Made by a program: the position numbers and the translations under genes. A stretch of DNA of 64,000 nucleotides. It comes from Bacteroidia bacterium (GTDB taxonomy: Bacteria > Bacteroidota > Bacteroidia > B-17B0 > Aurantibacillaceae). The notes beneath the pieces were generated by a model, which was not told the DNA's origin, searched no databases, and saw only the letters and a list, made by a program, of their open reading frames with translations. Location: contig JALHPG010000002.1 in assembly GCA_022842625.1 (NCBI GenBank), positions 1-64,000 on the forward strand. Direction: 5' to 3'. Below, piece after piece: positions 1 through 64,000 of the stretch (its first letter is position 1; each line of letters starts with the position of its first letter).

Positions 1-2286
1 CAAATACCGTATAGCGGTTCAGGAATTTTAGCTTCATCTATTGGAATTGATAAAGCGGTACAAAAAGAAATGATGGTGAGCAGAGGCTTTAACAGCCCAA
101 AATATATTACCATTGATAGAAAAGCCTGGATAGAAGGAACCGCCGGCAAACCATTTGATGTGGTGAAAGAAACCATTGGTTTTCCTTGTGTGGTTAAACC
201 TGCCAATCAAGGCTCTAGTATTGGTATCAGTGTTTTGAATTCAGAAAATGAATTTGAATTTATGAGTGCTATTGAAAAAGCCTTATTCACAAAATGGGTT
301 GATGCAAAAGAATGGAATGCGTTTACGGATGAGCAAAAATTTAATTACGTAAAACAAATTGCAGATATACGTGAAGGCATTGGAATGCCAATTGTAATAA
401 GCTATCCTGCCGATCTGAATGCGCCAATAATTTACGATCCAAAATCATTATTAGATTTTTTAAATTTTAATTTAAAAACAGATGGTTTTGTTATTGAAAG
501 TATTGATGGCGAAAGCACCGTTTTGGTTGAAGGCTTTATTGAAGGAAAAGAATTTAGTTGCATTGTTCTTGAAGACGAACATGGAAAAGCCATTGCATTA
601 CCACCGACAGAAATAAAAAAAGGAAAAGAATTATTTGATTATAGAAGCAAATATTTACCTGGACTTGCAAGAAAGATAACACCTATTGATCTTCCGGATG
701 CACAAATTGAAGCTATTAGAAAAGATTGCGAAAAATTATTTTACGACTTGCATTTTGATGTGTATGCCCGTATTGACGGATTTTTAAGTACTGATGGCAA
801 AATATTTTTGAATGATCCGAACACAACCAGTGGCATGATGCCATCATCTTTCTTCTTTCATCAGGCAGCAGAGATCGGTTTAAATCCATCACAATTTCTA
901 ACATTCATTATTCGCACTTCACTTTCTAAACGATTAAAACAATCTAAAGGAAATGTAAAGTATAGAGGTTTATTACAACAACTCGACGAACAGATCCACA
1001 AAGAAAAAACTGCCGCAAGTAATAAAACACGTGTTGCTGTGGTACTTGGCGGTTATTCTTCAGAAAGACATATTTCTGTTGAAAGCGGAAGAAATGTGTT
1101 TGAAAAATTATCTTCGTCAGAAAAGTACGCACCATTCCCCGTTTTTTTAACCGGTAATTCTAACGAACACCAAATGTATCATGTGCCAATTAATTTGTTG
1201 TTAAAAGATAATGCAGATGATATAAAAGAAAAAGTTGAAAATTTTAAAGTACACTCTGTTATAAAAAACATTATGCATGAGTGCGAAGCCATTACCCATA
1301 AATACGCTTCAAGCAATCACACCGCTGAACCGGAGAAATTAACCTACGCAAGTTTAAAACAAAAAGCTGATGAAGTATTTATTGCATTGCATGGCCGACC
1401 GGGCGAAGACGGCGCTATACAAGAACAGTTAGATAAATTGAATTTACCCTACAACGGTTCCAATAAAGAAAGTTCATCGATCACCATTGATAAATACCGC
1501 ACTAACGAAATTTTAAAAAATAACGGTTTCCTAATTGCCGACCATATTTTAATTTCGAAAGAAGAATGGGCAAAGGATAAAAATAAATTTATTGAGATCT
1601 TAAAAGATCGCATCAAATATCCATTCATTGCAAAACCTGTTGACGATGGCTGTAGCAGTGCGGTTAAAAAAATAAAGAACTTAGAAGAGTTTGAAGCCTT
1701 TTGTAAATTGATCTTCCGTACAACGGAAGAATTCGATGGGCCGTCTGCAGAAAAATTACACATTAAACCAAAAGAAGAATTCCCGCAAAAACAAGTTGTT
1801 TTAGTGGAAGAATTGATCAGTAAAAAAGATGCGGCGCACTTTTTAGAAATAACTGGTGGCATGCTTACCAAATTAAATGAAGCGGGTGAAATTCATTACG
1901 AAGTATTTGAAGCTTCTGAAGCATTAGCAGATGGCGAAATTTTAAGTCTGGAAGAAAAATTTTTAGCAGGACAAGGCCAGAATATTACACCGGCACGTTA
2001 TGCGAAAGATCCAAAAGACAGACAAAAAGTAAGTGAGCAAGTAAAAAAAGCATTAGGCGGAGCAGCAAAAGCTTTAGGTGTTACAGGTTATTGCAGAATT
2101 GACGCCTTCGTAAGAGTGTTTCCTGATTACAGAGCTGAAATAATTTTTATTGAAGTTAATTCTTTGCCGGGAATGACTCCTGCAACTTGTATCTTTCATC
2201 AAGCCGCGATAAATAATTATAAGCCTTATGAGTTCATTGACAAAATTTTAGATTTTGGCAAAGAACGATTAGCAGCTGTTTCTTAG
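1..2286 (+). CDS. Tandem D-Ala-D-Ala ligase-like ATP-grasp protein (5' end outside window)
   Basis: The reading frame is open from base 1 and lacks its start, so the gene begins before the window. The first codons (PYSGSGILASSIGIDK) match the end of a D-alanine-D-alanine ligase N-domain. They are followed by an ATP-grasp region (FPCVVKPANQGSSIG, then LVEGFIEGKEFSCIV) that ends in NDPNTTSGMMPSS. A second complete ligase unit starts near base 1024 (RVAVVLGGYSSERHISVESG) and has its own ATP-grasp core (PFIAKPVDDGCSSAV) and a canonical metal-binding end (IEVNSLPGMTPAT). Ddl enzymes join two D-alanines for peptidoglycan and are usually single units of 310-370 residues, so this is a tandem fusion. 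Unit 1 has DPN where unit 2 has EVN, so the two halves may differ in activity or substrate. A dipeptide ligase other than Ddl is possible. The gene is isolated from the arginine operon by the repeat-rich gap downstream. Confidence 0.8.
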   Translation, partial: QIPYSGSGILASSIGIDKAVQKEMMVSRGFNSPKYITIDRKAWIEGTAGKPFDVVKETIGFPCVVKPANQGSSIGISVLNSENEFEFMSAIEKALFTKWVDAKEWNAFTDEQKFNYVKQIADIREGIGMPIVISYPADLNAPIIYDPKSLLDFLNFNLKTDGFVIESIDGESTVLVEGFIEGKEFSCIVLEDEHGKAIALPPTEIKKGKELFDYRSKYLPGLARKITPIDLPDAQIEAIRKDCEKLFYDLHFDVYARIDGFLSTDGKIFLNDPNTTSGMMPSSFFFHQAAEIGLNPSQFLTFIIRTSLSKRLKQSKGNVKYRGLLQQLDEQIHKEKTAASNKTRVAVVLGGYSSERHISVESGRNVFEKLSSSEKYAPFPVFLTGNSNEHQMYHVPINLLLKDNADDIKEKVENFKVHSVIKNIMHECEAITHKYASSNHTAEPEKLTYASLKQKADEVFIALHGRPGEDGAIQEQLDKLNLPYNGSNKESSSITIDKYRTNEILKNNGFLIADHILISKEEWAKDKNKFIEILKDRIKYPFIAKPVDDGCSSAVKKIKNLEEFEAFCKLIFRTTEEFDGPSAEKLHIKPKEEFPQKQVVLVEELISKKDAAHFLEITGGMLTKLNEAGEIHYEVFEASEALADGEILSLEEKFLAGQGQNITPARYAKDPKDRQKVSEQVKKALGGAAKALGVTGYCRIDAFVRVFPDYRAEIIFIEVNSLPGMTPATCIFHQAAINNYKPYEFIDKILDFGKERLAAVS

Positions 2287-2388
2287 TGCAGACCCTTCGA
2301 CTCCGCTCAGGGTGACCTCCAACGGTCATGGTGAGCCTGTCGAAATTAATTCAATATTTTACTTTTCCTTTGATAGTAACAGTCATGG

Positions 2389-2430
2389 TGAGCCTGTCGA
2401 ACCATGCTTCAATACGCTTCGACAAGCTCA
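2389..2430. repeat. Inverted repeat / hairpin inside the repeat block
   Basis: TGAGCCTGTCGAA (2389-2401) pairs with TTCGACAAGCTCA (2418-2430) with one mismatch and a 16-base loop. It lies between convergent genes and could stop transcription or be a REP-like element. There is no T-run next to it. Confidence 0.55.
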
Positions 2431-2594
2431 GCGACCAATACCGGTGATTGAGCCTGTCGAAATCACTTTGATATTTTACCTTTCCTCTGAAAGTAATCGT
2501 CATGGTGTGCATGTCGAACCATGTTTGTTTACCGTTCAACTCCGCCCAAGAGGCCACTATATTTGTCAGTTCGAGTAGCGGAACGAAGTGGCGC

Positions 2595-2617
2595 GTATCG
2601 AGAACGCTTCTCGATAC
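2595..2617. repeat. Perfect 9-bp hairpin
   Basis: GTATCGAGA (2595-2603) and TCTCGATAC (2609-2617) form a perfect stem with the loop ACGCT. It sits in the repeat block downstream of argH and the ligase gene. The form resembles REP-type elements rather than a rho-independent terminator, because no T-run follows on either strand. Confidence 0.55.
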
Positions 2618-2695
2618 ATTCCTCCAAGAGTCGGAATTACTCGAAGTGACAACACCTTTTAAACTTCTAGATTCCATCACTTCACCAGACAGCGA

Positions 2696-3994
2696 TTAAA
2701 CCTTAGCGCTTAACTTCTCAAAACGTTTTGTAATCTCATCATTACATAAGTTATTGATACTTCCCTGATGCGTATGTTTGATATCGCCATTAAATTCAAA
2801 TGTATTGCTTGTAATGCCAGCGCCAACTTTTTGATAAGCGTCTCTAAACGACATTCCATCAAGCACCAATTGATTAACGGCTTCAACACTAAAAATAAAT
2901 TTATATTTCTCGTCGTTAATTGCAGTTTTATTAATTTTAATTTCTTCCAACATTTTTACAGTAGCCTTTAAACATGCTTGAATTTCTTTAAAAGCAGGGA
3001 ACAAAATTTCTTTTGTTAACTGCAGATCTCTGTGATAACCCGATGGCAAATTATTTATCAAAAGCGTTAGTTCATTTGGCAAAGCTTGTAATCTATTACA
3101 TTTAGCTCTAACCAATTCAAACACATCCGGATTTTTTTTGTGCGGCATAATACTACTGCCTGTTGTTAACGAATCAGGAAAAGAAATGAATCCAAAGTTT
3201 TGCGAATTATACAAACAAATGTCCATAGCCATTTTTGAAAGCGTTCCTGCAAGAGTGGCTATGGCCATTGATGTGGTCTTCTCAGATTTCCCTCTTGTCA
3301 TTTGAGCATACACCACATTGTAATTCATTCCGTCGAATTTCAATAATTCTGTTGTTATACTTCTATCAATTGGCAATGAACTTCCGTAACCGGCACCTGA
3401 ACCTAAAGGGTTTTTATTAGCAATGTTATATGCAGCAATTATCATCTCCATATCATCACACAAACTCTCGGCATAAGCACCAAACCATAAACCAAATGAA
3501 GATGGCATTGCGGCCTGCAGGTGCGTGTAACCGGGAATCAAAACGGTTTTATGTTCTTCGCTTTTACTGATCAATAACCTAAATAATTCATTAACTAATG
3601 AAATAGTTTTCTTTATTTCACTTACAGTATATAATTTAATATCAGTTAACACCTGGTCATTTCTAGAACGAGCAGTATGAATTTTTTTTCCAACATCGCC
3701 CAATTTTCTTGTAAGCAGAATTTCTACTTGTGAATGAACGTCCTCTACTCCATCTTCAATTACAAATTCATTATTTTTAATTGCAATTAAAATTGCATTC
3801 AGTTCTGCTTTTAAAAACGAATATTCTTCAAAGGTTATCAATCCAACCTTTGCAAGCATTTCTGCGTGAGCGATAGAACCTAATACATCAAACTCTGCCA
3901 ATTCAATATCTAACAATTTATCGTTACCGGCTGTAAATTCTAATAACCAATGCGGCGTAACGTTATTTTCTTTTTCCCAAAGTTTTGTTTTCAT
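2696..3994 (-). CDS. argH: Argininosuccinate lyase
   Basis: ArgH splits argininosuccinate into arginine and fumarate, the last step of arginine synthesis, in the cytoplasm. The 432-residue product carries HTARSRNDQV, the IPGYTHLQ histidine motif, and the fumarase/aspartase superfamily signature GSSIMPHKKNPD containing the catalytic serine. Length is close to the usual 430-470 residues. It is the last gene of the minus-strand arginine operon, with one base between the argE stop and its ATG. The repeat block lies downstream. Nothing is missing. Confidence 0.95.
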   Translation of the reverse strand: MKTKLWEKENNVTPHWLLEFTAGNDKLLDIELAEFDVLGSIAHAEMLAKVGLITFEEYSFLKAELNAILIAIKNNEFVIEDGVEDVHSQVEILLTRKLGDVGKKIHTARSRNDQVLTDIKLYTVSEIKKTISLVNELFRLLISKSEEHKTVLIPGYTHLQAAMPSSFGLWFGAYAESLCDDMEMIIAAYNIANKNPLGSGAGYGSSLPIDRSITTELLKFDGMNYNVVYAQMTRGKSEKTTSMAIATLAGTLSKMAMDICLYNSQNFGFISFPDSLTTGSSIMPHKKNPDVFELVRAKCNRLQALPNELTLLINNLPSGYHRDLQLTKEILFPAFKEIQACLKATVKMLEEIKINKTAINDEKYKFIFSVEAVNQLVLDGMSFRDAYQKVGAGITSNTFEFNGDIKHTHQGSINNLCNDEITKRFEKLSAKV

Positions 3995-3995
3995 G

Positions 3996-5084
3996 TTAAT
4001 TTAATTTTTTTAGAATAGCTATATAAATATCAATTGCTTCTTCTATTTCGTTTATGTAAATAAATTCGTTGGCGCTGTGCGATCTTGCAGAATCCCCCGG
4101 ACCCATTTTTAGAGAAGGCCAAGGCATCAATGCCTGGTCACTGGTTGTTGGCGATCCATAAGTTGTTCTGTTTAATTTTAGGCCCTCCATTACAAAGGGA
4201 TGATCTTTCGAAATGGAAGAAGGCTGCAATCGAAAAGAGCGCGGTGTAATTTCACAATCAACATACTGTTTAATAATTTCAAGAACTTCTTCATTAGTAT
4301 AAGCATCGGTTGTTCTAACATCCACTGTAAATTCGCACAAAGCAGGAACCACGTTGTGTTGCTCACCTGCTTTAATTACTGTTACACTCATTTTTATTTC
4401 TCCTAGTGCTTCAGATTTTTTTGGGAACTTAAATGTGTTAAACCAATTTATATAGTTAAGAGACTTGTAAATTGCATTCTCGCCTTCTTCTCTGGCAGCA
4501 TGCCCTGCCTTACCAAACACCTTACAATCTAAAACCATTAAACCTTTTTCGGCAATGGCCATTTGCATTTGTGTTGGTTCACCAACAATGGCAAAATCTA
4601 TCTTTGTTAATTCATTGAGTATACAAGCTACCCCATTTTTTCCGGATATTTCTTCTTCAGCTGTAGCAGCAAAAATAAAATTATACTTTAGGTTGTGTTT
4701 ATCATAAAAGTAAATAAAGGTTGCGAGTAAGGCCATTAAAGGTCCGCCGGCATCGTTACTTCCTAAACCAAATAATTTTCCGCTTTCTACAAATGCGTTA
4801 AAAGGATCGTTTGTATACGCGGGATTTGGTTTAACTGTATCGTGATGAGAGTTCAATAAAATTGTTGGTTTTGCCGGATCGAAATACTTATTTGCACACC
4901 AAACATTATTTAATTTTTTATTTGTTGCAATTCCTTTTTCCTTTAAAAAAGAGTCAATGAGTGTGCACGTCGCATTTTCTTCTTTACTGAATGAAGGTGT
5001 TTGAATTAATTTTTTTAGCAAGTCTACAACCTCCACTTTCAGAACTGATACACTATTTTCAATTATATAATCTTGTTCCTTCAT
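3996..5084 (-). CDS. argE: M20 family N-acyl-ornithine/citrulline deacylase
   Basis: This metal-dependent amidohydrolase should remove the acyl group from N-acylcitrulline (or N-acylornithine). The M20 motifs are all present: SHHDTV, a GLGSNDAGG metal-ligand segment, ATAEEEISG with the catalytic Glu pair, VGEPT, and a late HSANEF histidine. It is 362 residues, normal for the family. Because the operon carries an N-acylornithine carbamoyltransferase, the natural substrate is probably N-acyl-citrulline rather than N-acetylornithine; that is inference from context. The ATG at 5084 lies inside the end of argB (26-base overlap), so translation of the two is probably coupled. Confidence 0.85.
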   Translation of the reverse strand: MKEQDYIIENSVSVLKVEVVDLLKKLIQTPSFSKEENATCTLIDSFLKEKGIATNKKLNNVWCANKYFDPAKPTILLNSHHDTVKPNPAYTNDPFNAFVESGKLFGLGSNDAGGPLMALLATFIYFYDKHNLKYNFIFAATAEEEISGKNGVACILNELTKIDFAIVGEPTQMQMAIAEKGLMVLDCKVFGKAGHAAREEGENAIYKSLNYINWFNTFKFPKKSEALGEIKMSVTVIKAGEQHNVVPALCEFTVDVRTTDAYTNEEVLEIIKQYVDCEITPRSFRLQPSSISKDHPFVMEGLKLNRTTYGSPTTSDQALMPWPSLKMGPGDSARSHSANEFIYINEIEEAIDIYIAILKKLN

Positions 5085-5847
5085 AATTATCTTTTTTTAC
5101 TAATTGTAATAATTTTTCTGCTTTACCAATTTGTACAGAGCCTACGCCTTTTTTAAGTGCAAGAAAAGCATTATCCATTTTTGGGAGCATTCCTGTATTA
5201 ATAACCGAATTTTCTTTCAAATGAATATAGTCTGAATTTGAAATGCTTTTTATCACGCTACTTTCATCATCTACATTTTGCAAGACGCCATTTTTTTCAA
5301 AACAATAAACTAATCGCACATTATAAGTAGCGCTTAAGGCAATTGCTAATTCAGAAGCAATGGTATCGGCGTTTGTGTTTTATAATTGTCCGACACCATC
5401 ATGAGTGATCGCGGAAAAAACAGGCACTATGTTATTTTCTAAACATGAAATTATAAATGAAGTGTTCACTTTTTCAACATCGCCAACAAAACCGTAATCA
5501 ATCGTTTCCACTTTTCTTTTACTTGCCTGTATACAATTTGCATCTGCACCTGATAAACCTATGGCATTGCAGTTTAAGCCTTGAAGCTGAGCAACAATGT
5601 TTTTATTAATATATCCCGCATACACCATCGTCACAATTTTTAAAGTCTCTGCATCTGTGATCCGTCTGCCATCGATCATATTTACAGCTACATTTAATTG
5701 GTCTTGTAATTGGTTAGCCAATTTACCTCCACCGTGAACTAAAATTTTGTGTCCTTCTAATAAATTAAATTCTTTCAAAAAAGCCGACAAGGAATTTTCA
5801 TCATCAATCACGTTGCCGCCAATTTTTACTACCCTTAACTGTTGCAT
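5059..5847 (-). pseudogene. argB: N-acylglutamate kinase interrupted by one in-frame stop
   Basis: ArgB phosphorylates N-acylglutamate in arginine synthesis. The frame codes for a normal kinase of about 262 residues. The N-part has VVKIGGNV, LVHGGGK and GLSGADAN. The C-part begins NTNADTIASELA, the expected nucleotide-binding segment. A TAA codon at 5380-5382 splits it after residue 155, where related proteins read GQLLNTNAD; here it is GQL-stop-NTNAD. The two halves are in the same frame, with no insertion or deletion. A single T-to-A change (TTA to TAA) would explain it. The start at 5847 overlaps the argF' end by 13 bases and the end overlaps argE. It could be a true nonsense mutation, a sequencing error, or a stop that is read through. 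Confidence 0.85.
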
Positions 5848-6842
5848 AATTCTGCCTCGTTTGATGTAATAGTAAATTTTTCTTCTATCTTATAATTTGT
5901 CTCCAGCATTTGTTTTAACACTGCTTGCGCAGCAAACACCCTGTTCTCGGCTTGTTTCAATATTAATGATCTGTTATTGTCCAATAAACTATCGATCACT
6001 TCAACATTTCTTCTTACCGGTAAACAGTGCATCAATTGCGCATGGTTGGTTAAACTCATTTTGTTTTCATTTAATAACCAATTATCATTTACCTCCGGCA
6101 TTGTGCCGTAGTCAATAAAAGAAGACCAGTTTTTTACATAAACAAAATCAGCATCCAGCAATGCTTCATCTTGATTATTTGTTATTGTAACGTTAGAAGT
6201 AAAATCATCACACAAGTCATACCCTTTTGGATGAGCAATTACAAAATCAACATCTCTGGTTTTAACCCATTCGCAGAATGAATTAGCAACCGCTTGTGGC
6301 AGTGGCTTAATATGGGGCGCCCAGGTTAAAACAACTTTAGGTTTTCTATTTGTAGGTTTATTTTCTTCGATAGTCATCATATCCGCCAAACTTTGCAATG
6401 GGTGCAGGGTTGCAGACTCCAGACTAATAACAGGTTTATTACAATATTTCATAAACTGTAATAATATTTTCTCACTGTAATCTTCCTGCCTGTTCTTTAA
6501 CGAAGGAAAACATCTGATAGCAATTATATCACAATAAGTTCCCATAACGGCAGCCGCATCTTTAATGTGCTCAACCGTATTGCCATTCATTACTGCGCCA
6601 TCATTGTATTCCAAAGCCCAGCCTTCCTGATTAAAATTCATCACAACGGTATTCATGCCTAAATTTTGAGCGGCTTTTTGTGTGCTTAAACGTGTTCTTA
6701 AACTTGGGTTCATAAATATTATACCAAGTGTTTTATTTTTACCTAAATGAGAAAACCCAAAGGGATCCTTTTTTAAATTCAATGCCTCAGTAATTAGATC
6801 CTCGGCATTTTTAATATCGTTTATAGTTGTAAAGTATTTCAT
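5835..6842 (-). CDS. argF': N-acyl (probably succinyl) ornithine carbamoyltransferase
   Basis: The enzyme transfers the carbamoyl group from carbamoyl phosphate to an acylated ornithine. Carbamoyl-phosphate motifs are visible: SLRTR at residues 47-51, HPLQSLADM, and HCLPVRR near the C-end. The 335 residues align well, as I recall it, with the Bacteroides fragilis N-succinylornithine carbamoyltransferase, including MGxYCDII and the VVLTWAPHIKPLPQAV stretch. Residue 90 is Val (NGNTVEH). In the characterised enzymes this position is Pro for succinylornithine and Glu for acetylornithine, and Val in place of Glu converts the acetyl enzyme to a succinyl enzyme. The succinyl substrate is therefore favoured by inference. 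There are four bases between argD and this gene; its end overlaps argB. Confidence 0.9.
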   Translation of the reverse strand: MKYFTTINDIKNAEDLITEALNLKKDPFGFSHLGKNKTLGIIFMNPSLRTRLSTQKAAQNLGMNTVVMNFNQEGWALEYNDGAVMNGNTVEHIKDAAAVMGTYCDIIAIRCFPSLKNRQEDYSEKILLQFMKYCNKPVISLESATLHPLQSLADMMTIEENKPTNRKPKVVLTWAPHIKPLPQAVANSFCEWVKTRDVDFVIAHPKGYDLCDDFTSNVTITNNQDEALLDADFVYVKNWSSFIDYGTMPEVNDNWLLNENKMSLTNHAQLMHCLPVRRNVEVIDSLLDNNRSLILKQAENRVFAAQAVLKQMLETNYKIEEKFTITSNEAELCNS

Positions 6843-6846
6843 GGTA

Positions 6847-7989
6847 TTAATTTGCTATTAATTGTTCTTGTAAAATTTTATTCAATGCATTCAAAAATAA
6901 TTTTGCTTCATTCATTCCTATATTTAATGGCGGCAATAAACGAATGGTGTTTTTCCCGGAAGAAAAGCCGGTAAATATTTTTTCATCCTGCAATAATTTT
7001 TTTCGGATAAGCGTAGCATCGCCCGCGGTTTCAATCCCGATCATTAACCCCAAACCACGAACATTTTTTACACCATCCATTTTTGAAACTTCACTTAGTA
7101 TAAAATTTCCAATTTGAAGTGCGTTAGAAATTAAGTTTTCACTTTCAATAACTTCTAAAACAGAAAGCGAGGCCGCGCATGCCAAATAATTACCGCCAAA
7201 AGTTGTACCTAGCATGCCATGTTTTGCTTTTATATCCGGATGGATCAAAACACCCGCTACCGGAAATCCATTGCCCATGCCTTTTGCGGTTGTAATAATA
7301 TGAGGTTTAATACCGGAATATTGATGAGCAAAAAATTTGCCGCTTCTTCCGTATCCGGATTGTATTTCATCTAAAATTAAAACAACGCCCAATTTATTAC
7401 ATTCACTTTCTATTGTTTTTAGAAATTCATTGGAAGGAACATTGATGCCGCCAACGCCTTGTATACCTTCAATAATAACTGCACAAACAGTTTCGTTTAT
7501 TGCGTTTTTAAAAGCAGCTTCATCATTCATTGGCAAAAATATAACCTCATGATCTTTATTGATATTTGCAGATAACTTCGCGTCATCTGTCGCTCCAAGA
7601 GAAAGAGAGGTTCTTCCATGAAAAGAATCTGTAAAGGCAATCACCCTTTTCCTTCCATTATGAAAGGAGGCCAGTTTTAATGCGTTCTCATTTGCCTCTG
7701 TGCCTGAATTACACAAAAACAAATTGTAGTCAGTGTAACCACTTAGTTTTCCTAATTGTTCGGCCAATAAATTTTGCAATGGCATTTTTACAGCGTTCGA
7801 ATAAAATGCAATTTGGTTTAATTGTTCGGTTAGTTTTTTTACATAATGCGGATGCGAGTGTCCGATCGAGATCACGGCATGGCCTCCGTAAAGATCTAAA
7901 TACTTAATACCTTTCTCATCCCAAATAAAAGCGCCTTCGGCTTTAACAGGAGTAATATCAAATAATGGGTAAACGTCGAATAAATTCAT
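6847..7989 (-). CDS. argD: N-acyl-ornithine aminotransferase
   Basis: This PLP-dependent class III aminotransferase interconverts N-acylglutamate semialdehyde and N-acylornithine. The 380-residue chain shows the PLP-phosphate segment CNSGTEANENALKLA, LILDEIQSGYGRSGKFFA with the cofactor Asp, and the lysine in TTAKGMGNGFPVAGV that forms the Schiff base. Length is typical. It follows argC by ten bases in the operon. If the carbamoyltransferase uses the succinyl form, this enzyme would act on succinylated intermediates; the sequence alone does not decide that. Confidence 0.92.
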   Translation of the reverse strand: MNLFDVYPLFDITPVKAEGAFIWDEKGIKYLDLYGGHAVISIGHSHPHYVKKLTEQLNQIAFYSNAVKMPLQNLLAEQLGKLSGYTDYNLFLCNSGTEANENALKLASFHNGRKRVIAFTDSFHGRTSLSLGATDDAKLSANINKDHEVIFLPMNDEAAFKNAINETVCAVIIEGIQGVGGINVPSNEFLKTIESECNKLGVVLILDEIQSGYGRSGKFFAHQYSGIKPHIITTAKGMGNGFPVAGVLIHPDIKAKHGMLGTTFGGNYLACAASLSVLEVIESENLISNALQIGNFILSEVSKMDGVKNVRGLGLMIGIETAGDATLIRKKLLQDEKIFTGFSSGKNTIRLLPPLNIGMNEAKLFLNALNKILQEQLIAN

Positions 7990-7999
7990 TTTAATAAGT

Positions 8000-8983
8000 T
8001 TAATAGGTTATACATTTTAATTTTAATCCTTCTTGTTCGTTCAGACCAAACATGATGTTCATGTTCTGAACTGCTTGTCCGGCCGCACCTTTTAAGAGGT
8101 TATCGATAACACTTGTAATTAATACATGCTTGTTGTGTTTTTTGATATTCAATAAACACTTATTGGTATTAACTACCATTTTTAGATCGATGGTTTTATC
8201 AACCAAAAAAGTAAACGGATCGTTTGAATAAAAATCAGTAAAGAGCTCTTTAATTTCATTTTCAGAAAGATCACATTCCAAAACAGTTGTTGCTAAAATT
8301 CCTCTGGTAAAATTTCCTCTTTGAGGAATAAATAAAAATTCACTTGAAAAATTATTTTGTAATTGGATCAAACTTTCTTTGATCTCCGAATTATGAGGAT
8401 GCTCAAAAGGGTGGTAAACCGAAATGTTATTTTGTCTCCACGAAAAGTGCGTGGTGTCTGATGGCTTAACACCGGCGCCCGTTGAGCCCGTAACAGCACT
8501 TACATGTATTGTTCCGTTAAGCAGATTATTTTTTGCAAAGGGTAATAATGCTAACTGAATGGCAGTTGCATAACAACCCGGATTGGCAATGTAGTTGGCG
8601 TTTTTAATTTTTTCTTTATTCAACTCAGGTAAACCATAAACAAATTTCTTAGCATCAAGAGAGTTATTTTCCAATAACCTAAAGTCTCTGCTTAGATCAA
8701 TTATTTTGCAGTTTAGCAAATGTGGATTCTCTTTTAAATAATTTAAAGAGTCGCCATGTTGCAGACATAAAAAAATAACATCTGAATTTTTATTTGGACT
8801 ATCAGAAAATCTAAGATCAGTTTCTCCCAACAGATCAGTAAAAACTTCAGTCACCAATTTATTTTTTTGCGATTGACTAACAGCAGTAATCCCATCAACG
8901 TTTGGGTGATTCACTAATAATCTAAGTAACTCACCACCCGTGTACCCGGCTGCTCCAATTATTGAAACATTTAATTTTTTCAT
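8000..8983 (-). CDS. argC: N-acyl-gamma-glutamyl-phosphate reductase
   Basis: ArgC reduces N-acylglutamyl phosphate to the semialdehyde with NADPH. The N-terminal Rossmann motif SIIGAAGYTGGELLRLL, the catalytic cysteine in ANPGCYATA, and the HPHNSEI histidine segment are present in a 327-residue protein of normal size. Its ATG overlaps the argG stop by four bases (ATGA type), which implies translational coupling. It acts directly after argB, the gene with the internal stop. Confidence 0.95.
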   Translation of the reverse strand: MKKLNVSIIGAAGYTGGELLRLLVNHPNVDGITAVSQSQKNKLVTEVFTDLLGETDLRFSDSPNKNSDVIFLCLQHGDSLNYLKENPHLLNCKIIDLSRDFRLLENNSLDAKKFVYGLPELNKEKIKNANYIANPGCYATAIQLALLPFAKNNLLNGTIHVSAVTGSTGAGVKPSDTTHFSWRQNNISVYHPFEHPHNSEIKESLIQLQNNFSSEFLFIPQRGNFTRGILATTVLECDLSENEIKELFTDFYSNDPFTFLVDKTIDLKMVVNTNKCLLNIKKHNKHVLITSVIDNLLKGAAGQAVQNMNIMFGLNEQEGLKLKCITY

Positions 8984-10173
8984 TGTACGGAATTTATTTG
9001 GTGATAAATACTCATTTGATTGCTCATGATCTTTGTAAACCCTTTTACGTCTTGTCCGCTCCAGGTATTATTCATCTCGCCATAACTACCAAATTTATTG
9101 CTCATCAGGTCGTGCGATGATTCAATCCCTTCGATAGAAAAATTGTAAGCAGATAGTTTTACAAAAACTTTACCGGTAACATTTTTTTGGGTTGATTCAA
9201 AAAAGCATTCTAAGTCTCTCATGATAGGATCAAGAAACAATCCTTCATGCAGCCAATTACCGTACCACATAGCTTGTTGATCTTTAATGATCAATTGCAG
9301 TTTTGTGAGCGTATGTTTTTCTAAAGCGTGATGTGCTTTAATTGTAATAAGGGCTGCGGCAGCTTCAAATCCAACTCTGCCTTTAATACCGATGATCGTA
9401 TCGCCAACATGAATATCTCTGCCAATAGCAAAAGGCGAGGCTAATTTTTCTAAAGCTTGAATTGCTTTTGTAGGATGACCAAACAATTTACCATCAATGC
9501 CTTTTAATTCACCTTTCTCAAAATACAATTCAACATCTTTTAAAAGCGTTTCAGTCAATTGAGTTGGATAGGCTTGCGATGGTAAAGAAGAGTGTGAGGT
9601 TAAAGTTTCTTTACCGCCAACTGAAGTGCCCCATATACCTTTATTAATACTGTACTTTGCTTTTTCTGCATTTATCACTATGTCATTCTCTTTCAAATAA
9701 GCAATTTCTTCTTCTCTGGATAATTTATTATCTCTGATAGGTGTAATAATTTCGATGTTAGGAATTAAAATATTAAACACGGCATCAAATCTTACCTGAT
9801 CGTTACCGGCGCCTGTGCTGCCATGCGCAACATAATTGGCATTCATTTTTTTTGCATAATTAGCAATGGCAGTTGCCTGCGAAATTCTTTCGGCACTAAC
9901 CGAAAGTGGGTAGGTGTTATTTTTTAAAACATTACCATACACTAAATATTTTACTACACTGTTATAAAAGTTTTCTGTTTCGTTTAAACACACAAATGTT
10001 TCTACGCCCAGCAAAAGGGCCTTGCGTTCTATTAATTTAATTTCGCTTACACTAAAACCGCCTGTGTTAACGAGTACGGCATGAACAGTTAGGTTTAAGT
10101 TTTTAGATAAATAAATTGCGCAATACGAGGTGTCTAATCCCCCGCTAAATGCTAATACTACTGATTTTTTCAT
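8980..10173 (-). CDS. argG: Argininosuccinate synthase
   Basis: ArgG joins citrulline and aspartate using ATP. The product has the PP-loop VVLAFSGGLDTSYCA at its start, plus the HGSTGAGNDQVRFD and KEGIWGTS-like (NKGIWGTSVGG) regions of the family. At 397 residues it is near the usual 400. It overlaps the end of the GNAT gene upstream by 29 bases and argC downstream by four, so the first three genes of the operon are tightly packed. Confidence 0.93.
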   Translation of the reverse strand: MKKSVVLAFSGGLDTSYCAIYLSKNLNLTVHAVLVNTGGFSVSEIKLIERKALLLGVETFVCLNETENFYNSVVKYLVYGNVLKNNTYPLSVSAERISQATAIANYAKKMNANYVAHGSTGAGNDQVRFDAVFNILIPNIEIITPIRDNKLSREEEIAYLKENDIVINAEKAKYSINKGIWGTSVGGKETLTSHSSLPSQAYPTQLTETLLKDVELYFEKGELKGIDGKLFGHPTKAIQALEKLASPFAIGRDIHVGDTIIGIKGRVGFEAAAALITIKAHHALEKHTLTKLQLIIKDQQAMWYGNWLHEGLFLDPIMRDLECFFESTQKNVTGKVFVKLSAYNFSIEGIESSHDLMSNKFGSYGEMNNTWSGQDVKGFTKIMSNQMSIYHQINSVQ

Positions 10174-10831
10174 TTTCTTCGTTTTTAATTTTTGGTTGTT
10201 TTAAAAATATATTCTTTTTCATTTTAGTTATTCTTTCAAAAAGCGTTGAGTACTTTTTAAAATTCAAGAACTTATTGTCTTTATTCACATCCTTTTTTTC
10301 ATCAGGGTTATAAAGCATTGCCGTGCATAAACAATTCTTTCGGTCTTTGCTTTTTAGTATTTCAAAATTTACGCAACTGCGACAACCTTTCCAGAAGTCT
10401 TCGTCTTGTGTTAATTCTGAATATGTAACAGGTTCGTATCCGAGATCTGAATTAATTTTCATTACCGCTAAACCGGTTGTTAAGCCAAATATTTTGGCAT
10501 GAGGATATTTAGTTTTAGATAACTCAAATACCTTTTGTTTAATGGCTTTTGCCAAACCGCTCTTTCTAAATTCGGGCGCAACTATTAATCCGGAGTTGGC
10601 AACATAATTGCCGTGGCTCCAGGTTTCTATATAACAAAAACCTGCCCAATGCCCTTCTGGAGAAAAGGCAATTACTGCTTTACCCTCGAGCATTTTTTGC
10701 TCAATGTATTCCGGCGATCTTTTGGCGATGCCTGTTCCTCTTGCTTTTGCAGACGATTCCATTTCGGTGCAAATTGTGTTTGCATAATGCAAATGGCCAC
10801 TACTAGCCAAATGCACAGTGAATTTTTTCAT
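10145..10831 (-). CDS. GNAT acyltransferase heading the arginine operon
   Basis: This is a GNAT-fold acyltransferase, with the core around SGLIVAPEFRKSGLAKAIK (the acyl-CoA pyrophosphate loop in RKSGLA) and strands on either side. As first gene of an operon with no argA or argJ, it is the likely N-acylglutamate synthase that starts the pathway, using acetyl- or succinyl-CoA; that role is inference. After the GNAT core there is a cysteine cluster, CRSC followed 13 residues later by CLC (C-x2-C-x13-C-x-C), which looks like a metal site. The last 60 residues are Lys/Asn-rich and probably flexible. Length 228 residues. The ATG at 10831 is preceded by the long leader. The 3' end overlaps argG by 29 bases. 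Confidence 0.75.
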   Translation of the reverse strand: MKKFTVHLASSGHLHYANTICTEMESSAKARGTGIAKRSPEYIEQKMLEGKAVIAFSPEGHWAGFCYIETWSHGNYVANSGLIVAPEFRKSGLAKAIKQKVFELSKTKYPHAKIFGLTTGLAVMKINSDLGYEPVTYSELTQDEDFWKGCRSCVNFEILKSKDRKNCLCTAMLYNPDEKKDVNKDNKFLNFKKYSTLFERITKMKKNIFLKQPKIKNEENEKISSISI

Positions 10832-10864
10832 TGTGAAATAATTAAGAAATAATAAAATGACATC

Positions 10865-10883
10865 AATTCCCTACTAGAGAATT
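10865..10883. promoter_or_regulatory. 19-bp imperfect palindrome in arg leader
   Basis: AATTC-C-CTA-C-TAG-A-GAATT is a 19-base inverted repeat with one mismatched pair, about 34 bases upstream of the GNAT start. It could be an operator for a dimeric regulator or a small RNA hairpin. No regulator is assigned. Confidence 0.4.
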
Positions 10884-10902
10884 AACATGTTTGAATAAGA
10901 CG

Positions 10903-10916
10903 TAAGGTTAACCTTA
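10903..10916. promoter_or_regulatory. 14-bp perfect palindrome in arg leader
   Basis: TAAGGTTAACCTTA is a perfect 14-base palindrome 72 bases upstream of the GNAT ATG. As DNA it is a candidate operator; as RNA it can form a 5-bp stem with a TTAA loop. Confidence 0.4.
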
Positions 10917-10989
10917 AATCAACGTCGTAGAAAATAGATGGGTCGCACCGTAACGATTGTTGCGGCTAAATGGTTAATAAACAAAAACA

Positions 10990-11008
10990 CACTCTTGTTT
11001 AAAGAGTG
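10990..11008 (-). promoter_or_regulatory. Hairpin in arg leader
   Basis: CACTCTT (10990-10996) and AAGAGTG (11002-11008) form a 7-bp stem with loop GTTTA. GTTGC (10959-10963) and GCAAC (11008-11012) could close a larger structure around it. No T-run follows, so a simple terminator is unlikely. Confidence 0.45.
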
Positions 11009-11087
11009 CAACCGGCTAACGATTGAAACTATTGTAAGAGTTTTTGTTTTCACTTTTATTCGTGATTGTTTTTAAATTAATGAGCTG

Positions 11088-11120
11088 CAAATGTATAAAA
11101 ATATATTTATCATGAGCAAA
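11088..11120 (-). promoter_or_regulatory. Candidate Bacteroidota promoter of the arg operon
   Basis: On the minus strand TACATTTG (complement of 11088-11095) matches the Bacteroidota -7 consensus TAnnTTTG exactly. TTTG (complement of 11117-11120) matches the -33 element with 21 bases between. Transcription would start near 11080, which gives the roughly 250-nt leader. It lies back-to-back with the promoter region of the plus-strand permease. Confidence 0.5.
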
Positions 11121-11166
11121 AAAATATTTGTTTTACTTAAATCGGTTTAAATATCCGCCACAAGGC

Positions 11167-11197
11167 TTGATTTATTGGCAATTCCAATTTATATTTA
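11167..11197 (+). promoter_or_regulatory. Weak candidate promoter of the ABC permease
   Basis: TTG at 11167-11169 and TATATTTA at 11190-11197, separated by 20 bases, resemble the Bacteroidota -33/-7 elements with one mismatch. The start point would fall at or just before the ATG at 11203, implying an almost leaderless mRNA. Confidence 0.3.
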
Positions 11198-11202
11198 CAT
11201 AA

Positions 11203-12021
11203 ATGGAATACGAAATAAAACCTCAAACAAAATTGAGCCTTGGTTTAAAAGAACTTTGGGAATACCGCGAGTTGTTTTATTTTTTTACGCTGCGCGACAT
11301 AAAAGTAAAATACAAGCAAACGGTTTTAGGGTTTTTGTGGGCAGTATTGCAACCGCTGGTTATGGCATTATTGTTTTCTTTCTTTTTAGGAAAGGCAATT
11401 AGCAATTATACCGAGTTGCCTTTACCGTATGATGTTTTTGCCTTAAGTGGTTTAGTGCTTTGGGGAATATTTTCATCGGGTATTAATAATGCCGGTAATA
11501 GCATGGTTTCTAACGCCAACATAATTAAAAAAATATATTTCCCAAGATTAATAATTCCAATATCATCTGTATTAGTTGGGTTATTTGATTTTTTAATGGC
11601 GTTTGTGGTTTTTATAATTTATTGTTTGTTTCATAACATATCATTTTCGTTAAGCGCGTTATGGTGTTTTCCATTAGCAGTTATACTTGCCTGCATGGCC
11701 ACATTTGGTTCGGGCACTTTACTTGCCGCGCTAAATGTAAAATACCGCGACTTCAGATACATTATTCCTTTTTTGATCCAGTTTTTATTATTTGTTACTC
11801 CGGTAATTTATCCAACAACCATTACTGATAATAAATACCTAAAAATTTTATTATCGTTAAATCCAATGAGTGCGCCTTTGGATATTTTTAGAGCTGGTAT
11901 AACCAACAGTGTTATTAATTGGGAAGCAGATTTAGTGAGCATAGCATCATCTGTAATTATATTTATTCTTGGCTTACTGTACTTTAAAAAAACAGAAGCT
12001 TACTTTGCAGATCTAGCTTAG
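11203..12021 (+). CDS. ABC-2 type polysaccharide export permease (Wzm/TagG-like)
   Basis: The 272-residue protein has the family's N-terminal amphipathic segment YFFTLRDIKVKYKQTVLGF, followed by about six membrane segments, and matches permeases that export O-antigen, teichoic acid or other polysaccharides. In that family the ATPase gene (Wzt/TagH) normally follows at once. Here the next gene is a small exported protein, and no ATPase is found in the window. The partner must be encoded elsewhere, or the transporter is non-functional. The ATG at 11203 is chosen because it starts directly ahead of the conserved N-terminus. The gene is divergent from the arginine operon. Confidence 0.85.
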   Translation: MEYEIKPQTKLSLGLKELWEYRELFYFFTLRDIKVKYKQTVLGFLWAVLQPLVMALLFSFFLGKAISNYTELPLPYDVFALSGLVLWGIFSSGINNAGNSMVSNANIIKKIYFPRLIIPISSVLVGLFDFLMAFVVFIIYCLFHNISFSLSALWCFPLAVILACMATFGSGTLLAALNVKYRDFRYIIPFLIQFLLFVTPVIYPTTITDNKYLKILLSLNPMSAPLDIFRAGITNSVINWEADLVSIASSVIIFILGLLYFKKTEAYFADLA

Positions 12022-12033
12022 AATATTTTTTTT

Positions 12034-12504
12034 ATGAAAACACTTCTCATTTTTTTAATCTCGTTTGCTTTTTGTTGCTTTTCTTTTTCGCAAAAGGCCA
12101 TGCATTTTAATGTGGCCAAAAATACTGGTATTCATACATCGCAACTCGACAGTATTTATTTAAGCGGTATACACGCAGATACATCGCTGGCTGTTTTTAA
12201 AACTAATGCCGAGGAATATATTGCAGCTTACCAAAAATTATTACAAGACTTTGGAAAACATTTAAAAGCAAATAATTTTATTTGGGAAAAAGCAACTAAA
12301 GGGTTTAACAGGATCTATTTTAACAAGGAAGGAAAAATTGATTATTTCCTTTACAGTTTTCGAGCGGATCAATTAACAACAGAACAAGAAAAAAGATTTG
12401 ACGACCTGTTAAACAAGTTTGTTGATGTCTATCAATTTCCATTAAAAGCAAAAAGTAACTTCGCTCAGTGCAGTCCGGTAACCTATATGCCAGAAGCAAA
12501 ATAA
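12034..12504 (+). CDS. Small exported protein of unknown function
   Basis: Not recognised. The 156-residue product begins with a clear signal peptide (MKTLLIFLISFAFCCFSFSQ), with likely cleavage after the Ser-Gln region. The mature part of about 135 residues is helical-looking, with a basic, aromatic-rich middle (FIWEKATKGFNRIYFN) and no repeats. It starts 12 bases after the permease stop and is probably co-transcribed with it. The convergent TPR gene ends 21 bases downstream. Confidence 0.65.
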   Translation: MKTLLIFLISFAFCCFSFSQKAMHFNVAKNTGIHTSQLDSIYLSGIHADTSLAVFKTNAEEYIAAYQKLLQDFGKHLKANNFIWEKATKGFNRIYFNKEGKIDYFLYSFRADQLTTEQEKRFDDLLNKFVDVYQFPLKAKSNFAQCSPVTYMPEAK

Positions 12505-12525
12505 ACTTAAGTCCTAAATTATTTC

Positions 12526-13848
12526 TCAGGATTTATTATTTAACCTATCAATTGTTTTTTCAATATATTTTTCGGAAGGTAAAATGGATTGCTGTATCCT
12601 TTGGGCGTATTGAATAGAATCCATGGTTTCCTTTTGCTTTTTCTCTACAATGATCTTTTGAAGTTCTATAATAGCTTTTTGTTTATTAGTGATTTGAAAA
12701 CGGTTGTAAATAAACACCGCAAATAACAAAACCAAAATCAAGCTGACGCCAATTAAATAACTCACGTACTTTTGTATCTTTTCCCTTTCGGCACCTAATT
12801 CAATTTCTTTTTTGTGATCGGCATCCATTACCGCCTGTTGTATATCAAATTCATGTTTTGCTTCTAACCGCCCAATATCATTACTTTTACTTTCGTTGCT
12901 GATCGAATCCTGTAAAGCCTTGTAGGTTGTGTAATGATCAAGAGCCTGTTCAAATTTTTTTGTGACTTTAAAAAGGTCGCTTAAATTTAAATGTGCATTG
13001 CTCATGTCGCTTAAAGATCTTATTTCTTCTGATTTTATTAAAGAACGTTTTAAAAAATCTTCGGCCCTGCTATACTCTCCCATTTCCAAATATACAGCAC
13101 CAATATTGCCAAGCACAATAGCAACGCCCGCTTTATCGTTCAGCTCTTCCTTATATTTATAAGCGCCCATAAAATATTTAATTGTTTTTGCAAAATCGCC
13201 CATGTTATAATATAAAGTGCCGATGTTTAGCAACGCATTAGATACGCCATATTTATTGCCAAGTTCTTGTTTAATTTTTAATCCCTTTAAAAAATAATCT
13301 AAGGCAGTTTTAAAATCATTCCGTTTTAAATAAACGCCGCCAATATTATTATAATTACTCGCAATTAATTGTTTGTTCTTTTGTTGATAGGCCATTTCTT
13401 GAGATTTTAAATAATACTCCATAGCCTTATCGTATTTTCCTTGATCATCGTATACAGCACCAATGTTGCTGAGCAAGCTGCTTTGCTCTTCCTTTTCATT
13501 ATTAGTGGAAGCAATTTTATAGGCTTTAAAATAATTATCCAGCGCTTCAGGATATTTACCACTGTTATAATAAATGATCCCAATATTGTTTAGGGCTTCA
13601 GATTCCGGTTTTGGAAGGTTTAACTTTTTTGACAGAGCTACTGCTTGCTCACCATATAATAATCCGGATGTATAATCACCAATTCTATTAAACTCCATAC
13701 ACAGGATAACAAGACTATTTGCTTTTTCAGGACTATCAGAAGTATTCTTGATCAAAGTCAACAAAGAATCTATCCCTCGGGTTTGAGACCGAGAAGCTAA
13801 AAAAAATAAACAAAAGCTTAATACAATATATAATTTTGATTTTACGAT
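12526..13848 (-). CDS. TPR membrane protein, truncated before a SpoIIE-type domain
   Basis: The chain contains about seven tetratricopeptide repeats (for example ALNNIGIIYYNSGKYPEAL), a coiled segment, one membrane helix (YVSYLIGVSLILVLLFAVF), and a coiled coil ending in DSIQYAQRIQQSILP. In Bacteroidota that last motif normally links TPR sensor regions to a SpoIIE/PP2C phosphatase of about 200 residues. Here the protein stops about 17 residues later, so the phosphatase is absent. The start is unclear: the frame encodes a signal peptide (YIVLSFCLFFLASRSQ) but no ATG, GTG or TTG precedes it. ATC at 13846-13848 is the best placed codon. A TTG at 13762-13764 would leave the signal peptide out. 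The stop lies 21 bases from the convergent neighbour. Confidence 0.7.
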   Translation of the reverse strand: MVKSKLYIVLSFCLFFLASRSQTRGIDSLLTLIKNTSDSPEKANSLVILCMEFNRIGDYTSGLLYGEQAVALSKKLNLPKPESEALNNIGIIYYNSGKYPEALDNYFKAYKIASTNNEKEEQSSLLSNIGAVYDDQGKYDKAMEYYLKSQEMAYQQKNKQLIASNYNNIGGVYLKRNDFKTALDYFLKGLKIKQELGNKYGVSNALLNIGTLYYNMGDFAKTIKYFMGAYKYKEELNDKAGVAIVLGNIGAVYLEMGEYSRAEDFLKRSLIKSEEIRSLSDMSNAHLNLSDLFKVTKKFEQALDHYTTYKALQDSISNESKSNDIGRLEAKHEFDIQQAVMDADHKKEIELGAEREKIQKYVSYLIGVSLILVLLFAVFIYNRFQITNKQKAIIELQKIIVEKKQKETMDSIQYAQRIQQSILPSEKYIEKTIDRLNNKS

Positions 13849-13925
13849 TTGAAAGGTTTTAAGCTCTAATCTACAAAAATTATAATAAAATTCATATGAT
13901 CATTCTTACTATAAGTTTTACCAAT

Positions 13926-13965
13926 AAAAAAGGTCCCGGCTGTAAAAACAACCGGGACCTTTTTT
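13926..13965 (-). terminator. Rho-independent terminator of the M43 protease gene
   Basis: GGTCCCGG (13932-13939) pairs with CCGGGACC (13952-13959), extended by flanking A/T pairs, with a 12-base loop. On the minus strand the stem is followed by a T-run. It lies about 20 bases after the protease stop. The structure also works on the plus strand. Confidence 0.85.
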
Positions 13966-13985
13966 GTGTTTAGAACTATTATTTG

Positions 13986-16900
13986 TTACTCTTTTACAAT
14001 TTTCAAAGTTTTATTTCCGCTAATGCCTTTTACATTAACGTAATAAACTCCCTTAGCAAGTTCACTGGTATTAATGCTGCCAATACCGTTAATTGTTTTT
14101 TCAATTACTAATTGACCTAAAGTATTAAACACCTGTGCATTTACTAATTCGCCGGCATTAATTGTTAACTCCTCTTTAAACGGATTTGGATAAACAACAA
14201 CATTGTATGATTCTTTTACAATTTGGTTTAAACCTGTACAAGTTGAAACAGACTGTGTAATAATTGCAGATGACGAACATGGTCCATTACTTCCATTAAC
14301 AGTGTAGTTAGTAGTTACACTTGGACTAACTGCTATTACAGAAGTTGTTGCTCCTGTGCTCCAGCTATAAGTTGTTGCGCCGTTTGCTGTTAAATTAACA
14401 GGTGTTCCTGCGCAAATAATGCTTGATGCAGTAACAGCAGTAACAACTAACGTGTTGCTGTTTGTTATAGATACGGATGCAACGGATGCAGGGCAAAACC
14501 CATTCGAAATAGACCATTGGAATACATTCGTTCCATTTCCTAATCCTGTTAATGCAGTTGTTGTTGAGCTAGGAGAAGATATTACTCCTGAGCCGGAAAC
14601 TAAAGACCAAACACCAGTACCTATTACAGGTGCATTACCTGTTAATGTAGCATTACTGGAACAAATTGTTTGAGACGAGATGGCTGTAGCAGGTGTTGCC
14701 AATGCATCAGAAACGATCGTCAAAGTAGAAATAGAAGAACAAGCTCCATTTGTTATTTTCCACTGAAAGATATTTATACCTGCTATTGCAATTCCGGTAA
14801 TACTAGTGCTTGGCAATGTTGGATTTGTGATCGCGCCTACACCGCTTATCAATGTCCAGCTGCCTGTTCCTATTGAAGGTGTGTTTCCGGTTACAGTTGT
14901 TGAAGGATTATTGATACATATTGTTTGGTTTGGTCCGGCTAAGGCAGGTGTTGGTAATTGGTTAACTACCACATTTACTGTATTAGAACCCGAACAAGAC
15001 CCGTTTGTGCCAACAACTGTGTAAATAGTGTTAGCTGTAGGAGTTACAACAATGCTTGCTCCGGTTGGCCCTGCACTCCAAGTATAAGTTGTAGCGCCTG
15101 TTGCGGTTAATGTACTTGAACTACCTATACAAACAGCGGTTGGACTTGCAGCAACATTTATACTAATTGATGTGCCTATAGTAACACTAACGGTTTTTGT
15201 ATTGGTGCAACCTAACGAAGTTCCTGTTACAGTATAAGTTGTATTAACAGGAGGTGTAACAGTAATAACCGAAGTTGTTGCGCTCGTGCTCCATGAATAT
15301 GTATTAGCTCCACTAGCTATTAGCGTAGCCGTTCCGGCAGGACAAATAGTTGCATTATTAACCGATACTGTTGGTGTTGGATTTACAACTACTGCGACAG
15401 TATTTGAAGCACTGCAAAGACCTGTGGTTCCTGTAACCGTGTAAATAGAAGTTGATGCAGGAGTAACTGTTTTAGTTGCTCCTGTTCCTAAGCCGCTCCA
15501 TGAATAGGTAGTAGCGCCTGTTGCTGTTATTGTGCTTGATGCGCCCGAACAAACAGCTGTAGGATTTGCTGTAGCATTTACTACCGGTAAAGCAGATACA
15601 AAAACACTAACGGTTTTTGTGTTGACACAACCGCTTGCGTTAGTTCCTGTAACTGTATAAATTGTTGTTGCGGCAGGAGATACCGAAAAAGATGCTCCCA
15701 CAAAATTTCCGGGATTCCATGTGTAAGTTACTGCGCCTGATGCACTCAAGGTGGCACTGCCGCCAACACAAATAGACGGAGAGCTTGATGTAGCAATTAC
15801 TGTTGGACTTGGATTTACTAATACACTAATAGTTGTTGAACCTGAACAAGCTCCAGTTGTTCCGGTAACTGTATAATTTGTAGTAACCGTTGGGGTAACA
15901 ACTAAACTAGCACCATTTGGTCCGGTGCTCCAAGTGTATGTCGTGGCACCACTTGCAGTTAAAGTACTTGATGATCCGGCACAAATTGAAGTTGGATTGG
16001 CAATTGCGCTTAAGGTCAGTCCGGTACCAATCGTCACACTAACGGTTTTGGTATTGGTGCAACCTAATGCACTTGTTCCGGTAAATGTATAAACAGTGTT
16101 AACACCCGGAGAAACTGTAATAACAGAAGTTGTAGCACCGGTACTCCATAAATAAGAATTTGCACCGCCGGCTGTTAATGTTGCAGTTCCGCCTGCACAA
16201 ATAGTCGCATTTGCTGCTGTTAGTGTTGGAGTGGGATTTAAGGTTACCTGAACTGTTTTTGTTCCAACACATCCGCCACCTGTCCCGTTTAAAGTATAGG
16301 TTGTTGTTACTGTTGGCGAGACACTAATGGTAGAAGTAGTAGGCCCTGTACTCCAAGTATAAGTTGTAGCGCCGCTTCCGAATAAGCTTACAGATTGGCC
16401 AAGACAAATGCTTGCACTAGGAGGATTAATGTTAATATTAATACTTCCTATGCTAATACTTAATGTTTGAGTTCTTCTGCAGGTATTAGTTCCTGAAGTT
16501 ATTGCCGTAACAGAGTAAACCGTTGCCACAGTTGGCGTAACAATAAAAGGTGGAGTGGTTGCTCCGGAATTTACCAAAGTGTAGGTTGTAGCACCTGACG
16601 GTGTAATAGTTACATTGTTCCCTGCGCAAACTGTTGCACTAGGTGTTGATGTAAGTGTAAAAGCAGGGCCTTGTATAACGGTAACCGTTTTTACTACAGG
16701 TATACTTGCGCCGGCACCGTTAGTTGATACTAATGTAATTGAATAAACACCTGCTGCTGCATAAGAAACTGTTGGGTTTTGTGCCGTTGATAAAGATGGC
16801 GTTCCGCCGGTCATGGTATAAGACCAAGAAGTTGGTACATTTAAAGAAAGGTCTCCAACATTGAGGGCCGTTCCAACGCAACCCGGATTTGGTGTTACCG

Positions 16901-18134
16901 TAAAGTTTGCAATTGGCGCAGGAAGATTACATAAACCATGTGTCCCCAAAAATTTCCTGTAAGGACTGTTTGCCATTGCTACATGGGCACGTAAACGTTG
17001 ATCGGGAGTAAACATATACATGGCAAGATCATTTGTATAATCCATAAAGTTCATGAACATTTCTCCGTTAGCCCCATTAGGAGGAGAAGATGCATTACAA
17101 GAGTTTGGATCAAGAGGGTAAGCTGGCGATCCGCCATTGCTAGCATTTGCAGGTGGAGTATCTGTACAATAATCTGTTGCGCAGGTTCCATCTCCCCAAA
17201 TATGTCTTAATCCTAACCAGTGACCAATTTCATGAGTACACGTTCTTCCTTTATCGTAAGGGGCAGCATAAGTTCCGCCGGGAAAAATAGTACTAGAACC
17301 AAAAGAAGCTGCCCAGCTCCAAAAACCATCCGATAATGCTGTTCCAGTTGCTCCGGGTATACCAGCTAGTGTGCTTAATGGTGGAAAAGTTGCGTAACCT
17401 AATAAGCCGGTAGCGTTTTGACGATCAGATACCCAAATATTTAAATATTTACCTACATTCCAAATAGTATTAGGCTTGATATAACTATTCATAAAATTAG
17501 TAAATAAAGCCGGTGTGTTATAATTAGTAGCAGCAGGGTTTTTTGAAGGAAATGCTGTTGCCGGCAATGTGTTATAGTTTACGCGATGAATACCAGGCTC
17601 AGCTAAAAAGTTCCCTAAAGTATCCTTAGTGGCCAAACAAAAATTAATATTACAATTCGCAATGGCAATTCTACCACTACCATCTTTACTTGCCGCAGAA
17701 ATTAATGTATTTGTTGCATAAGCGGTAAAAGCGTTTGCCGGATAGTTTCCGACGTTTTGCCCAATACCGGAAAAATCATTATCTAAAACTGTTACCTGTG
17801 AATTTAATTGGCCCTGCGCAAGATTTGGGTATGTTCCAACGGCTTGCCCGCCATGAATTACGTGCATAATAACCGGGATAGTATACCCACTCATTAATTG
17901 AGAGTTTGCCATAGCCTTTGCTTGCTCCGGATTTTGTTGAAGATACTGAGCAATTAACTGTTGAAATTGCGCCTCCCATTGCTGCGAAGGAATTGGTGTT
18001 GCACAACCACGCCCTTGTATTTGCGCAGGATCTAACGGAATATTTTGCCCAACAGTTTTATTTGTTTGCGCGTAACTTATAAGGCTCGTCAGTAAAATAA
18101 ACACTGATACAATACTTTTAATTTGTTTTTTCAT
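13986..18134 (-). CDS. Secreted M43-type metalloprotease with Ig-like repeats and T9SS sorting domain
   Basis: The 1382-residue protein has a signal peptide (residues 1-22), then a pappalysin/cytophagalysin (M43) domain with the zinc motif HEIGHWLGLRH at 301-311 and a Met-turn near MNFMDY (361-366). A PKD domain follows at about 407-485. From there to about residue 1290 come tandem beta-sandwich repeats of roughly 80 residues, each with a cysteine near its start and ending in a TYTVTGT-like strand. The final 75 residues are a type A T9SS sorting domain (VYPNPFKEELTI to TLKIVKE). The enzyme should be exported through the outer membrane and attached or released. Cys/Val/Thr-rich repeats give a biased composition. 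It is a single gene, with a terminator on each side. Confidence 0.9.
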   Translation of the reverse strand: MKKQIKSIVSVFILLTSLISYAQTNKTVGQNIPLDPAQIQGRGCATPIPSQQWEAQFQQLIAQYLQQNPEQAKAMANSQLMSGYTIPVIMHVIHGGQAVGTYPNLAQGQLNSQVTVLDNDFSGIGQNVGNYPANAFTAYATNTLISAASKDGSGRIAIANCNINFCLATKDTLGNFLAEPGIHRVNYNTLPATAFPSKNPAATNYNTPALFTNFMNSYIKPNTIWNVGKYLNIWVSDRQNATGLLGYATFPPLSTLAGIPGATGTALSDGFWSWAASFGSSTIFPGGTYAAPYDKGRTCTHEIGHWLGLRHIWGDGTCATDYCTDTPPANASNGGSPAYPLDPNSCNASSPPNGANGEMFMNFMDYTNDLAMYMFTPDQRLRAHVAMANSPYRKFLGTHGLCNLPAPIANFTVTPNPGCVGTALNVGDLSLNVPTSWSYTMTGGTPSLSTAQNPTVSYAAAGVYSITLVSTNGAGASIPVVKTVTVIQGPAFTLTSTPSATVCAGNNVTITPSGATTYTLVNSGATTPPFIVTPTVATVYSVTAITSGTNTCRRTQTLSISIGSINININPPSASICLGQSVSLFGSGATTYTWSTGPTTSTISVSPTVTTTYTLNGTGGGCVGTKTVQVTLNPTPTLTAANATICAGGTATLTAGGANSYLWSTGATTSVITVSPGVNTVYTFTGTSALGCTNTKTVSVTIGTGLTLSAIANPTSICAGSSSTLTASGATTYTWSTGPNGASLVVTPTVTTNYTVTGTTGACSGSTTISVLVNPSPTVIATSSSPSICVGGSATLSASGAVTYTWNPGNFVGASFSVSPAATTIYTVTGTNASGCVNTKTVSVFVSALPVVNATANPTAVCSGASSTITATGATTYSWSGLGTGATKTVTPASTSIYTVTGTTGLCSASNTVAVVVNPTPTVSVNNATICPAGTATLIASGANTYSWSTSATTSVITVTPPVNTTYTVTGTSLGCTNTKTVSVTIGTSISINVAASPTAVCIGSSSTLTATGATTYTWSAGPTGASIVVTPTANTIYTVVGTNGSCSGSNTVNVVVNQLPTPALAGPNQTICINNPSTTVTGNTPSIGTGSWTLISGVGAITNPTLPSTSITGIAIAGINIFQWKITNGACSSISTLTIVSDALATPATAISSQTICSSNATLTGNAPVIGTGVWSLVSGSGVISSPSSTTTALTGLGNGTNVFQWSISNGFCPASVASVSITNSNTLVVTAVTASSIICAGTPVNLTANGATTYSWSTGATTSVIAVSPSVTTNYTVNGSNGPCSSSAIITQSVSTCTGLNQIVKESYNVVVYPNPFKEELTINAGELVNAQVFNTLGQLVIEKTINGIGSINTSELAKGVYYVNVKGISGNKTLKIVKE

Positions 18135-18274
18135 TTTATGAATTTTTGCGTTATTAAGATATACAATATAATTTTAAAGAACAATTAGACAGATGTGAAA
18201 ACGATTTAGTTTTCGACTAAACAGGTTTTTTTTAGACGAAAATTAAATCTAAATCTAAAAAAGTTTTAAAAATA

Positions 18275-18308
18275 AAAAAGCCGTTCAAAATTTGAACGGC
18301 TTTTTTTT
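18275..18308 (-). terminator. Terminator of the giant adhesin gene
   Basis: GCCGTTCAAA (18280-18289) pairs with TTTGAACGGC (18291-18300) between an A-run and a T-run. It lies directly after the adhesin stop at 18324 in its direction of transcription, and functions on either strand. Confidence 0.85.
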
Positions 18309-18323
18309 GGTTAGTTATTATTC

Positions 18324-21300
18324 CTATTGTTTGATCAGCGTCACATGACCAACATAATTTTTCTTATTGTTTTCCAGATCGGTGATCATGATCTTATAAA
18401 TATACACACCGTCTTGAGCAATTTGCGATGTGCCTTTTACAGTTCCATCCCATCCTTTTCTGAATGTAGAAGAACTAAAAATTAACTCACCCCAACGATC
18501 GAATACTTCCATCTTGTACTTATCTTCATTGATACCGTAACCATAAGGCATAAAGACATCGTTACGTCCGTTTCCATCAGGAGTAAATGCATTTGGAATG
18601 TAAATACCCATATCCGGAGTAATATCAATAGTTGCAGTTGCGGTATCTTTACAATCAAATGAATTGATAGCAACTAAATAAATTTGATACTGTCCAACGT
18701 TATTATACAAGTGACTAGGGTTCATCACAAAAGATGAATTAGTGTTTGGATAACTGTAATCACCAAAATCCCATACATAAGAACTTGCGTTTGTTGATGT
18801 ATTAGTGAAATTAATAGTAGGCTCTAATAAACTTGCACTGCTTGGGTTTGTAAAAAACCCTGCAACAGGCACAGGATATGCCTGAGCAACCATTGGTGCT
18901 TTTATTTCTTGTCTACAACCGTATTTATTAACAGTAATTAAAGTTAATGAATAAGTTCCCGGATTAGGATAAGTAATTGTTTGTGGATTTAAGAACGGAT
19001 TTTCTGTTTCTGCCTGCCCTCCAAATTGCCAAATAAATGGATTTGGATTAGTAGTGGTTGAATCTCCATTGCTAAAATACGTTACTGTTAATGGCGCGCA
19101 ACCTTTACTCATTGAAGGAGTAAATGTTACGTTCGGTACCGGACGAACAAGAACTGAGAATACAGCTGTTGTGTTTGGCGTAGAACATCCATCATCAATA
19201 GTTAAACTATACGTATTTGGATTAGCTGCTGCGTAATTTGCAGTAATTGTATTGTTAGCTGTTGTTACACCATTACTCCAGTTATAAGTATAAGGCCCAC
19301 CATTACCAACACTAGTAATGTTTGGCGTTAATATTACTTTATCATTTGCACAACTAGTATAGGTTGCTCCAATTGAAAGAAGCGGTGGTCTAACATTTAC
19401 CAATATTGTAGTCGGACCATTAGCACATCCATTCGCATCAGTCACTGAAATTGTGTATTGAGTGGTAGATGTTAATGTTGGTGTAGCATTTATACCGCTT
19501 GGTGTTAACAAGGTTGTAGTTATACTTGAACTAAGATCTGTTAACGTATAGTTATAAGGAATAGTTCCACCGGATGCTTGGCCGAATATCTGAGCAATAT
19601 TACCAAAACAAATTGTTTGAGCTGGAGAAACGTTTAATGCTAATACGTTTGGCTGACTGATGTTTACACTTGTAAATGTGTTACAACCGTTAGCGTCTGT
19701 AACTGTAGCTGTGTGGATGCCAGGTCCGATACCATTAATGATAGCCGATGTTAAACCACTTGGACTCCAGTTATAAGAATAACCACCAACACCACTTGCA
19801 GTTAATGTAGCACTTCCGTTATTCTGTCCAAAACATAAAATGTTACTCGATACAGCAGTCACCGAAGGTAAAGCAGCTGCGTTGATATTTACTGAAGCAG
19901 TGATCACACAACCCTTACTATCTGTAGTTGTTAACTGCCATGTTCCAGGAGGTAAACCGGTTGCGTTTGCAGTTGTTTGTGGCGGCTGTGTATTCCAATT
20001 GTAAGCATAAGCAGGTGAACCACCTGTTATAGTTACGTTTGCTGTACCGTTAGAATTACCACAAGTAGCCTGAGTTGTAGTTGTAATTGGTGTAGCAAAA
20101 GCAGGCGGGTCAACTAGTGTATAAACACTGTTTGTTGAACATCCTTGAACGTCTACCACTGATAAACTATACGAACCTGCTCCTAAATTAGTAATGATCG
20201 GATTTGCAGGTTGAGCAGGTGTCCATGTTAATGTATATGTTGGTGTACCACCTGAAATACTTGTGTTAACAATACCTGTGCTAAAACTATTACAAAGGTT
20301 TGGGATAACCGTGTTTGTAGTAATTATTAAAGGATTAGGTTGAGAAATATTTACTGTTTTAGTACTTGTACAATTATTAGCATCTGTTACAGTACAAGAA
20401 TACACGCCGTTACCAACACCCGTTAACACAGAGTTAGTTTGTGCGCTTGGTTGCCATAAATAAGCATAGTTGGTTGTTCCACCAACAGATAACATTTGTG
20501 CTGCACCATTAAACTGACCTGCACAAGCTACATTGGTAACACTTCCAATAGCAGTTACTAACTGAGTAGGCTGTGTAATATTAACCGTTGCACTTGCAGC
20601 ACAATTTGCCGCATCGGTAACTGTAATACTATGTAAACCATTTGGTAAGTTATTTACGTTTTGGCTAGTTTGTGCTAAGTAAGACCAAAGGTAAGTTAAT
20701 GTTAAACTACCACCACTTGCTGAAACTGTTGCGCCACCATTAGCTAAACCAAAACAAGTAACCGCAGCTGTGTTTGTAACAACCACAGTTGGACCGGCAA
20801 GGTCATTAATTATTGCAATAGAACTTTGTTGACAATTATTAGCGTCAGTTACAGTTACAGTATAAGCACCTTGAGTAACATTGTTAATTGTTGTGTTTGT
20901 AAAGCTTGGGTTCGAACTCCACTGGTAAGTGTATCCGCCGGCTCCACCACTTGCTGTACAAGAAGCTGTGCCGTTAGCTTGCCCACAATTAGTTGTTCCT
21001 GAATTTGTGCTTAAATTTAATTGTGTAGGTTGAGTAATTGAAATTGTTCGAGTAACACTGCAACCGTTTAAATCGGTCAGAGTTACTGTATGTATCATTG
21101 GACCAGCTAAATTATTTACTAATTGTGTAGTTCCTAAACTTGGTTGCCATAAAATAGTTGGTATACCTGTACCGCCTGCGTAGTTTACGTTACCAATACC
21201 ATTGTTTGCTCCAAAACATGTTACATTGGTTCCGGTAGCGGTTGCTGTTAAACCAATAGGTTGGTTAATAACAGCCACTGCAGTTGCAGTACATGATTTA

Positions 21301-24300
21301 GTGTCTGTTACGGTAACGGTATAACTTCCCGCAATTAAACTGTTGCTTGTAGCTGTAGTTTGAGCGTTGCTCCAGCTATAAGAATAAACAGGGGTTCCAC
21401 CATTTGGTGTTGCAGTTGCAAAACCATTATTGTAACCAAAACAACTTGGCGTACCTATAGCACTAATGCTAACTGTTAATAAAGGTGGTTGCGTAATAGT
21501 GAAAACCGTTGTGGCAGTACACGAGTTTTGATCGGTTGCCAACATCGTAAATGTTCCAGCAGAAAGACCACTTACATTTTGTGTTGTTAAAGGGAACGGA
21601 CCGCCTGTCCATAAATAAGATATCGAACCAACAGTGTTTGATGTAGAGGCTACTGCTAATCCACTAGCGCCACCAAAACATCCAACATTTGTTTGTGTTA
21701 TACTTGATAACATTTGTGCAGGATTCTGTAATCCAACGGTTCCTTGAATGATACATCCTTTAGCATCTGTAACCGTTACATTGTAATTGCCCGGACCCAT
21801 ACCACTTGGCGTGGCGGTTGTTCCGCCTGCTCCCGGTGCAGGTAACCATGCGTAAGAATAAGGTCCTGTTCCGCCGGCAACACCTGCGTTTGCAGTACCG
21901 TTGGTAGCGTTAAAACATTTTGGATTTACACCGCTTACATTTATAGTTAATGAACTAGGTTGTGTTATGGTAACACTAGCCGAAGCAATACAACCTGTAG
22001 CGTCTGTTAAAGTAACTGTATAAACACCGTTTAATAAGTTAGTAGCTGTTCCTGTATTTTGTCCGTTACTCCAACTATAGATAGGGAAACCCGGACCAGG
22101 AGTACCACCGCTTATAGTAGTAGTGGCTATACCATTATTTCCTCCAAAACAACTTGGGTTAGTAAAACTAGAAACACCAATTTGAGGCCCTGATGCATTT
22201 GGTACAGTTCCTGCTAAAACGTATAAACAATTGTTAGCGTCTTTTACCTGGACTGTATATGTTCCTGCTGTAACGTTTGATAAGGTTTGTCCAACAAATC
22301 CTGTACTCCATGTATAAGTATAAGCTGGAGTTCCGCCTGTTGCTGTTGCAGAAACAACTCCGTTGGCCTGATTACAATTGGCTGTTAATGTACTTGTGTT
22401 TATTGTTACTGAAGTTGGTTGAGTAACCGTTACAGTTCTTGTTAATGTACAGCCATTAGCATCTGTTACCTGAACACTATAAGTTCCCATAGATAATCCA
22501 GAAGAAACAGTTGTGGTACTGCCGTTTGGCGACCATAAATACGTATAACCCGGTGTTCCGCCGGCTGCTACTACACTTGCACTTCCTGTAGCGCCACCAA
22601 AACATAATGCCGGTGAGCTAGCGGGAGTAACGGTGATTGAACTTGGCTGTGTAACCGTTCCAACCGTGGTAGATTTACAACCATAAAAATCAGTTACTGT
22701 TACCGTATAATTTCCCGGAGCAAGATTACTTATAGTTTGTAATGTAGAAGTATTGCTCCAAGAGTAAGTTAATGGAGCGGTAGCGTTACCGATCATGTTA
22801 GCGGTTAAGCTTCCGTTAGCAAATCCAAAACAAGACACATTGGTTGTGTTGGTTATTGCTGCGGTACCGCCAGGCGTAGCTGTTACTGAAACTACTGCTG
22901 TTACGGTACAGTTTTTAGTGTCTTTTACCGTTACTGTATAGTTACCTGAAACTACACCAACGGTTTGCGGGTTGTTACCGCCGCTTGGTGCCCATGTGTA
23001 AGTATAAATAGGTGTTCCACCACTTGCAATTACACTAGCCGAACCGTTAGCTGCCGAACAATTAGCAGGTACACTGCTTAAGGTGGTTGTAATTTGTGAC
23101 GGTTGATTTACTGCAATAGTTTGATTAGTAGTACAACCTAAATTATCAATAACAGTAACGTTATAAGCGCCTGCTGCGATGTTACTTGTAAAGGTGTTAC
23201 TTACTTGATTTGGTCCGCCGTTGATATTAAATACGTATGGACTTGTTCCACCACCACCGGTAGCAGTTACTGTTCCGTTGTTACCACCAAAACAAGAAGG
23301 TTGAAGAGAAGTTACGCTTAATGTAACCGCACTTGGCTGACCAATGGTAGTTGTTACCGTTGTAATACAACCTAATGCGTCTTTTACATTTATTGTATAA
23401 GCTTGTGCTGTTAAGTTCGTGAAAACACCAAAACCACTGGTAATATTACCCGGAGTTAAGGTATAGCTGTATCCCGGTGTTCCACCGCTTGCCGATACGC
23501 TGAATCCTCCGTTTGCACCGTTAAAGCAACTTACGTTGGTAAGGGTTGCAATTGCTGCACTTGGAGAGCCGGTATTACCAACCACAAAGTTGATCGTTAA
23601 TGTACATGAGTTAGCGTCTTGAACAACTACACTTTTTGGTCCTGCAAGCATACCTGCTTGTATCGCACTTCCAACAAATGGTCCGCCATTAAATGAGTAT
23701 TGATATGCAGGAGCGCCCCCCGTAACTGCTGTTACTGTTGCGCTACCGTTAGCGTTTCCGCAAGCTGCAGGAGTAACAGCAACTGTTGCTGCTGTTGGTC
23801 CTGTTACCATAGGAATGTTTGCCGTTAAGGTAAAAGTACAACCATTAACATCTTTAACAGTAATTGTTTTTGGGCCAACTGCTAAGTTGTTAGTAATAGT
23901 TGATGTTCCAACACCATTAACACTAAAGCTATAAGCTGCTGTTCCACCGGTAACGCCTGTTATGCCTAAAACACCTGTATTACCTACACAAGCTGTTGGT
24001 GCGGTTGTAAAGGTAGCTGCTGTAATGGCAGGTGTGTTTACCAAGGTAACCACTTTTGTGAATACACAGTTGTTTAGGTCTTTTACCGTAATGGTATAAT
24101 TACCCGCGGCTAAGTTGGTAAGAAGAGGTGCGGCAACAAAGGGACCGTTGTTAACACTATAGGTATATGGTGCTGTTCCACCGGTTACTAATCCTAAAGT
24201 AATTGAGCCATTTGAAAAACCACAAGATGGATTAACAAATGTTGTTGCCAGGTTGGTTACACCCGGGGTATTTAATATGTTTGTTACCGAAGTTGTAACA

Positions 24301-26219
24301 CAACCCAAGTTGTTTGTTAGACCGATGGTATAAGCCCCAGTTGGCAAGCCGGTAGGGGTTTGAGTTACAATGGCTCCGCCGTTTAATGAATAACTAACAA
24401 CTGTTTGAGGCGGAGGTGTTGTATTATTAATTTGTATACTACCATTGTTGTTACCACAAATGGCATTAGTTGGTATTAAGGTTAAACTAGGGTGTGGGCT
24501 GATGGTAATAACAGAACTTGTTGTTGCGGTACAGCCATTAGTAATAGTATGTGTTACTGTATAGGTTCCTGGAGCAGAAAAGCTGCCCGGACCATAGTTT
24601 GCAGTTGCTCCTACAGCAGGAGAACCAGCAACCGGATTGAAGGTATAACTATGGCCACCAAAAGGAACTGCTGCAACAAAGCTATAACTGTTACCAATTA
24701 AACATTGTGTAGGCGTAGGAACCGAGAATGCTGGACTTGGTGGGGTAATAACATTAATTACGGAAGTAACAGTTGCTGTGCATCCTGAATTATTAATCAT
24801 ATGCATGACCGTATATGTACCTGGAGTCGGAAAGGTGACGACGGTATTAGTTGCAGTAGTGGTAAAACTGGGTGGTGGAGATGCCCCGACAAAAGAATAG
24901 GTTTGTACTGCGGGGGCAATATTACCGGTATTTGTAAATGTATAAGTAGTGCAATTACTTGCGCTCGTAAAATTAGCATTGGGCACAGGCGCAAATTGAA
25001 CAGTGATAACTTTTACGATTGGCGAGCATCCTCCGGCCGGATTCATAGTTAACGTGTAATTTCCTGAAGTCGCTGTTTGTATTACCTGATTAGGGTTATT
25101 CGTTATACCTGAACCTCCTGGACCATTCCATGTGTATGGTCCTAAACCAGCAGGCGCATAAAGCGTGGCGGTAGAAACACCACAAGAAACCACTGTTGAA
25201 GCAGCTGTTCCAGCAGGGAAAACAGAATTGTTAACTTGTATGTTCATTGGTTTACAAATAGCATCAAAATAACAGTAACCCTGGTGAGCACCTCCATTAC
25301 AATCCGAAACAACCACCTCAATAGTAACACAGGAATTAATATAAGGAGTAAGATCCAATGATTTAATCACCCAATTAGTCCAAGAAACTCCACCAGTTAC
25401 TGAGTATCCTCCAACACCACTAACACAAGCGTTTCCCGACGGTGTTAAGCTTATCGACGGACAGGCTAAAGGAGTACCGGCACAATTTTTCAATTTAATA
25501 TTTAATGAAGGTTGGTCACAACAAGCGTGCCCACTGCCATCAAATACTCCGGCGTAAGCAAATTGGAATAAAGCGTTAGCAGCGGTAACCGGGAAGGTTT
25601 GAGAAATTTTTGTACAAAGGGAGCCCCAATTGTTATCATTCATTTGTAAAACACGAGTCCCTCCCAAAGGACTATGTGGCAGGGTTCCTAACCATGGATC
25701 GGCTAAAGGAGTTGTGCGAACCCAAATTTCCGGAGAACCAACGGTTGTTGTAGCTACGTTTGCGCAAGCTGCGCCTCCCCCTGCAGCCCAAGGATTATTC
25801 ATACTTGTAGTAACCCATCCCACAAGTGTATTTCCGAAATACTGTCCAACAGAGGCTCCTTCAAAATCTTCATTTACACATGGAGCTGCATTAACAGAAT
25901 TATTGCCGCCAATTGGCTTAAAATTACTTGTATTTGTGTTTATCTGAACCTGAGGAATAGAAACAATCTTATATTTTTCGTTTACAAAGTTTCTCTTTGC
26001 GTTGAATAAAACCCAACGTAACTCTTTGCCTTCATAGCCGCTTAGAGATAACTCCTTAATCTTTTCCGCTTCGTTAAAACCCGAAAGGGAGTCAGCCGAA
26101 AACTTATAAGCAAGACGCGAGTTATAAAAACTTTGATCTTGTGCCTTAAGCGTTGTAATGTTTAAAATAATGAATAAGCTAAAAATAATTGCATTCATTA
26201 TTGACTTAAAATTTTTCAT
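18324..26219 (-). CDS. Giant SprB-repeat surface adhesin with type B (gliding-type) C-terminus
   Basis: At about 2631 residues this is the largest gene here. It has a signal peptide (MKNFKSIMNAIIFSLFIILN), a beta-sandwich N-domain with EDFEGASVG, PKD-like domains, and then about 21 SprB-type repeats of some 80 residues built as CFGxxNGxA, SGGTPxYTYxWS, and YTVTVTDANGC. A late PKD region (FSVLVRPVPNVTF onward) follows. The chain ends in the gliding-motility C-terminal domain (YIPNAFTPDGNGRNDVF, then EVFDRWGELIFSS), a T9SS type B signal. SprB-like proteins are carried along the cell surface in gliding flavobacteria; that role is possible but not shown. I start at 26219 (MKNFK) because the longer reading adds 11 residues before the signal peptide. 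Confidence 0.9.
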   Translation of the reverse strand: MKNFKSIMNAIIFSLFIILNITTLKAQDQSFYNSRLAYKFSADSLSGFNEAEKIKELSLSGYEGKELRWVLFNAKRNFVNEKYKIVSIPQVQINTNTSNFKPIGGNNSVNAAPCVNEDFEGASVGQYFGNTLVGWVTTSMNNPWAAGGGAACANVATTTVGSPEIWVRTTPLADPWLGTLPHSPLGGTRVLQMNDNNWGSLCTKISQTFPVTAANALFQFAYAGVFDGSGHACCDQPSLNIKLKNCAGTPLACPSISLTPSGNACVSGVGGYSVTGGVSWTNWVIKSLDLTPYINSCVTIEVVVSDCNGGAHQGYCYFDAICKPMNIQVNNSVFPAGTAASTVVSCGVSTATLYAPAGLGPYTWNGPGGSGITNNPNQVIQTATSGNYTLTMNPAGGCSPIVKVITVQFAPVPNANFTSASNCTTYTFTNTGNIAPAVQTYSFVGASPPPSFTTTATNTVVTFPTPGTYTVMHMINNSGCTATVTSVINVITPPSPAFSVPTPTQCLIGNSYSFVAAVPFGGHSYTFNPVAGSPAVGATANYGPGSFSAPGTYTVTHTITNGCTATTSSVITISPHPSLTLIPTNAICGNNNGSIQINNTTPPPQTVVSYSLNGGAIVTQTPTGLPTGAYTIGLTNNLGCVTTSVTNILNTPGVTNLATTFVNPSCGFSNGSITLGLVTGGTAPYTYSVNNGPFVAAPLLTNLAAGNYTITVKDLNNCVFTKVVTLVNTPAITAATFTTAPTACVGNTGVLGITGVTGGTAAYSFSVNGVGTSTITNNLAVGPKTITVKDVNGCTFTLTANIPMVTGPTAATVAVTPAACGNANGSATVTAVTGGAPAYQYSFNGGPFVGSAIQAGMLAGPKSVVVQDANSCTLTINFVVGNTGSPSAAIATLTNVSCFNGANGGFSVSASGGTPGYSYTLTPGNITSGFGVFTNLTAQAYTINVKDALGCITTVTTTIGQPSAVTLSVTSLQPSCFGGNNGTVTATGGGGTSPYVFNINGGPNQVSNTFTSNIAAGAYNVTVIDNLGCTTNQTIAVNQPSQITTTLSSVPANCSAANGSASVIASGGTPIYTYTWAPSGGNNPQTVGVVSGNYTVTVKDTKNCTVTAVVSVTATPGGTAAITNTTNVSCFGFANGSLTANMIGNATAPLTYSWSNTSTLQTISNLAPGNYTVTVTDFYGCKSTTVGTVTQPSSITVTPASSPALCFGGATGSASVVAAGGTPGYTYLWSPNGSTTTVSSGLSMGTYSVQVTDANGCTLTRTVTVTQPTSVTINTSTLTANCNQANGVVSATATGGTPAYTYTWSTGFVGQTLSNVTAGTYTVQVKDANNCLYVLAGTVPNASGPQIGVSSFTNPSCFGGNNGIATTTISGGTPGPGFPIYSWSNGQNTGTATNLLNGVYTVTLTDATGCIASASVTITQPSSLTINVSGVNPKCFNATNGTANAGVAGGTGPYSYAWLPAPGAGGTTATPSGMGPGNYNVTVTDAKGCIIQGTVGLQNPAQMLSSITQTNVGCFGGASGLAVASTSNTVGSISYLWTGGPFPLTTQNVSGLSAGTFTMLATDQNSCTATTVFTITQPPLLTVSISAIGTPSCFGYNNGFATATPNGGTPVYSYSWSNAQTTATSNSLIAGSYTVTVTDTKSCTATAVAVINQPIGLTATATGTNVTCFGANNGIGNVNYAGGTGIPTILWQPSLGTTQLVNNLAGPMIHTVTLTDLNGCSVTRTISITQPTQLNLSTNSGTTNCGQANGTASCTASGGAGGYTYQWSSNPSFTNTTINNVTQGAYTVTVTDANNCQQSSIAIINDLAGPTVVVTNTAAVTCFGLANGGATVSASGGSLTLTYLWSYLAQTSQNVNNLPNGLHSITVTDAANCAASATVNITQPTQLVTAIGSVTNVACAGQFNGAAQMLSVGGTTNYAYLWQPSAQTNSVLTGVGNGVYSCTVTDANNCTSTKTVNISQPNPLIITTNTVIPNLCNSFSTGIVNTSISGGTPTYTLTWTPAQPANPIITNLGAGSYSLSVVDVQGCSTNSVYTLVDPPAFATPITTTTQATCGNSNGTANVTITGGSPAYAYNWNTQPPQTTANATGLPPGTWQLTTTDSKGCVITASVNINAAALPSVTAVSSNILCFGQNNGSATLTASGVGGYSYNWSPSGLTSAIINGIGPGIHTATVTDANGCNTFTSVNISQPNVLALNVSPAQTICFGNIAQIFGQASGGTIPYNYTLTDLSSSITTTLLTPSGINATPTLTSTTQYTISVTDANGCANGPTTILVNVRPPLLSIGATYTSCANDKVILTPNITSVGNGGPYTYNWSNGVTTANNTITANYAAANPNTYSLTIDDGCSTPNTTAVFSVLVRPVPNVTFTPSMSKGCAPLTVTYFSNGDSTTTNPNPFIWQFGGQAETENPFLNPQTITYPNPGTYSLTLITVNKYGCRQEIKAPMVAQAYPVPVAGFFTNPSSASLLEPTINFTNTSTNASSYVWDFGDYSYPNTNSSFVMNPSHLYNNVGQYQIYLVAINSFDCKDTATATIDITPDMGIYIPNAFTPDGNGRNDVFMPYGYGINEDKYKMEVFDRWGELIFSSSTFRKGWDGTVKGTSQIAQDGVYIYKIMITDLENNKKNYVGHVTLIKQ

Positions 26220-26252
26220 AGGTATTGTAATTTGTGTTAAAATTAAGAACAT

Positions 26253-26608
26253 TTACCAGCTAATAAAAACCATTCACTCATCCAAAACCACCGTTCAATA
26301 AGTCCAAAAAAAAGCTTAATTGTTAATAAGCTGTTCATTATCGGTTAACAAAACCCATTCGTCGAACTATAATTCAGCGAAAGAGTGCTTTAAATTTTTG
26401 ATAATCAATTAGATGTGTGAATACGAGCACATTATTATGTCATCTTTATGCCTAAAGCCTAAAAAAACTAAATAGTTTTAGGTCGACCTCGTTTTTAAGT
26501 TAATTAAAAGTAAAGACAACCTTATTCGAAATTAATTGTAATTCTTATCAATTACTACCATCAAAAGTCCAAACAAAATTTTTAGGTATATTTGTAAAAA
26601 AAATATCT
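26253..26608. other. Intergenic region between adhesin and ferritin genes
   Basis: No gene is seen in these 356 bases. The two genes diverge, so both promoters should lie here. An imperfect palindrome (about 26458-26480, CCTAAAA to TTTTAGG around AAACTA/TAGTTT) is visible. A -7-like element for ferritin lies at 26587-26594. Confidence 0.5.
26587..26594 (+). promoter_or_regulatory. Candidate -7 element upstream of ferritin
   Basis: TATATTTG matches TAnnTTTG 14 bases before the ferritin ATG. No convincing TTG element is seen at the usual -33 distance. Confidence 0.35.
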
Positions 26609-27136
26609 ATGCTATCAGCTAAAGTAAGCGCTGCTTTAAATAAGCAAATTGAAATGGAGGGTTCATCCTCACAATACTACCTTGCAATGGCAAGTTGGGC
26701 AGAAACTCAAGGATTAAATGGCGTTTCAGCCTTTTTGTATACGCATACAGATGAAGAGCGTATGCACATGTTAAAATTATTAAAGTTTGTAAATGAGCGC
26801 GGTGGCCACGGGGTAGTGCCTGCATTAAAGCAACCACCTGTAACTTTTAAATCGGTAAAATCTGTTTTTGAAGAGATCTTAAAGCACGAAATGAAAGTTA
26901 CCGAGGAGATAAATAATTTGGTAGAAATAACCCTTAAGGAAAAAGATTATACTACCCATAATTTTTTACAATGGTACGTTAGCGAACAAATAGAAGAGGA
27001 AGCTTTAGCAAGACAAATTGTAGATAAATTAAAGTTGATCGGTGACGATAAAAGCGGATTATACTTTTTTGACCGAGACCTTGAAGCAATGGCTAAATTA
27101 GAAGTTGCGAAGGATACTACCGGAGGAAAAAAATAA
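26609..27136 (+). CDS. ftnA: Ferritin
   Basis: Ferritin forms a cage of 24 subunits that oxidises and stores iron. The 175-residue sequence keeps the ferroxidase ligands at the standard bacterial positions: E17, Y24, E50, H53, E94, E126, Q127 and E130. The helix pattern and length fit non-haem FtnA. Its start is certain because the conserved N-terminus follows the ATG directly. It stands alone, convergent with the DivIC-like gene with two bases between stops. Confidence 0.95.
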   Translation: MLSAKVSAALNKQIEMEGSSSQYYLAMASWAETQGLNGVSAFLYTHTDEERMHMLKLLKFVNERGGHGVVPALKQPPVTFKSVKSVFEEILKHEMKVTEEINNLVEITLKEKDYTTHNFLQWYVSEQIEEEALARQIVDKLKLIGDDKSGLYFFDRDLEAMAKLEVAKDTTGGKK

Positions 27137-27138
27137 TT

Positions 27139-27423
27139 TTACTTCGTTACAAAAACAAAAACATCTTCGTTATCCTTTTTCATTAAATATTTTTCTCTCG
27201 CAAAGGTTTCTAAGCTTTTTGTGTTGGTTTGCAGTTCGCTTAAATTAATTTTATTGTTCTCAATTTCTGCGATATAATATTCTTTTTCTTTTTGCAACTT
27301 ATTCCGTTTTTTGATAAGATCCATTTGTGTAAACACATCGTTCTTGTCAAAAAACAATAGCCAAACAATAATTCCAATTATCGTTAAAAAATATTTATTC
27401 TTAATTATGCTAAATAAAAACAT
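27139..27423 (-). CDS. Septum formation initiator family protein (DivIC/FtsB-like)
   Basis: The 94-residue protein has one membrane helix near the N-terminus (YFLTIIGIIVWLLFF), then a coiled coil (MDLIKKRNKLQKEKEYYIAEI), and the family's ending AREKYLMKKDNEDVFVF. DivIC/FtsB proteins join the divisome at the septum. This short size and layout are typical of Bacteroidota members. The gene is convergent with ferritin and divergent from the L,D-transpeptidase, so it has its own promoter in the 48-base gap. Confidence 0.85.
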   Translation of the reverse strand: MFLFSIIKNKYFLTIIGIIVWLLFFDKNDVFTQMDLIKKRNKLQKEKEYYIAEIENNKINLSELQTNTKSLETFAREKYLMKKDNEDVFVFVTK

Positions 27424-27471
27424 GCTAAATTAGTATGGTAAAGTTATTGCAGAAAACAAGCTAAAAATCAA

Positions 27472-28233
27472 ATGAAAAAAAAGATTATTAATACAACCTT
27501 GTTAGTTATGCTGATTTCGTTGTTCTCATTCAGATATAGCTTTGATAACGGTTTTAAAACCTCGCAACTCTCCAATAAACGTGTTAGAGCGGCTTACGAC
27601 AATAAATGGGTTAATTTACAAAGTCAACTTGCTGCTAAAAAAATTGATAAAGATAATTTTGAACTCTATTTTAGAATATTTAAGCTCGAAAAAGAATTTG
27701 AAGTGTGGGTAAAAAATAAAGCAGACCTTAAATACACCTTATTAAAAACAATTTCTATTTGCGCATCAAGTGGAGAATTGGGGCCAAAAAGAAAACAAGG
27801 AGATTATCAGGTGCCCGAAGGGTTTTATGAAATTGCCACCTTTAATCCAAACAGCAGCTATCATTTAGCAATGAAAATAAATTATCCCAATCAAAGCGAT
27901 GTGTTAAAGAAGACTGCAACAGATGCCGGGGGAGATATTATGATACATGGAAATTGTGTAACTATAGGTTGTATTCCATTAGAAAATGAACCTATTGAAG
28001 AGGTTTACGTTTTAGCCACCGAGGCTAAAAACAGAAAGCTTATAACACAAATGGCCATTTACCCTTGCCGATTTAATGAAAAAAACGATCGCTATTTGTC
28101 TAAGAACTTCAGCGAAGAAAAAAATAAATTCTGGGAAACCTTAAAAAAACCTTACAGCTATTTTGAGAAAAATAATATCTTGCCAAAAATTAGCATTTCA
28201 AAAACTGGCGACTACGTCTTTAATGATCAATAG
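27472..28233 (+). CDS. YafK-type L,D-transpeptidase family protein
   Basis: L,D-transpeptidases of this class cross-link or trim peptidoglycan in the periplasm using a catalytic cysteine. An N-terminal signal segment is followed by a spacer and the YkuD/YafK domain: GDYQVPEGFYEI, then the active-site motif HGNCVTIGCIPL with its His and Cys. Length 253 residues fits. The DUF4296 lipoprotein gene starts three bases after the stop, so the two are co-transcribed. Confidence 0.87.
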   Translation: MKKKIINTTLLVMLISLFSFRYSFDNGFKTSQLSNKRVRAAYDNKWVNLQSQLAAKKIDKDNFELYFRIFKLEKEFEVWVKNKADLKYTLLKTISICASSGELGPKRKQGDYQVPEGFYEIATFNPNSSYHLAMKINYPNQSDVLKKTATDAGGDIMIHGNCVTIGCIPLENEPIEEVYVLATEAKNRKLITQMAIYPCRFNEKNDRYLSKNFSEEKNKFWETLKKPYSYFEKNNILPKISISKTGDYVFNDQ

Positions 28234-28236
28234 CAG

Positions 28237-28623
28237 ATGAATTTTAGTTATAATAAATTATTTGTTTTTGCGTTGGTTGCCTTGTTAATATCAGCATGTG
28301 GCTCGGGCGGGGATGACGATATAAAAATTCCTAACACAATTTTAAGCGAAGAAAAATTCACAAAGTTGTTGGTAGATTTTTCTTTAGCCGAAAGCGCCGG
28401 TAATTTAAATGTAAAAAATCTTCCGGCCGAAAAAATGGATTCTGCTTATGCCTTTGATCCACTCGAAGAAAATAACGTAACAAAGTCGCAATATGATTCG
28501 GCTGTTTCGTTCTACTCAAAACATCCTGCTATCTACAAAAAAATTTACGAAAATGTTTTAGCCACATTAAGCAAAATGCAACTTAGAAATGATTCGGCTA
28601 AAGTTGATCCAGTTTCAAAATAA
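28237..28623 (+). CDS. DUF4296 lipoprotein
   Basis: The 128-residue chain has a lipobox (LISAC), giving a lipid-anchored mature protein of about 105 residues. Features typical of DUF4296 are the segment LSEEKFTKLLVDFSLAES and the C-terminal SQYDSAVSFYSKHPAIY. The function is unknown. It shares an operon with the transpeptidase. Its 3' end overlaps the convergent secreted-protein gene by 26 bases. Confidence 0.75.
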   Translation: MNFSYNKLFVFALVALLISACGSGGDDDIKIPNTILSEEKFTKLLVDFSLAESAGNLNVKNLPAEKMDSAYAFDPLEENNVTKSQYDSAVSFYSKHPAIYKKIYENVLATLSKMQLRNDSAKVDPVSK

Positions 28624-30121
28624 GAAATTTTTCACTTTTCCCGTTATTTAAGTACAATACAAGATCTTTTTGCTCTTTGGTTTGATAATTAATAGGAACG
28701 GCATCAAAATTAGCATTACGGTAGATCAATTTTTTTTTCAAACTTCCGTCAGCAGCTATTTTATACATAACAATATTTGCTCTCCAAAGATTTGTTTCCT
28801 TTTTAAAACTGTGATACTCAAAATTATCAGGTTCATTACTAAAATTAAGAGGCGATTCTAGAACTAAAATTGCCAAGGTTTTATCATAATAAAAAGGCAT
28901 GGCTGTACCAATGTTTTTAAATCTTGTGCGGCCCTTAAATGAAAATACTTTGCGAGGAATGATCTTTTGATGAAAGATCTTTCCGTTTTGCAGATCACTC
29001 TTCCAAACAAAAAGTTCCTTATAATAATAGTCCTCTATCCGTTCTGAGATCTGATAATCGATTGTTTCATTCTGAAACTTATTCAAATATTTATAATCTT
29101 TTTCGCTGGCACTATTGTGATCACTCCCGTCGTAAAATGTTAAGCGATCAATTAATGCAGTGTCCATTGGAAGTATATTTGCATAAAATTCTTTAGTCAG
29201 ATCCACACTAAATTTTTGATTTAAAAAATAGGGGGTAAGGGTTTCGTTATTACCTTTTTTAGAAAAATGAGCAATAATAGAAATCTCTTGATCAATAGGA
29301 ATAAGTCGGATACTGCTTAAAGCCGTCAAATTATTTATTGCCAACTTAGCTTTAATAATGTTTTTATTTGCGCTTAAAAAACTTACAAGTGTTAGTGAAT
29401 CATAAAAAAATACAGGTGTGATTACTTGTGTTTGATTCAAGTATTTTCTGGCATAGGAAGAAACATGAGACTTGATCATAACATAAAACAACTCATTGTT
29501 TTTATTGGATTCAAACGCAGTAGAATAGCCGTTAAAGGGATTTTCGATCGGCAATTTTTTTGCCCAAATAATTTTTCGTTTATCGATATCAAAAAGAAGA
29601 CATGTTTTTTTAATAACTGAGTTTCCATATAATTGCGAGGCAATTAAAAGTAGATTGCCGTTTTCGGCGCGCTTAAATTCAAAGTTTACTTCAATCACAC
29701 CAGTTTCTTTTTCAATGCTTGCCAATTCCATAAATCCGGATGATCGGCCAAGCGTATCACTGATCTTGAGGTAGATGGTTTTTTTTGAATTTAAAACCCG
29801 TTCAAATAAAAAATAAGTATGATAATTGTGTTCAAAAAATAAATGATCCAGTTTTTCATAATCAAACCAATCGGCATTTAAACTATCTAATTTTAGTGGG
29901 GTAAAGGATAAGATCTCTGCGCTAGGTTTGGCGCGTCTTTCGATAGTAATATCATGCGCAGCTTTATTGTATCGAAGTAAATAAAAATAATTTGCGCGAT
30001 CGTTTATAATAGCAAGAGGCACGTTTTTTTTCCGTGCCTCAAACGCTCTACTATAAATTGGTTGTGAAAATAAACTAACACAATAACTTACAAAAAAAGT
30101 TATTATTGTTATCCGAAACAT
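28598..30121 (-). CDS. Exported protein of unknown function
   Basis: Not recognised. The 507-residue product starts with a signal peptide (MFRITIITFFVSYCVSLFSQ). The rest is rich in alternating hydrophobic strands with K/N/Y, the look of a beta-rich (perhaps propeller-like) exported protein. No catalytic motif or sorting domain stands out. Its ATG lies one base after the glmS stop, so it probably comes from the same mRNA. It overlaps the DUF4296 gene tail-to-tail by 26 bases. Confidence 0.65.
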   Translation of the reverse strand: MFRITIITFFVSYCVSLFSQPIYSRAFEARKKNVPLAIINDRANYFYLLRYNKAAHDITIERRAKPSAEILSFTPLKLDSLNADWFDYEKLDHLFFEHNYHTYFLFERVLNSKKTIYLKISDTLGRSSGFMELASIEKETGVIEVNFEFKRAENGNLLLIASQLYGNSVIKKTCLLFDIDKRKIIWAKKLPIENPFNGYSTAFESNKNNELFYVMIKSHVSSYARKYLNQTQVITPVFFYDSLTLVSFLSANKNIIKAKLAINNLTALSSIRLIPIDQEISIIAHFSKKGNNETLTPYFLNQKFSVDLTKEFYANILPMDTALIDRLTFYDGSDHNSASEKDYKYLNKFQNETIDYQISERIEDYYYKELFVWKSDLQNGKIFHQKIIPRKVFSFKGRTRFKNIGTAMPFYYDKTLAILVLESPLNFSNEPDNFEYHSFKKETNLWRANIVMYKIAADGSLKKKLIYRNANFDAVPINYQTKEQKDLVLYLNNGKSEKFLILKLDQL

Positions 30122-30122
30122 G

Positions 30123-31967
30123 TTACTCTACGGTTACGCTTTTTGCTAAGTTCCTTGGCTGATCAACATTACAACCACGCATAACAGCAATGTGATATGA
30201 TAATAATTGTAAAGGTACAACAGCGATCAAAGGCACTAAAAACTCATCTGTTTCAGGAATTTCAATTGAAAAATCGGCCATAGCTTTTACTTCAGTATCT
30301 CCTGAAGTAACAACAGCAATAATTTTTCCTTTTCTGGCTTTAACTTCCTGAATATTACTTACCACTTTTTCATAATTGGCTCCTTTAGTAGCAATTACAA
30401 AAACCGGCATCTCTTCATCTATTAATGCAATAGGACCATGTTTCATCTCTGCAGCGGGATACCCTTCTGCATGGATGTATGAAATTTCTTTTAGTTTAAG
30501 CGCTCCTTCTAATGCTACAGGAAAAGAAACTCCTCTTCCTAAATATAAAGCGTTACTGGTATCTTTTTGCAAGAAAGCAATATCGCGTATTTGCTCATTT
30601 AATTTTAATACCTCTTCGATCTTAGATGGAATAGCTTCCATTTCATAACATAACTGACGGAAACGGCTTTCTGATAAAGTACCACGCACTTTAGCCATAT
30701 GCAAGGCCATAAGCGTTAGTACGGTAACTTGCGCAGTAAATGCTTTTGTAGAAGCAACGCCAATTTCAGGCCCTGCATGTGTGTAGCTTCCGCCGTGTGT
30801 TGCGCGAGCGATGGACGAACCAACCACATTACAAACACCTAGAACGGTTGCACCTTTTGATTTTGCTAATTCAATGGCGGCTAATGTGTCGGCCGTTTCT
30901 CCACTTTGAGAAATAGCGATCACGATATCGTCTTGAAAAATAATTGGATTTCTGTATCTGAATTCTGAAGCGTATTCTACCTCAACCGGTACACGGGCAA
31001 ATTCTTCAAATAAATATTCTGCTACTAAACCTGCGTGCCAAGAAGTGCCGCAGGCAACAAAAATAATACGTTTGGCTTTTTCAAATTTCTTTTCATGATC
31101 AACAATGCCACCCATTTTAATTTCACCTTCATGTGATCTTAATCGGCCACGCATACTGTCTAACACAGAACGCGGTTGCTCATAAATCTCTTTAAGCATA
31201 AAGTGATCATAGCCGCCTTTTTCGATAGATTCAATCTCTAAAGTTAATTCCTGAACATAAGGAGTGATCACTTTATCTTTTAAATTTCTGATCTTTATCT
31301 CTTGCCCTCTTCTTAAAATAGCAACCTCTTCATCTTCTAAATAAACTACATTTTTTGTGTATTCAATAATTGGAGAAGCATCGGATGCAACAAAAAAATC
31401 ATCTGCGCCGATACCGATCACCATTGGACTGCCTTTTTTAGCTGCAACTAAAGAATCAGGATCGTTCTTGTCCATAATTACAATTGCATAAGCACCATTA
31501 ACCTGTTTTAAGGCTGCCTGTACAGCGTGCCCTAATTTCATGTTTTCGTGATTTTTTATTTCTTCGATCAAATGGATAAGAACTTCTGTATCTGTTTGTG
31601 ATAAAAAAGTATGACCACGCTTTGTTAAACCTTCTTTAATAGCAGCATAATTTTCGATGATACCATTGTGTATCATCACCAGATCTTTAGTTTGCGAATA
31701 ATGTGGATGTGAATTTACATCGTTTGGCTCACCATGTGTAGCCCAACGAGTATGGCCAATACCGATATTACCGGTAGTGTCGTCGTTTTTTACAAAGTCA
31801 AGTAATTCGCTTACTTTTCCTTTGCGTTTATAAACATTAAGTTTTCCTGCTTTGTTTATCAAGGCAACGCCGGCACTATCATAGCCACGGTATTCTAAAC
31901 GTTGTAATCCTTTAATAATAATTGGGTAAGCTTCGCGGTTACCGATATATGCTACAATTCCACACAT
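30123..31967 (-). CDS. glmS: Glutamine-fructose-6-phosphate aminotransferase
   Basis: GlmS makes glucosamine-6-phosphate from fructose-6-phosphate and glutamine, the entry to peptidoglycan and LPS amino sugars. The N-terminal nucleophile Cys2 begins MCGIVAYIGNREAYPI, followed by the glutaminase HTRWATHG. Two SIS sugar-isomerase domains follow, with ACGTSWHAG, SQSGETADT and the C-terminal end DQPRNLAKSVTVE. At 614 residues it is full length. It lies 46 bases after the rluB-like gene and one base before the unknown exported gene. I see no glmS ribozyme in the short upstream gap. Confidence 0.97.
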   Translation of the reverse strand: MCGIVAYIGNREAYPIIIKGLQRLEYRGYDSAGVALINKAGKLNVYKRKGKVSELLDFVKNDDTTGNIGIGHTRWATHGEPNDVNSHPHYSQTKDLVMIHNGIIENYAAIKEGLTKRGHTFLSQTDTEVLIHLIEEIKNHENMKLGHAVQAALKQVNGAYAIVIMDKNDPDSLVAAKKGSPMVIGIGADDFFVASDASPIIEYTKNVVYLEDEEVAILRRGQEIKIRNLKDKVITPYVQELTLEIESIEKGGYDHFMLKEIYEQPRSVLDSMRGRLRSHEGEIKMGGIVDHEKKFEKAKRIIFVACGTSWHAGLVAEYLFEEFARVPVEVEYASEFRYRNPIIFQDDIVIAISQSGETADTLAAIELAKSKGATVLGVCNVVGSSIARATHGGSYTHAGPEIGVASTKAFTAQVTVLTLMALHMAKVRGTLSESRFRQLCYEMEAIPSKIEEVLKLNEQIRDIAFLQKDTSNALYLGRGVSFPVALEGALKLKEISYIHAEGYPAAEMKHGPIALIDEEMPVFVIATKGANYEKVVSNIQEVKARKGKIIAVVTSGDTEVKAMADFSIEIPETDEFLVPLIAVVPLQLLSYHIAVMRGCNVDQPRNLAKSVTVE

Positions 31968-32013
31968 AGTTCTTTATTCAAAAAATTATTTTATCCTTTA
32001 AAAATACAAAATT

Positions 32014-33465
32014 TTAACCGATCATTTGCAAAAAGCTGATCTCTTTTGCCGTTAAAAAACGGTGTTTGCCACGCGCAAGATCTTTTTTAGTAAGTCCCGC
32101 AAATACAACCCTATCTAACTTAATAACATCATAACCTAAATGTTCGAACAAACGTCTTACAATACGATTACGACCGCTATGGATCTCTATCCCGATCTCC
32201 TTTTTTCCTTCACCAACAAAAGCCAGATCATCTGCCTTAACAATTCCGTCTTCTAATTCAACTCCTTCGGTGATAGCTTTAAAGTCTTCAGTTTTTAAGC
32301 CTTTGTTTAAGCTAACGTGATACACTTTTTTTACCCCAAACTTTGGATGCGTTAACTTGGTTGTAATTTCGCCATCATTAGTAAACAACAATAAACCTGT
32401 TGTATTTCTATCTAAACGACCAACAGGATACAAACGCTCTTTACATGCACCTTTAATTAACTCCATTACAGTTTTGCGTTCTTGAGGATCGTCAACTGTT
32501 GTAATATAATCTTTTGGCTTATTTAATAATAAATATACTTTACGTTCGCTTTTAACAGCAGCGTCTCCGTATGTAACCATATCACCTGCTTTAATTTTGT
32601 AACCTAATTGGTCAATAACAACACCATTTACTTTTACAACGCCGCTGGTAATTAAAACATCGGCATCTCTGCGCGAGGCAATACCTGCGTTGGATAAATA
32701 CTTATTTAAACGGGTTAGTCCATCTGCGCTTGCTGTTCTTTTTATCAGATCAGGTTTTTTAGAACGCTTTTTATCTCCGTCATTTTTTGAGGCATTTGAA
32801 AATGTGTTTCCTTCTTCAAAATCATCAAACTTTACGCGCTTAGTTTGTTCTGAATTTTCATCAAAACTTCTACTGCTTCTTCTCTTACTTACTTTTTCGT
32901 CTTTATCAACTCGTGGTGAATCGTTAAACTTTCTTGCAGGCTTTTTATCATCTGAACTTCCAAAAGTTCTTTTTGGTCTATCGCTGTATTTTGAATCTTT
33001 ATCTGCGAAATCTTTTTTGAACGGTTTACGATCGTCGGAATTTCCAAAACTCCTTTTTGGTTTATCACTGTATTTAGAATCTTTGTCTCCACCAAAACTT
33101 TTCTTAAATGGTTTTTTCTCATCTGAACTTCCAAAACTTCTTTTTGGTTTATCACCAAATTTGAAATCCTTATCGCCACCAAAACTTTTCTTAAATGGTT
33201 TACGTTCATCTGAACTTCCAAAACTTCTTTTTGGTTTGTCGCTATATTTTTTATCAGAAGAGTCTGTTTTTTTATAGGCAGGTCTTTCTCCGGCAGTTTC
33301 GAAACGTTTTTTAGGTTTTTCGTCTCTGTCAGAAAATGAGTTCTCGTCTTTTTTTGGTCTATCGCTGTAGGATTTACTTCCAAAAGGTTTTTTAAAGGCC
33401 TTATTAGCGTCTTTTGTTTTAAACGATTTTCCTGTACTTGATCTTGTATTATTTGTTTTGCGCAT
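32014..33465 (-). CDS. RluB/RsuA-type pseudouridine synthase with long repetitive tail
   Basis: The C-terminal half is an rRNA pseudouridine synthase of the RsuA/RluB group: an S4 RNA-binding domain at about 251-297 (TRLNKYLSNAGIASRRDAD), then the catalytic domain with PVGRLDRNTTGLLL carrying the catalytic Asp. The first ~235 residues are an unusual basic, disordered tail with at least four imperfect repeats of 28-30 residues (about 75-180) around DKPKRSFGSSDERKPFKK. Charged tails occur on other Bacteroidota members of this family and probably bind RNA or ribosomes. It follows yraN by 17 bases and precedes glmS. Confidence 0.88.
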   Translation of the reverse strand: MRKTNNTRSSTGKSFKTKDANKAFKKPFGSKSYSDRPKKDENSFSDRDEKPKKRFETAGERPAYKKTDSSDKKYSDKPKRSFGSSDERKPFKKSFGGDKDFKFGDKPKRSFGSSDEKKPFKKSFGGDKDSKYSDKPKRSFGNSDDRKPFKKDFADKDSKYSDRPKRTFGSSDDKKPARKFNDSPRVDKDEKVSKRRSSRSFDENSEQTKRVKFDDFEEGNTFSNASKNDGDKKRSKKPDLIKRTASADGLTRLNKYLSNAGIASRRDADVLITSGVVKVNGVVIDQLGYKIKAGDMVTYGDAAVKSERKVYLLLNKPKDYITTVDDPQERKTVMELIKGACKERLYPVGRLDRNTTGLLLFTNDGEITTKLTHPKFGVKKVYHVSLNKGLKTEDFKAITEGVELEDGIVKADDLAFVGEGKKEIGIEIHSGRNRIVRRLFEHLGYDVIKLDRVVFAGLTKKDLARGKHRFLTAKEISFLQMIG

Positions 33466-33482
33466 GATAAAACAAATATACG

Positions 33483-33854
33483 CTACTTTAATGATGGATA
33501 AAAGGCACCTTCCAAATGTTTTACAGAAAAAGTGTTATTAAGTTGTAAAACAGAAATAATATCAAATCTGCATTCCAAATCAATATTATTTGAAACTAAA
33601 TACTCATTTGCTGCGGCAATTAAAAACCGTTGTTTTTGCTTGGTCACAAATAGTTCCGGGTCTCCAAACTCTGCGCTACTGCGTGTTTTTACTTCAACTA
33701 TTACCAACAGATCCTTAAAACTCGCAATTAAATCCACTTCATATTTTTTATATCGCCAATTTTCTTGCAAAATAATATATCCCTTCTCCAACAAGTGTTT
33801 TTTAGCGATTTTCTCGCCTTCAACACCTAAAATATGTGAATTTTTACTTTTCAT
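33483..33854 (-). CDS. yraN: YraN family nuclease-fold protein (UPF0102)
   Basis: The 123-residue chain has the endonuclease-like fold signature: an N-terminal EKIAKKHLLEKGYIIL, then the EVDLIA and VEVKTRSS residues of a PD-(D/E)XK-type site. The cellular role is unknown; some members bind Holliday junctions. It is first in a likely yraN-rluB-glmS operon. Confidence 0.87.
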   Translation of the reverse strand: MKSKNSHILGVEGEKIAKKHLLEKGYIILQENWRYKKYEVDLIASFKDLLVIVEVKTRSSAEFGDPELFVTKQKQRFLIAAANEYLVSNNIDLECRFDIISVLQLNNTFSVKHLEGAFYPSLK

Positions 33855-33907
33855 GCTAATAATTCTCTCGAAAATACATATTTTAGTATTCTAATTTAAA
33901 TCGTAAA

Positions 33908-34546
33908 ATGAAAAAGATTTTATTTGCACTTGCACTTTATTTTGGATTATTTCAAATTTCAGCGCAAAACTTTAATGGTACAATTGAGTTTAAACAAACA
34001 ACTCTAAAAGATACCATCATGAACGTTTATTTGGTAAAAGACAAAATAATAAAATTAGATAGATACGGGAAAAAATCAACAGAGATAGAGGGTAGTTTTA
34101 TTTTTGATTTAACTGCAAATAAAATAAAATGGACAAACCCAAAACGTAAAGTTTGGGGCGAGAGCAAAAGCGAAACCCCGCCCATTGTTAAAGGCACATG
34201 CGTAGCAATAAAAGGGACCAACACAAAATCCATTCAAGGAATAAAATGTACAGAATATACTGTAAAAAACACAGAAGAGAACACTGTAATTACTTATTGG
34301 GTAGCAGAAAATAAATTTGGTTTTTTTATGCCATTAATAAAATTATGGAACAGAAAAGACAAACAAAGCGTTTACTTTAATTTTATCAAAGATCTACCGG
34401 AAGGTTGCATGCCTTTATTAAGTGAAGAAAAACAAATAACTGATGGTAAGTTTATCTCGAAATTAGAAGTTACTAAGATCGGTAAAAAAGTACCGGATGA
34501 TGCGAGCTTAATGGTTCCGCCAACTTACAGTAAATTTGACCAATAA
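33908..34546 (+). CDS. Exported DUF4412-like protein
   Basis: A signal peptide (MKKILFALALYFGLFQISAQ) precedes a 190-residue mature part with repeated beta-strands. The pattern FNGTIEFKQTTLKDTI, then IKGTNTKSIQGIKCTEYTV, resembles DUF4412-type exported proteins that combine a protection-like N-part with a YxxK central region. The family name is a judgement by eye. No neighbour suggests a function. A terminator follows at 34572. Confidence 0.6.
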   Translation: MKKILFALALYFGLFQISAQNFNGTIEFKQTTLKDTIMNVYLVKDKIIKLDRYGKKSTEIEGSFIFDLTANKIKWTNPKRKVWGESKSETPPIVKGTCVAIKGTNTKSIQGIKCTEYTVKNTEENTVITYWVAENKFGFFMPLIKLWNRKDKQSVYFNFIKDLPEGCMPLLSEEKQITDGKFISKLEVTKIGKKVPDDASLMVPPTYSKFDQ

Positions 34547-34571
34547 ATTTTTAATTGCATAATATTTAAAG

Positions 34572-34595
34572 AGGAGCTTAATGGCTCCTTTTTTA
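34572..34595 (+). terminator. Terminator after the DUF4412-like gene
   Basis: AGGAGC (34572-34577) and GCTCCT (34584-34589) form a short stem with a 6-base loop, followed by six Ts. Confidence 0.7.
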
Positions 34596-34637
34596 TTTAC
34601 ATGAACTTTTAAAACATTTAGTTTTAAATTGTGTTGT

Positions 34638-35105
34638 ATGTATACTATGTTAAACATTATACAAGCAAAACAATTCATTAAGAGTGATATTGATACAGTT
34701 TGGGAGTTTATTAGCTCACCAAAAAACCTTTCAAAAATTACACCAGACTATATGGGCTTTAATATTTTAAGCGATCTGTCTGATGGAAAAATGTACCCCG
34801 GGCAAATAATTGAATATTATGTTACGCCGGTGGCGGGCATTAAAATGCACTGGGTTACAGAAATTACGCACGTTAAGGATAAAGAATATTTTGTGGATGA
34901 GCAGCGATTTGGCCCTTATGCTATGTGGCACCATAAACATTTTATAAAAGCAGTGCCGGGAGGTGTTGAAATGATCGATATTGTGCATTACAAAGCACCC
35001 TTTGGCATTTTTGGAAAAATTGCAGTGGCACTTTTTATAAAAAAGAAACTTAAAACCATTTTTGATTACAGGTATAATAAAATGGAAGAGTTGTTTAATA
35101 AATAA
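34638..35105 (+). CDS. SRPBCC (START-like) ligand-binding protein
   Basis: The roughly 155-residue protein has the SRPBCC layout: an N-terminal strand, helix and DTVWEFISSPKNLSKITP, then central strands including MHWVTEITHV, and a C-terminal helix. Such proteins bind hydrophobic ligands or act on them. The start is chosen at the ATG at 34638 or 34647; a TTG at 34629 is also possible. It is the first of four closely spaced genes (gaps of two to three bases) ending with a flavin reductase. Confidence 0.8.
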   Translation: MYTMLNIIQAKQFIKSDIDTVWEFISSPKNLSKITPDYMGFNILSDLSDGKMYPGQIIEYYVTPVAGIKMHWVTEITHVKDKEYFVDEQRFGPYAMWHHKHFIKAVPGGVEMIDIVHYKAPFGIFGKIAVALFIKKKLKTIFDYRYNKMEELFNK

Positions 35106-35107
35106 TC

Positions 35108-35467
35108 ATGACCGAATCAACTAACTATTGTTATTACAGCGACCTGCCCTCTCCAATGGCCTATATGGAAGAAGTTGAGGACGCCCCAACTAATCAATTA
35201 AGTGTACAAGCTATTGATAGAATAATTGAAATGGCCTGGGAAGACAGAACACCTTTTGAAGCTATAAATTTTCAATTTGGTTTAAATGAAAGCGATGTAA
35301 AGGCGCTAATGAAAAAACAATTAAAATTTAGCAGTTATAAATTGTGGCGGATACGGGTTGAGGCATGTAAAACAAAGCATATTAAAAAACGCGTTGTTGG
35401 AATAGATCGTTTTAAATGCAATTTACAAAGGCATATAAGTTCAAATAAACTATCAAAAAGAAAATAA
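35108..35467 (+). CDS. TIGR03643 / DUF2805 family protein
   Basis: The core, VQAIDRIIEMAWEDRTPF then FQFGLNESDVKALMKKQLK and FSSYKLWRIRV, is characteristic of the TIGR03643 (DUF2805) family, thought to be DNA-binding-like because of the helix-turn-helix appearance. The function is unknown. It is 119 residues with an extended acidic N-end and basic C-end (KLSKRK). The family often lies near photolyase/cryptochrome, SDR and flavin reductase genes in Bacteroidota; here the SDR and reductase are present but no photolyase. Confidence 0.8.
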   Translation: MTESTNYCYYSDLPSPMAYMEEVEDAPTNQLSVQAIDRIIEMAWEDRTPFEAINFQFGLNESDVKALMKKQLKFSSYKLWRIRVEACKTKHIKKRVVGIDRFKCNLQRHISSNKLSKRK

Positions 35468-35470
35468 TAA

Positions 35471-36160
35471 ATGAGCAATACTTATCTATTTGCGGGGGCT
35501 TCAAGTAAAACAGCCTTTGCTACAAAGCAGATCTTACAAGAACAAAATCAAACCGTATTTGGTATAAGCACAAAAGAAGAAGAGGGAAACTATAATCGGT
35601 TTTATAAAATAGGTAGTTATGAATTTGGAAATTTTCCTGACATAACAGAGCCTTTAAATGGTTTAGTTTACTTTCCGGGCACAATAAACCTAAAACCCTT
35701 TCACAGGCTAACAGAAAATGATTTTGTAAACGATTATAAAATCAATGCATTAGGTGCCGCGGCATTTATACAAAAATATTTACCCAATTTAAAAAATAGT
35801 CCAAACGGATCGATCGTTTTAATAAGCAGCGTGGCTGCAAACACAGGCATGCCGTTTCATAGCTCCATTGCAATGGCAAAGGCCGCAATTGAAGGATTAA
35901 CCAAATCATTGGCCGCCGAATTAGCGCCTAGTATACGTGTTAATTGTATAGCACCCTCTTTAACCAATACAGTGTTAGGAGAAAAATTTTTAAACACGCC
36001 TGAAAAAATAGAAGCGTCACAAAAAAGAAATCCACTAAAAAAAATTGGTGAGCCTATTGATCTTGCAAATGCAATAGAGTTTTTACTATCCGAAAAATCC
36101 AATTGGATCACCGGTCAGGTGATAGCCGTTGATGGGGGAATGAATACTTTAAAATTATAA
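35471..36160 (+). CDS. SDR family protein with non-standard catalytic site
   Basis: The 229-residue chain has the SDR fold: a degenerate nucleotide loop (FAGASSKTAFAT), NxLGAA, ISSVAANTGMPF and VNCIAPSLT. The catalytic tyrosine of YxxxK is replaced: the equivalent segment is SSIAMAK, with Ile four residues before the Lys. Classic oxidoreductase activity may therefore be lost, or another residue is used. The position in a SRPBCC-DUF2805-SDR-flavin reductase cassette with gaps of three and two bases suggests a shared function. Confidence 0.82.
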   Translation: MSNTYLFAGASSKTAFATKQILQEQNQTVFGISTKEEEGNYNRFYKIGSYEFGNFPDITEPLNGLVYFPGTINLKPFHRLTENDFVNDYKINALGAAAFIQKYLPNLKNSPNGSIVLISSVAANTGMPFHSSIAMAKAAIEGLTKSLAAELAPSIRVNCIAPSLTNTVLGEKFLNTPEKIEASQKRNPLKKIGEPIDLANAIEFLLSEKSNWITGQVIAVDGGMNTLKL

Positions 36161-36162
36161 TA

Positions 36163-36807
36163 ATGAAAAAAGAATTTTTAAGTGAAGACCTGGAAAATCT
36201 AGAGAAAATGTTTCGCACAACATTTATAAATTCTTTAGGTGGATTTAAAAGTGTTGTTTTGGTAGGAACGTGCAATTCTCAAGGTCAAGAAAATCTTGCC
36301 ATATTTAATTCGCTATTTCACATTGGCGCAAACCCTGCATTATGCGGTATAATTGTAAGACCCAGCGAAGTGCCGCGCCACACTTTAAATAATATTTTAG
36401 AAAAAAAATATTATTCCATAAATCACATCAGCGAAGAATTTTTAAAAAACGCACATCAAACCTCGGCAAGATATGGTGAAAACGAATCAGAATTTGAGGC
36501 CGCTAAACTTACTCCGGAATATAAAAACACTATACAAGCTCCTTTTGTGAAAGAAAGTAACATTAAATTTGCTTGTGAATTACAACAAAAAATAGATCTG
36601 GAAATTAACGGCACAACTTTATTGATAGGGAAAATAATTTATGTGTCTGTTCCAAGCGATGCGGTTATGTCAGATGGTTTTATTGATCTGGAAAATGCCG
36701 GAACAATTACGGTTAGTGGTTTAGACAGTTATCATACAACCAAAAAGATAGAGCGTTTAAGTTATGCTAAAAAAAATAAATGGCCCGAAAAGCTATTTGA
36801 TAACTAA
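36163..36807 (+). CDS. Flavin reductase family protein
   Basis: The 214-residue protein has the flavin reductase-like split barrel: INSLGGFKSVVLVG, NLAIFNSLFHIGANPALCG and PRHTLNNI. Members reduce FMN/FAD with NAD(P)H or bind flavin. It ends the SRPBCC/DUF2805/SDR cassette. Its stop overlaps the convergent holin-like gene by four bases. Confidence 0.82.
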   Translation: MKKEFLSEDLENLEKMFRTTFINSLGGFKSVVLVGTCNSQGQENLAIFNSLFHIGANPALCGIIVRPSEVPRHTLNNILEKKYYSINHISEEFLKNAHQTSARYGENESEFEAAKLTPEYKNTIQAPFVKESNIKFACELQQKIDLEINGTTLLIGKIIYVSVPSDAVMSDGFIDLENAGTITVSGLDSYHTTKKIERLSYAKKNKWPEKLFDN

Positions 36808-37166
36808 TTTTCGTCTCTTCTGGCATCATTTACGCCAAAAAGGGCATTCAAAATTCCTGTAAAAACAGATAGGATCAAGCTAAACAAAAGTGCCCACCAA
36901 AAACCATCCACGTGAAACCCGCTGACAAGTTTTCCGGCAAAAATAATTATAAAGGCATTTATTGCTAACAAGAAAAAGCCCAAAGTGAAAACCGTTATAG
37001 GAATAGTTAGAATGGTAAGAATGGGTTTAACTATGGTGTTTAAAAAAGCTAATACAACAGCAACAAGAAACGCAGACACATAATCATCTACCTTAACGTG
37101 AGGTAATAAATTTGCAACTAAAAAAACCGCAATTGCCGAAATAATTATTTTTAAAATAAAATTGAT
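36804..37166 (-). CDS. Holin-like four-helix membrane protein (phage holin family IV type)
   Basis: Helical membrane protein with about four segments, matching the small chromosomal proteins annotated as phage holin family IV (start INFILKIIISAIAVF, then ALLFSLILSVFTGI). The conserved N-terminus is in frame up to 37166 but no ATG, GTG or TTG occurs there. ATC at 37164-37166 is where relatives have ATG. GTG at 37077-37079 would lose the first helix. A TAAATTTG on the minus strand (37186-37193) is well placed for a promoter. It is not linked to any prophage. Confidence 0.7.
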   Translation of the reverse strand: MNFILKIIISAIAVFLVANLLPHVKVDDYVSAFLVAVVLAFLNTIVKPILTILTIPITVFTLGFFLLAINAFIIIFAGKLVSGFHVDGFWWALLFSLILSVFTGILNALFGVNDARRDEN

Positions 37167-37190
37167 AGGATAAGTTTTATAAGTTCAAAT

Positions 37191-38456
37191 TTAAGTTTTT
37201 TGTTTCTTCTTTTTGGCAGCAGGAAATAAAATGTTATTTAAAATCAACCTATAGCCCGGTGAGTTGGGGTGCAGGGTCAAATCTGTTGGAGGCTCCTCTA
37301 CTCTGTGCTCATAATCTTCAGGATCGTGACCGGCGTAAAAAGTCCACGTGCCTTTGCCAACATCTCCATGAATATAGCGGGCTTCTCCAAAAGCTTTTGC
37401 CTCACCTAATATTAAAACGTTTTTTTTGATATACTTTTTATCAAATGCTGCTGTTTGGCCCCAAAACCCTTGAATGGTGTTGGTATGATTTTGACAAAGC
37501 ATGGTTGGCACAGGATCCCATTTAGCTGAAAACTCAAATAAAGTAAACAAGTCTGTTTTTTGCGTCATGCCATAATTTCTTCTGGTAAGGTAGGTATCTA
37601 TGGTTGAGTACTCGTATTCATAAGGACTAGAACTTAATTTATAATTCTCGAAAGCAAAACCCTTCGAAAAATCTATTTTTGATTGCGCATTCTTTTCAGC
37701 CGGATCGTGATCAAACATACTTTCACAAATATCTACACCCTCTGCGGCTAAAGCTATATCGTAACTATCTGTTGCGCTGCACATGGCAAATAAAAACCCA
37801 CCGCTAAAAACAAAATCTTTTATTTTTTTTGCAGTGTTTAATTTCATTAAGGAAACTTTTGTAAAGCCTAGTTTTTTTGCTAATGCTTCATTCTCTTTTA
37901 CTTCGTTTTGATACCAGGCTGCGTTTTGAAATTGCGCAAAAAATTTACCGTATTGTCCGGTAAAATCTTCATGATGTAAATGCAACCAATCGTAATCTTT
38001 TAGTTTGTCGAAAAATATTTCTTCATCATAAACAACATCGTAGGGTATTTCGGCATACTTTAAAACCAATGTTACCGCATCATCCCAAGGTTGTTTTCCT
38101 TTTGGAGAATACACAGCGATTTTTGGTGCCTTCTCTAACTTAACAGCATCTTGGTTTGCTTCCGGATTAGCAATTTCGGCAAGAATAGAATTTCCTTGAG
38201 CATCGGAAATTGTTTCGTAACTAATTCCTCTTATAACACATTCGTTTGAAACCGGTTTTGCATTTGGGATCATAAAACTTCCACCACGGTAGTTTAACAA
38301 CCAGTGTATCTCCAGCTCGCCCTTTAACGCCCAGTATGCAAGGCCATAGGCTTTTAAATGATTTTTTTGATCTTCATCCATTGGAATTAAAATGAATGAG
38401 GCAAAAGATCTGCTCGCAAAAAAAAGAATAAAAAATATAACTGACAGTTTTTTCAT
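37191..38456 (-). CDS. Exported glutamine-amidotransferase-like protein
   Basis: A conserved exported protein of 421 residues. After a signal peptide (MKKLSVIFFILFFASRSFAS) comes IPMDEDQKNHLKAYG, found in Bacteroidota proteins often labelled asparagine synthetase B. No aminotransferase or synthetase motif is seen. The middle (PKIAVYSPKG to GGFLFAMCSATDSYDIAL) resembles a class I glutamine-amidotransferase-like nucleophile elbow, with Cys in AMCSA. The end HPNSPGYRLILNNILFP is a conserved tail. The function is not known; the common label is probably wrong. Confidence 0.65.
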   Translation of the reverse strand: MKKLSVIFFILFFASRSFASFILIPMDEDQKNHLKAYGLAYWALKGELEIHWLLNYRGGSFMIPNAKPVSNECVIRGISYETISDAQGNSILAEIANPEANQDAVKLEKAPKIAVYSPKGKQPWDDAVTLVLKYAEIPYDVVYDEEIFFDKLKDYDWLHLHHEDFTGQYGKFFAQFQNAAWYQNEVKENEALAKKLGFTKVSLMKLNTAKKIKDFVFSGGFLFAMCSATDSYDIALAAEGVDICESMFDHDPAEKNAQSKIDFSKGFAFENYKLSSSPYEYEYSTIDTYLTRRNYGMTQKTDLFTLFEFSAKWDPVPTMLCQNHTNTIQGFWGQTAAFDKKYIKKNVLILGEAKAFGEARYIHGDVGKGTWTFYAGHDPEDYEHRVEEPPTDLTLHPNSPGYRLILNNILFPAAKKKKQKT

Positions 38457-38542
38457 TTATGCATACTAAATTAAGAATATTTGAATAAACTTAAATTTAT
38501 TGTTTCGGAAAAAAAGTTAAATGAAATATTGGATCTTTAAAG

Positions 38543-39376
38543 CTATGCGCCGGCCGAAACAAGTTTGGTTCTTAAGGCAGTTACGCGCTCATTAATAGTT
38601 TTTATTGTTTCCAAATTGTGAACTGTATTTGCTTCGGCAACAATAAAGGCTTCTCTAATTGATTTTAGATCGGTAACAATGTATTCTGTTTCAGGCGCTA
38701 AATTTGAGGCGTCAAGCATGATAATTAAATTCTTCAAAGATTCGTTTTGATCGATTATTGTTTTAATTATCTTTTCGCCATTTATTGTTTGTGCCATTTG
38801 ACATGAAACATACATTCCTTCTATCCAAGAGCCTGCAAGTATTACGGCAGAAGTTGCAGGACGATTATTTATCTTTAAAATTTCATCAGCTTTTTTAAAC
38901 GCATTGGTTATGATCTCTAATGTTGAATCTTTATTTTCTCTATTAGCCTCCATCCTGTCAAACATTACCTGATCGAAAGCATTGTTAACACCAATATTTG
39001 CCGCTAACGAATTAACACACTTTAAAAATACCATACTCTCTTGGGTTTGATCAAAAGAATTGGCAATACTTAAATCAGACCCGTAAATGCCTAAATTAAC
39101 CGCTTTATAAAACTCTATACTGTATTTTGAAACTGAATTTGGATCATTTAAAAACTGAGGATTGTATTCGATTTTATTTTCTTCAATTAATTTTAAAATT
39201 ATTTTTCTGTCAGGCATTGAATTAAATACATTTTGTGCATTTAATTTGGTTTCTTGAACCGCCTGCTTTGTGTTGTCATCAATAACAATATTATCGTCAG
39301 TTTTTTCTGCGTTTTTACAGAAAGCGAAAACCACAACGGAAACTACTAGAAATATTTTTAAACTTAACTTACCCAT
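38543..39376 (-). CDS. Exported protein, possibly lipoprotein, of unknown function
   Basis: Not recognised. The 277-residue product starts MGKLSLKIFLVVSVVVFAFC; the cysteine after the hydrophobic run suggests a lipoprotein, but the -1 residue is Phe, so the lipobox is atypical. The mature part is helical with NSLAANIGVNNAFDQ and SAVILAGSWIEGMYVS. A longer start at a TTG (39391) adds five residues before the ATG and is unlikely. A minus-strand TATATTTG (39389-39396) lies just upstream. Confidence 0.6.
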   Translation of the reverse strand: MGKLSLKIFLVVSVVVFAFCKNAEKTDDNIVIDDNTKQAVQETKLNAQNVFNSMPDRKIILKLIEENKIEYNPQFLNDPNSVSKYSIEFYKAVNLGIYGSDLSIANSFDQTQESMVFLKCVNSLAANIGVNNAFDQVMFDRMEANRENKDSTLEIITNAFKKADEILKINNRPATSAVILAGSWIEGMYVSCQMAQTINGEKIIKTIIDQNESLKNLIIMLDASNLAPETEYIVTDLKSIREAFIVAEANTVHNLETIKTINERVTALRTKLVSAGA

Positions 39377-39388
39377 AATCGTACGAGA

Positions 39389-39396
39389 CAAATATA
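39389..39396 (-). promoter_or_regulatory. Candidate -7 element for the unknown exported gene
   Basis: On the minus strand TATATTTG (complement of 39389-39396) lies 13 bases before the ATG at 39376. No clear -33 TTG is seen, so it is tentative. Confidence 0.3.
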
Positions 39397-39410
39397 ATAA
39401 ATATTTGTTA

Positions 39411-41165
39411 TTATTTTTTTATCCCGTTGTCATAATGAATTCTATTGATCTCTTTTCCGTTTTTGTCGTAAAACACCCATAAACCATGAGGGACGCTTTG
39501 AACCTTACCTTTTCGTCTATCGTTTATGATCTTATAATTACACTCGCTCTGTAATTTGGAATTTGTATAATACGACACGCTTTTACCGCTTAATTTGCCG
39601 TTTTTAAAGTTTTGGATGCGATTTATGCCCCCTGTTTCGTAATAATAGGTCCATTCCCCGTTTTGGTGGCCTTTTCTGTACTTTCCTTTAGTGTCAATAA
39701 AATTACCTTTTTCAAACCATTGGGTATAATTACCATGCTTTATGCCATTTACGTATGTTGAAATTTCGCGAGGTTTGCCACTGTCATAAAAATAATCCCA
39801 CTTTCCGCTTTTTTTGCCTTTACTGTTATAATTTCCCGCATAATTTGGTTTCCCATTTGCGTACCAGCCCTGCCATTGGTCAACTAATTGAGCATCTTTA
39901 AAAGTTCCTTCGTCTTTTTTTGCCCCGTTTTCCCACCAACTTGTCCATAAACCATTTTCTTTACCAGCAACATAGGGTCCTTCTTGCAATTTTTTTCCGT
40001 TTTCGAACCAAGTTGTCCAAACTGCTGTTTTTAAACCGTTATCGTAATTACCTTGGCGCCATTTTTGCCCTGTTATATAAAAATAGTTCCAGGTAGCGGT
40101 TTGTTTATCATTTAAATAATATCCTTCGCTTTCAACTTTTCCATTAGAATAATAATAAGTCCATTTATCGTCGCGCAAATTATCTTTCAAAGTCCCTATC
40201 ATTTCAGGCTTCCCGTCGGGCGTGTAAAACTTCCAGACACCATTTTTTTTATTATTGATAAACTCTCCTTCGCTTTTAATTTTGTGATTGACAAAATAAG
40301 ACGAGTAATAGCCATTTAAAGCCCCTTCTTGATAAGTAGCTTCATAATCTAATTCTCCGTTGGGATGAAAAAAGCGCCACAGCCCATCTTGCAAGCCGCC
40401 TTTATAAAAGCCCATTGCTTTAATAACGCCGTTATCGTAGTTTGCGGTAAGACTTCCATTGCCTCCAGAAATAAGTTGTTTTCCTTTGGTATCAAAAAGC
40501 TCCATTAAATAAAGGGTGCTATCCTTATATTCTTTTACGAATTTTTTTTGGCCGTTATCATAATACTCTTCCCAGCGGTTACAAGGTTTACCGGTACAGT
40601 ATTCTTGAATGGCAATTAATTTTCCGGTTTTAGAATAACTTTCAACTTTACCTTGGCGTTTATCTTTTTCAAAATTTCCTTTACTTTCTAATTGTCCGTT
40701 ATCATAAAAGTAGATCCACTCACCTTCTTTTTTACCTTTCTCGAAATTTTCGCGACTCTTTACTTTTCCGTTCTCGTAAAAGGAAGTCCAAGTGCTATCG
40801 GCAAGGTTATCAGTAAATTTTGTAAGCTGCGAAATTTTGCCTGATTTAAAATAATAAACATTGGTCCCGTTCTTTTTTCCTTTATCGTAGCGCTCTTTGG
40901 CTTTTTTAGTTCCGTCTTCGTAATAAAAGGTCCAAATACTATCTTCTTTTCCTAAATAATGATTAAGCTTTCCGGAATAATAAAAACCTTTAGATAAAAC
41001 ATTTCCACTTTGATAATATTCGGTATACACACCATGAGGCATGCCCTTGTAATAATCGGTTTCGGATTTTAACTGAGTTTCTTTAGCATCGTAATACTCT
41101 TTTTTTAGTTGAGATGATACATTAAGGCTAAGGGCAAAAAGAAGAATAAAAATTAAAAATCGCAT
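39411..41165 (-). CDS. Long MORN_2/YwqK-repeat exported protein
   Basis: An exported 584-residue protein: signal peptide (MRFLIFILLFALSLNVSS), then about twenty repeats of roughly 23 residues of the MORN-variant/YwqK type, such as YENGKVKSRENFEKGKKEGEWIYFY. These repeats form extended beta-strand stacks. Short members are annotated as toxin-antitoxin antitoxins, but nothing supports that here; no toxin gene is beside it. The function is unknown; a structural or surface-binding role fits. Confidence 0.82.
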   Translation of the reverse strand: MRFLIFILLFALSLNVSSQLKKEYYDAKETQLKSETDYYKGMPHGVYTEYYQSGNVLSKGFYYSGKLNHYLGKEDSIWTFYYEDGTKKAKERYDKGKKNGTNVYYFKSGKISQLTKFTDNLADSTWTSFYENGKVKSRENFEKGKKEGEWIYFYDNGQLESKGNFEKDKRQGKVESYSKTGKLIAIQEYCTGKPCNRWEEYYDNGQKKFVKEYKDSTLYLMELFDTKGKQLISGGNGSLTANYDNGVIKAMGFYKGGLQDGLWRFFHPNGELDYEATYQEGALNGYYSSYFVNHKIKSEGEFINNKKNGVWKFYTPDGKPEMIGTLKDNLRDDKWTYYYSNGKVESEGYYLNDKQTATWNYFYITGQKWRQGNYDNGLKTAVWTTWFENGKKLQEGPYVAGKENGLWTSWWENGAKKDEGTFKDAQLVDQWQGWYANGKPNYAGNYNSKGKKSGKWDYFYDSGKPREISTYVNGIKHGNYTQWFEKGNFIDTKGKYRKGHQNGEWTYYYETGGINRIQNFKNGKLSGKSVSYYTNSKLQSECNYKIINDRRKGKVQSVPHGLWVFYDKNGKEINRIHYDNGIKK

Positions 41166-41315
41166 AGGGTAAATTTAATGGCTATAATGCTAAAGAACCC
41201 TTTTAGTTACAACTTTTGTAAACAATAGTTAGGTTGAAAACAAATAACCGTGATTTGTTTTACGCTTAAACCTAATTAATTGTGTTATTTTTAACAATTA
41301 ATAAATTTTGGCGAG

Positions 41316-42755
41316 GTGACTTTTTTTAATAAACAGAGAGTATTTGTTCTTTTTACCCTAACGGTAGTTTTGGCTTTACTTTTACCCGCTCTTTTGCAAC
41401 ACGGCATGTTTATGGATGGCATGCAATACGCTATTGTTGCAAAAAACTTAGCCCTTAACAAAGCTACTTTTTGGATGCCCTATTTAAGTAGTTCTTGGAG
41501 TAAAATGTATTCAAACTATTTTTTAGAACATCCACCTCTTGTTTACTATTTACAGTCGAAGTTTTTTTTGGTGTTTGGTTATGGAATTTTTACCGAAAAA
41601 ATTTATTGTTTTTTTGCATTCGCGATTTGTGCTTTTCTAATTTCTGAGATCTGGTGTTTAATTTTTAAAGACAATCAACAAATAAAAAATTATTGGTGGC
41701 TAGCAGTGCTTTTATGGTTTATAACACCATCAGTTTTTTGGTCGTTCGCAAACAACATGCTCGAAAACACATTAACTATAATGGTCTTGGCGGCAAGCTA
41801 CTTTGCCTTAAAGGCGATTTATTCAAATGGGTTTAATTTAGTTTATATTTTTATTGCAGGATGTTTTGTGTTTTTGGGAAGCCTGTCAAAAGGACTGCCC
41901 GGATTATTTCCAATAAGCATTATTGTGTGCGGTTACTTTTTGCTCGGCAAACCTATTCTTAAAAAAACAATTATTTACACTTTTGTTTTAATCATTATTC
42001 CCACAATAATTTATTTTTTACTTTTTAAATTTAATGCAGAAGCTAAAGAAAGTTTGACTTTTTATATTAAAAACAGATTGTTAAATAGATTAAGTGAGGC
42101 ACATACTGTTGAAAATAGATTCTCTATTTTGTTTTGGCTTTTTACAGATCAATTGGTAAATATTGCTTTGTGTGTTCTATTATTTCTCGTCTTTAAAGCA
42201 AAACTATTTATAAATGAATTAACTAAAAGTGAAAATAAACTTATTTTGTTTTTTCTTTTATATGGTTTATCCGGTGTTGTTCCTTTATGTTTTACGCATG
42301 TTCAAAGGGCAGTATACTTTGTGCCTGCTTTACCTTTTTTTGGAATTGCAGTGGCGATTTTTTTAGCTAAAGGATTAAATGTTTTGATCACAAAAATCAA
42401 TGATAATAATTTTAAGGTAATACGATCAAGCGTATTAGTGCTTTTTTGTATCGCACTGCTGTATTTTGTTTCATTAATTGGTAAAACAGGAAGAGATGAA
42501 AAGGTCCTGGGTGAAATAAATAAAATAGGCAGTATAATTGGAAAGGATAAAGTAATTGGAACAACAAACGATATATATGAAAAATGGGATTACCAATTTT
42601 ATTTACTACGTTATTATAATATTACACTTGAACCATTGCCAAACAAGCTGGGTTCTTATAAATTAATTGACAAACAAACTATTTTAGACACAATTTATTA
42701 CCAGAAGGTAAATGTAGATTTAGAAAAATATTTTCTTTACGAGCAAAGAAATTAA
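41316..42755 (+). CDS. GT39/ArnT-like glycosyltransferase family protein
   Basis: An integral membrane protein of 479 residues with about ten helices. The first loop holds DGMQYAIVAKNL and LEHPPLVYYLQSK, the acidic/His-Pro motif of GT-C (GT39/83) enzymes that transfer sugars from a lipid carrier. It starts at GTG (41316), preceded by a purine-rich GGCGAG. No partner genes are near; the lepA/GH16 pair is convergent and shares its 3' region (four-base overlap with GH16). The donor and acceptor are unknown. Confidence 0.8.
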   Translation: MTFFNKQRVFVLFTLTVVLALLLPALLQHGMFMDGMQYAIVAKNLALNKATFWMPYLSSSWSKMYSNYFLEHPPLVYYLQSKFFLVFGYGIFTEKIYCFFAFAICAFLISEIWCLIFKDNQQIKNYWWLAVLLWFITPSVFWSFANNMLENTLTIMVLAASYFALKAIYSNGFNLVYIFIAGCFVFLGSLSKGLPGLFPISIIVCGYFLLGKPILKKTIIYTFVLIIIPTIIYFLLFKFNAEAKESLTFYIKNRLLNRLSEAHTVENRFSILFWLFTDQLVNIALCVLLFLVFKAKLFINELTKSENKLILFFLLYGLSGVVPLCFTHVQRAVYFVPALPFFGIAVAIFLAKGLNVLITKINDNNFKVIRSSVLVLFCIALLYFVSLIGKTGRDEKVLGEINKIGSIIGKDKVIGTTNDIYEKWDYQFYLLRYYNITLEPLPNKLGSYKLIDKQTILDTIYYQKVNVDLEKYFLYEQRN

Positions 42756-43990
42756 CTCGCCTTAAATTTATAGCTAGCCTTTTTTCCAAAAGCTTCAATG
42801 GTCAGATTTATTTCTTTTGAAGGATATTTGTAAAGATCGAGAACGTTTGTTCCGTATTTTAAAATTTCATCAAGAATTATTTTACCTTTTTCGTCTTGCA
42901 AAATTAATTTAGTGTCTTTTGGAATTTCCTTTCCTAATACTGTTAAATGATATTTAAAGTTTCCTTGCGAAAAAAATGAAACCATCAAGCCTTCGTTTTT
43001 GTGGAGCTCGGCTTTACCATAATGGATCTTTGATCTTGAAACAAGCGTAGATCTGCTAATTTCTTTTGGCCCTATAACTGTTTCTTCAATATTATAGTTT
43101 TGGTTACGTGTTTTTTGCGCGCCTAGATCATTTCTAGTCCAAACTCGAATGTAATCTATTTCAAAATTTACTGAATCTTTAAAATCGTTTCTAGGTCCGG
43201 GTTTAAAAGAACCGTTATCGCTTGAAACTGCAATATTTGCAACTAACTTTTTAGGATGGTTCATGTTCCCCTTCGCAATTGCAATACATTCGCCATTTAA
43301 ATAATATTTTAAAGATGTTGCAGTCCATTCCCCTGAAATAATATTATAACCATCATTCAAGCTTCCTTTAAACTTAACCCAATCGCCCCAAACTTTTTTA
43401 CCTAAAAAAACAGGAACATAGTTATCTTTTCTGTATTGAGCATGTCTACCAACATGAATTTCATTTGGTTTTTCTGTCTTTAATTCCATCCAATCTATTT
43501 CCTCATTTGGGGTGGCACCATATAACCAAAAGGCAGGCCAAAACCCACCTTCTTCAGGAATTTTAAATTTAATTTCGAAATAACCGTATTGGAAATCTTT
43601 TAAGCTTTGAATTAATCCTGCGGAATAAGTAAAGTTTCTTTTATTTAACCCGTCGAACTTTTTTCCATTAAAGATAGTATCGTTATCTCCCATCCAATCA
43701 ACGTAACGCTCGTTAAGATCTTCTCTCTTTGCAGTTAATGTTAAGATACCATCTTTTACAAAATGATTTTTCCACTTAGAATAATATTGTTGCTCTTTGT
43801 TACTGGAAATAGAACGAGCCCAGCCAAACCAATCTCCCCAATAATTTTTATTTATTGCGTTACCGTTAAACTCATCACCTTCTTGATAGTGCCAGGTAAT
43901 TAATGAATCTTTATTAAATTGCCACATTACTTGTGCTTTAAAATTTAAAAGCAAAAATAAAAAGCAAAATAAAAAAAGTATTTTTTTCAT
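42752..43990 (-). CDS. GH16 family glycoside hydrolase
   Basis: A secreted 412-residue enzyme with a signal peptide. The GH16 domain covers about residues 25-285 and has the catalytic motif EIDWME (nucleophile and acid/base) within NEEIDWMELKTEKPNEIH, plus FWPAFWLYGATP. Members cut beta-1,3/1,4-glucans, agars or carrageenans; the specificity cannot be told. A further C-terminal region of ~120 residues could be a binding domain, and no T9SS signal is evident. It follows lepA by six bases and may share its transcript. Confidence 0.88.
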   Translation of the reverse strand: MKKILFLFCFLFLLLNFKAQVMWQFNKDSLITWHYQEGDEFNGNAINKNYWGDWFGWARSISSNKEQQYYSKWKNHFVKDGILTLTAKREDLNERYVDWMGDNDTIFNGKKFDGLNKRNFTYSAGLIQSLKDFQYGYFEIKFKIPEEGGFWPAFWLYGATPNEEIDWMELKTEKPNEIHVGRHAQYRKDNYVPVFLGKKVWGDWVKFKGSLNDGYNIISGEWTATSLKYYLNGECIAIAKGNMNHPKKLVANIAVSSDNGSFKPGPRNDFKDSVNFEIDYIRVWTRNDLGAQKTRNQNYNIEETVIGPKEISRSTLVSRSKIHYGKAELHKNEGLMVSFFSQGNFKYHLTVLGKEIPKDTKLILQDEKGKIILDEILKYGTNVLDLYKYPSKEINLTIEAFGKKASYKFKAS

Positions 43991-43996
43991 TTTAAA

Positions 43997-45787
43997 TTAA
44001 TCATTCAACTTCAACACGGCCATAAAGGCGCTTTGTGGAATCTCTACAGTTCCAACTTGCTTCATTCGTTTTTTACCTTCTTTTTGTTTCTCTAATAATT
44101 TACGCTTACGGCTAATATCACCACCATAACATTTAGCGGTAACGTCTTTACGCATTGCACTTATTGTTTCGCGAGAAATAATTTTTGCACCAATTGCAGC
44201 TTGAATAGGAATTTCGAATTGTTGTTTTGGTATTAGTTCTTTTAATTTTTCGCAGATCTTTTTACCGAAAGCATAAGAATTACTTCTTTGTATCAAACAC
44301 GATAAAGCATCCACCGGCTCTCCTTTTAAAAGAATATCTAATTTAACCAGATCAGATTCGCGCATGCCTATTGGATGGTAATCGAATGAAGCATATCCTT
44401 TTGATATAGATTTTAAACGATCAAAGAAATCAAATACTACTTCCCCTAAAGGCATTTCAAATACTAACTCTACGCGGTCTGCCGTTAAATAATTTTGCGT
44501 TACTATTTGTCCGCGTTTTTCGATACACAAACTCATTACCGGACCAATAAAATCTGATTTAGTAATAATATTTGCTTTAATATATGGTTCTTCAATATAA
44601 TCAATACGACCCGGATCTGGAAGATCGCTTGGGTTATTTACCGTTACAATATCGCCATTTGTTTGATAGGCAATGTACGAAACGTTAGGAACGGTTGTAA
44701 TAACCGTCATGTTAAATTCACGCTCTAAACGCTCCTGCACAATTTCCATGTGAAGCATTCCCAAGAAACCACAACGGAAACCAAAACCTAAGGCTAAAGA
44801 TGATTCTGGCTCCCAGGTTAATGAGGCATCGTTTAGTTGCAGTTTTTCCATACTGTAACGTAACTCTTCAAAATCTTCGGTATCTACAGGATAAATACCG
44901 GCAAAAACCATTGGTTTTACTTCTTCAAAACCTACAATTCCTTCGGTACACGGACGATCAAAATGGGTAATGGTATCGCCCACTTTAACCTCTTTTGCAC
45001 TCTTAATTCCTGAAATGATATAACCTACATCGCCTGTACTAAGCTCAGGGCGAGGTTCCGGCTTTAATCGTAAAACCCCAATCTCATCGGCATTATAAAA
45101 TGCTCCTGTGTTTACAAATTTTACTTTTTCGCCTTTTTTTATGGTGCCGTTTACAATTTTAAAATACGCAATGATCCCTCTAAACGAATTAAACACACTG
45201 TCAAAGATCAAGGCTTGCAAAGGCGCAGCAGGATCACCAACCGGTGGTTTTATTCTTTCAATAATAGCAGCAAGAATTTCTTCAATTCCCATTCCGGTTT
45301 TTCCGCTGGCAGGAATAATATCTTCTCTTTCGCAACCAATTAGATCAACGATTTGGTCTTTTACCATTTCCGGCTCTGCACTTGGCAGATCCATTTTATT
45401 TAAAATTGGGATAATGGTTAGATCATGCTCTAATGCTAAATATAAATTAGAAATTGTTTGCGCCTGAATACCTTGTGCCGCATCTACAATAAGCAAAGCT
45501 CCTTCGCAAGCAGCAATAGAACGAGATACCTCATAACTAAAATCTACGTGACCGGGAGTATCAATTAAATTTAAAACAAATTTTTCGCCTTTGTAAGGGT
45601 AATCCATTTGAATAGCATGGCTTTTAATGGTGATGCCACGCTCTTTTTCAAGATCCATGTCATCCAATACCTGCGCTTGCATATCGCGTTTATTAACTGT
45701 TCCGGTATATTCTAATAAACGATCTGCCAGGGTGCTTTTTCCATGGTCAATATGTGCAATAATACAAAAGTTACGAATGTTTTTCAT
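43997..45787 (-). CDS. lepA: Elongation factor 4 (LepA)
   Basis: LepA is a GTPase that acts on the ribosome during elongation. G1 [21 protein letters not shown] and NKMDLPSA are present, then the EF-G-like domains and the LepA C-terminal domain ([20 protein letters not shown]). At 596 residues it is full length. The GH16 gene follows at once, which is an unusual companion. Confidence 0.97.
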
Positions 45788-45902
45788 TTTGCTAATCCTA
45801 CTATCTCTCTAAATTAATTTAGCCGTAAATATACAAAAAAGTAGGCTTTTAATGTGTATTTTATTGGTGGTATTAGAATTAGGTGCTACTTTCGAAAGAC
45901 AT

Positions 45903-47708
45903 ATGAAATCAATTCTTTTAGCTCTATTACTGCTTTTTAATATCGTTGTGTTATCGCAAAACTCAGGTTTTAAATCTACTATGCAGCAACAAAGCGAGTA
46001 TTACCATTCTCTTAACCTAAAAACAGACGAACAATTTGATAGTTTAAGGGCTTTAGAAAATGGCGTTGTAAGTAAAAATCAAGAGCTGACCACCGCAAGC
46101 TCTGCTACCTGCACCTTAAATAAACGGGTTTTTGGATGGCATCCTTATTGGGTTGGAACCACTTACACTGCCTACCAATGGAATTTGTTAAGTGACCTCT
46201 GCTATTTTAGTTATGATGCCTCACCTACAACAGGCAACAATACCAACGCATCATTTGCCTGGACCACAGCAAGTGTAGTTACAGTTGCAAAAAATAACGG
46301 CACTAAAATTCATATTTGCGCTACCATGTTTAGCGGGCACTCTACTTTTTGGGCAAGCGCAACTGCACAAACAACTTTTATCAACAACATTGTTTCTTTA
46401 TTAAATGCGCGAGGTGGCGACGGTGTAAATATTGATTTTGAAGGTATGGGCTCCTCAGATAAAATTCCTTTTACAACATTTATGACCAATTTAAATGCGG
46501 CTTTAAATACTGCGAACCCAAACTATAAATTATCTGTTTGCTTGTATGCGGTTGATTGGAGCGGCACGTTTAATATTCCGGCTCTAAATAATATTGTAGA
46601 TCTATATACCATTATGGGTTACGATTATTATTATAGTGGTAGCACAACGGCCGGTCCAACCGCACCGTTATATAATTATCAAACCAGCTATAATTATACC
46701 CTGGCAAAATCTATTACAACTTATATTAAAGCTGGAGCTACGCCGAGTAAATTGCTTTTAGGTTTGCCTTACTATGGCCGTGAGTGGGAGGTTTCGGCCA
46801 ATACCATTCCAGCCACAAGCACCGGAAATTTTAATTCATCAAGAACTTTAAGCTACATTAATAACACACCCGGAACTTATAATGCAACCAATAAAAGTTG
46901 GGAAGGTAATTGTTACAGTCCTTATTATTCCTATCAAAATGTTGGTTTATGGCGCCAGTGTTTTATTGATGATATTTACAGTTTAGGCAGAAAATACGAT
47001 CTGGTTAACCAACGTGGGATTGGCGGGATTGGCATTTGGGCATTAGGTTATGATGCCGGTATGACGAGTTACTGGACCTTAATACAAAATAAATTCAGTA
47101 ATTGTGCGCCACTGGTATGTAACGACAGCCTTTTTGATATGGGCGGACCAACCAGGAACTATTACGATAATGAAACCTATACCTATTCATTATCAGCGCC
47201 AACAGGAAGCTTAGTAAAACTACAATTTAAAAGTTTTAGCGCCGAACAAGGCTATGATTCTTTGTTTCTTTATAATGGAACTTCTGTAGCTGCACCATTA
47301 ATTGGTTCGTACACCGGAACAAACACGCCCGGAACCGTTATATCGTCTGGACAAAGTTTAACATTAAGATTTAAAAGTGATGGCGGAATAAATACATTTG
47401 GATTTAAAGCTATTAGATCATGTACACCCCAGCTAATTGTAACTGGTATTGATACAAATGAATCTAATGAGGAGTTGTTATTATACCCTAACCCAACAAG
47501 CGGAAAAGTGTTTTTTGATGATCAAACAATAAAATCGATACAATTATTTGATGCGCTAGGAAAATTGATCTTAAGCAAAGAAGTTTATTTTGAGAGTGAA
47601 AAATTTATTGACCTTAAATTACTCAATATTACAACCGGTTTATATTTTATTAGTGTTCATAAAACCAATGACAACAAGGTTTTCAAGAAAATAATTTATT
47701 CAGAATAG
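45903..47708 (+). CDS. Secreted GH18 chitinase-like protein with CUB and T9SS domains
   Basis: Starts at 45903 (MKSILLALLLLFNIVVLSQ, signal peptide); an upstream ATG at 45852 only adds residues before the signal. The GH18 barrel follows (residues ~75-390), with the catalytic region DGVNIDFEG. GH18 proteins normally read DxxDxDxE; here the second Asp is Asn, while the final Glu (acid/base) is present. Next come a CUB-like domain (CNDSLFDMGGPTRNYYDNE) and a type A sorting domain (LLLYPNPTSGKVFF). It probably degrades chitin or peptidoglycan-like glycans outside the cell. About 601 residues. Confidence 0.88.
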   Translation: MKSILLALLLLFNIVVLSQNSGFKSTMQQQSEYYHSLNLKTDEQFDSLRALENGVVSKNQELTTASSATCTLNKRVFGWHPYWVGTTYTAYQWNLLSDLCYFSYDASPTTGNNTNASFAWTTASVVTVAKNNGTKIHICATMFSGHSTFWASATAQTTFINNIVSLLNARGGDGVNIDFEGMGSSDKIPFTTFMTNLNAALNTANPNYKLSVCLYAVDWSGTFNIPALNNIVDLYTIMGYDYYYSGSTTAGPTAPLYNYQTSYNYTLAKSITTYIKAGATPSKLLLGLPYYGREWEVSANTIPATSTGNFNSSRTLSYINNTPGTYNATNKSWEGNCYSPYYSYQNVGLWRQCFIDDIYSLGRKYDLVNQRGIGGIGIWALGYDAGMTSYWTLIQNKFSNCAPLVCNDSLFDMGGPTRNYYDNETYTYSLSAPTGSLVKLQFKSFSAEQGYDSLFLYNGTSVAAPLIGSYTGTNTPGTVISSGQSLTLRFKSDGGINTFGFKAIRSCTPQLIVTGIDTNESNEELLLYPNPTSGKVFFDDQTIKSIQLFDALGKLILSKEVYFESEKFIDLKLLNITTGLYFISVHKTNDNKVFKKIIYSE

Positions 47709-47819
47709 ATCACAAAAAAATCTTCGCGATAAATAATTTGAACCACTAACTACACTAATTTCAGCAATTATTCTTCTTGCCGGTTTTACTGTAATTAATG
47801 GTTCTCAAAAAGTACGTTC

Positions 47820-50800
47820 TTAATTCACAATAACTTTTTTAGTAGTTGTGTATCCGTCTTTACTGATAGTAACAAAATAAACACCACGCTCTAAACCGGA
47901 AGTGTTATATTCAAATTTATCGCTACTCATTTTAATAGAAGGAATTAAAATAGTTTGTCCAATAACATTAGTAAAAATTATTTGAGCACCATCCAGTTCA
48001 GATCCCTCTAATATAAATTTATTGTGTGATGGGTTAGGGTATAAATTTAAAGTATTACCAAGTTTATTTTTTTCGATCGATAATGGTGAGCCTGTTGTGA
48101 AACTGAATTCAAATCTGCTTCCAAAATCAGGTTGAAATGTTTTAATGATGTTGGCAAAGTTGTCTTTTAATCTTACATAACCCGTTCCTTGTGCTGTGTT
48201 TGCCCACCATGAAAGTCCGTCGCCGGCAATATCATCAACAATAAGTGTATAACAACCATTTAAAACATAATAATCTTCATAAATAGTATTTGGATCTGTA
48301 AAATTACTTGAGCCTACGATGTTTCCGGCATCATCAATAATTTTATAGGTATTATGAAAAGGGTTATTGTTTGTTTTAAATTCAATAGAAAAATTGGTTG
48401 GTAAATTTTCAGGAACCACGAACGGAGAGCTGAAAATATTATTAAATGAATAATCGTCAACAACAGAATTTGCCTTTTTTAATTCTACATTAAATTTATT
48501 TCCGGTTTGGGTAATCCCACTTTGCCACAAGGTATTTATTGGTAATACAATTCGTGTTGTGTCCATAAATGCAAGATTCCCTGTCCACGTGTACGTTTGT
48601 TTGGTTGTTGCATTATTTACCCAATAGTCAATTTCAAGACTTGTTAATGTTGTAGAGCCTGTGTTTCTAACTAAAATTACTGGGTTAGCGCAAATAGGGT
48701 TTTTTCGTGAATATAACACTCTATTAGTTGGCGCTAATACTTCAACAATACTGGCATCAATAGCATGATTTGCGCCACCATAAGTGATCAATTGATTGGC
48801 AACAATGTATCTGTAATCACCGGTTGGACTAGGAGCGTTAGCACAATTATAATCTAACGTTACTGTTGAACCGGGAGTTACATGAGTTGTAATGTCAAAT
48901 TCTTTTAATAAAGATGCCTCTCCGGGACACCATCCTTGGCGGTCATACAACCAAGTGCCTCCTTGCGGGAAAATAGGATTTGTTGAACACTCCTGTGTAA
49001 GCTGCCAAGTATATTCATTTGGGCCTCCATTTATATTAATATACTGATTAACAAGTCCGCCGTTTTGATGGAATTCTCCTTGAGCGCCATGGCCCGTGAT
49101 CGTTGAGCGAACTTTAAATGATTGTCCATTACTTAGCAATGGAACAGTTTGAACATTAAATCTTGAATCGTTTGTGATGTTTCCAATTGATACACCTCCA
49201 AGTCTTGCACCACCTTGCCATAATTGATTAAATTGTAAAACATCCCTTGGCGGTGTTCCAACAATAAACAAAAAATCAATATCCATTTGTTCTTGATTTT
49301 CTCCTCCCATAGTCATTAAAAATCTTTTTTTGTTTTTAAATAGGGGGGTAAAATCTGTTACATCAAAATACCAAGTTTTTCCATTTACACCTAGATTTAA
49401 CCCTTTTCCATAGGGTGTTACGAATGACATTATTTCATTATAAAAAGGAAAGCGGTTATAATAATTCAAATTCGTGATGGTGATCGTTCCGGTTGGGGTA
49501 TTAGAAACAGTGCCTGTTAATAGGCCGGTATCGCCATCATAAATTTTTGACGGAGAGGCATCAAATAAAGTTGACGTTGAGGCTAAAACAACTGCATCGC
49601 TAGTTGCCGGAGTAATAGTGGCGTTAGAGGTAATAGAATATTGAAGAACAACATTTGGATTTCTTGCAATGGAATCTTTTACAATTAATGTATTAGTAGT
49701 TATAGAATAAACACCTCTAACAAAAACAAGATTTGGTCTGATGTTGGTTTCGGTAAATGAACGATTTAAATTATTCCCTCTATCATAAGTCCACTGTAAA
49801 TTAACTCCGGTTGCCGTTAAACTATTTTTTGAATCGTTAATTGTTAAACCTGTCCCTTCTGTCATTCTGTAATAACCTAGTAGATTTGAATAGAAAGGAT
49901 GGCTCGCATCTAATTTTTTATTCATCCACGTTTGAATATCAGTAAGAGATAATTCTTTATTCCAAATAGAAAATTCGTTTATTTTTCCTTTGTAGTTAAG
50001 CCCATTAGATAATGTTGCATCTTTTCCTAAGATCAAAGTTAGAATAGAAATTGGTTTTGTTTTTCCTGTGCCAGAGCTCCATAAAGCACCATTTAAATAA
50101 ATTTTCATACTGCCTGTTGTGGCGTTTTTTGTAAAAGCCCAATGATTCCATTGCCCTCCCTGCTCTGCTGCTGTTGCAACTTTATTGATCCTGTCGTATC
50201 CATTAGCGGCATAGCCACAATCAAAATACATATTGTTATCACTCCAAGGTAAATGTAAATTTAAGTTACGTTGATTTGTGTTAGCAGCGTATCCTTCTAG
50301 TAAAGAGGTATTGCGAGGCATTTGTGCCGCATTACCATAAACCCAAAACGAAACTGTTATTTCATTATTGATACCCGAAAGCATAGAAGTATTTAATGGC
50401 ACATGACCGTATGAGGATAGATCTACGGCAAAATTATTATTTGCGTAAAGCGACATAACAGAAGCTCCGGTGCTGCCGTTAAAAACAACCGGATTGGTAG
50501 GGTTTGTATTTGTAAAAGAAAGGTCTAATAATAGATTGCTTGTACCATTCCAAACAAAAGGTGTGTAAAATTGCACGCGATTATTACCTGTAACAAATGT
50601 ATAATTACTGTTGTAAACATTTGTAAAACCTGTTACGGCAATGGTTCCGGAATTTAAAACGGTTTGTGCCGTTTGTTGTATCCCTACTTTAAGAAAATTA
50701 ACTCCGCCTCCTGCATTCGCAACATTTAATATAAATCCATTGATATTACCGGCTGTTAAACCGGCGCCGGTAAGCTCTGCTGCAGTATATAGAATTTGGG

Positions 50801-51293
50801 TCCTTCCTGACTTTTCATTTGATTTTAAAACATTTGGCGCTGCAATAACACCGGCACCAACAGTATATTGCGATTCAGAAATGATCGAGTTTAAAACAAC
50901 ATTTGTTTGATTAAAATTATAAAAATCATGAACGGCTTGCGTCATATAGGGAAACGTTGTAGCGGTATAATTAGAAATAACATGGCTCGGTTGAATGCTC
51001 AGATCATTTTCTGTTTTTGATGAATCAACTATATAGGTATTACACGAATAATCCCATTCGCCGCAACCAAGATTTGGTTGTGATTGTGTTGACACCAATG
51101 CGTTCTTACAGCGCATATTATATTTCATTATTACTTTTTCGTAAGTAAGATTGCTTGGCGGAAAAGTCAATAATGTATCGCGTGTTGTACTGCCGTATTT
51201 AAAGGCTTTTACGATTATAGTATCACCGGGCGATTGCGCAAAAAAGCTTTTTACAAATAGGAGCAATACGAATTGAAGGATGATTTTTTTCAT
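47820..51293 (-). CDS. Secreted PNGase-F-like protein with LamG and T9SS domains
   Basis: A large secreted protein of 1157 residues. After the signal peptide, MKYNMRCKNALVS and LGCGEWDYSCNTYIVD match the N-domain of peptide-N-glycosidase F-type proteins (glycan release from glycoproteins). A LamG-like concanavalin domain is inserted near 290-500 (ITVSFWVYGNAAQMPR, NHWAFTKNATTGSMKIYLN), and the PNGase-like C-part resumes later (TMGGENQEQMDIDFL). A type A sorting domain ends the chain (LNLYPNPSHNKFILEG). Whether it has glycosidase activity is uncertain. Confidence 0.8.
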   Translation of the reverse strand: MKKIILQFVLLLFVKSFFAQSPGDTIIVKAFKYGSTTRDTLLTFPPSNLTYEKVIMKYNMRCKNALVSTQSQPNLGCGEWDYSCNTYIVDSSKTENDLSIQPSHVISNYTATTFPYMTQAVHDFYNFNQTNVVLNSIISESQYTVGAGVIAAPNVLKSNEKSGRTQILYTAAELTGAGLTAGNINGFILNVANAGGGVNFLKVGIQQTAQTVLNSGTIAVTGFTNVYNSNYTFVTGNNRVQFYTPFVWNGTSNLLLDLSFTNTNPTNPVVFNGSTGASVMSLYANNNFAVDLSSYGHVPLNTSMLSGINNEITVSFWVYGNAAQMPRNTSLLEGYAANTNQRNLNLHLPWSDNNMYFDCGYAANGYDRINKVATAAEQGGQWNHWAFTKNATTGSMKIYLNGALWSSGTGKTKPISILTLILGKDATLSNGLNYKGKINEFSIWNKELSLTDIQTWMNKKLDASHPFYSNLLGYYRMTEGTGLTINDSKNSLTATGVNLQWTYDRGNNLNRSFTETNIRPNLVFVRGVYSITTNTLIVKDSIARNPNVVLQYSITSNATITPATSDAVVLASTSTLFDASPSKIYDGDTGLLTGTVSNTPTGTITITNLNYYNRFPFYNEIMSFVTPYGKGLNLGVNGKTWYFDVTDFTPLFKNKKRFLMTMGGENQEQMDIDFLFIVGTPPRDVLQFNQLWQGGARLGGVSIGNITNDSRFNVQTVPLLSNGQSFKVRSTITGHGAQGEFHQNGGLVNQYININGGPNEYTWQLTQECSTNPIFPQGGTWLYDRQGWCPGEASLLKEFDITTHVTPGSTVTLDYNCANAPSPTGDYRYIVANQLITYGGANHAIDASIVEVLAPTNRVLYSRKNPICANPVILVRNTGSTTLTSLEIDYWVNNATTKQTYTWTGNLAFMDTTRIVLPINTLWQSGITQTGNKFNVELKKANSVVDDYSFNNIFSSPFVVPENLPTNFSIEFKTNNNPFHNTYKIIDDAGNIVGSSNFTDPNTIYEDYYVLNGCYTLIVDDIAGDGLSWWANTAQGTGYVRLKDNFANIIKTFQPDFGSRFEFSFTTGSPLSIEKNKLGNTLNLYPNPSHNKFILEGSELDGAQIIFTNVIGQTILIPSIKMSSDKFEYNTSGLERGVYFVTISKDGYTTTKKVIVN

Positions 51294-51592
51294 TTTCTAT
51301 GTTTTATTTTAAATGGATTTAGTTTTTTATAACTAGTTGGTATCAAATAAGATGCTAATATAATAATTATTTTGATTTTCTTCTGCTTTTTACTCCTTTT
51401 AGTCGGTTTAATTTCAAAAAAACAACCAAAGCCGAAAATGGGTTTGGCCAAATTCGTTGTACGATTTTTGATCATAACCAATTAAACCAACAACCCAACA
51501 GGCATATTTATTTTTCCGGAACTTAAACAAAACATATTTTTTTGTGGATCCAACAGAATGGATTACCTTTAAAATATATAGTTTTTTCATAA

Positions 51593-52414
51593 ATGAACGC
51601 CAGAAAAATTAAAATTACCTTTTGCTTTTTTTTGTTTGCAACCATAGTTTTTTTTAGTTGTAGAAAAGTAGATTCGGTTTCCCCTATTGAAAACACGAGT
51701 GTTTTAGGTGATGGATTGGTAGATGTTTCTTGGACATTTGACAAGGCTCACAGTAATGTAAACTGGGAAGCAAAATATTTGGATTGGTCGGCAGGAATGC
51801 TAACCGGTCGATTTAACAATTTCAATTTCAATCCAAAATTTTCATTTAATGAAAGCGACCTCAGTAAATGTAGTATCAATGCCTGGGTTCAACTTTCATC
51901 CATTGATTCAGGAGAGCCCGGAAGAGATGCAATAGGTAATTGCATTAGAAGTTATATGGGCGTAACCTATTTAGATTCTATGAAAACTATCACAAACCCC
52001 ACAAGCGATTCTGCCTGGTTTAGAAGCACCAGCTTTGTAAGATCGGGTAATGGCTACGTTGTTTTTGGAAATTTAAGGTTTAATAAATACCGTTCTCCAA
52101 GTGGATTCCCTGACGGAACCCCAATAGTAAAACCCGCAATTATGTATCTGGTTTATAACGGCACAATGGACTTTGATACAAATGGAGATCAGGTAACCGA
52201 CAGATATCGCACATCGTTTAGTTCAACATTAAAATTTAAACGATCTGATTTTATGGATACAAAATCAAAAGTACAATGGGTGCCGGTTCCAAAACTTTCT
52301 GACCAAACCGGAAACATAACGGCTGCCGGTAATACAACCTATGGCGTTTGGACAACTAACGTTGCAGATGAAATGAGTTTCAATTTTAATGCCCAATTTT
52401 ATAAAAACCATTAG
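51593..52414 (+). CDS. YceI-like lipoprotein
   Basis: The 273-residue protein has a lipobox (FFSC). The mature part carries FDKAHSNVNWEAKY and LTGRFNNFNFNPKF, typical of YceI beta-barrel proteins that bind long hydrophobic molecules such as isoprenoids. It is the first of two close genes (gap of two bases). The upstream 299-base gap holds no gene. Confidence 0.75.
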   Translation: MNARKIKITFCFFLFATIVFFSCRKVDSVSPIENTSVLGDGLVDVSWTFDKAHSNVNWEAKYLDWSAGMLTGRFNNFNFNPKFSFNESDLSKCSINAWVQLSSIDSGEPGRDAIGNCIRSYMGVTYLDSMKTITNPTSDSAWFRSTSFVRSGNGYVVFGNLRFNKYRSPSGFPDGTPIVKPAIMYLVYNGTMDFDTNGDQVTDRYRTSFSSTLKFKRSDFMDTKSKVQWVPVPKLSDQTGNITAAGNTTYGVWTTNVADEMSFNFNAQFYKNH

Positions 52415-52416
52415 TA

Positions 52417-52803
52417 ATGAAATTGAAAGTTATTATAGGATTATCTTTTTTATTGCTATTGGCTATTATAGGCGGATGTAAAAAAAAGGTAGCAGGTGCG
52501 GGAGGAAAAAACAGTATTACTGGACGTGTTTTATTTAAGAATGGCGTAAGTGGAATAAACGATCCTGCCGCAAAGGCACGCGTCTCTATTGCATACGGGA
52601 CAAAAGAAGCAACCTCTGTTTTCGATCAAACTATTTTAACTGACGCCGAGGGAAGTTATAAATTTGAGGGATTAAACAAAGGTGACTATTTTATTAAAGC
52701 AGAATATACTGATGCCAATGGGTTTAATTATAATGATCCGGGGCTTAGCATAAGTTTTGAGAATAAAAAAAAGAATTTAGAAGTAAATATTATTTTAGAA
52801 TAA
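52417..52803 (+). CDS. Small lipoprotein with carboxypeptidase-regulatory-like fold
   Basis: A 128-residue lipoprotein (lipobox AIIGGC), then a beta-sandwich: ITGRVLFKNGVSGIND and LTDAEGSYKFEGLNKGDYF, a layout of carboxypeptidase-regulatory/SdrD-B-like domains. It follows the YceI-like gene by two bases, so they probably act together at the membrane. No enzymatic site. Confidence 0.72.
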   Translation: MKLKVIIGLSFLLLLAIIGGCKKKVAGAGGKNSITGRVLFKNGVSGINDPAAKARVSIAYGTKEATSVFDQTILTDAEGSYKFEGLNKGDYFIKAEYTDANGFNYNDPGLSISFENKKKNLEVNIILE

Positions 52804-52855
52804 AAGAACCATGAATGAACTGTAATTTTTTACTTCATTCTTTAAGAAGATCAAC

Positions 52856-54520
52856 ATGAAAACAAGCATTAAAATTTTTGTATTAGCCATTGTAACAATG
52901 TTACATTCTCAAAAAACAATTGCACAATCGCCAACTTGGCAGTGGGCTAAAAGCGCGGGATCAACAGGGGGCGAAGCTGCTATGGGATCTGCTATAGATG
53001 GAAGCGGAAACTTATATGTGATAGGTTGGTATTCTAGTGCAAATCTAACTTTTGGAGCAATAACTTTAACCAATCCGGGTGTTGGAACAGGTGACGTATT
53101 TTTGGTAAAATACGATGCAGCAGGCAATGCCTTGTGGGCTAAAACCTTTGGTGGGGTTGATGGTGACATTGGTAACGGTATTGCGGTTGACGCATCAGGA
53201 AATGTTTATATTACCGGGTGGTATGCAAGTTCTACAATCAGTTTTGGGGCCTTAACTCTTACCAATTCGAGCGCAGCAAGCAGTGATATTTTTATAGTTA
53301 AACTCAATCCTTCAGGAACGGAGGTTTGGGCAAAAAGTGCAGGAGGTTCTGCAAATGACAGAGGTTATGGCATTACTCTAGATGAGGCAGGAAATGTTTT
53401 TACCACCGGCAGCTTTAGCAGTGGGACTATTAATTTTGGAACAGGAAACTTAAGCAACGCAAGCGCTGTGAACGACTTTTTTGTTACTAAGCACAATTCG
53501 GCCGGAACTACTTTGTGGGCTAAGAGTGCCGGCGGAACAGGTGCGGATGTAGGTTATTCAGTAGCTACGGATTCATTAGGAAATGTATATGTCACCGGAG
53601 TTTTTGCAAGTTCATCCATCAATTTTGGTACCGGCTCCCTTAACAACTCGGCTTCCGGAACACAAGATGTTTTTGTAACAAAATATAACGGTTCAGGTTC
53701 TGCCGTTTGGTCAACTCGCTCAGGTGGCGCTTTGGATGATGCAGGTAATGGAATTGCTGTAAAGAAAAACGGCGTGTTTGTTACCGGAGGTTTTAACAGT
53801 GCTTCTGTAATTTTTGGAGCAACAACCTTAAACAATAATACTACCGGCACCAGTGATGTGTTCGTGACAAAATATGATCTTGATGGAAATTCTATCTGGG
53901 CAAACAGATACGGAGATGCAGATTCAGAAGCAGGGAATAGTATAGCTTTAAACGCTGGAGGAACACCATTTGTTACAGGGTTTTTTATAAGTAACAGCAT
54001 AAATTTTGGAAGTGTTACACTCACTAATTCAGGATCCGGTTATCGCGATCTTTTTGTATGCGCATTCAATCCTAATGGAAGTGTTGCTTGGGCAACTTCT
54101 GCATCAGGAGGCGCCTATGATGAAGCTGGCAACACAATTACTGTAAATAATACAGGAGCCGAAATTTATGTGGGTGGTGTGTTTAATAGCCCCGTTGTAT
54201 CGTTTGGCGCCAATAGTGTTTTTAAAGGCTGTGGAGATGATATTTTTATTGCTAAACTTTTAGGTTCGTCAACCGTAGGAATAAATGAAGAATTTATAGA
54301 TAGTTCACTTTCAGTTTATCCCAACCCAAACCAGGGTAAATTTACGATAAAGGCAGAGGGGCAAATTATTTTTTATAACGCCATTGGAGAAATTATCTTA
54401 ACAGAAGATCTATCAAAAAACAATTGCTTTGATCTTTCAGAACAACCAAAAGGTGTTTACTCATATCATGTTAAAAGCAAAAAAGGTAACAGTTACTTTG
54501 GAAGAGTTATGGTTGAATAA
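52856..54520 (+). CDS. Secreted SBBP-repeat (beta-propeller) protein with T9SS domain
   Basis: The 554-residue protein has a signal peptide and seven or eight repeats of about 60 residues with core GNVYITGWYASSTISFG and DIFIVKLNPSGTEVWAKS, the SBBP/beta-propeller pattern. The end is a type A sorting domain (LSVYPNPNQGKFTIKAEG). A surface binding role is likely. It lies 52 bases after the lipoprotein gene and may be in the same transcript. Confidence 0.85.
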   Translation: MKTSIKIFVLAIVTMLHSQKTIAQSPTWQWAKSAGSTGGEAAMGSAIDGSGNLYVIGWYSSANLTFGAITLTNPGVGTGDVFLVKYDAAGNALWAKTFGGVDGDIGNGIAVDASGNVYITGWYASSTISFGALTLTNSSAASSDIFIVKLNPSGTEVWAKSAGGSANDRGYGITLDEAGNVFTTGSFSSGTINFGTGNLSNASAVNDFFVTKHNSAGTTLWAKSAGGTGADVGYSVATDSLGNVYVTGVFASSSINFGTGSLNNSASGTQDVFVTKYNGSGSAVWSTRSGGALDDAGNGIAVKKNGVFVTGGFNSASVIFGATTLNNNTTGTSDVFVTKYDLDGNSIWANRYGDADSEAGNSIALNAGGTPFVTGFFISNSINFGSVTLTNSGSGYRDLFVCAFNPNGSVAWATSASGGAYDEAGNTITVNNTGAEIYVGGVFNSPVVSFGANSVFKGCGDDIFIAKLLGSSTVGINEEFIDSSLSVYPNPNQGKFTIKAEGQIIFYNAIGEIILTEDLSKNNCFDLSEQPKGVYSYHVKSKKGNSYFGRVMVE

Positions 54521-54601
54521 TTTTATCTCTAAACTATAAAAGTGTTCTAATAGAGCATCTGCTTTTGTTTCCTATTTAATTATTAAAACTAATCAGAATA
54601 T

Positions 54602-56002
54602 TTATCGATCTAAATTGATCAATTCATCGCCCTCTTTATAAGGCACAAAGGTAAAAATGAATTGAAACATTTCTTCGGTCGTCTTCATACTCTCAACCCC
54701 ATTGCCTTGGGTAATAGCTCTAGGCGGATTGAAAGGGTTTCTTGGATTTTGTCTGGTATTATCAAAAGTGCCATAAACAAATATAGTAGAACCGCTTTCT
54801 AATTTTACCGGGTGTTTATAGGTATAATAATACTGCCATCTAAAATCCCATTTGTTTATTTTTATCAATGGTATGGTATCTCCATTTGGCTTTAAGGCAA
54901 ATGCCCAAAAAGTTTTTCCAATTAAATGCATGTGCGGATTAACGGATAATAAAGAAATTGCTTGCGATAAAGTAATTTGTGTGTGAAATGTTTTTATTTC
55001 GTTTGGGGGAATAACAAATTCTGGTTCAATCTTTGAAACTCCAAATGTACCCAATTGTTTTTCGGTAACAGGCCTGGTAATAGGTGATTTTCTGTAAAAC
55101 ACATTTATGTAACTACTATCTAAAAGATCTGCATTGCTTGGTCCGTAATGAATATTGTTTATTAAAAATGCCCCGTCTTTTTTAAACTTATAGCCACCCA
55201 TTTCTTTAGGATAAGAAGGCGGAAGATAGCCGGGTAAATAATAAACCACATTTGGTGTAAGGGTTGGAAACTGGGGCTGTAATTTATCTGCATAAGGAAT
55301 ATGCATGTTAGAATAAACCTCCATTAATTGGGAGCGGGTATCTTCATGAATGGATTCGCCTGTAAAATAATTAAACGCGCGACCGCTATCATAACTAATT
55401 AAATGCCCGTTAACATGATGCACTAATTTTCGCTGACCCGGAACAAATTCCACAAAATCAATAATAGTGTCTTTATCAATTTTATAGGGGAATTTCATGA
55501 TTAAAAAAGCATCTGTTCCATTTCCCTTAATGGCATAGGCTTTCTGCGCCTTAACCACAAGATCAGGTTTTCCAAAATAAGAGCCGGTGTAAAAAACCGG
55601 AGGTTTTGGCTCAGCTAAACTGTCACCCCGCAAACAGTTAGTCTCGGCCCATATTTTTAATAATTCAATTTCTGTTTTGGTTAAAACCCGCTCGCCTATA
55701 AAGTGAGAGTAGTTTGCATCTGCCGGCCATGGTGGCATATAACCGGTTTGGGTTACAAATTTTATAAGTTTTGCTTTTTTTACTGCATCAGAATAAGTTA
55801 ATAGTTCAAATGGACCGCTTTCGCCCGGACGATGACAGGGAGAACAGTTTTTAAAAATTATAGGCGCAATGTGTTCGCTCCAGGTAACTTTTTCGGGAAT
55901 TAAAATATCCTTTTCACTTGTAGATTTAGGATTACATGAAAAAAGAAAAAACGAAAATGCAATTAAAAAAGAAAAATAGTTATTTATAATTTTTATGGTC
56001 AA
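54602..56002 (-). CDS. Lipoprotein with cytochrome c and PHM-like copper domains
   Basis: The 466-residue protein has a lipobox (LFSC), then a short cytochrome c domain with the haem motif CSPCH, followed by a region like the copper type II ascorbate-dependent monooxygenase fold (VHHVNGH, NPHMHLIG and a later Met-rich ESMKTTEEMF). It starts at TTG (56002), directly after an in-frame TAA, so no ATG is available. It is 12 bases from the DUF420 gene and probably co-transcribed. Likely an electron-transfer or oxidase protein in the periplasm; the substrate is unknown. Confidence 0.75.
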   Translation of the reverse strand: MTIKIINNYFSFLIAFSFFLFSCNPKSTSEKDILIPEKVTWSEHIAPIIFKNCSPCHRPGESGPFELLTYSDAVKKAKLIKFVTQTGYMPPWPADANYSHFIGERVLTKTEIELLKIWAETNCLRGDSLAEPKPPVFYTGSYFGKPDLVVKAQKAYAIKGNGTDAFLIMKFPYKIDKDTIIDFVEFVPGQRKLVHHVNGHLISYDSGRAFNYFTGESIHEDTRSQLMEVYSNMHIPYADKLQPQFPTLTPNVVYYLPGYLPPSYPKEMGGYKFKKDGAFLINNIHYGPSNADLLDSSYINVFYRKSPITRPVTEKQLGTFGVSKIEPEFVIPPNEIKTFHTQITLSQAISLLSVNPHMHLIGKTFWAFALKPNGDTIPLIKINKWDFRWQYYYTYKHPVKLESGSTIFVYGTFDNTRQNPRNPFNPPRAITQGNGVESMKTTEEMFQFIFTFVPYKEGDELINLDR

Positions 56003-56014
56003 TTACTGTAAAAA

Positions 56015-56605
56015 CTAATAATTATAAAAGGGCGACACCATTAAATATACAACTACACCGGTAACAGTAACATATAACCAAATAGGATAACTGAAACGTG
56101 TTAATTTTTTATGCTTCTCTCTTTGATCGGTAAGTCCATAATAAAAAGACATAAGTGTCATTGGAAGAACGGCCACCGCGAAAAAAATATGCGTTAATAA
56201 AATAATTACATACACCGGCTTAATGCCAGACACTGCAGCGCTTTCAGCCGCACTCATAATGCCATCATGATCAACATCTCCGTATTTTGTGTCCGGAATA
56301 AAATAATGAGCGGTGACATAACACAATAAAAAAACAGTACTAAAAATAAAGGCCGTTAAATTTAATTTTTTGTGTAATTGAATGTTCTTGTTTTTTATTG
56401 CCCATAAAGAAGCTAAAAGAAGAATAGTACAGGTGCCATTCAAAAAGGCGTTCACCATTGGTAACTTATATATAAAACTTGGGAACGTATCCGGGTGAGG
56501 GATCCATTTTTGATTTAATATAACTACCAAAGCGCAAACGGCAATAGTTGTAATATAGATAGTTAATTTAACCCCTTTTTCGCTGTATTTATTAAGTGCT
56601 AACAT
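56015..56605 (-). CDS. DUF420 membrane protein
   Basis: 196 residues with about five membrane helices (LTIYITTIAVCALVVILNQ and others) and conserved histidines, including LHKKLNLTAF, YVTAHYF and LLTHIFFAV. DUF420 proteins occur with cytochrome oxidase and SCO-type genes, suggesting a role in oxidase assembly or electron transfer. It starts 12 bases upstream of the cytochrome-type gene in the same direction. No oxidase genes are in this window. Confidence 0.82.
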   Translation of the reverse strand: MLALNKYSEKGVKLTIYITTIAVCALVVILNQKWIPHPDTFPSFIYKLPMVNAFLNGTCTILLLASLWAIKNKNIQLHKKLNLTAFIFSTVFLLCYVTAHYFIPDTKYGDVDHDGIMSAAESAAVSGIKPVYVIILLTHIFFAVAVLPMTLMSFYYGLTDQREKHKKLTRFSYPIWLYVTVTGVVVYLMVSPFYNY

Positions 56606-56659
56606 TCTTTAATTTTTTGTAAAGTTAGGTGTAATTCACGTTCAAAAAAATAAAAGGGC

Positions 56660-56692
56660 AAAAAAAAGCTTGCTAAAAACATTTAGCAAGCT
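56660..56692 (-). terminator. Terminator after fabI
   Basis: AGCTTGCTAAA (56667-56677) pairs with TTTAGCAAGCT (56682-56692) with an AACA loop. On the minus strand a run of Ts follows. It ends the fabI transcript. Confidence 0.85.
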
Positions 56693-56709
56693 CTAAAAGT
56701 AGTCAGGTA

Positions 56710-57519
56710 TTACTTCATAGAATCTAATTGCTCTTGACTTACGCCTGTTGATGAATAACCTCCATCGTGAAATAAGTTTTGCATGGTAACCATTTTAGTC
56801 ATATCACTAAATAAGCTAATGGTATAATTTGCACAATCTTCTGCACTTGCATTTCCTAAAGGAGATTGCATCTGAGCGAAATCGTAAAAATCGCTAAAGC
56901 CTTTTATTCCATTACCTGCAGTTGTTTTTGTAGGAGATTGTGAGATCGTATTAATTCTAACTTTTTTATGTTTACCATAATGGTAACCAAATGTACGCGC
57001 AATACTTTCAAGAGTCGCTTTAAAATCAGCCATATCAGTATAAAATGGATAAACACGTTGCGCACCAATGTATGTTAATGCAACAACACTAGCCCACTCG
57101 TTTAATGCATCTAATTTATGTGCAACTGCCAACATTTTATGAAATGATAATGCAGAAACATCAAAACCCTTACTTACATAATCATAATTTAATTCTGTAT
57201 ACGGAATGTTTTTACGAATGTTAACACTCATTCCAATTGAATGCAATACGAAGTCAATTTTACCACCTAAGTGTGCCATTGCTTCAGTATATAGTTTTTC
57301 AATTTCCTCTACACTTGTGGCGTCAGCAGGAATGATCTTAGAGTTTGTTTGAGCAGCTAATTTATTTATTTCGCCCATGCGCATTGCAATTGGCGCATTG
57401 CTTAATACAAACGTAGCGCCTTCTTCATGTGCACGCAAAGCAACTTTCCATGCAATTGAATTTTCGTCTAAAGCACCGGTTATAATTCCGCGTTTTCCTT
57501 TTAATAAGTTGTAAGCCAT
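56710..57519 (-). CDS. fabI: Enoyl-ACP reductase (FabI)
   Basis: FabI reduces the double bond of enoyl-ACP in the last step of fatty acid elongation. The 269-residue SDR-like chain has the nucleotide motif IITGALDENSIAWKVA, the FVLHSIG segment, and the active-site YTDMADFK (Tyr-x6-Lys). It is close to the usual 260-270 residues. It has its own candidate promoter and a strong terminator, so it stands alone. Confidence 0.95.
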   Translation of the reverse strand: MAYNLLKGKRGIITGALDENSIAWKVALRAHEEGATFVLSNAPIAMRMGEINKLAAQTNSKIIPADATSVEEIEKLYTEAMAHLGGKIDFVLHSIGMSVNIRKNIPYTELNYDYVSKGFDVSALSFHKMLAVAHKLDALNEWASVVALTYIGAQRVYPFYTDMADFKATLESIARTFGYHYGKHKKVRINTISQSPTKTTAGNGIKGFSDFYDFAQMQSPLGNASAEDCANYTISLFSDMTKMVTMQNLFHDGGYSSTGVSQEQLDSMK

Positions 57520-57541
57520 AATTTTTGTTTTAGTTAGTGTA

Positions 57542-57549
57542 CAAATATA
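57542..57549 (-). promoter_or_regulatory. Candidate -7 element upstream of fabI
   Basis: TATATTTG on the minus strand lies 23 bases before the fabI ATG, giving a short leader. No clear -33 TTG is visible upstream. Confidence 0.4.
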
Positions 57550-57556
57550 GGATTTA

Positions 57557-59506
57557 TTAAAAATTAAAATAATTATTATTTATAAAGTATTGCGCTGAAT
57601 TATAGAGACTTTGGGTTGTCTTATACATTGAATCGGCGTGAAATTTGTTTTGTTGATAGTAATTGGTTTTATCCATTGTAGTGTATTTTACGTAATTCTT
57701 TTGATTAGTGCTCAACAGATGATAAAAGAAATGATCATCATCCGTAACATAACCTAATTTATCGTCGGCACTAAAAAAAACAAAAGGCCTTTTTTCTTTA
57801 AAAATATTTACACCAAAACTAAAATTAGCATAATCGATGTTTAATAAAGAAGAAATTGTTCTCACAATGTCAGGCTGGTAACCCAAATTATGATTCACCT
57901 CTGCTTTTAGTTCTTTCGGGCAATGAACTATGAAAGGTATGTGATGATAAGTAATTGGCATATCATAAACATCGTTCATGATCTGACCATGATCTCCTAA
58001 AAAAACAAACACCGTGTTTTTATACCATGCGGTTTTCTTTGCTTCATCTATAAATTGTTTAACCGACCAATCGGCATACATACTTGCGTTTTCTTTTTCA
58101 TCGGCCCCAGTTGGTTTAAACGAAATATCTTTTGGGATAGCCCAAGGACCATGATCTGTTCCCGTCATAACATAGGCCACAAATGGTTTTCCTTGTGGCG
58201 CTTCGTTAATTTTTTGTACCAATTTATTATACAATAGATGGTCGGGGATACCTGTAACACCAAGACTTTGATCACCGCTAAAATCATTACTGCTAATAAT
58301 AGTATTAAATCCGTTAAGCTTAAAAAAGCCTTCCATATTATCAAACACCGGATCGTGTGAGGCACAAAAATAAGATTCATAGCCATAAGGCTTTAATAAA
58401 TTTGCCAATGTAATAAAGGGTTGCTTTGTATATTGGCGTAAACCCTGCTCTGTATATATTGAAGGGAATCCTGTTGTAGAAGAAAATAAGCCGTTAAAAG
58501 TATGAATGCCGGAAGAGAAAAAACGATCAAAGAAAACCGATTCTTTGGCGAATTCAGTCAAATAGGGAGAAAGATTTTTATTATTATAATAGCCCATCTT
58601 AGACATATTAAAACTTTCCATTAACACTACTACAACATTTAGTTTGTTTACAGAATCGGCAATAGTGCTTGAGTTAATTGCAGATAATAGCTTGCCGTTC
58701 TCAGGAAACTGATTTTGAGGATAAAACTTTTTACACACCTCAAGATCATTTTTTATACCTCTCAAAAAGTCGGTTTTTGATGCCTTGCGACTTATACTTT
58801 TTATCAAGGTAAAGTTTGGATTTAATGCGATCTGATTAACAAAAGCATTTTGACTAATAATTGCCATTCCTTCATTCATAGGGCTTTTAAAAGACAGTCG
58901 TCCGCGTGCAGCGGCAAAGATCAAAAAAGCCAACACTAAAAATCTACCAACTGATGCTAATAAAGAAGTGGTTGGCATTTGACTAATATTTTTCAAATAA
59001 ACTCTAAAAAAAATGTTAGACAATTTAAAATAGGAGACAAAAAGCAAAAGAAAAACAATAAAAAATCCCCAATAACCAATACTGCTAAAAATTAATTTTA
59101 AAGTATAGCCGGGTGTTAGTCTCCACGCAAAAACACTTTTTGTAATGTGGCTGCCAAATTGTGCAAAATAAGGAATGTTAGCACAGGCAATAAATAAGAT
59201 CAATCCTGTAATTAAACCCAAATAAATTTTAATACCGGTAATTAAAAATTTATTTGTCTTAAAAAAAGTTTGGTGTAAAAACAGAATAACCGCCGGCAGC
59301 ATGAGTACATAAGAAATGATGATAAGATCAAATCTAAATCCCATAACATAAGCGCTCAAATAATCAGAGAATTTCTCGTTATTATTTTCAGGGATATTAA
59401 AATAACAAAAAAGTAAACGTACAATAAAAAACAGAACGCTATAAAAAAGCGCCAACTTTAATATTAAGCCAACAAAATAAGATAAAGAAGGAAAATATTT
59501 AAGCAT
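57557..59506 (-). CDS. LtaS-like membrane sulfatase/phosphoglycerol transferase family protein
   Basis: A 649-residue protein with about five N-terminal membrane helices, then an alkaline-phosphatase-like sulfatase domain facing outside. The metal/nucleophile region is VVLMESFNM and SSGIHTFNGLFSS (Thr in HTF); FLGDHGQIMND gives the D-H metal ligands. LtaS-type enzymes transfer phosphoglycerol or phosphoethanolamine to envelope lipids. The substrate is not identifiable. Bacteroidota lack lipoteichoic acid, so a glycan or lipid modifying role is more likely. Confidence 0.85.
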   Translation of the reverse strand: MLKYFPSLSYFVGLILKLALFYSVLFFIVRLLFCYFNIPENNNEKFSDYLSAYVMGFRFDLIIISYVLMLPAVILFLHQTFFKTNKFLITGIKIYLGLITGLILFIACANIPYFAQFGSHITKSVFAWRLTPGYTLKLIFSSIGYWGFFIVFLLLFVSYFKLSNIFFRVYLKNISQMPTTSLLASVGRFLVLAFLIFAAARGRLSFKSPMNEGMAIISQNAFVNQIALNPNFTLIKSISRKASKTDFLRGIKNDLEVCKKFYPQNQFPENGKLLSAINSSTIADSVNKLNVVVVLMESFNMSKMGYYNNKNLSPYLTEFAKESVFFDRFFSSGIHTFNGLFSSTTGFPSIYTEQGLRQYTKQPFITLANLLKPYGYESYFCASHDPVFDNMEGFFKLNGFNTIISSNDFSGDQSLGVTGIPDHLLYNKLVQKINEAPQGKPFVAYVMTGTDHGPWAIPKDISFKPTGADEKENASMYADWSVKQFIDEAKKTAWYKNTVFVFLGDHGQIMNDVYDMPITYHHIPFIVHCPKELKAEVNHNLGYQPDIVRTISSLLNIDYANFSFGVNIFKEKRPFVFFSADDKLGYVTDDDHFFYHLLSTNQKNYVKYTTMDKTNYYQQNKFHADSMYKTTQSLYNSAQYFINNNYFNF

Positions 59507-59550
59507 TTATTTTGAATTAATAGGCTACAAAAAGTGTCTTAAAAACGTTA

Positions 59551-61218
59551 TTAAACTTTTTGGTCTGTATTTAAAAGTTCTTTAGCATTAACCATTGCAG
59601 ATTGTGTAGGCTTGCCCGTGCTAAGCATTTTGGCAATTTCGGTAACACGGTCATCTGACTCAAGTTTTTTAATGTAAGAAACCGTTTTATCTGCATCGTC
59701 GTTTTTATAAACGAACAAATGATGATGGCCTTTGCTTGCTATTTGAGGAGAATGGGTAATAGTAACCACTTGCATGGTTTGTCCCATTTTTAATAAAATA
59801 AGTCCTATCTTATCTGCAACATCTCCACTCACCCCTGTATCTATCTCGTCAAAAATAATTGTGGGTAATTGCTTTTTTGAAGCCAGCAATGCTTTTAAAC
59901 ACAACATTAATCTTGACAACTCTCCCCCGCTGGCAACTTTTTGTAACTCATTTAAAGCAGCGCCTTTGTTTGCAGAAAATAAAAATTTAACCTGATCAAA
60001 GCCATTGGCTGTTAATTCTTTTGTATGTGTAATTTCAATTTTAAAATTTGCATTTTGCATGGAAAGATCTGCCAATACATCTTTTACTTGTTTTTCGATT
60101 TCAGCAACAGATTTAAGACGAGTATCAGTTAATTTTTTAGCGATCTTAACACAACTCGCATTTAGTTTATCAATTTGTTTTTGCGTTTCGTTAATTTCTT
60201 TTTCAATTGATTCGAACTGCGTTAGTTTACTCTCAATATCTGCTTTAACAACCGCTAGTTCTTCTTCAGTGCTTACATTATGTTTTTTAAGTAAACGATT
60301 TATTTTATCAAGCTTTGTGTTTACTTCGTTTAATTTAACGGCATCAAAATTAACCTCACTTTCGGCGTCTTCTAATTCAGTAGCAAGATCTTTTAATTCG
60401 ATGTAAACAGAATTTATTCTTTCAAAAAACTCGGTATAGTTTTTTCCGTATTTTGAAACTGACTGCAAACTTTGTTTAGCCTGGGCTAAAGCAGAAAGCA
60501 TATTAACCTCTCCGCCGCCAATGCTGTTAGCCGCGTTTAGCAAGGTGCTTTTTATTGTTTCTGCATTTTCTAAAGTGGCGCTTTCTTCTTCAAGAGCTTT
60601 TAATCCTCCCGCTTTGATCTCAGTTTCTTCTAACTCAGTAAATAAAAACTGAAAATAATCTAGTTCTTTTTTTGCTTGCGTTTCCTGATCTTTTAAATTT
60701 TTTAAAACGCCTTTCAATTTATTTAATTTCGAATATTCGGCTTTATATTCTTTAAAATCATTCAAGCTTCCGGCAAAGGCATCTAATACCTCTAATTGAA
60801 AATTAGTTTGATTTAATAAGAGTGTTTGATGTTGCGAGTGAATATCAATTAACTTTTCGGATAATAATTTTAAGCTGTTTAATCCTACGGGCGTGTCGTT
60901 TAAAAAACTGCGTGACTTTCCTTCGGTGCTTATTTCGCGTCGTAATACAATTGTGGTATCGTAATCCAGATCATTTTCTTCAAAAAAAGAAGACAATTCC
61001 AGGCCTTTTGTATCAAACTCTGCTTCGATGATACATTTTTTATGTTTGTTTTCGAGGGCGGCTAAATCTGCTCTGTTACCAAGAACTAAGCCAAGTGCTT
61101 CTAAAAAAATAGATTTTCCCGCGCCTGTTTCTCCCGTAATTACGGTTAATTTTCCCGGGAAAGAAACATCCATCTCATGTATGAGTGCAAAATTGCTTAT
61201 GTATAACTGTTTGAGCAT
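59551..61218 (-). CDS. recN: DNA repair protein RecN
   Basis: RecN is an SMC-like ATPase acting in double-strand break repair. Walker A TGETGAGKSIFLEAL is at the N-end; the SMC signature ASGGELSRLMLCLKA and Walker B TIIFDEIDTGVSG at the C-end, with a long coiled-coil between. The 555-residue length is right. It is divergent from the rpoD gene with a 205-base gap. Confidence 0.97.
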   Translation of the reverse strand: MLKQLYISNFALIHEMDVSFPGKLTVITGETGAGKSIFLEALGLVLGNRADLAALENKHKKCIIEAEFDTKGLELSSFFEENDLDYDTTIVLRREISTEGKSRSFLNDTPVGLNSLKLLSEKLIDIHSQHQTLLLNQTNFQLEVLDAFAGSLNDFKEYKAEYSKLNKLKGVLKNLKDQETQAKKELDYFQFLFTELEETEIKAGGLKALEEESATLENAETIKSTLLNAANSIGGGEVNMLSALAQAKQSLQSVSKYGKNYTEFFERINSVYIELKDLATELEDAESEVNFDAVKLNEVNTKLDKINRLLKKHNVSTEEELAVVKADIESKLTQFESIEKEINETQKQIDKLNASCVKIAKKLTDTRLKSVAEIEKQVKDVLADLSMQNANFKIEITHTKELTANGFDQVKFLFSANKGAALNELQKVASGGELSRLMLCLKALLASKKQLPTIIFDEIDTGVSGDVADKIGLILLKMGQTMQVVTITHSPQIASKGHHHLFVYKNDDADKTVSYIKKLESDDRVTEIAKMLSTGKPTQSAMVNAKELLNTDQKV

Positions 61219-61423
61219 AGTGCCAATTTCGCATTATTTAAACAGTTAAAAAAGTAGTTTTTCTAAAAAAAACGCTTTTATTTTCAACAGAAAGCCTCAT
61301 TTTACTCAATAAAAACTGCGGTTAACTCAATAAAAGTCAGTTTTTTAATATTTTTTAATGTATCTAAACTTTTTACCCAACGTAATAGTAAAACCAAACG
61401 TATAAGTATTTAAATAAGCAACC

Positions 61424-62290
61424 ATGAGACAACTTAAAATAACCAAACAGATCACTAATCGTGAAACCGCTTCGTTAGACATGTATTTGCATGATATTGG
61501 ACGCGTTGAATTAATTACTGCCGATGAGGAAGTTGTTTTGGCCCAAAAAATAAAAGCCGGTGATCAACGCGCTTTAGATAAATTAGTTAGAGCTAACTTA
61601 CGTTTTGTGGTTTCGGTAAGTAAACAATATCAAAACCAAGGTTTAAGTTTACCGGATCTTATAAATGAAGGTAACTTAGGTTTAATAAAAGCAGCACAAC
61701 GTTTTGATGAAACACGTGGTTTTAAATTTATTTCTTACGCCGTTTGGTGGATAAGACAAAGTATTTTACAAGCATTGGCCGAACAAAGTCGTATTGTGCG
61801 CTTACCTTTAAATAAAATTGGTGCTATCAATAAAATAAACAAAACCCTTTCTAAATTAGAACAGGATCTTGAAAGAGAGCCGAGTTATGATGAATTGGGC
61901 GAAATTATGGATATGGCACCACAAGATATACGCGATACCATGCGTAATAACAGCCGTCATTTAAGTATGGATGCCCCATTAACTTTAGGAGAAGATGGCG
62001 GAAGTATGTATGACTTAATGCAAAATGAAAGTTCCCTTAGTCCCGATAAACATTTACTAGGTGAGAGTTTGCAATTAGAAATTACGCGCGCTTTATCAAC
62101 GTTAACAGAGCGTGAAGCTGATGTAGTGCAATTATTTTTTGGATTGAGCGGCAAACGTCCGCACTCCTTGGAAGAAATTGGCGAAAAATTTGATCTTACT
62201 CGCGAACGCGTTCGTCAAATAAAAGAAAAGGCGGTACGTAGACTTAAACACGGTAGCAGAAGTCGCCTGTTAAAGGCATACTTAGGGTAA
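61424..62290 (+). CDS. rpoD: RNA polymerase primary sigma factor
   Basis: The 288-residue protein is a short primary sigma factor: region 1.2 ([16 protein letters not shown]), region 2 ([18 protein letters not shown] and [15 protein letters not shown]), region 3, and region 4.2 ([19 protein letters not shown]). There is no region 1.1 or long spacer, which is usual for Bacteroidota. It directs transcription from TAnnTTTG-type promoters, consistent with elements seen here. A terminator follows at 62339. Confidence 0.96.
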
Positions 62291-62338
62291 AAAAGATAGT
62301 TTGTGTTGGTTTCTATTTTCATAGGGTAGTAAACCAAG

Positions 62339-62372
62339 AAAACCTTCCTGATTTATATTAGGAGGGTTTTTT
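62339..62372 (+). terminator. Terminator after rpoD
   Basis: AAACCTTCCT (62340-62349) pairs with AGGAGGGTTT (62360-62369) with one G-U pair, then Ts. It lies 50 bases after the rpoD stop. Confidence 0.8.
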
Positions 62373-62534
62373 ACTTTAAAGCCTAACACTGCAACAACAT
62401 GACTCAAAGACTCCTTATTCCTCCAAAAAATAAATAATGATACAGATCACTTTTATAGGCATAAATAAGTTCAATTTAATAACCTCAAAATATCATAATT
62501 CTTCTTATTTTTATGATTCAAAATTAATTGAACC

Positions 62535-64000
62535 ATGGATACAACAAAACCAAAAAAATCATTACTACGCCGCATTCTTAAATGGAGTGGCATTTCATTA
62601 TTATTAATTATTGTTTTATTAATAGCGGCACCATTTATTTTTAAAGATAAAATTATTGCTATTGTTAAAGAGCAGGCAAATAATAATTTAAACGCGAAAG
62701 TAGATTTTGGTGAATTTGATCTAACGCTTTTTTCATCGTTTCCTGATTTTAGATTTAAGATCAATAACGTAAGTGTTATTGGTGTAGATGAATTTAAAGA
62801 TGATACTTTGGCTTTTATTACTAACCTAAGCACAGACATTAATTTAAAAAGTGTTATTAGTGGTGGTCCATACGGCATTAACTCAATAGTTATTGATAAG
62901 GCTCGCATTTTAGGAAAAGTTTTAAAAAATGGTAAAGCAAACTGGGATATTGCAAAACCAAGTACAGACTCTACAGGCGCGCCAACACCTGAATCGGCAG
63001 AGCCTACAAAGTTTGCCATGAAATTAAAAGAATTTAAAATTAAAGAAGCCTACATTGTATACGACGATCAACAAGGTGATATGTATGCGAAATTAGAAAA
63101 CTTTAATTACGACTTAAATGGTGATTTTACACAAGATAATTTTGTTTTAAATAATTTATTAGACATTGCTAAAACAACATTTAAAATGAGTGGTGTTGCT
63201 TATTTAAACGAAGTACACACACATTTAAAAGCAGATCTTGATATGGATATGCCAAAGATGAAATTTACATTTAAAGAAAATGAATTTAGTTTAAATGACT
63301 TAACGTTAGGCTTTGATGGTTTTGTTGAAATGCCTGATACAAACATTAAAATGGATCTGAAGTTTAAAGCTAACCAAACAGAATTTAAATCTATTCTTTC
63401 TCTAATTCCAAGTGTGTATTCAAAAGATTTTGCTTCGGTAAAAACTGCAGGAAAACTTGCTTTAGATGGTTATGCAAACGGAACCTATAACGCTTCGCAG
63501 ATGCCCGCATTTGGTGTTAACCTAAGCATTAAAGATGCGATGTTCAAGTATCCATCGTTACCAAAATCGGTTAACAACATTAATATTGATGTTAAAGTTG
63601 TAAACCCAACCGGTGTGTTAGATGCAACAACTATTGATGTAAATAAATTTCATGTTGAAATGGCCGGTAATCCTATTGATATAACGGCTCATGTTAAAAC
63701 ACCAATTTCAGATCCGGGTTTAAGAGCGGAATTTAGAGGTACAGTTGATCTTTCGTCTGTTAAAGATTTTATTCCAAGTGAAAAAGGTGATGATCTAAGC
63801 GGTATCATTAAATCTGACATCAGTGTTGCCGGTAATATGAGTTCTATCGATAAAAAAGAATACGATAAGTTTAAAGCAAGTGGTTCTTTGGCTATTGATA
63901 AAATGAATTATAAAACAGCCAGCCTTCCATACGAAGTGCATTTAAATACCATGCTTTTGAACTTTACAACGCAATTTGTAGAGTTAGCAAAGTTTGATGC
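62535..64000 (+). CDS. AsmA-like membrane-anchored protein (3' end outside window)
   Basis: An open frame of 488 codons runs off the window. MDTTKPKKSLLRRILKW is followed by one membrane helix (SGISLLLIIVLLIAAPFIF), then beta-rich repeats: VDFGEFDLTLFSSFPDFRF, FKINNVSVIG and VNNINIDVKVVNPTG. This is the AsmA/TamB-like layout of inner membrane proteins spanning the periplasm, thought to move phospholipids to the outer membrane. The ATG at 62535 is clear. It lies 244 bases downstream of rpoD and has its own transcript. The end is cut, so C-terminal domains are unseen. Confidence 0.8.
   Translation, partial: MDTTKPKKSLLRRILKWSGISLLLIIVLLIAAPFIFKDKIIAIVKEQANNNLNAKVDFGEFDLTLFSSFPDFRFKINNVSVIGVDEFKDDTLAFITNLSTDINLKSVISGGPYGINSIVIDKARILGKVLKNGKANWDIAKPSTDSTGAPTPESAEPTKFAMKLKEFKIKEAYIVYDDQQGDMYAKLENFNYDLNGDFTQDNFVLNNLLDIAKTTFKMSGVAYLNEVHTHLKADLDMDMPKMKFTFKENEFSLNDLTLGFDGFVEMPDTNIKMDLKFKANQTEFKSILSLIPSVYSKDFASVKTAGKLALDGYANGTYNASQMPAFGVNLSIKDAMFKYPSLPKSVNNINIDVKVVNPTGVLDATTIDVNKFHVEMAGNPIDITAHVKTPISDPGLRAEFRGTVDLSSVKDFIPSEKGDDLSGIIKSDISVAGNMSSIDKKEYDKFKASGSLAIDKMNYKTASLPYEVHLNTMLLNFTTQFVELAKFD

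Follow-up and report, generated by a model that had tools for sequence, protein, structure and literature searches.

In fungi, the arginine attenuator peptide is encoded by an upstream open reading frame (uORF) ahead of an arginine pathway gene and answers to arginine. That system is eukaryotic, and the leader discussed here is like it by description only. In the Bacteroidetes, the Bacteroid-trp RNA has been linked to trp leaders. It is likewise a Bacteroidetes leader element (RF01692; PMC2864571), and it has no match at gathering score in the window, by which we mean the whole stretch of 64,000 nucleotides that was analysed. The nearest worked example is the speF leader of Salmonella. When arginine is low, ribosomes pause at arginine codons of orf34, the frame for SpeFL; a hairpin then forms downstream of the stop codon and expression goes up (PMC6386406). 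The speF leader shares with ours a uORF with arginine codons and a hairpin just after the stop, but it differs in controlling ornithine decarboxylase and in having its sensing Arg pair early, at codons 12-13. The speF leader can do without the Arg that adjoins its stop (PMC6386406), and its peptide looks unrelated to ours by eye. The rbfL leader of Staphylococcus aureus resembles ours in using rare Arg codons (MVLKYRKR) and in sensing arginine shortage by ribosome pausing; it differs in having 8 residues, in occluding a downstream ribosome binding site, in repressing under starvation and in controlling the biofilm regulator rbf (PMC13009471). Within the Bacteroidota, two studies describe strong clues of leader-peptide attenuation before amino-acid operons in flavobacterial transcriptomes (PMC9723704) and short ORFs that resemble leader peptides within long 5' UTRs of Bacteroides thetaiotaomicron (PMC7366714). 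Our literature search, which lay outside subscription papers and supplements, found no description of such a peptide for arginine in Bacteroidota; flavobacterial cases may appear in the supplementary tables of PMC9723704.

The leader that we compare with these systems, 10832-11120, sits between a divergent gene (11203, plus strand), ABC-transporter-like on reading its protein, and an eight-gene arginine operon on the minus strand:

10145..10831, minus strand: GNAT-family acetyltransferase, the first structural gene (Pfam PF00583)
8980..10173, minus strand: argG, argininosuccinate synthase (profile matches)
8000..8983, minus strand: argC-like semialdehyde dehydrogenase (profile match; gene name inferred from context)
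6847..7989, minus strand: argD-like class-III aminotransferase (profile match; gene name inferred from context)
5835..6842, minus strand: N-acetylornithine carbamoyltransferase (NF003384, over cut-off)
5085..5847, minus strand: argB, acetylglutamate kinase, with an in-frame TAA at 5380-5382 (profile match)
3996..5084, minus strand: M20-family peptidase, an argE-like deacetylase by context (profile match)
2696..3994, minus strand: argH, argininosuccinate lyase (TIGR00838, over cut-off)

The GNAT and argG reading frames share 29 bases (10145-10173, minus strand). The TAA in argB is codon 156, in the middle of the gene, and the frame is open on either side of it, so the candidate explanations are a nonsense mutation of recent date, an error in sequencing and readthrough. 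Of 40 genomes from the window's genus, just 7 have a gene related to the GNAT gene, and the arginine operon may accordingly have a patchy distribution there.

The leader itself holds the following features, all on the minus strand:

11088..11120, minus strand: Bacteroidota-type promoter TTTG-N21-TACATTTG, an exact match; TACATTTG is also present in the relative L016
10919..11053, minus strand: upstream ORF of 44 codons with a GTG start, peptide MKTKTLTIVSIVSRLHSLNKSVFLFINHLAATIVTVRPIYFLRR (ending VTVRPIYFLRR, then stop); conserved in the clade, with an Arg-rich end found class-wide
10988..11010, minus strand: hairpin inside the uORF, followed by TTTTTGTTTA; a candidate pause or terminator-like hairpin (terminator scan)
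10922..10945, minus strand: last eight uORF codons, RPIYFLRR, with Arg(-8) CGA, Arg(-2) CGA and Arg(-1) CGT, then the stop TGA
10899..10926, minus strand: predicted hairpin P1 (GACGT...ACGTC), which runs over the stop codon and into the Arg codons that precede it; relatives have other stems in the same place
10860..10888, minus strand: predicted 13-bp hairpin H1, with U-rich CATTTTATTATTTC after it

An earlier note on this DNA had used a promoter match to place the transcription start about 250 nt before the first gene, and the match does lie about 250 nt before the GNAT start codon at 10831. We take TTTG-N21-TACATTTG to be the Bacteroidota promoter consensus; transcription is predicted to start near 11080 on the minus strand, a few nucleotides downstream of the match. 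In a set of 98 dereplicated leaders, the stretch upstream of the uORF is enriched in TAnnTTTG promoter boxes (29 leaders, against 8.8% of shuffles), and the stretch between the uORF and the GNAT gene is not (3 leaders, against 5.9%).

The same note saw an array of structural features in the leader. Its 7-bp hairpin is real (stem CACTCTT/AAGAGTG, 10990-11008). The GTTGC/GCAAC pair said to enclose it is present at 10959-10963 and 11008-11012, but it is broken in L016, which is 89% identical. The direct repeats are also there, TAACGATTG at 10951 and 11017 and CGGCTAA at 10963 and 11013, but at a frequency that chance would give: the nine repeated 7-mers of the leader are matched or passed by 159 of 500 dinucleotide shuffles, and its one repeated 9-mer is reached by 214 of 500. 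At 10904-10915 there is indeed the palindrome AAGGTTAACCTT; the leader's palindromes are weak against shuffles (k=10 reached by 55 of 500, k=12 by 69 of 500). Repeats and palindromes together are no more than shuffled sequence gives, and the operator array suggested by the note falls with them. Folded as a whole, the leader stands out only mildly: its z is -1.98, with 6 of 200 shuffles reaching it, and the opposite strand has z -1.23. What the note missed is the short minus-strand ORF at 10919-11053, within which its hairpin and repeats mostly fall.

This uORF begins soon after the predicted transcription start; its last codons are CGA CGT TGA, and 87 nt separate it from the GNAT ATG. L016 and L002, the nearest relatives, have this ORF in the same place, as do L003, L004, L005, L007, L018 and L019, with ends such as VRPIYFLRR, VRAIYSIRR, ARPVFYIRR and VRPVFCIRR. 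Of the equal-length uORF pairs in this clade, 17 of 18 have pN below pS; the exception is the closest pair, the window against L016 (pN/pS 1.07 on 8 differences). On average pN is also below pS in all three further groups tested (in Pedobacter, mean pS 0.468 and pN 0.150). The earlier note had named a lack of conservation in related genomes as the result that would speak against its leader, and the conserved uORF contradicts it. Pfam and NCBIfam hold no family that matches the peptide; the uORF provides a search pattern for a short gene missing from Pfam, NCBIfam and Rfam. At the level of sequence conservation we regard it as established that this stretch is the arginine operon's leader and codes for a putative regulatory leader peptide. 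A short ORF, with predicted translation, lies between the promoter and the first structural gene, as in leader-peptide attenuators.

To follow the uORF further, the stretch upstream of GNAT relatives was extracted at 222 loci, which include some duplicates between collections (L016/L043 and L017/L044, for example), with GNAT starts taken as the nearest ATG, some of them possibly wrong. Of the 222 loci, 128 have a uORF whose last 12 residues include 3 or more Arg, against 11 of 222 on the reverse strand, 15 of 214 in stretches further upstream and 4.8% of 4440 dinucleotide shuffles. We also took an even sample of the class, 133 GNAT genomes from 37 families with one locus per genome, having dropped one weak match (G083). 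In this sample such a uORF is found in 74 of 122 genomes without the repressor ArgR and in 0 of 11 with it, a contrast that is partly ancestry because the ArgR genomes fall in only four families. In those 11 genomes the ArgR gene lies directly upstream of the GNAT gene; when the stretch upstream of the ArgR gene is read instead, two of the 11 have 3 Arg at the end of a uORF, and both lack the end pattern described below. The scan finds no 3-Arg uORF at 48 of the 122 ArgR-less loci. Some of these have 2-Arg leaders (five Pedobacter-like rows in family f41), and others, such as families f16 and f22, have no candidate uORF at all. Where the same genomes have a second GNAT copy (four cases, L219-L222), that copy has no such uORF. 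The window's own genome has no match to the ArgR profile (PF01316), a profile that was positive in 9 of 14 known genomes used as a control, and we reject an ArgR operator as the control of this operon on that ground. No Arg-rich uORF was seen by eye in the stretch upstream of carA in the same genome. We believe that the arginine leader peptide recurs across Bacteroidia where ArgR is missing and that it is probably an arginine gauge. This would be a testable answer to how ArgR-less Bacteroidia could control arginine synthesis.

The choice of Arg codons argues for how such a gauge might work. The four Arg codons of the window's leader are CGA (2), CGG (1) and CGT (1), while CGA and CGG make up 7% and 2% of the 418 Arg codons in the window's ORFs. 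Eight of the nine clade members have CGA at codon -2. Mucilaginibacter leaders use CGA for 44% and CGG for 22% of 144 Arg codons, against 5% and 9% of 1961 in genes, and Pedobacter leaders use CGG for 35% of 75, against 8% of 1798. Gene counts here cover all ORFs of at least 200 codons at the same loci, unfiltered; within these loci, the Arg codons that are rare in genes are the ones favoured in leaders. The operon is an arg operon, and its leaders are enriched in codons for the amino acid that the pathway makes, as in leader-peptide attenuators. Because Arg codons are both enriched and rare, we favour ribosome-mediated attenuation in which arginine is sensed through slow decoding of Arg codons, and we put the probability of this reading at roughly 0.78. 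A ribosome would translate the 44-codon uORF from a transcript starting near 11080, and the hairpin inside the uORF may pause RNA polymerase so that the ribosome catches up. When arginine is short, charged Arg-tRNA would be low and the ribosome would pause at the terminal Arg codons; when arginine is plentiful it would reach the stop and leave. Its position would set the folding of P1 and H1 around and after the stop, and with it whether the operon is expressed. Candidate outputs are termination at H1 and its U-rich tail, Rho acting in the untranslated gap of roughly 85 nt, or initiation at the GNAT start. The element would thus stand in for ArgR, and it would add arginine to the amino acids sensed via leader peptides in Bacteroidota.

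The peptide end invites another reading, in which the nascent R-x-x-[FYW]-x-x-R-x is retained within the exit tunnel by free arginine, or by a metabolite related to it, and the ribosome stalls at or near the stop, so that sensing is by the peptide and not by tRNA charging. Ornithine with SpeFL and arginine with the fungal attenuator peptide are precedents. The pattern R-x-x-[FYW]-x-x-R-x-stop closes the uORF in 29 of the 133 genomes, across 10 families, against 3 of 6650 shuffles; as a mean of the 26 families with a 3-Arg uORF, Arg peaks at -8 (0.62) and -2 (0.68) and aromatics at -5 (0.38). The ends SRRRLFIPRV in Mucilaginibacter, SRQNFTPRI in Pedobacter and FRRPFMPRT in Daejeonella are examples. 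A fixed spacing of Arg -8, aromatic -5 and Arg -2 in 10 families is needless for a pure codon counter, and Pedobacter leaders hold only two Arg in their last 12 residues. But the strong preference for gene-rare Arg codons is better explained by codon sensing, and several lineages have runs of Arg without the spacing (SRRFRRPFRV; leaders of f12 and f54). In our opinion an arrest peptide is unlikely here. The spacing from the stop, together with a covarying hairpin described below, is unusual for a plain codon counter and makes a new arrest mechanism testable.

Returning to attenuation by slow decoding, we asked where structure lies in the 98 leaders when they are aligned on the uORF stop. Leaders entered this set for having 3 or more Arg or for a pattern resembling the counted one, which makes positional counts within it lean to the pattern; the even-sample test is free of this. 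Local structure is strongest at +10 to +50 (n=98, mean z -1.33, se 0.13), with mean z -0.67 (se 0.12) at -20 to +20 and -0.83 at +60 to +100 (n=64), and there is none at -40 to 0 (0.13). In the window, P1 corresponds to the structure around the stop and H1 to the strongest one after it. The hairpin inside the window's uORF is the only terminator-like site within 10800-11210 (0.1 expected). A like hairpin with a T-rich stretch occurs in 60 of 81 uORFs, those under 30 codons having been dropped from the 98, against 120 of 405 dinucleotide shuffles and 206 of 405 synonymous-codon shuffles. Terminator-like sites between the uORF stop and the GNAT gene occur in 13 of 98 leaders, only a mild excess over the 4.6% seen in shuffles. 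H1 and its U-rich tail are found in the window's clade, and H1 is not among the sites of the terminator scan.

Ribosome positions were then modelled by masked folding in the window and seven relatives, with edges set from an assumed toeprint distance of 16 nt. H1 is predicted in all four modelled ribosome states and P1 alone changes; in the window P1 forms only with the ribosome stalled at Arg(-8) or absent. In this model P1 is the only element whose dependence on ribosome position could be shown. The unpaired probability of the GNAT start is nearly constant across states (0.52-0.53 in the window), and no antiterminator was found in these eight leaders. We do not claim the classical terminator/antiterminator subtype because H1 forms in all four states. 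That folding showed no switch could be taken to favour a constitutive leader, in which a translated uORF only insulates or stabilises the mRNA and arginine is not sensed. Such a leader does not account for the enriched end-product codons, the choice of rare codons or the absence of the uORF from ArgR genomes, nor for the His and Trp leaders of the same genome, which match their operons; we consider it the least probable of the readings weighed here.

Of these two leaders, the one upstream of hisG (L223:908-979, G000 C36) encodes a His-rich peptide, MKTTMHLHHHHNLHQVGCVCIAF, after which comes a strong terminator-like hairpin with a T-run (L223 1007-1032). Upstream of trpE (L224, ORF 1307-1381, G000 C1) there is a Trp leader peptide, MKNINVNKMWWCFANDLVNS, followed by another strong terminator-like hairpin (L224 1408-1437). 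Rfam has no match on either leader. By the look of them, the genome appears to control his and trp through ordinary leader peptides. Like them, the arg leader has a short uORF with codons for the end product and then hairpins before the first gene. Unlike them, its uORF has 44 codons rather than 23 and 20, its Arg codons abut the stop, it has no GC-rich hairpin with a T-run, and no antiterminator was found. As a separate observation on amino-acid synthesis, dihydroxy-acid dehydratase (PF00920, ilvD) was not found in this genome, G000, which is 98% complete; a branched-chain amino acid auxotrophy is therefore possible.

Across families, the place of H1 can be taken by a hairpin of the form CC-UAYGY-GG, found by its loop pattern, with a fixed loop and a covarying stem in 11 families. 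The rows were selected by loop and not by pairing; 18 distinct rows of 19 were used, including L148 and L154, which have no 3-Arg uORF, and L025, where the motif is far from the uORF stop. In the stem 92.1% of cells are paired, against 65.4% in shuffles, 36 cells are changed on both sides, against 11.6, and the covariation score is 0.764, against 0.239; none of 500 shuffles reached any of these values. Counted by pairs, 6 show change on both sides, against 4.5, which 66 of 500 shuffles reached. Sliding the partner strand abolishes the covariation signal. The exact loop CCTAYGYGG occurs in 12 of 98 leaders and in 0.1% of shuffles. One may speculate, and we do so with considerable doubt, that class-wide arginine leader peptides replaced ArgR in most Bacteroidia and act at the extreme end of the uORF. 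There, R(-8)xx[FYW](-5)xxR(-2)x-stop and the covarying UAYGY hairpin, which would lie just in front of the terminating ribosome, would make up an arginine switch based on release or arrest, unlike terminator/antiterminator attenuation.

The hairpin after the uORF, which in several families covaries and keeps its loop unchanged, could also be a binding site, which would fit an arginine riboswitch or a protein-binding RNA or DNA element with the uORF incidental. We find this very improbable. The uORF is under protein-level constraint, Arg enrichment at the peptide end is far above shuffles, and the repeats and palindromes are at chance. No Rfam 15 family matches the window at gathering score, in agreement with the earlier note that no known riboswitch class fits; three sub-threshold matches (E 0.24, 1.8 and 3.7) are what chance gives, and a known riboswitch was rejected. 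In 20 related loci the only Rfam match is an SRP RNA elsewhere. A ligand-binding riboswitch is not supported either: conservation tracks the codons of the short peptide, and the structure shared across families sits around and after the stop codon. That the arg leader may respond to arginine, as the note guessed, does fit the evidence.

The window's own H1 is without the UAYGY loop. Alignment by MAFFT and consensus folding of the region from stop to GNAT gave -0.22 for the clade (9 sequences), -1.67 for Pedobacter (17) and 0.00 for Mucilaginibacter (24), a near absence of consensus structure because lengths and sequences diverge. The H1 of eight clade members could not be aligned by MAFFT (L019 was left out, being nearly equal to L018), but halves of the clade folded apart do give the H1 helix (-11.68 for 3 sequences, -7.60 for 6). 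Four loci of family f54 (L176, L183, L195 and L196) have another recurring hairpin, with loop AGGTGAGTCC, at the place of H1 after the stop.
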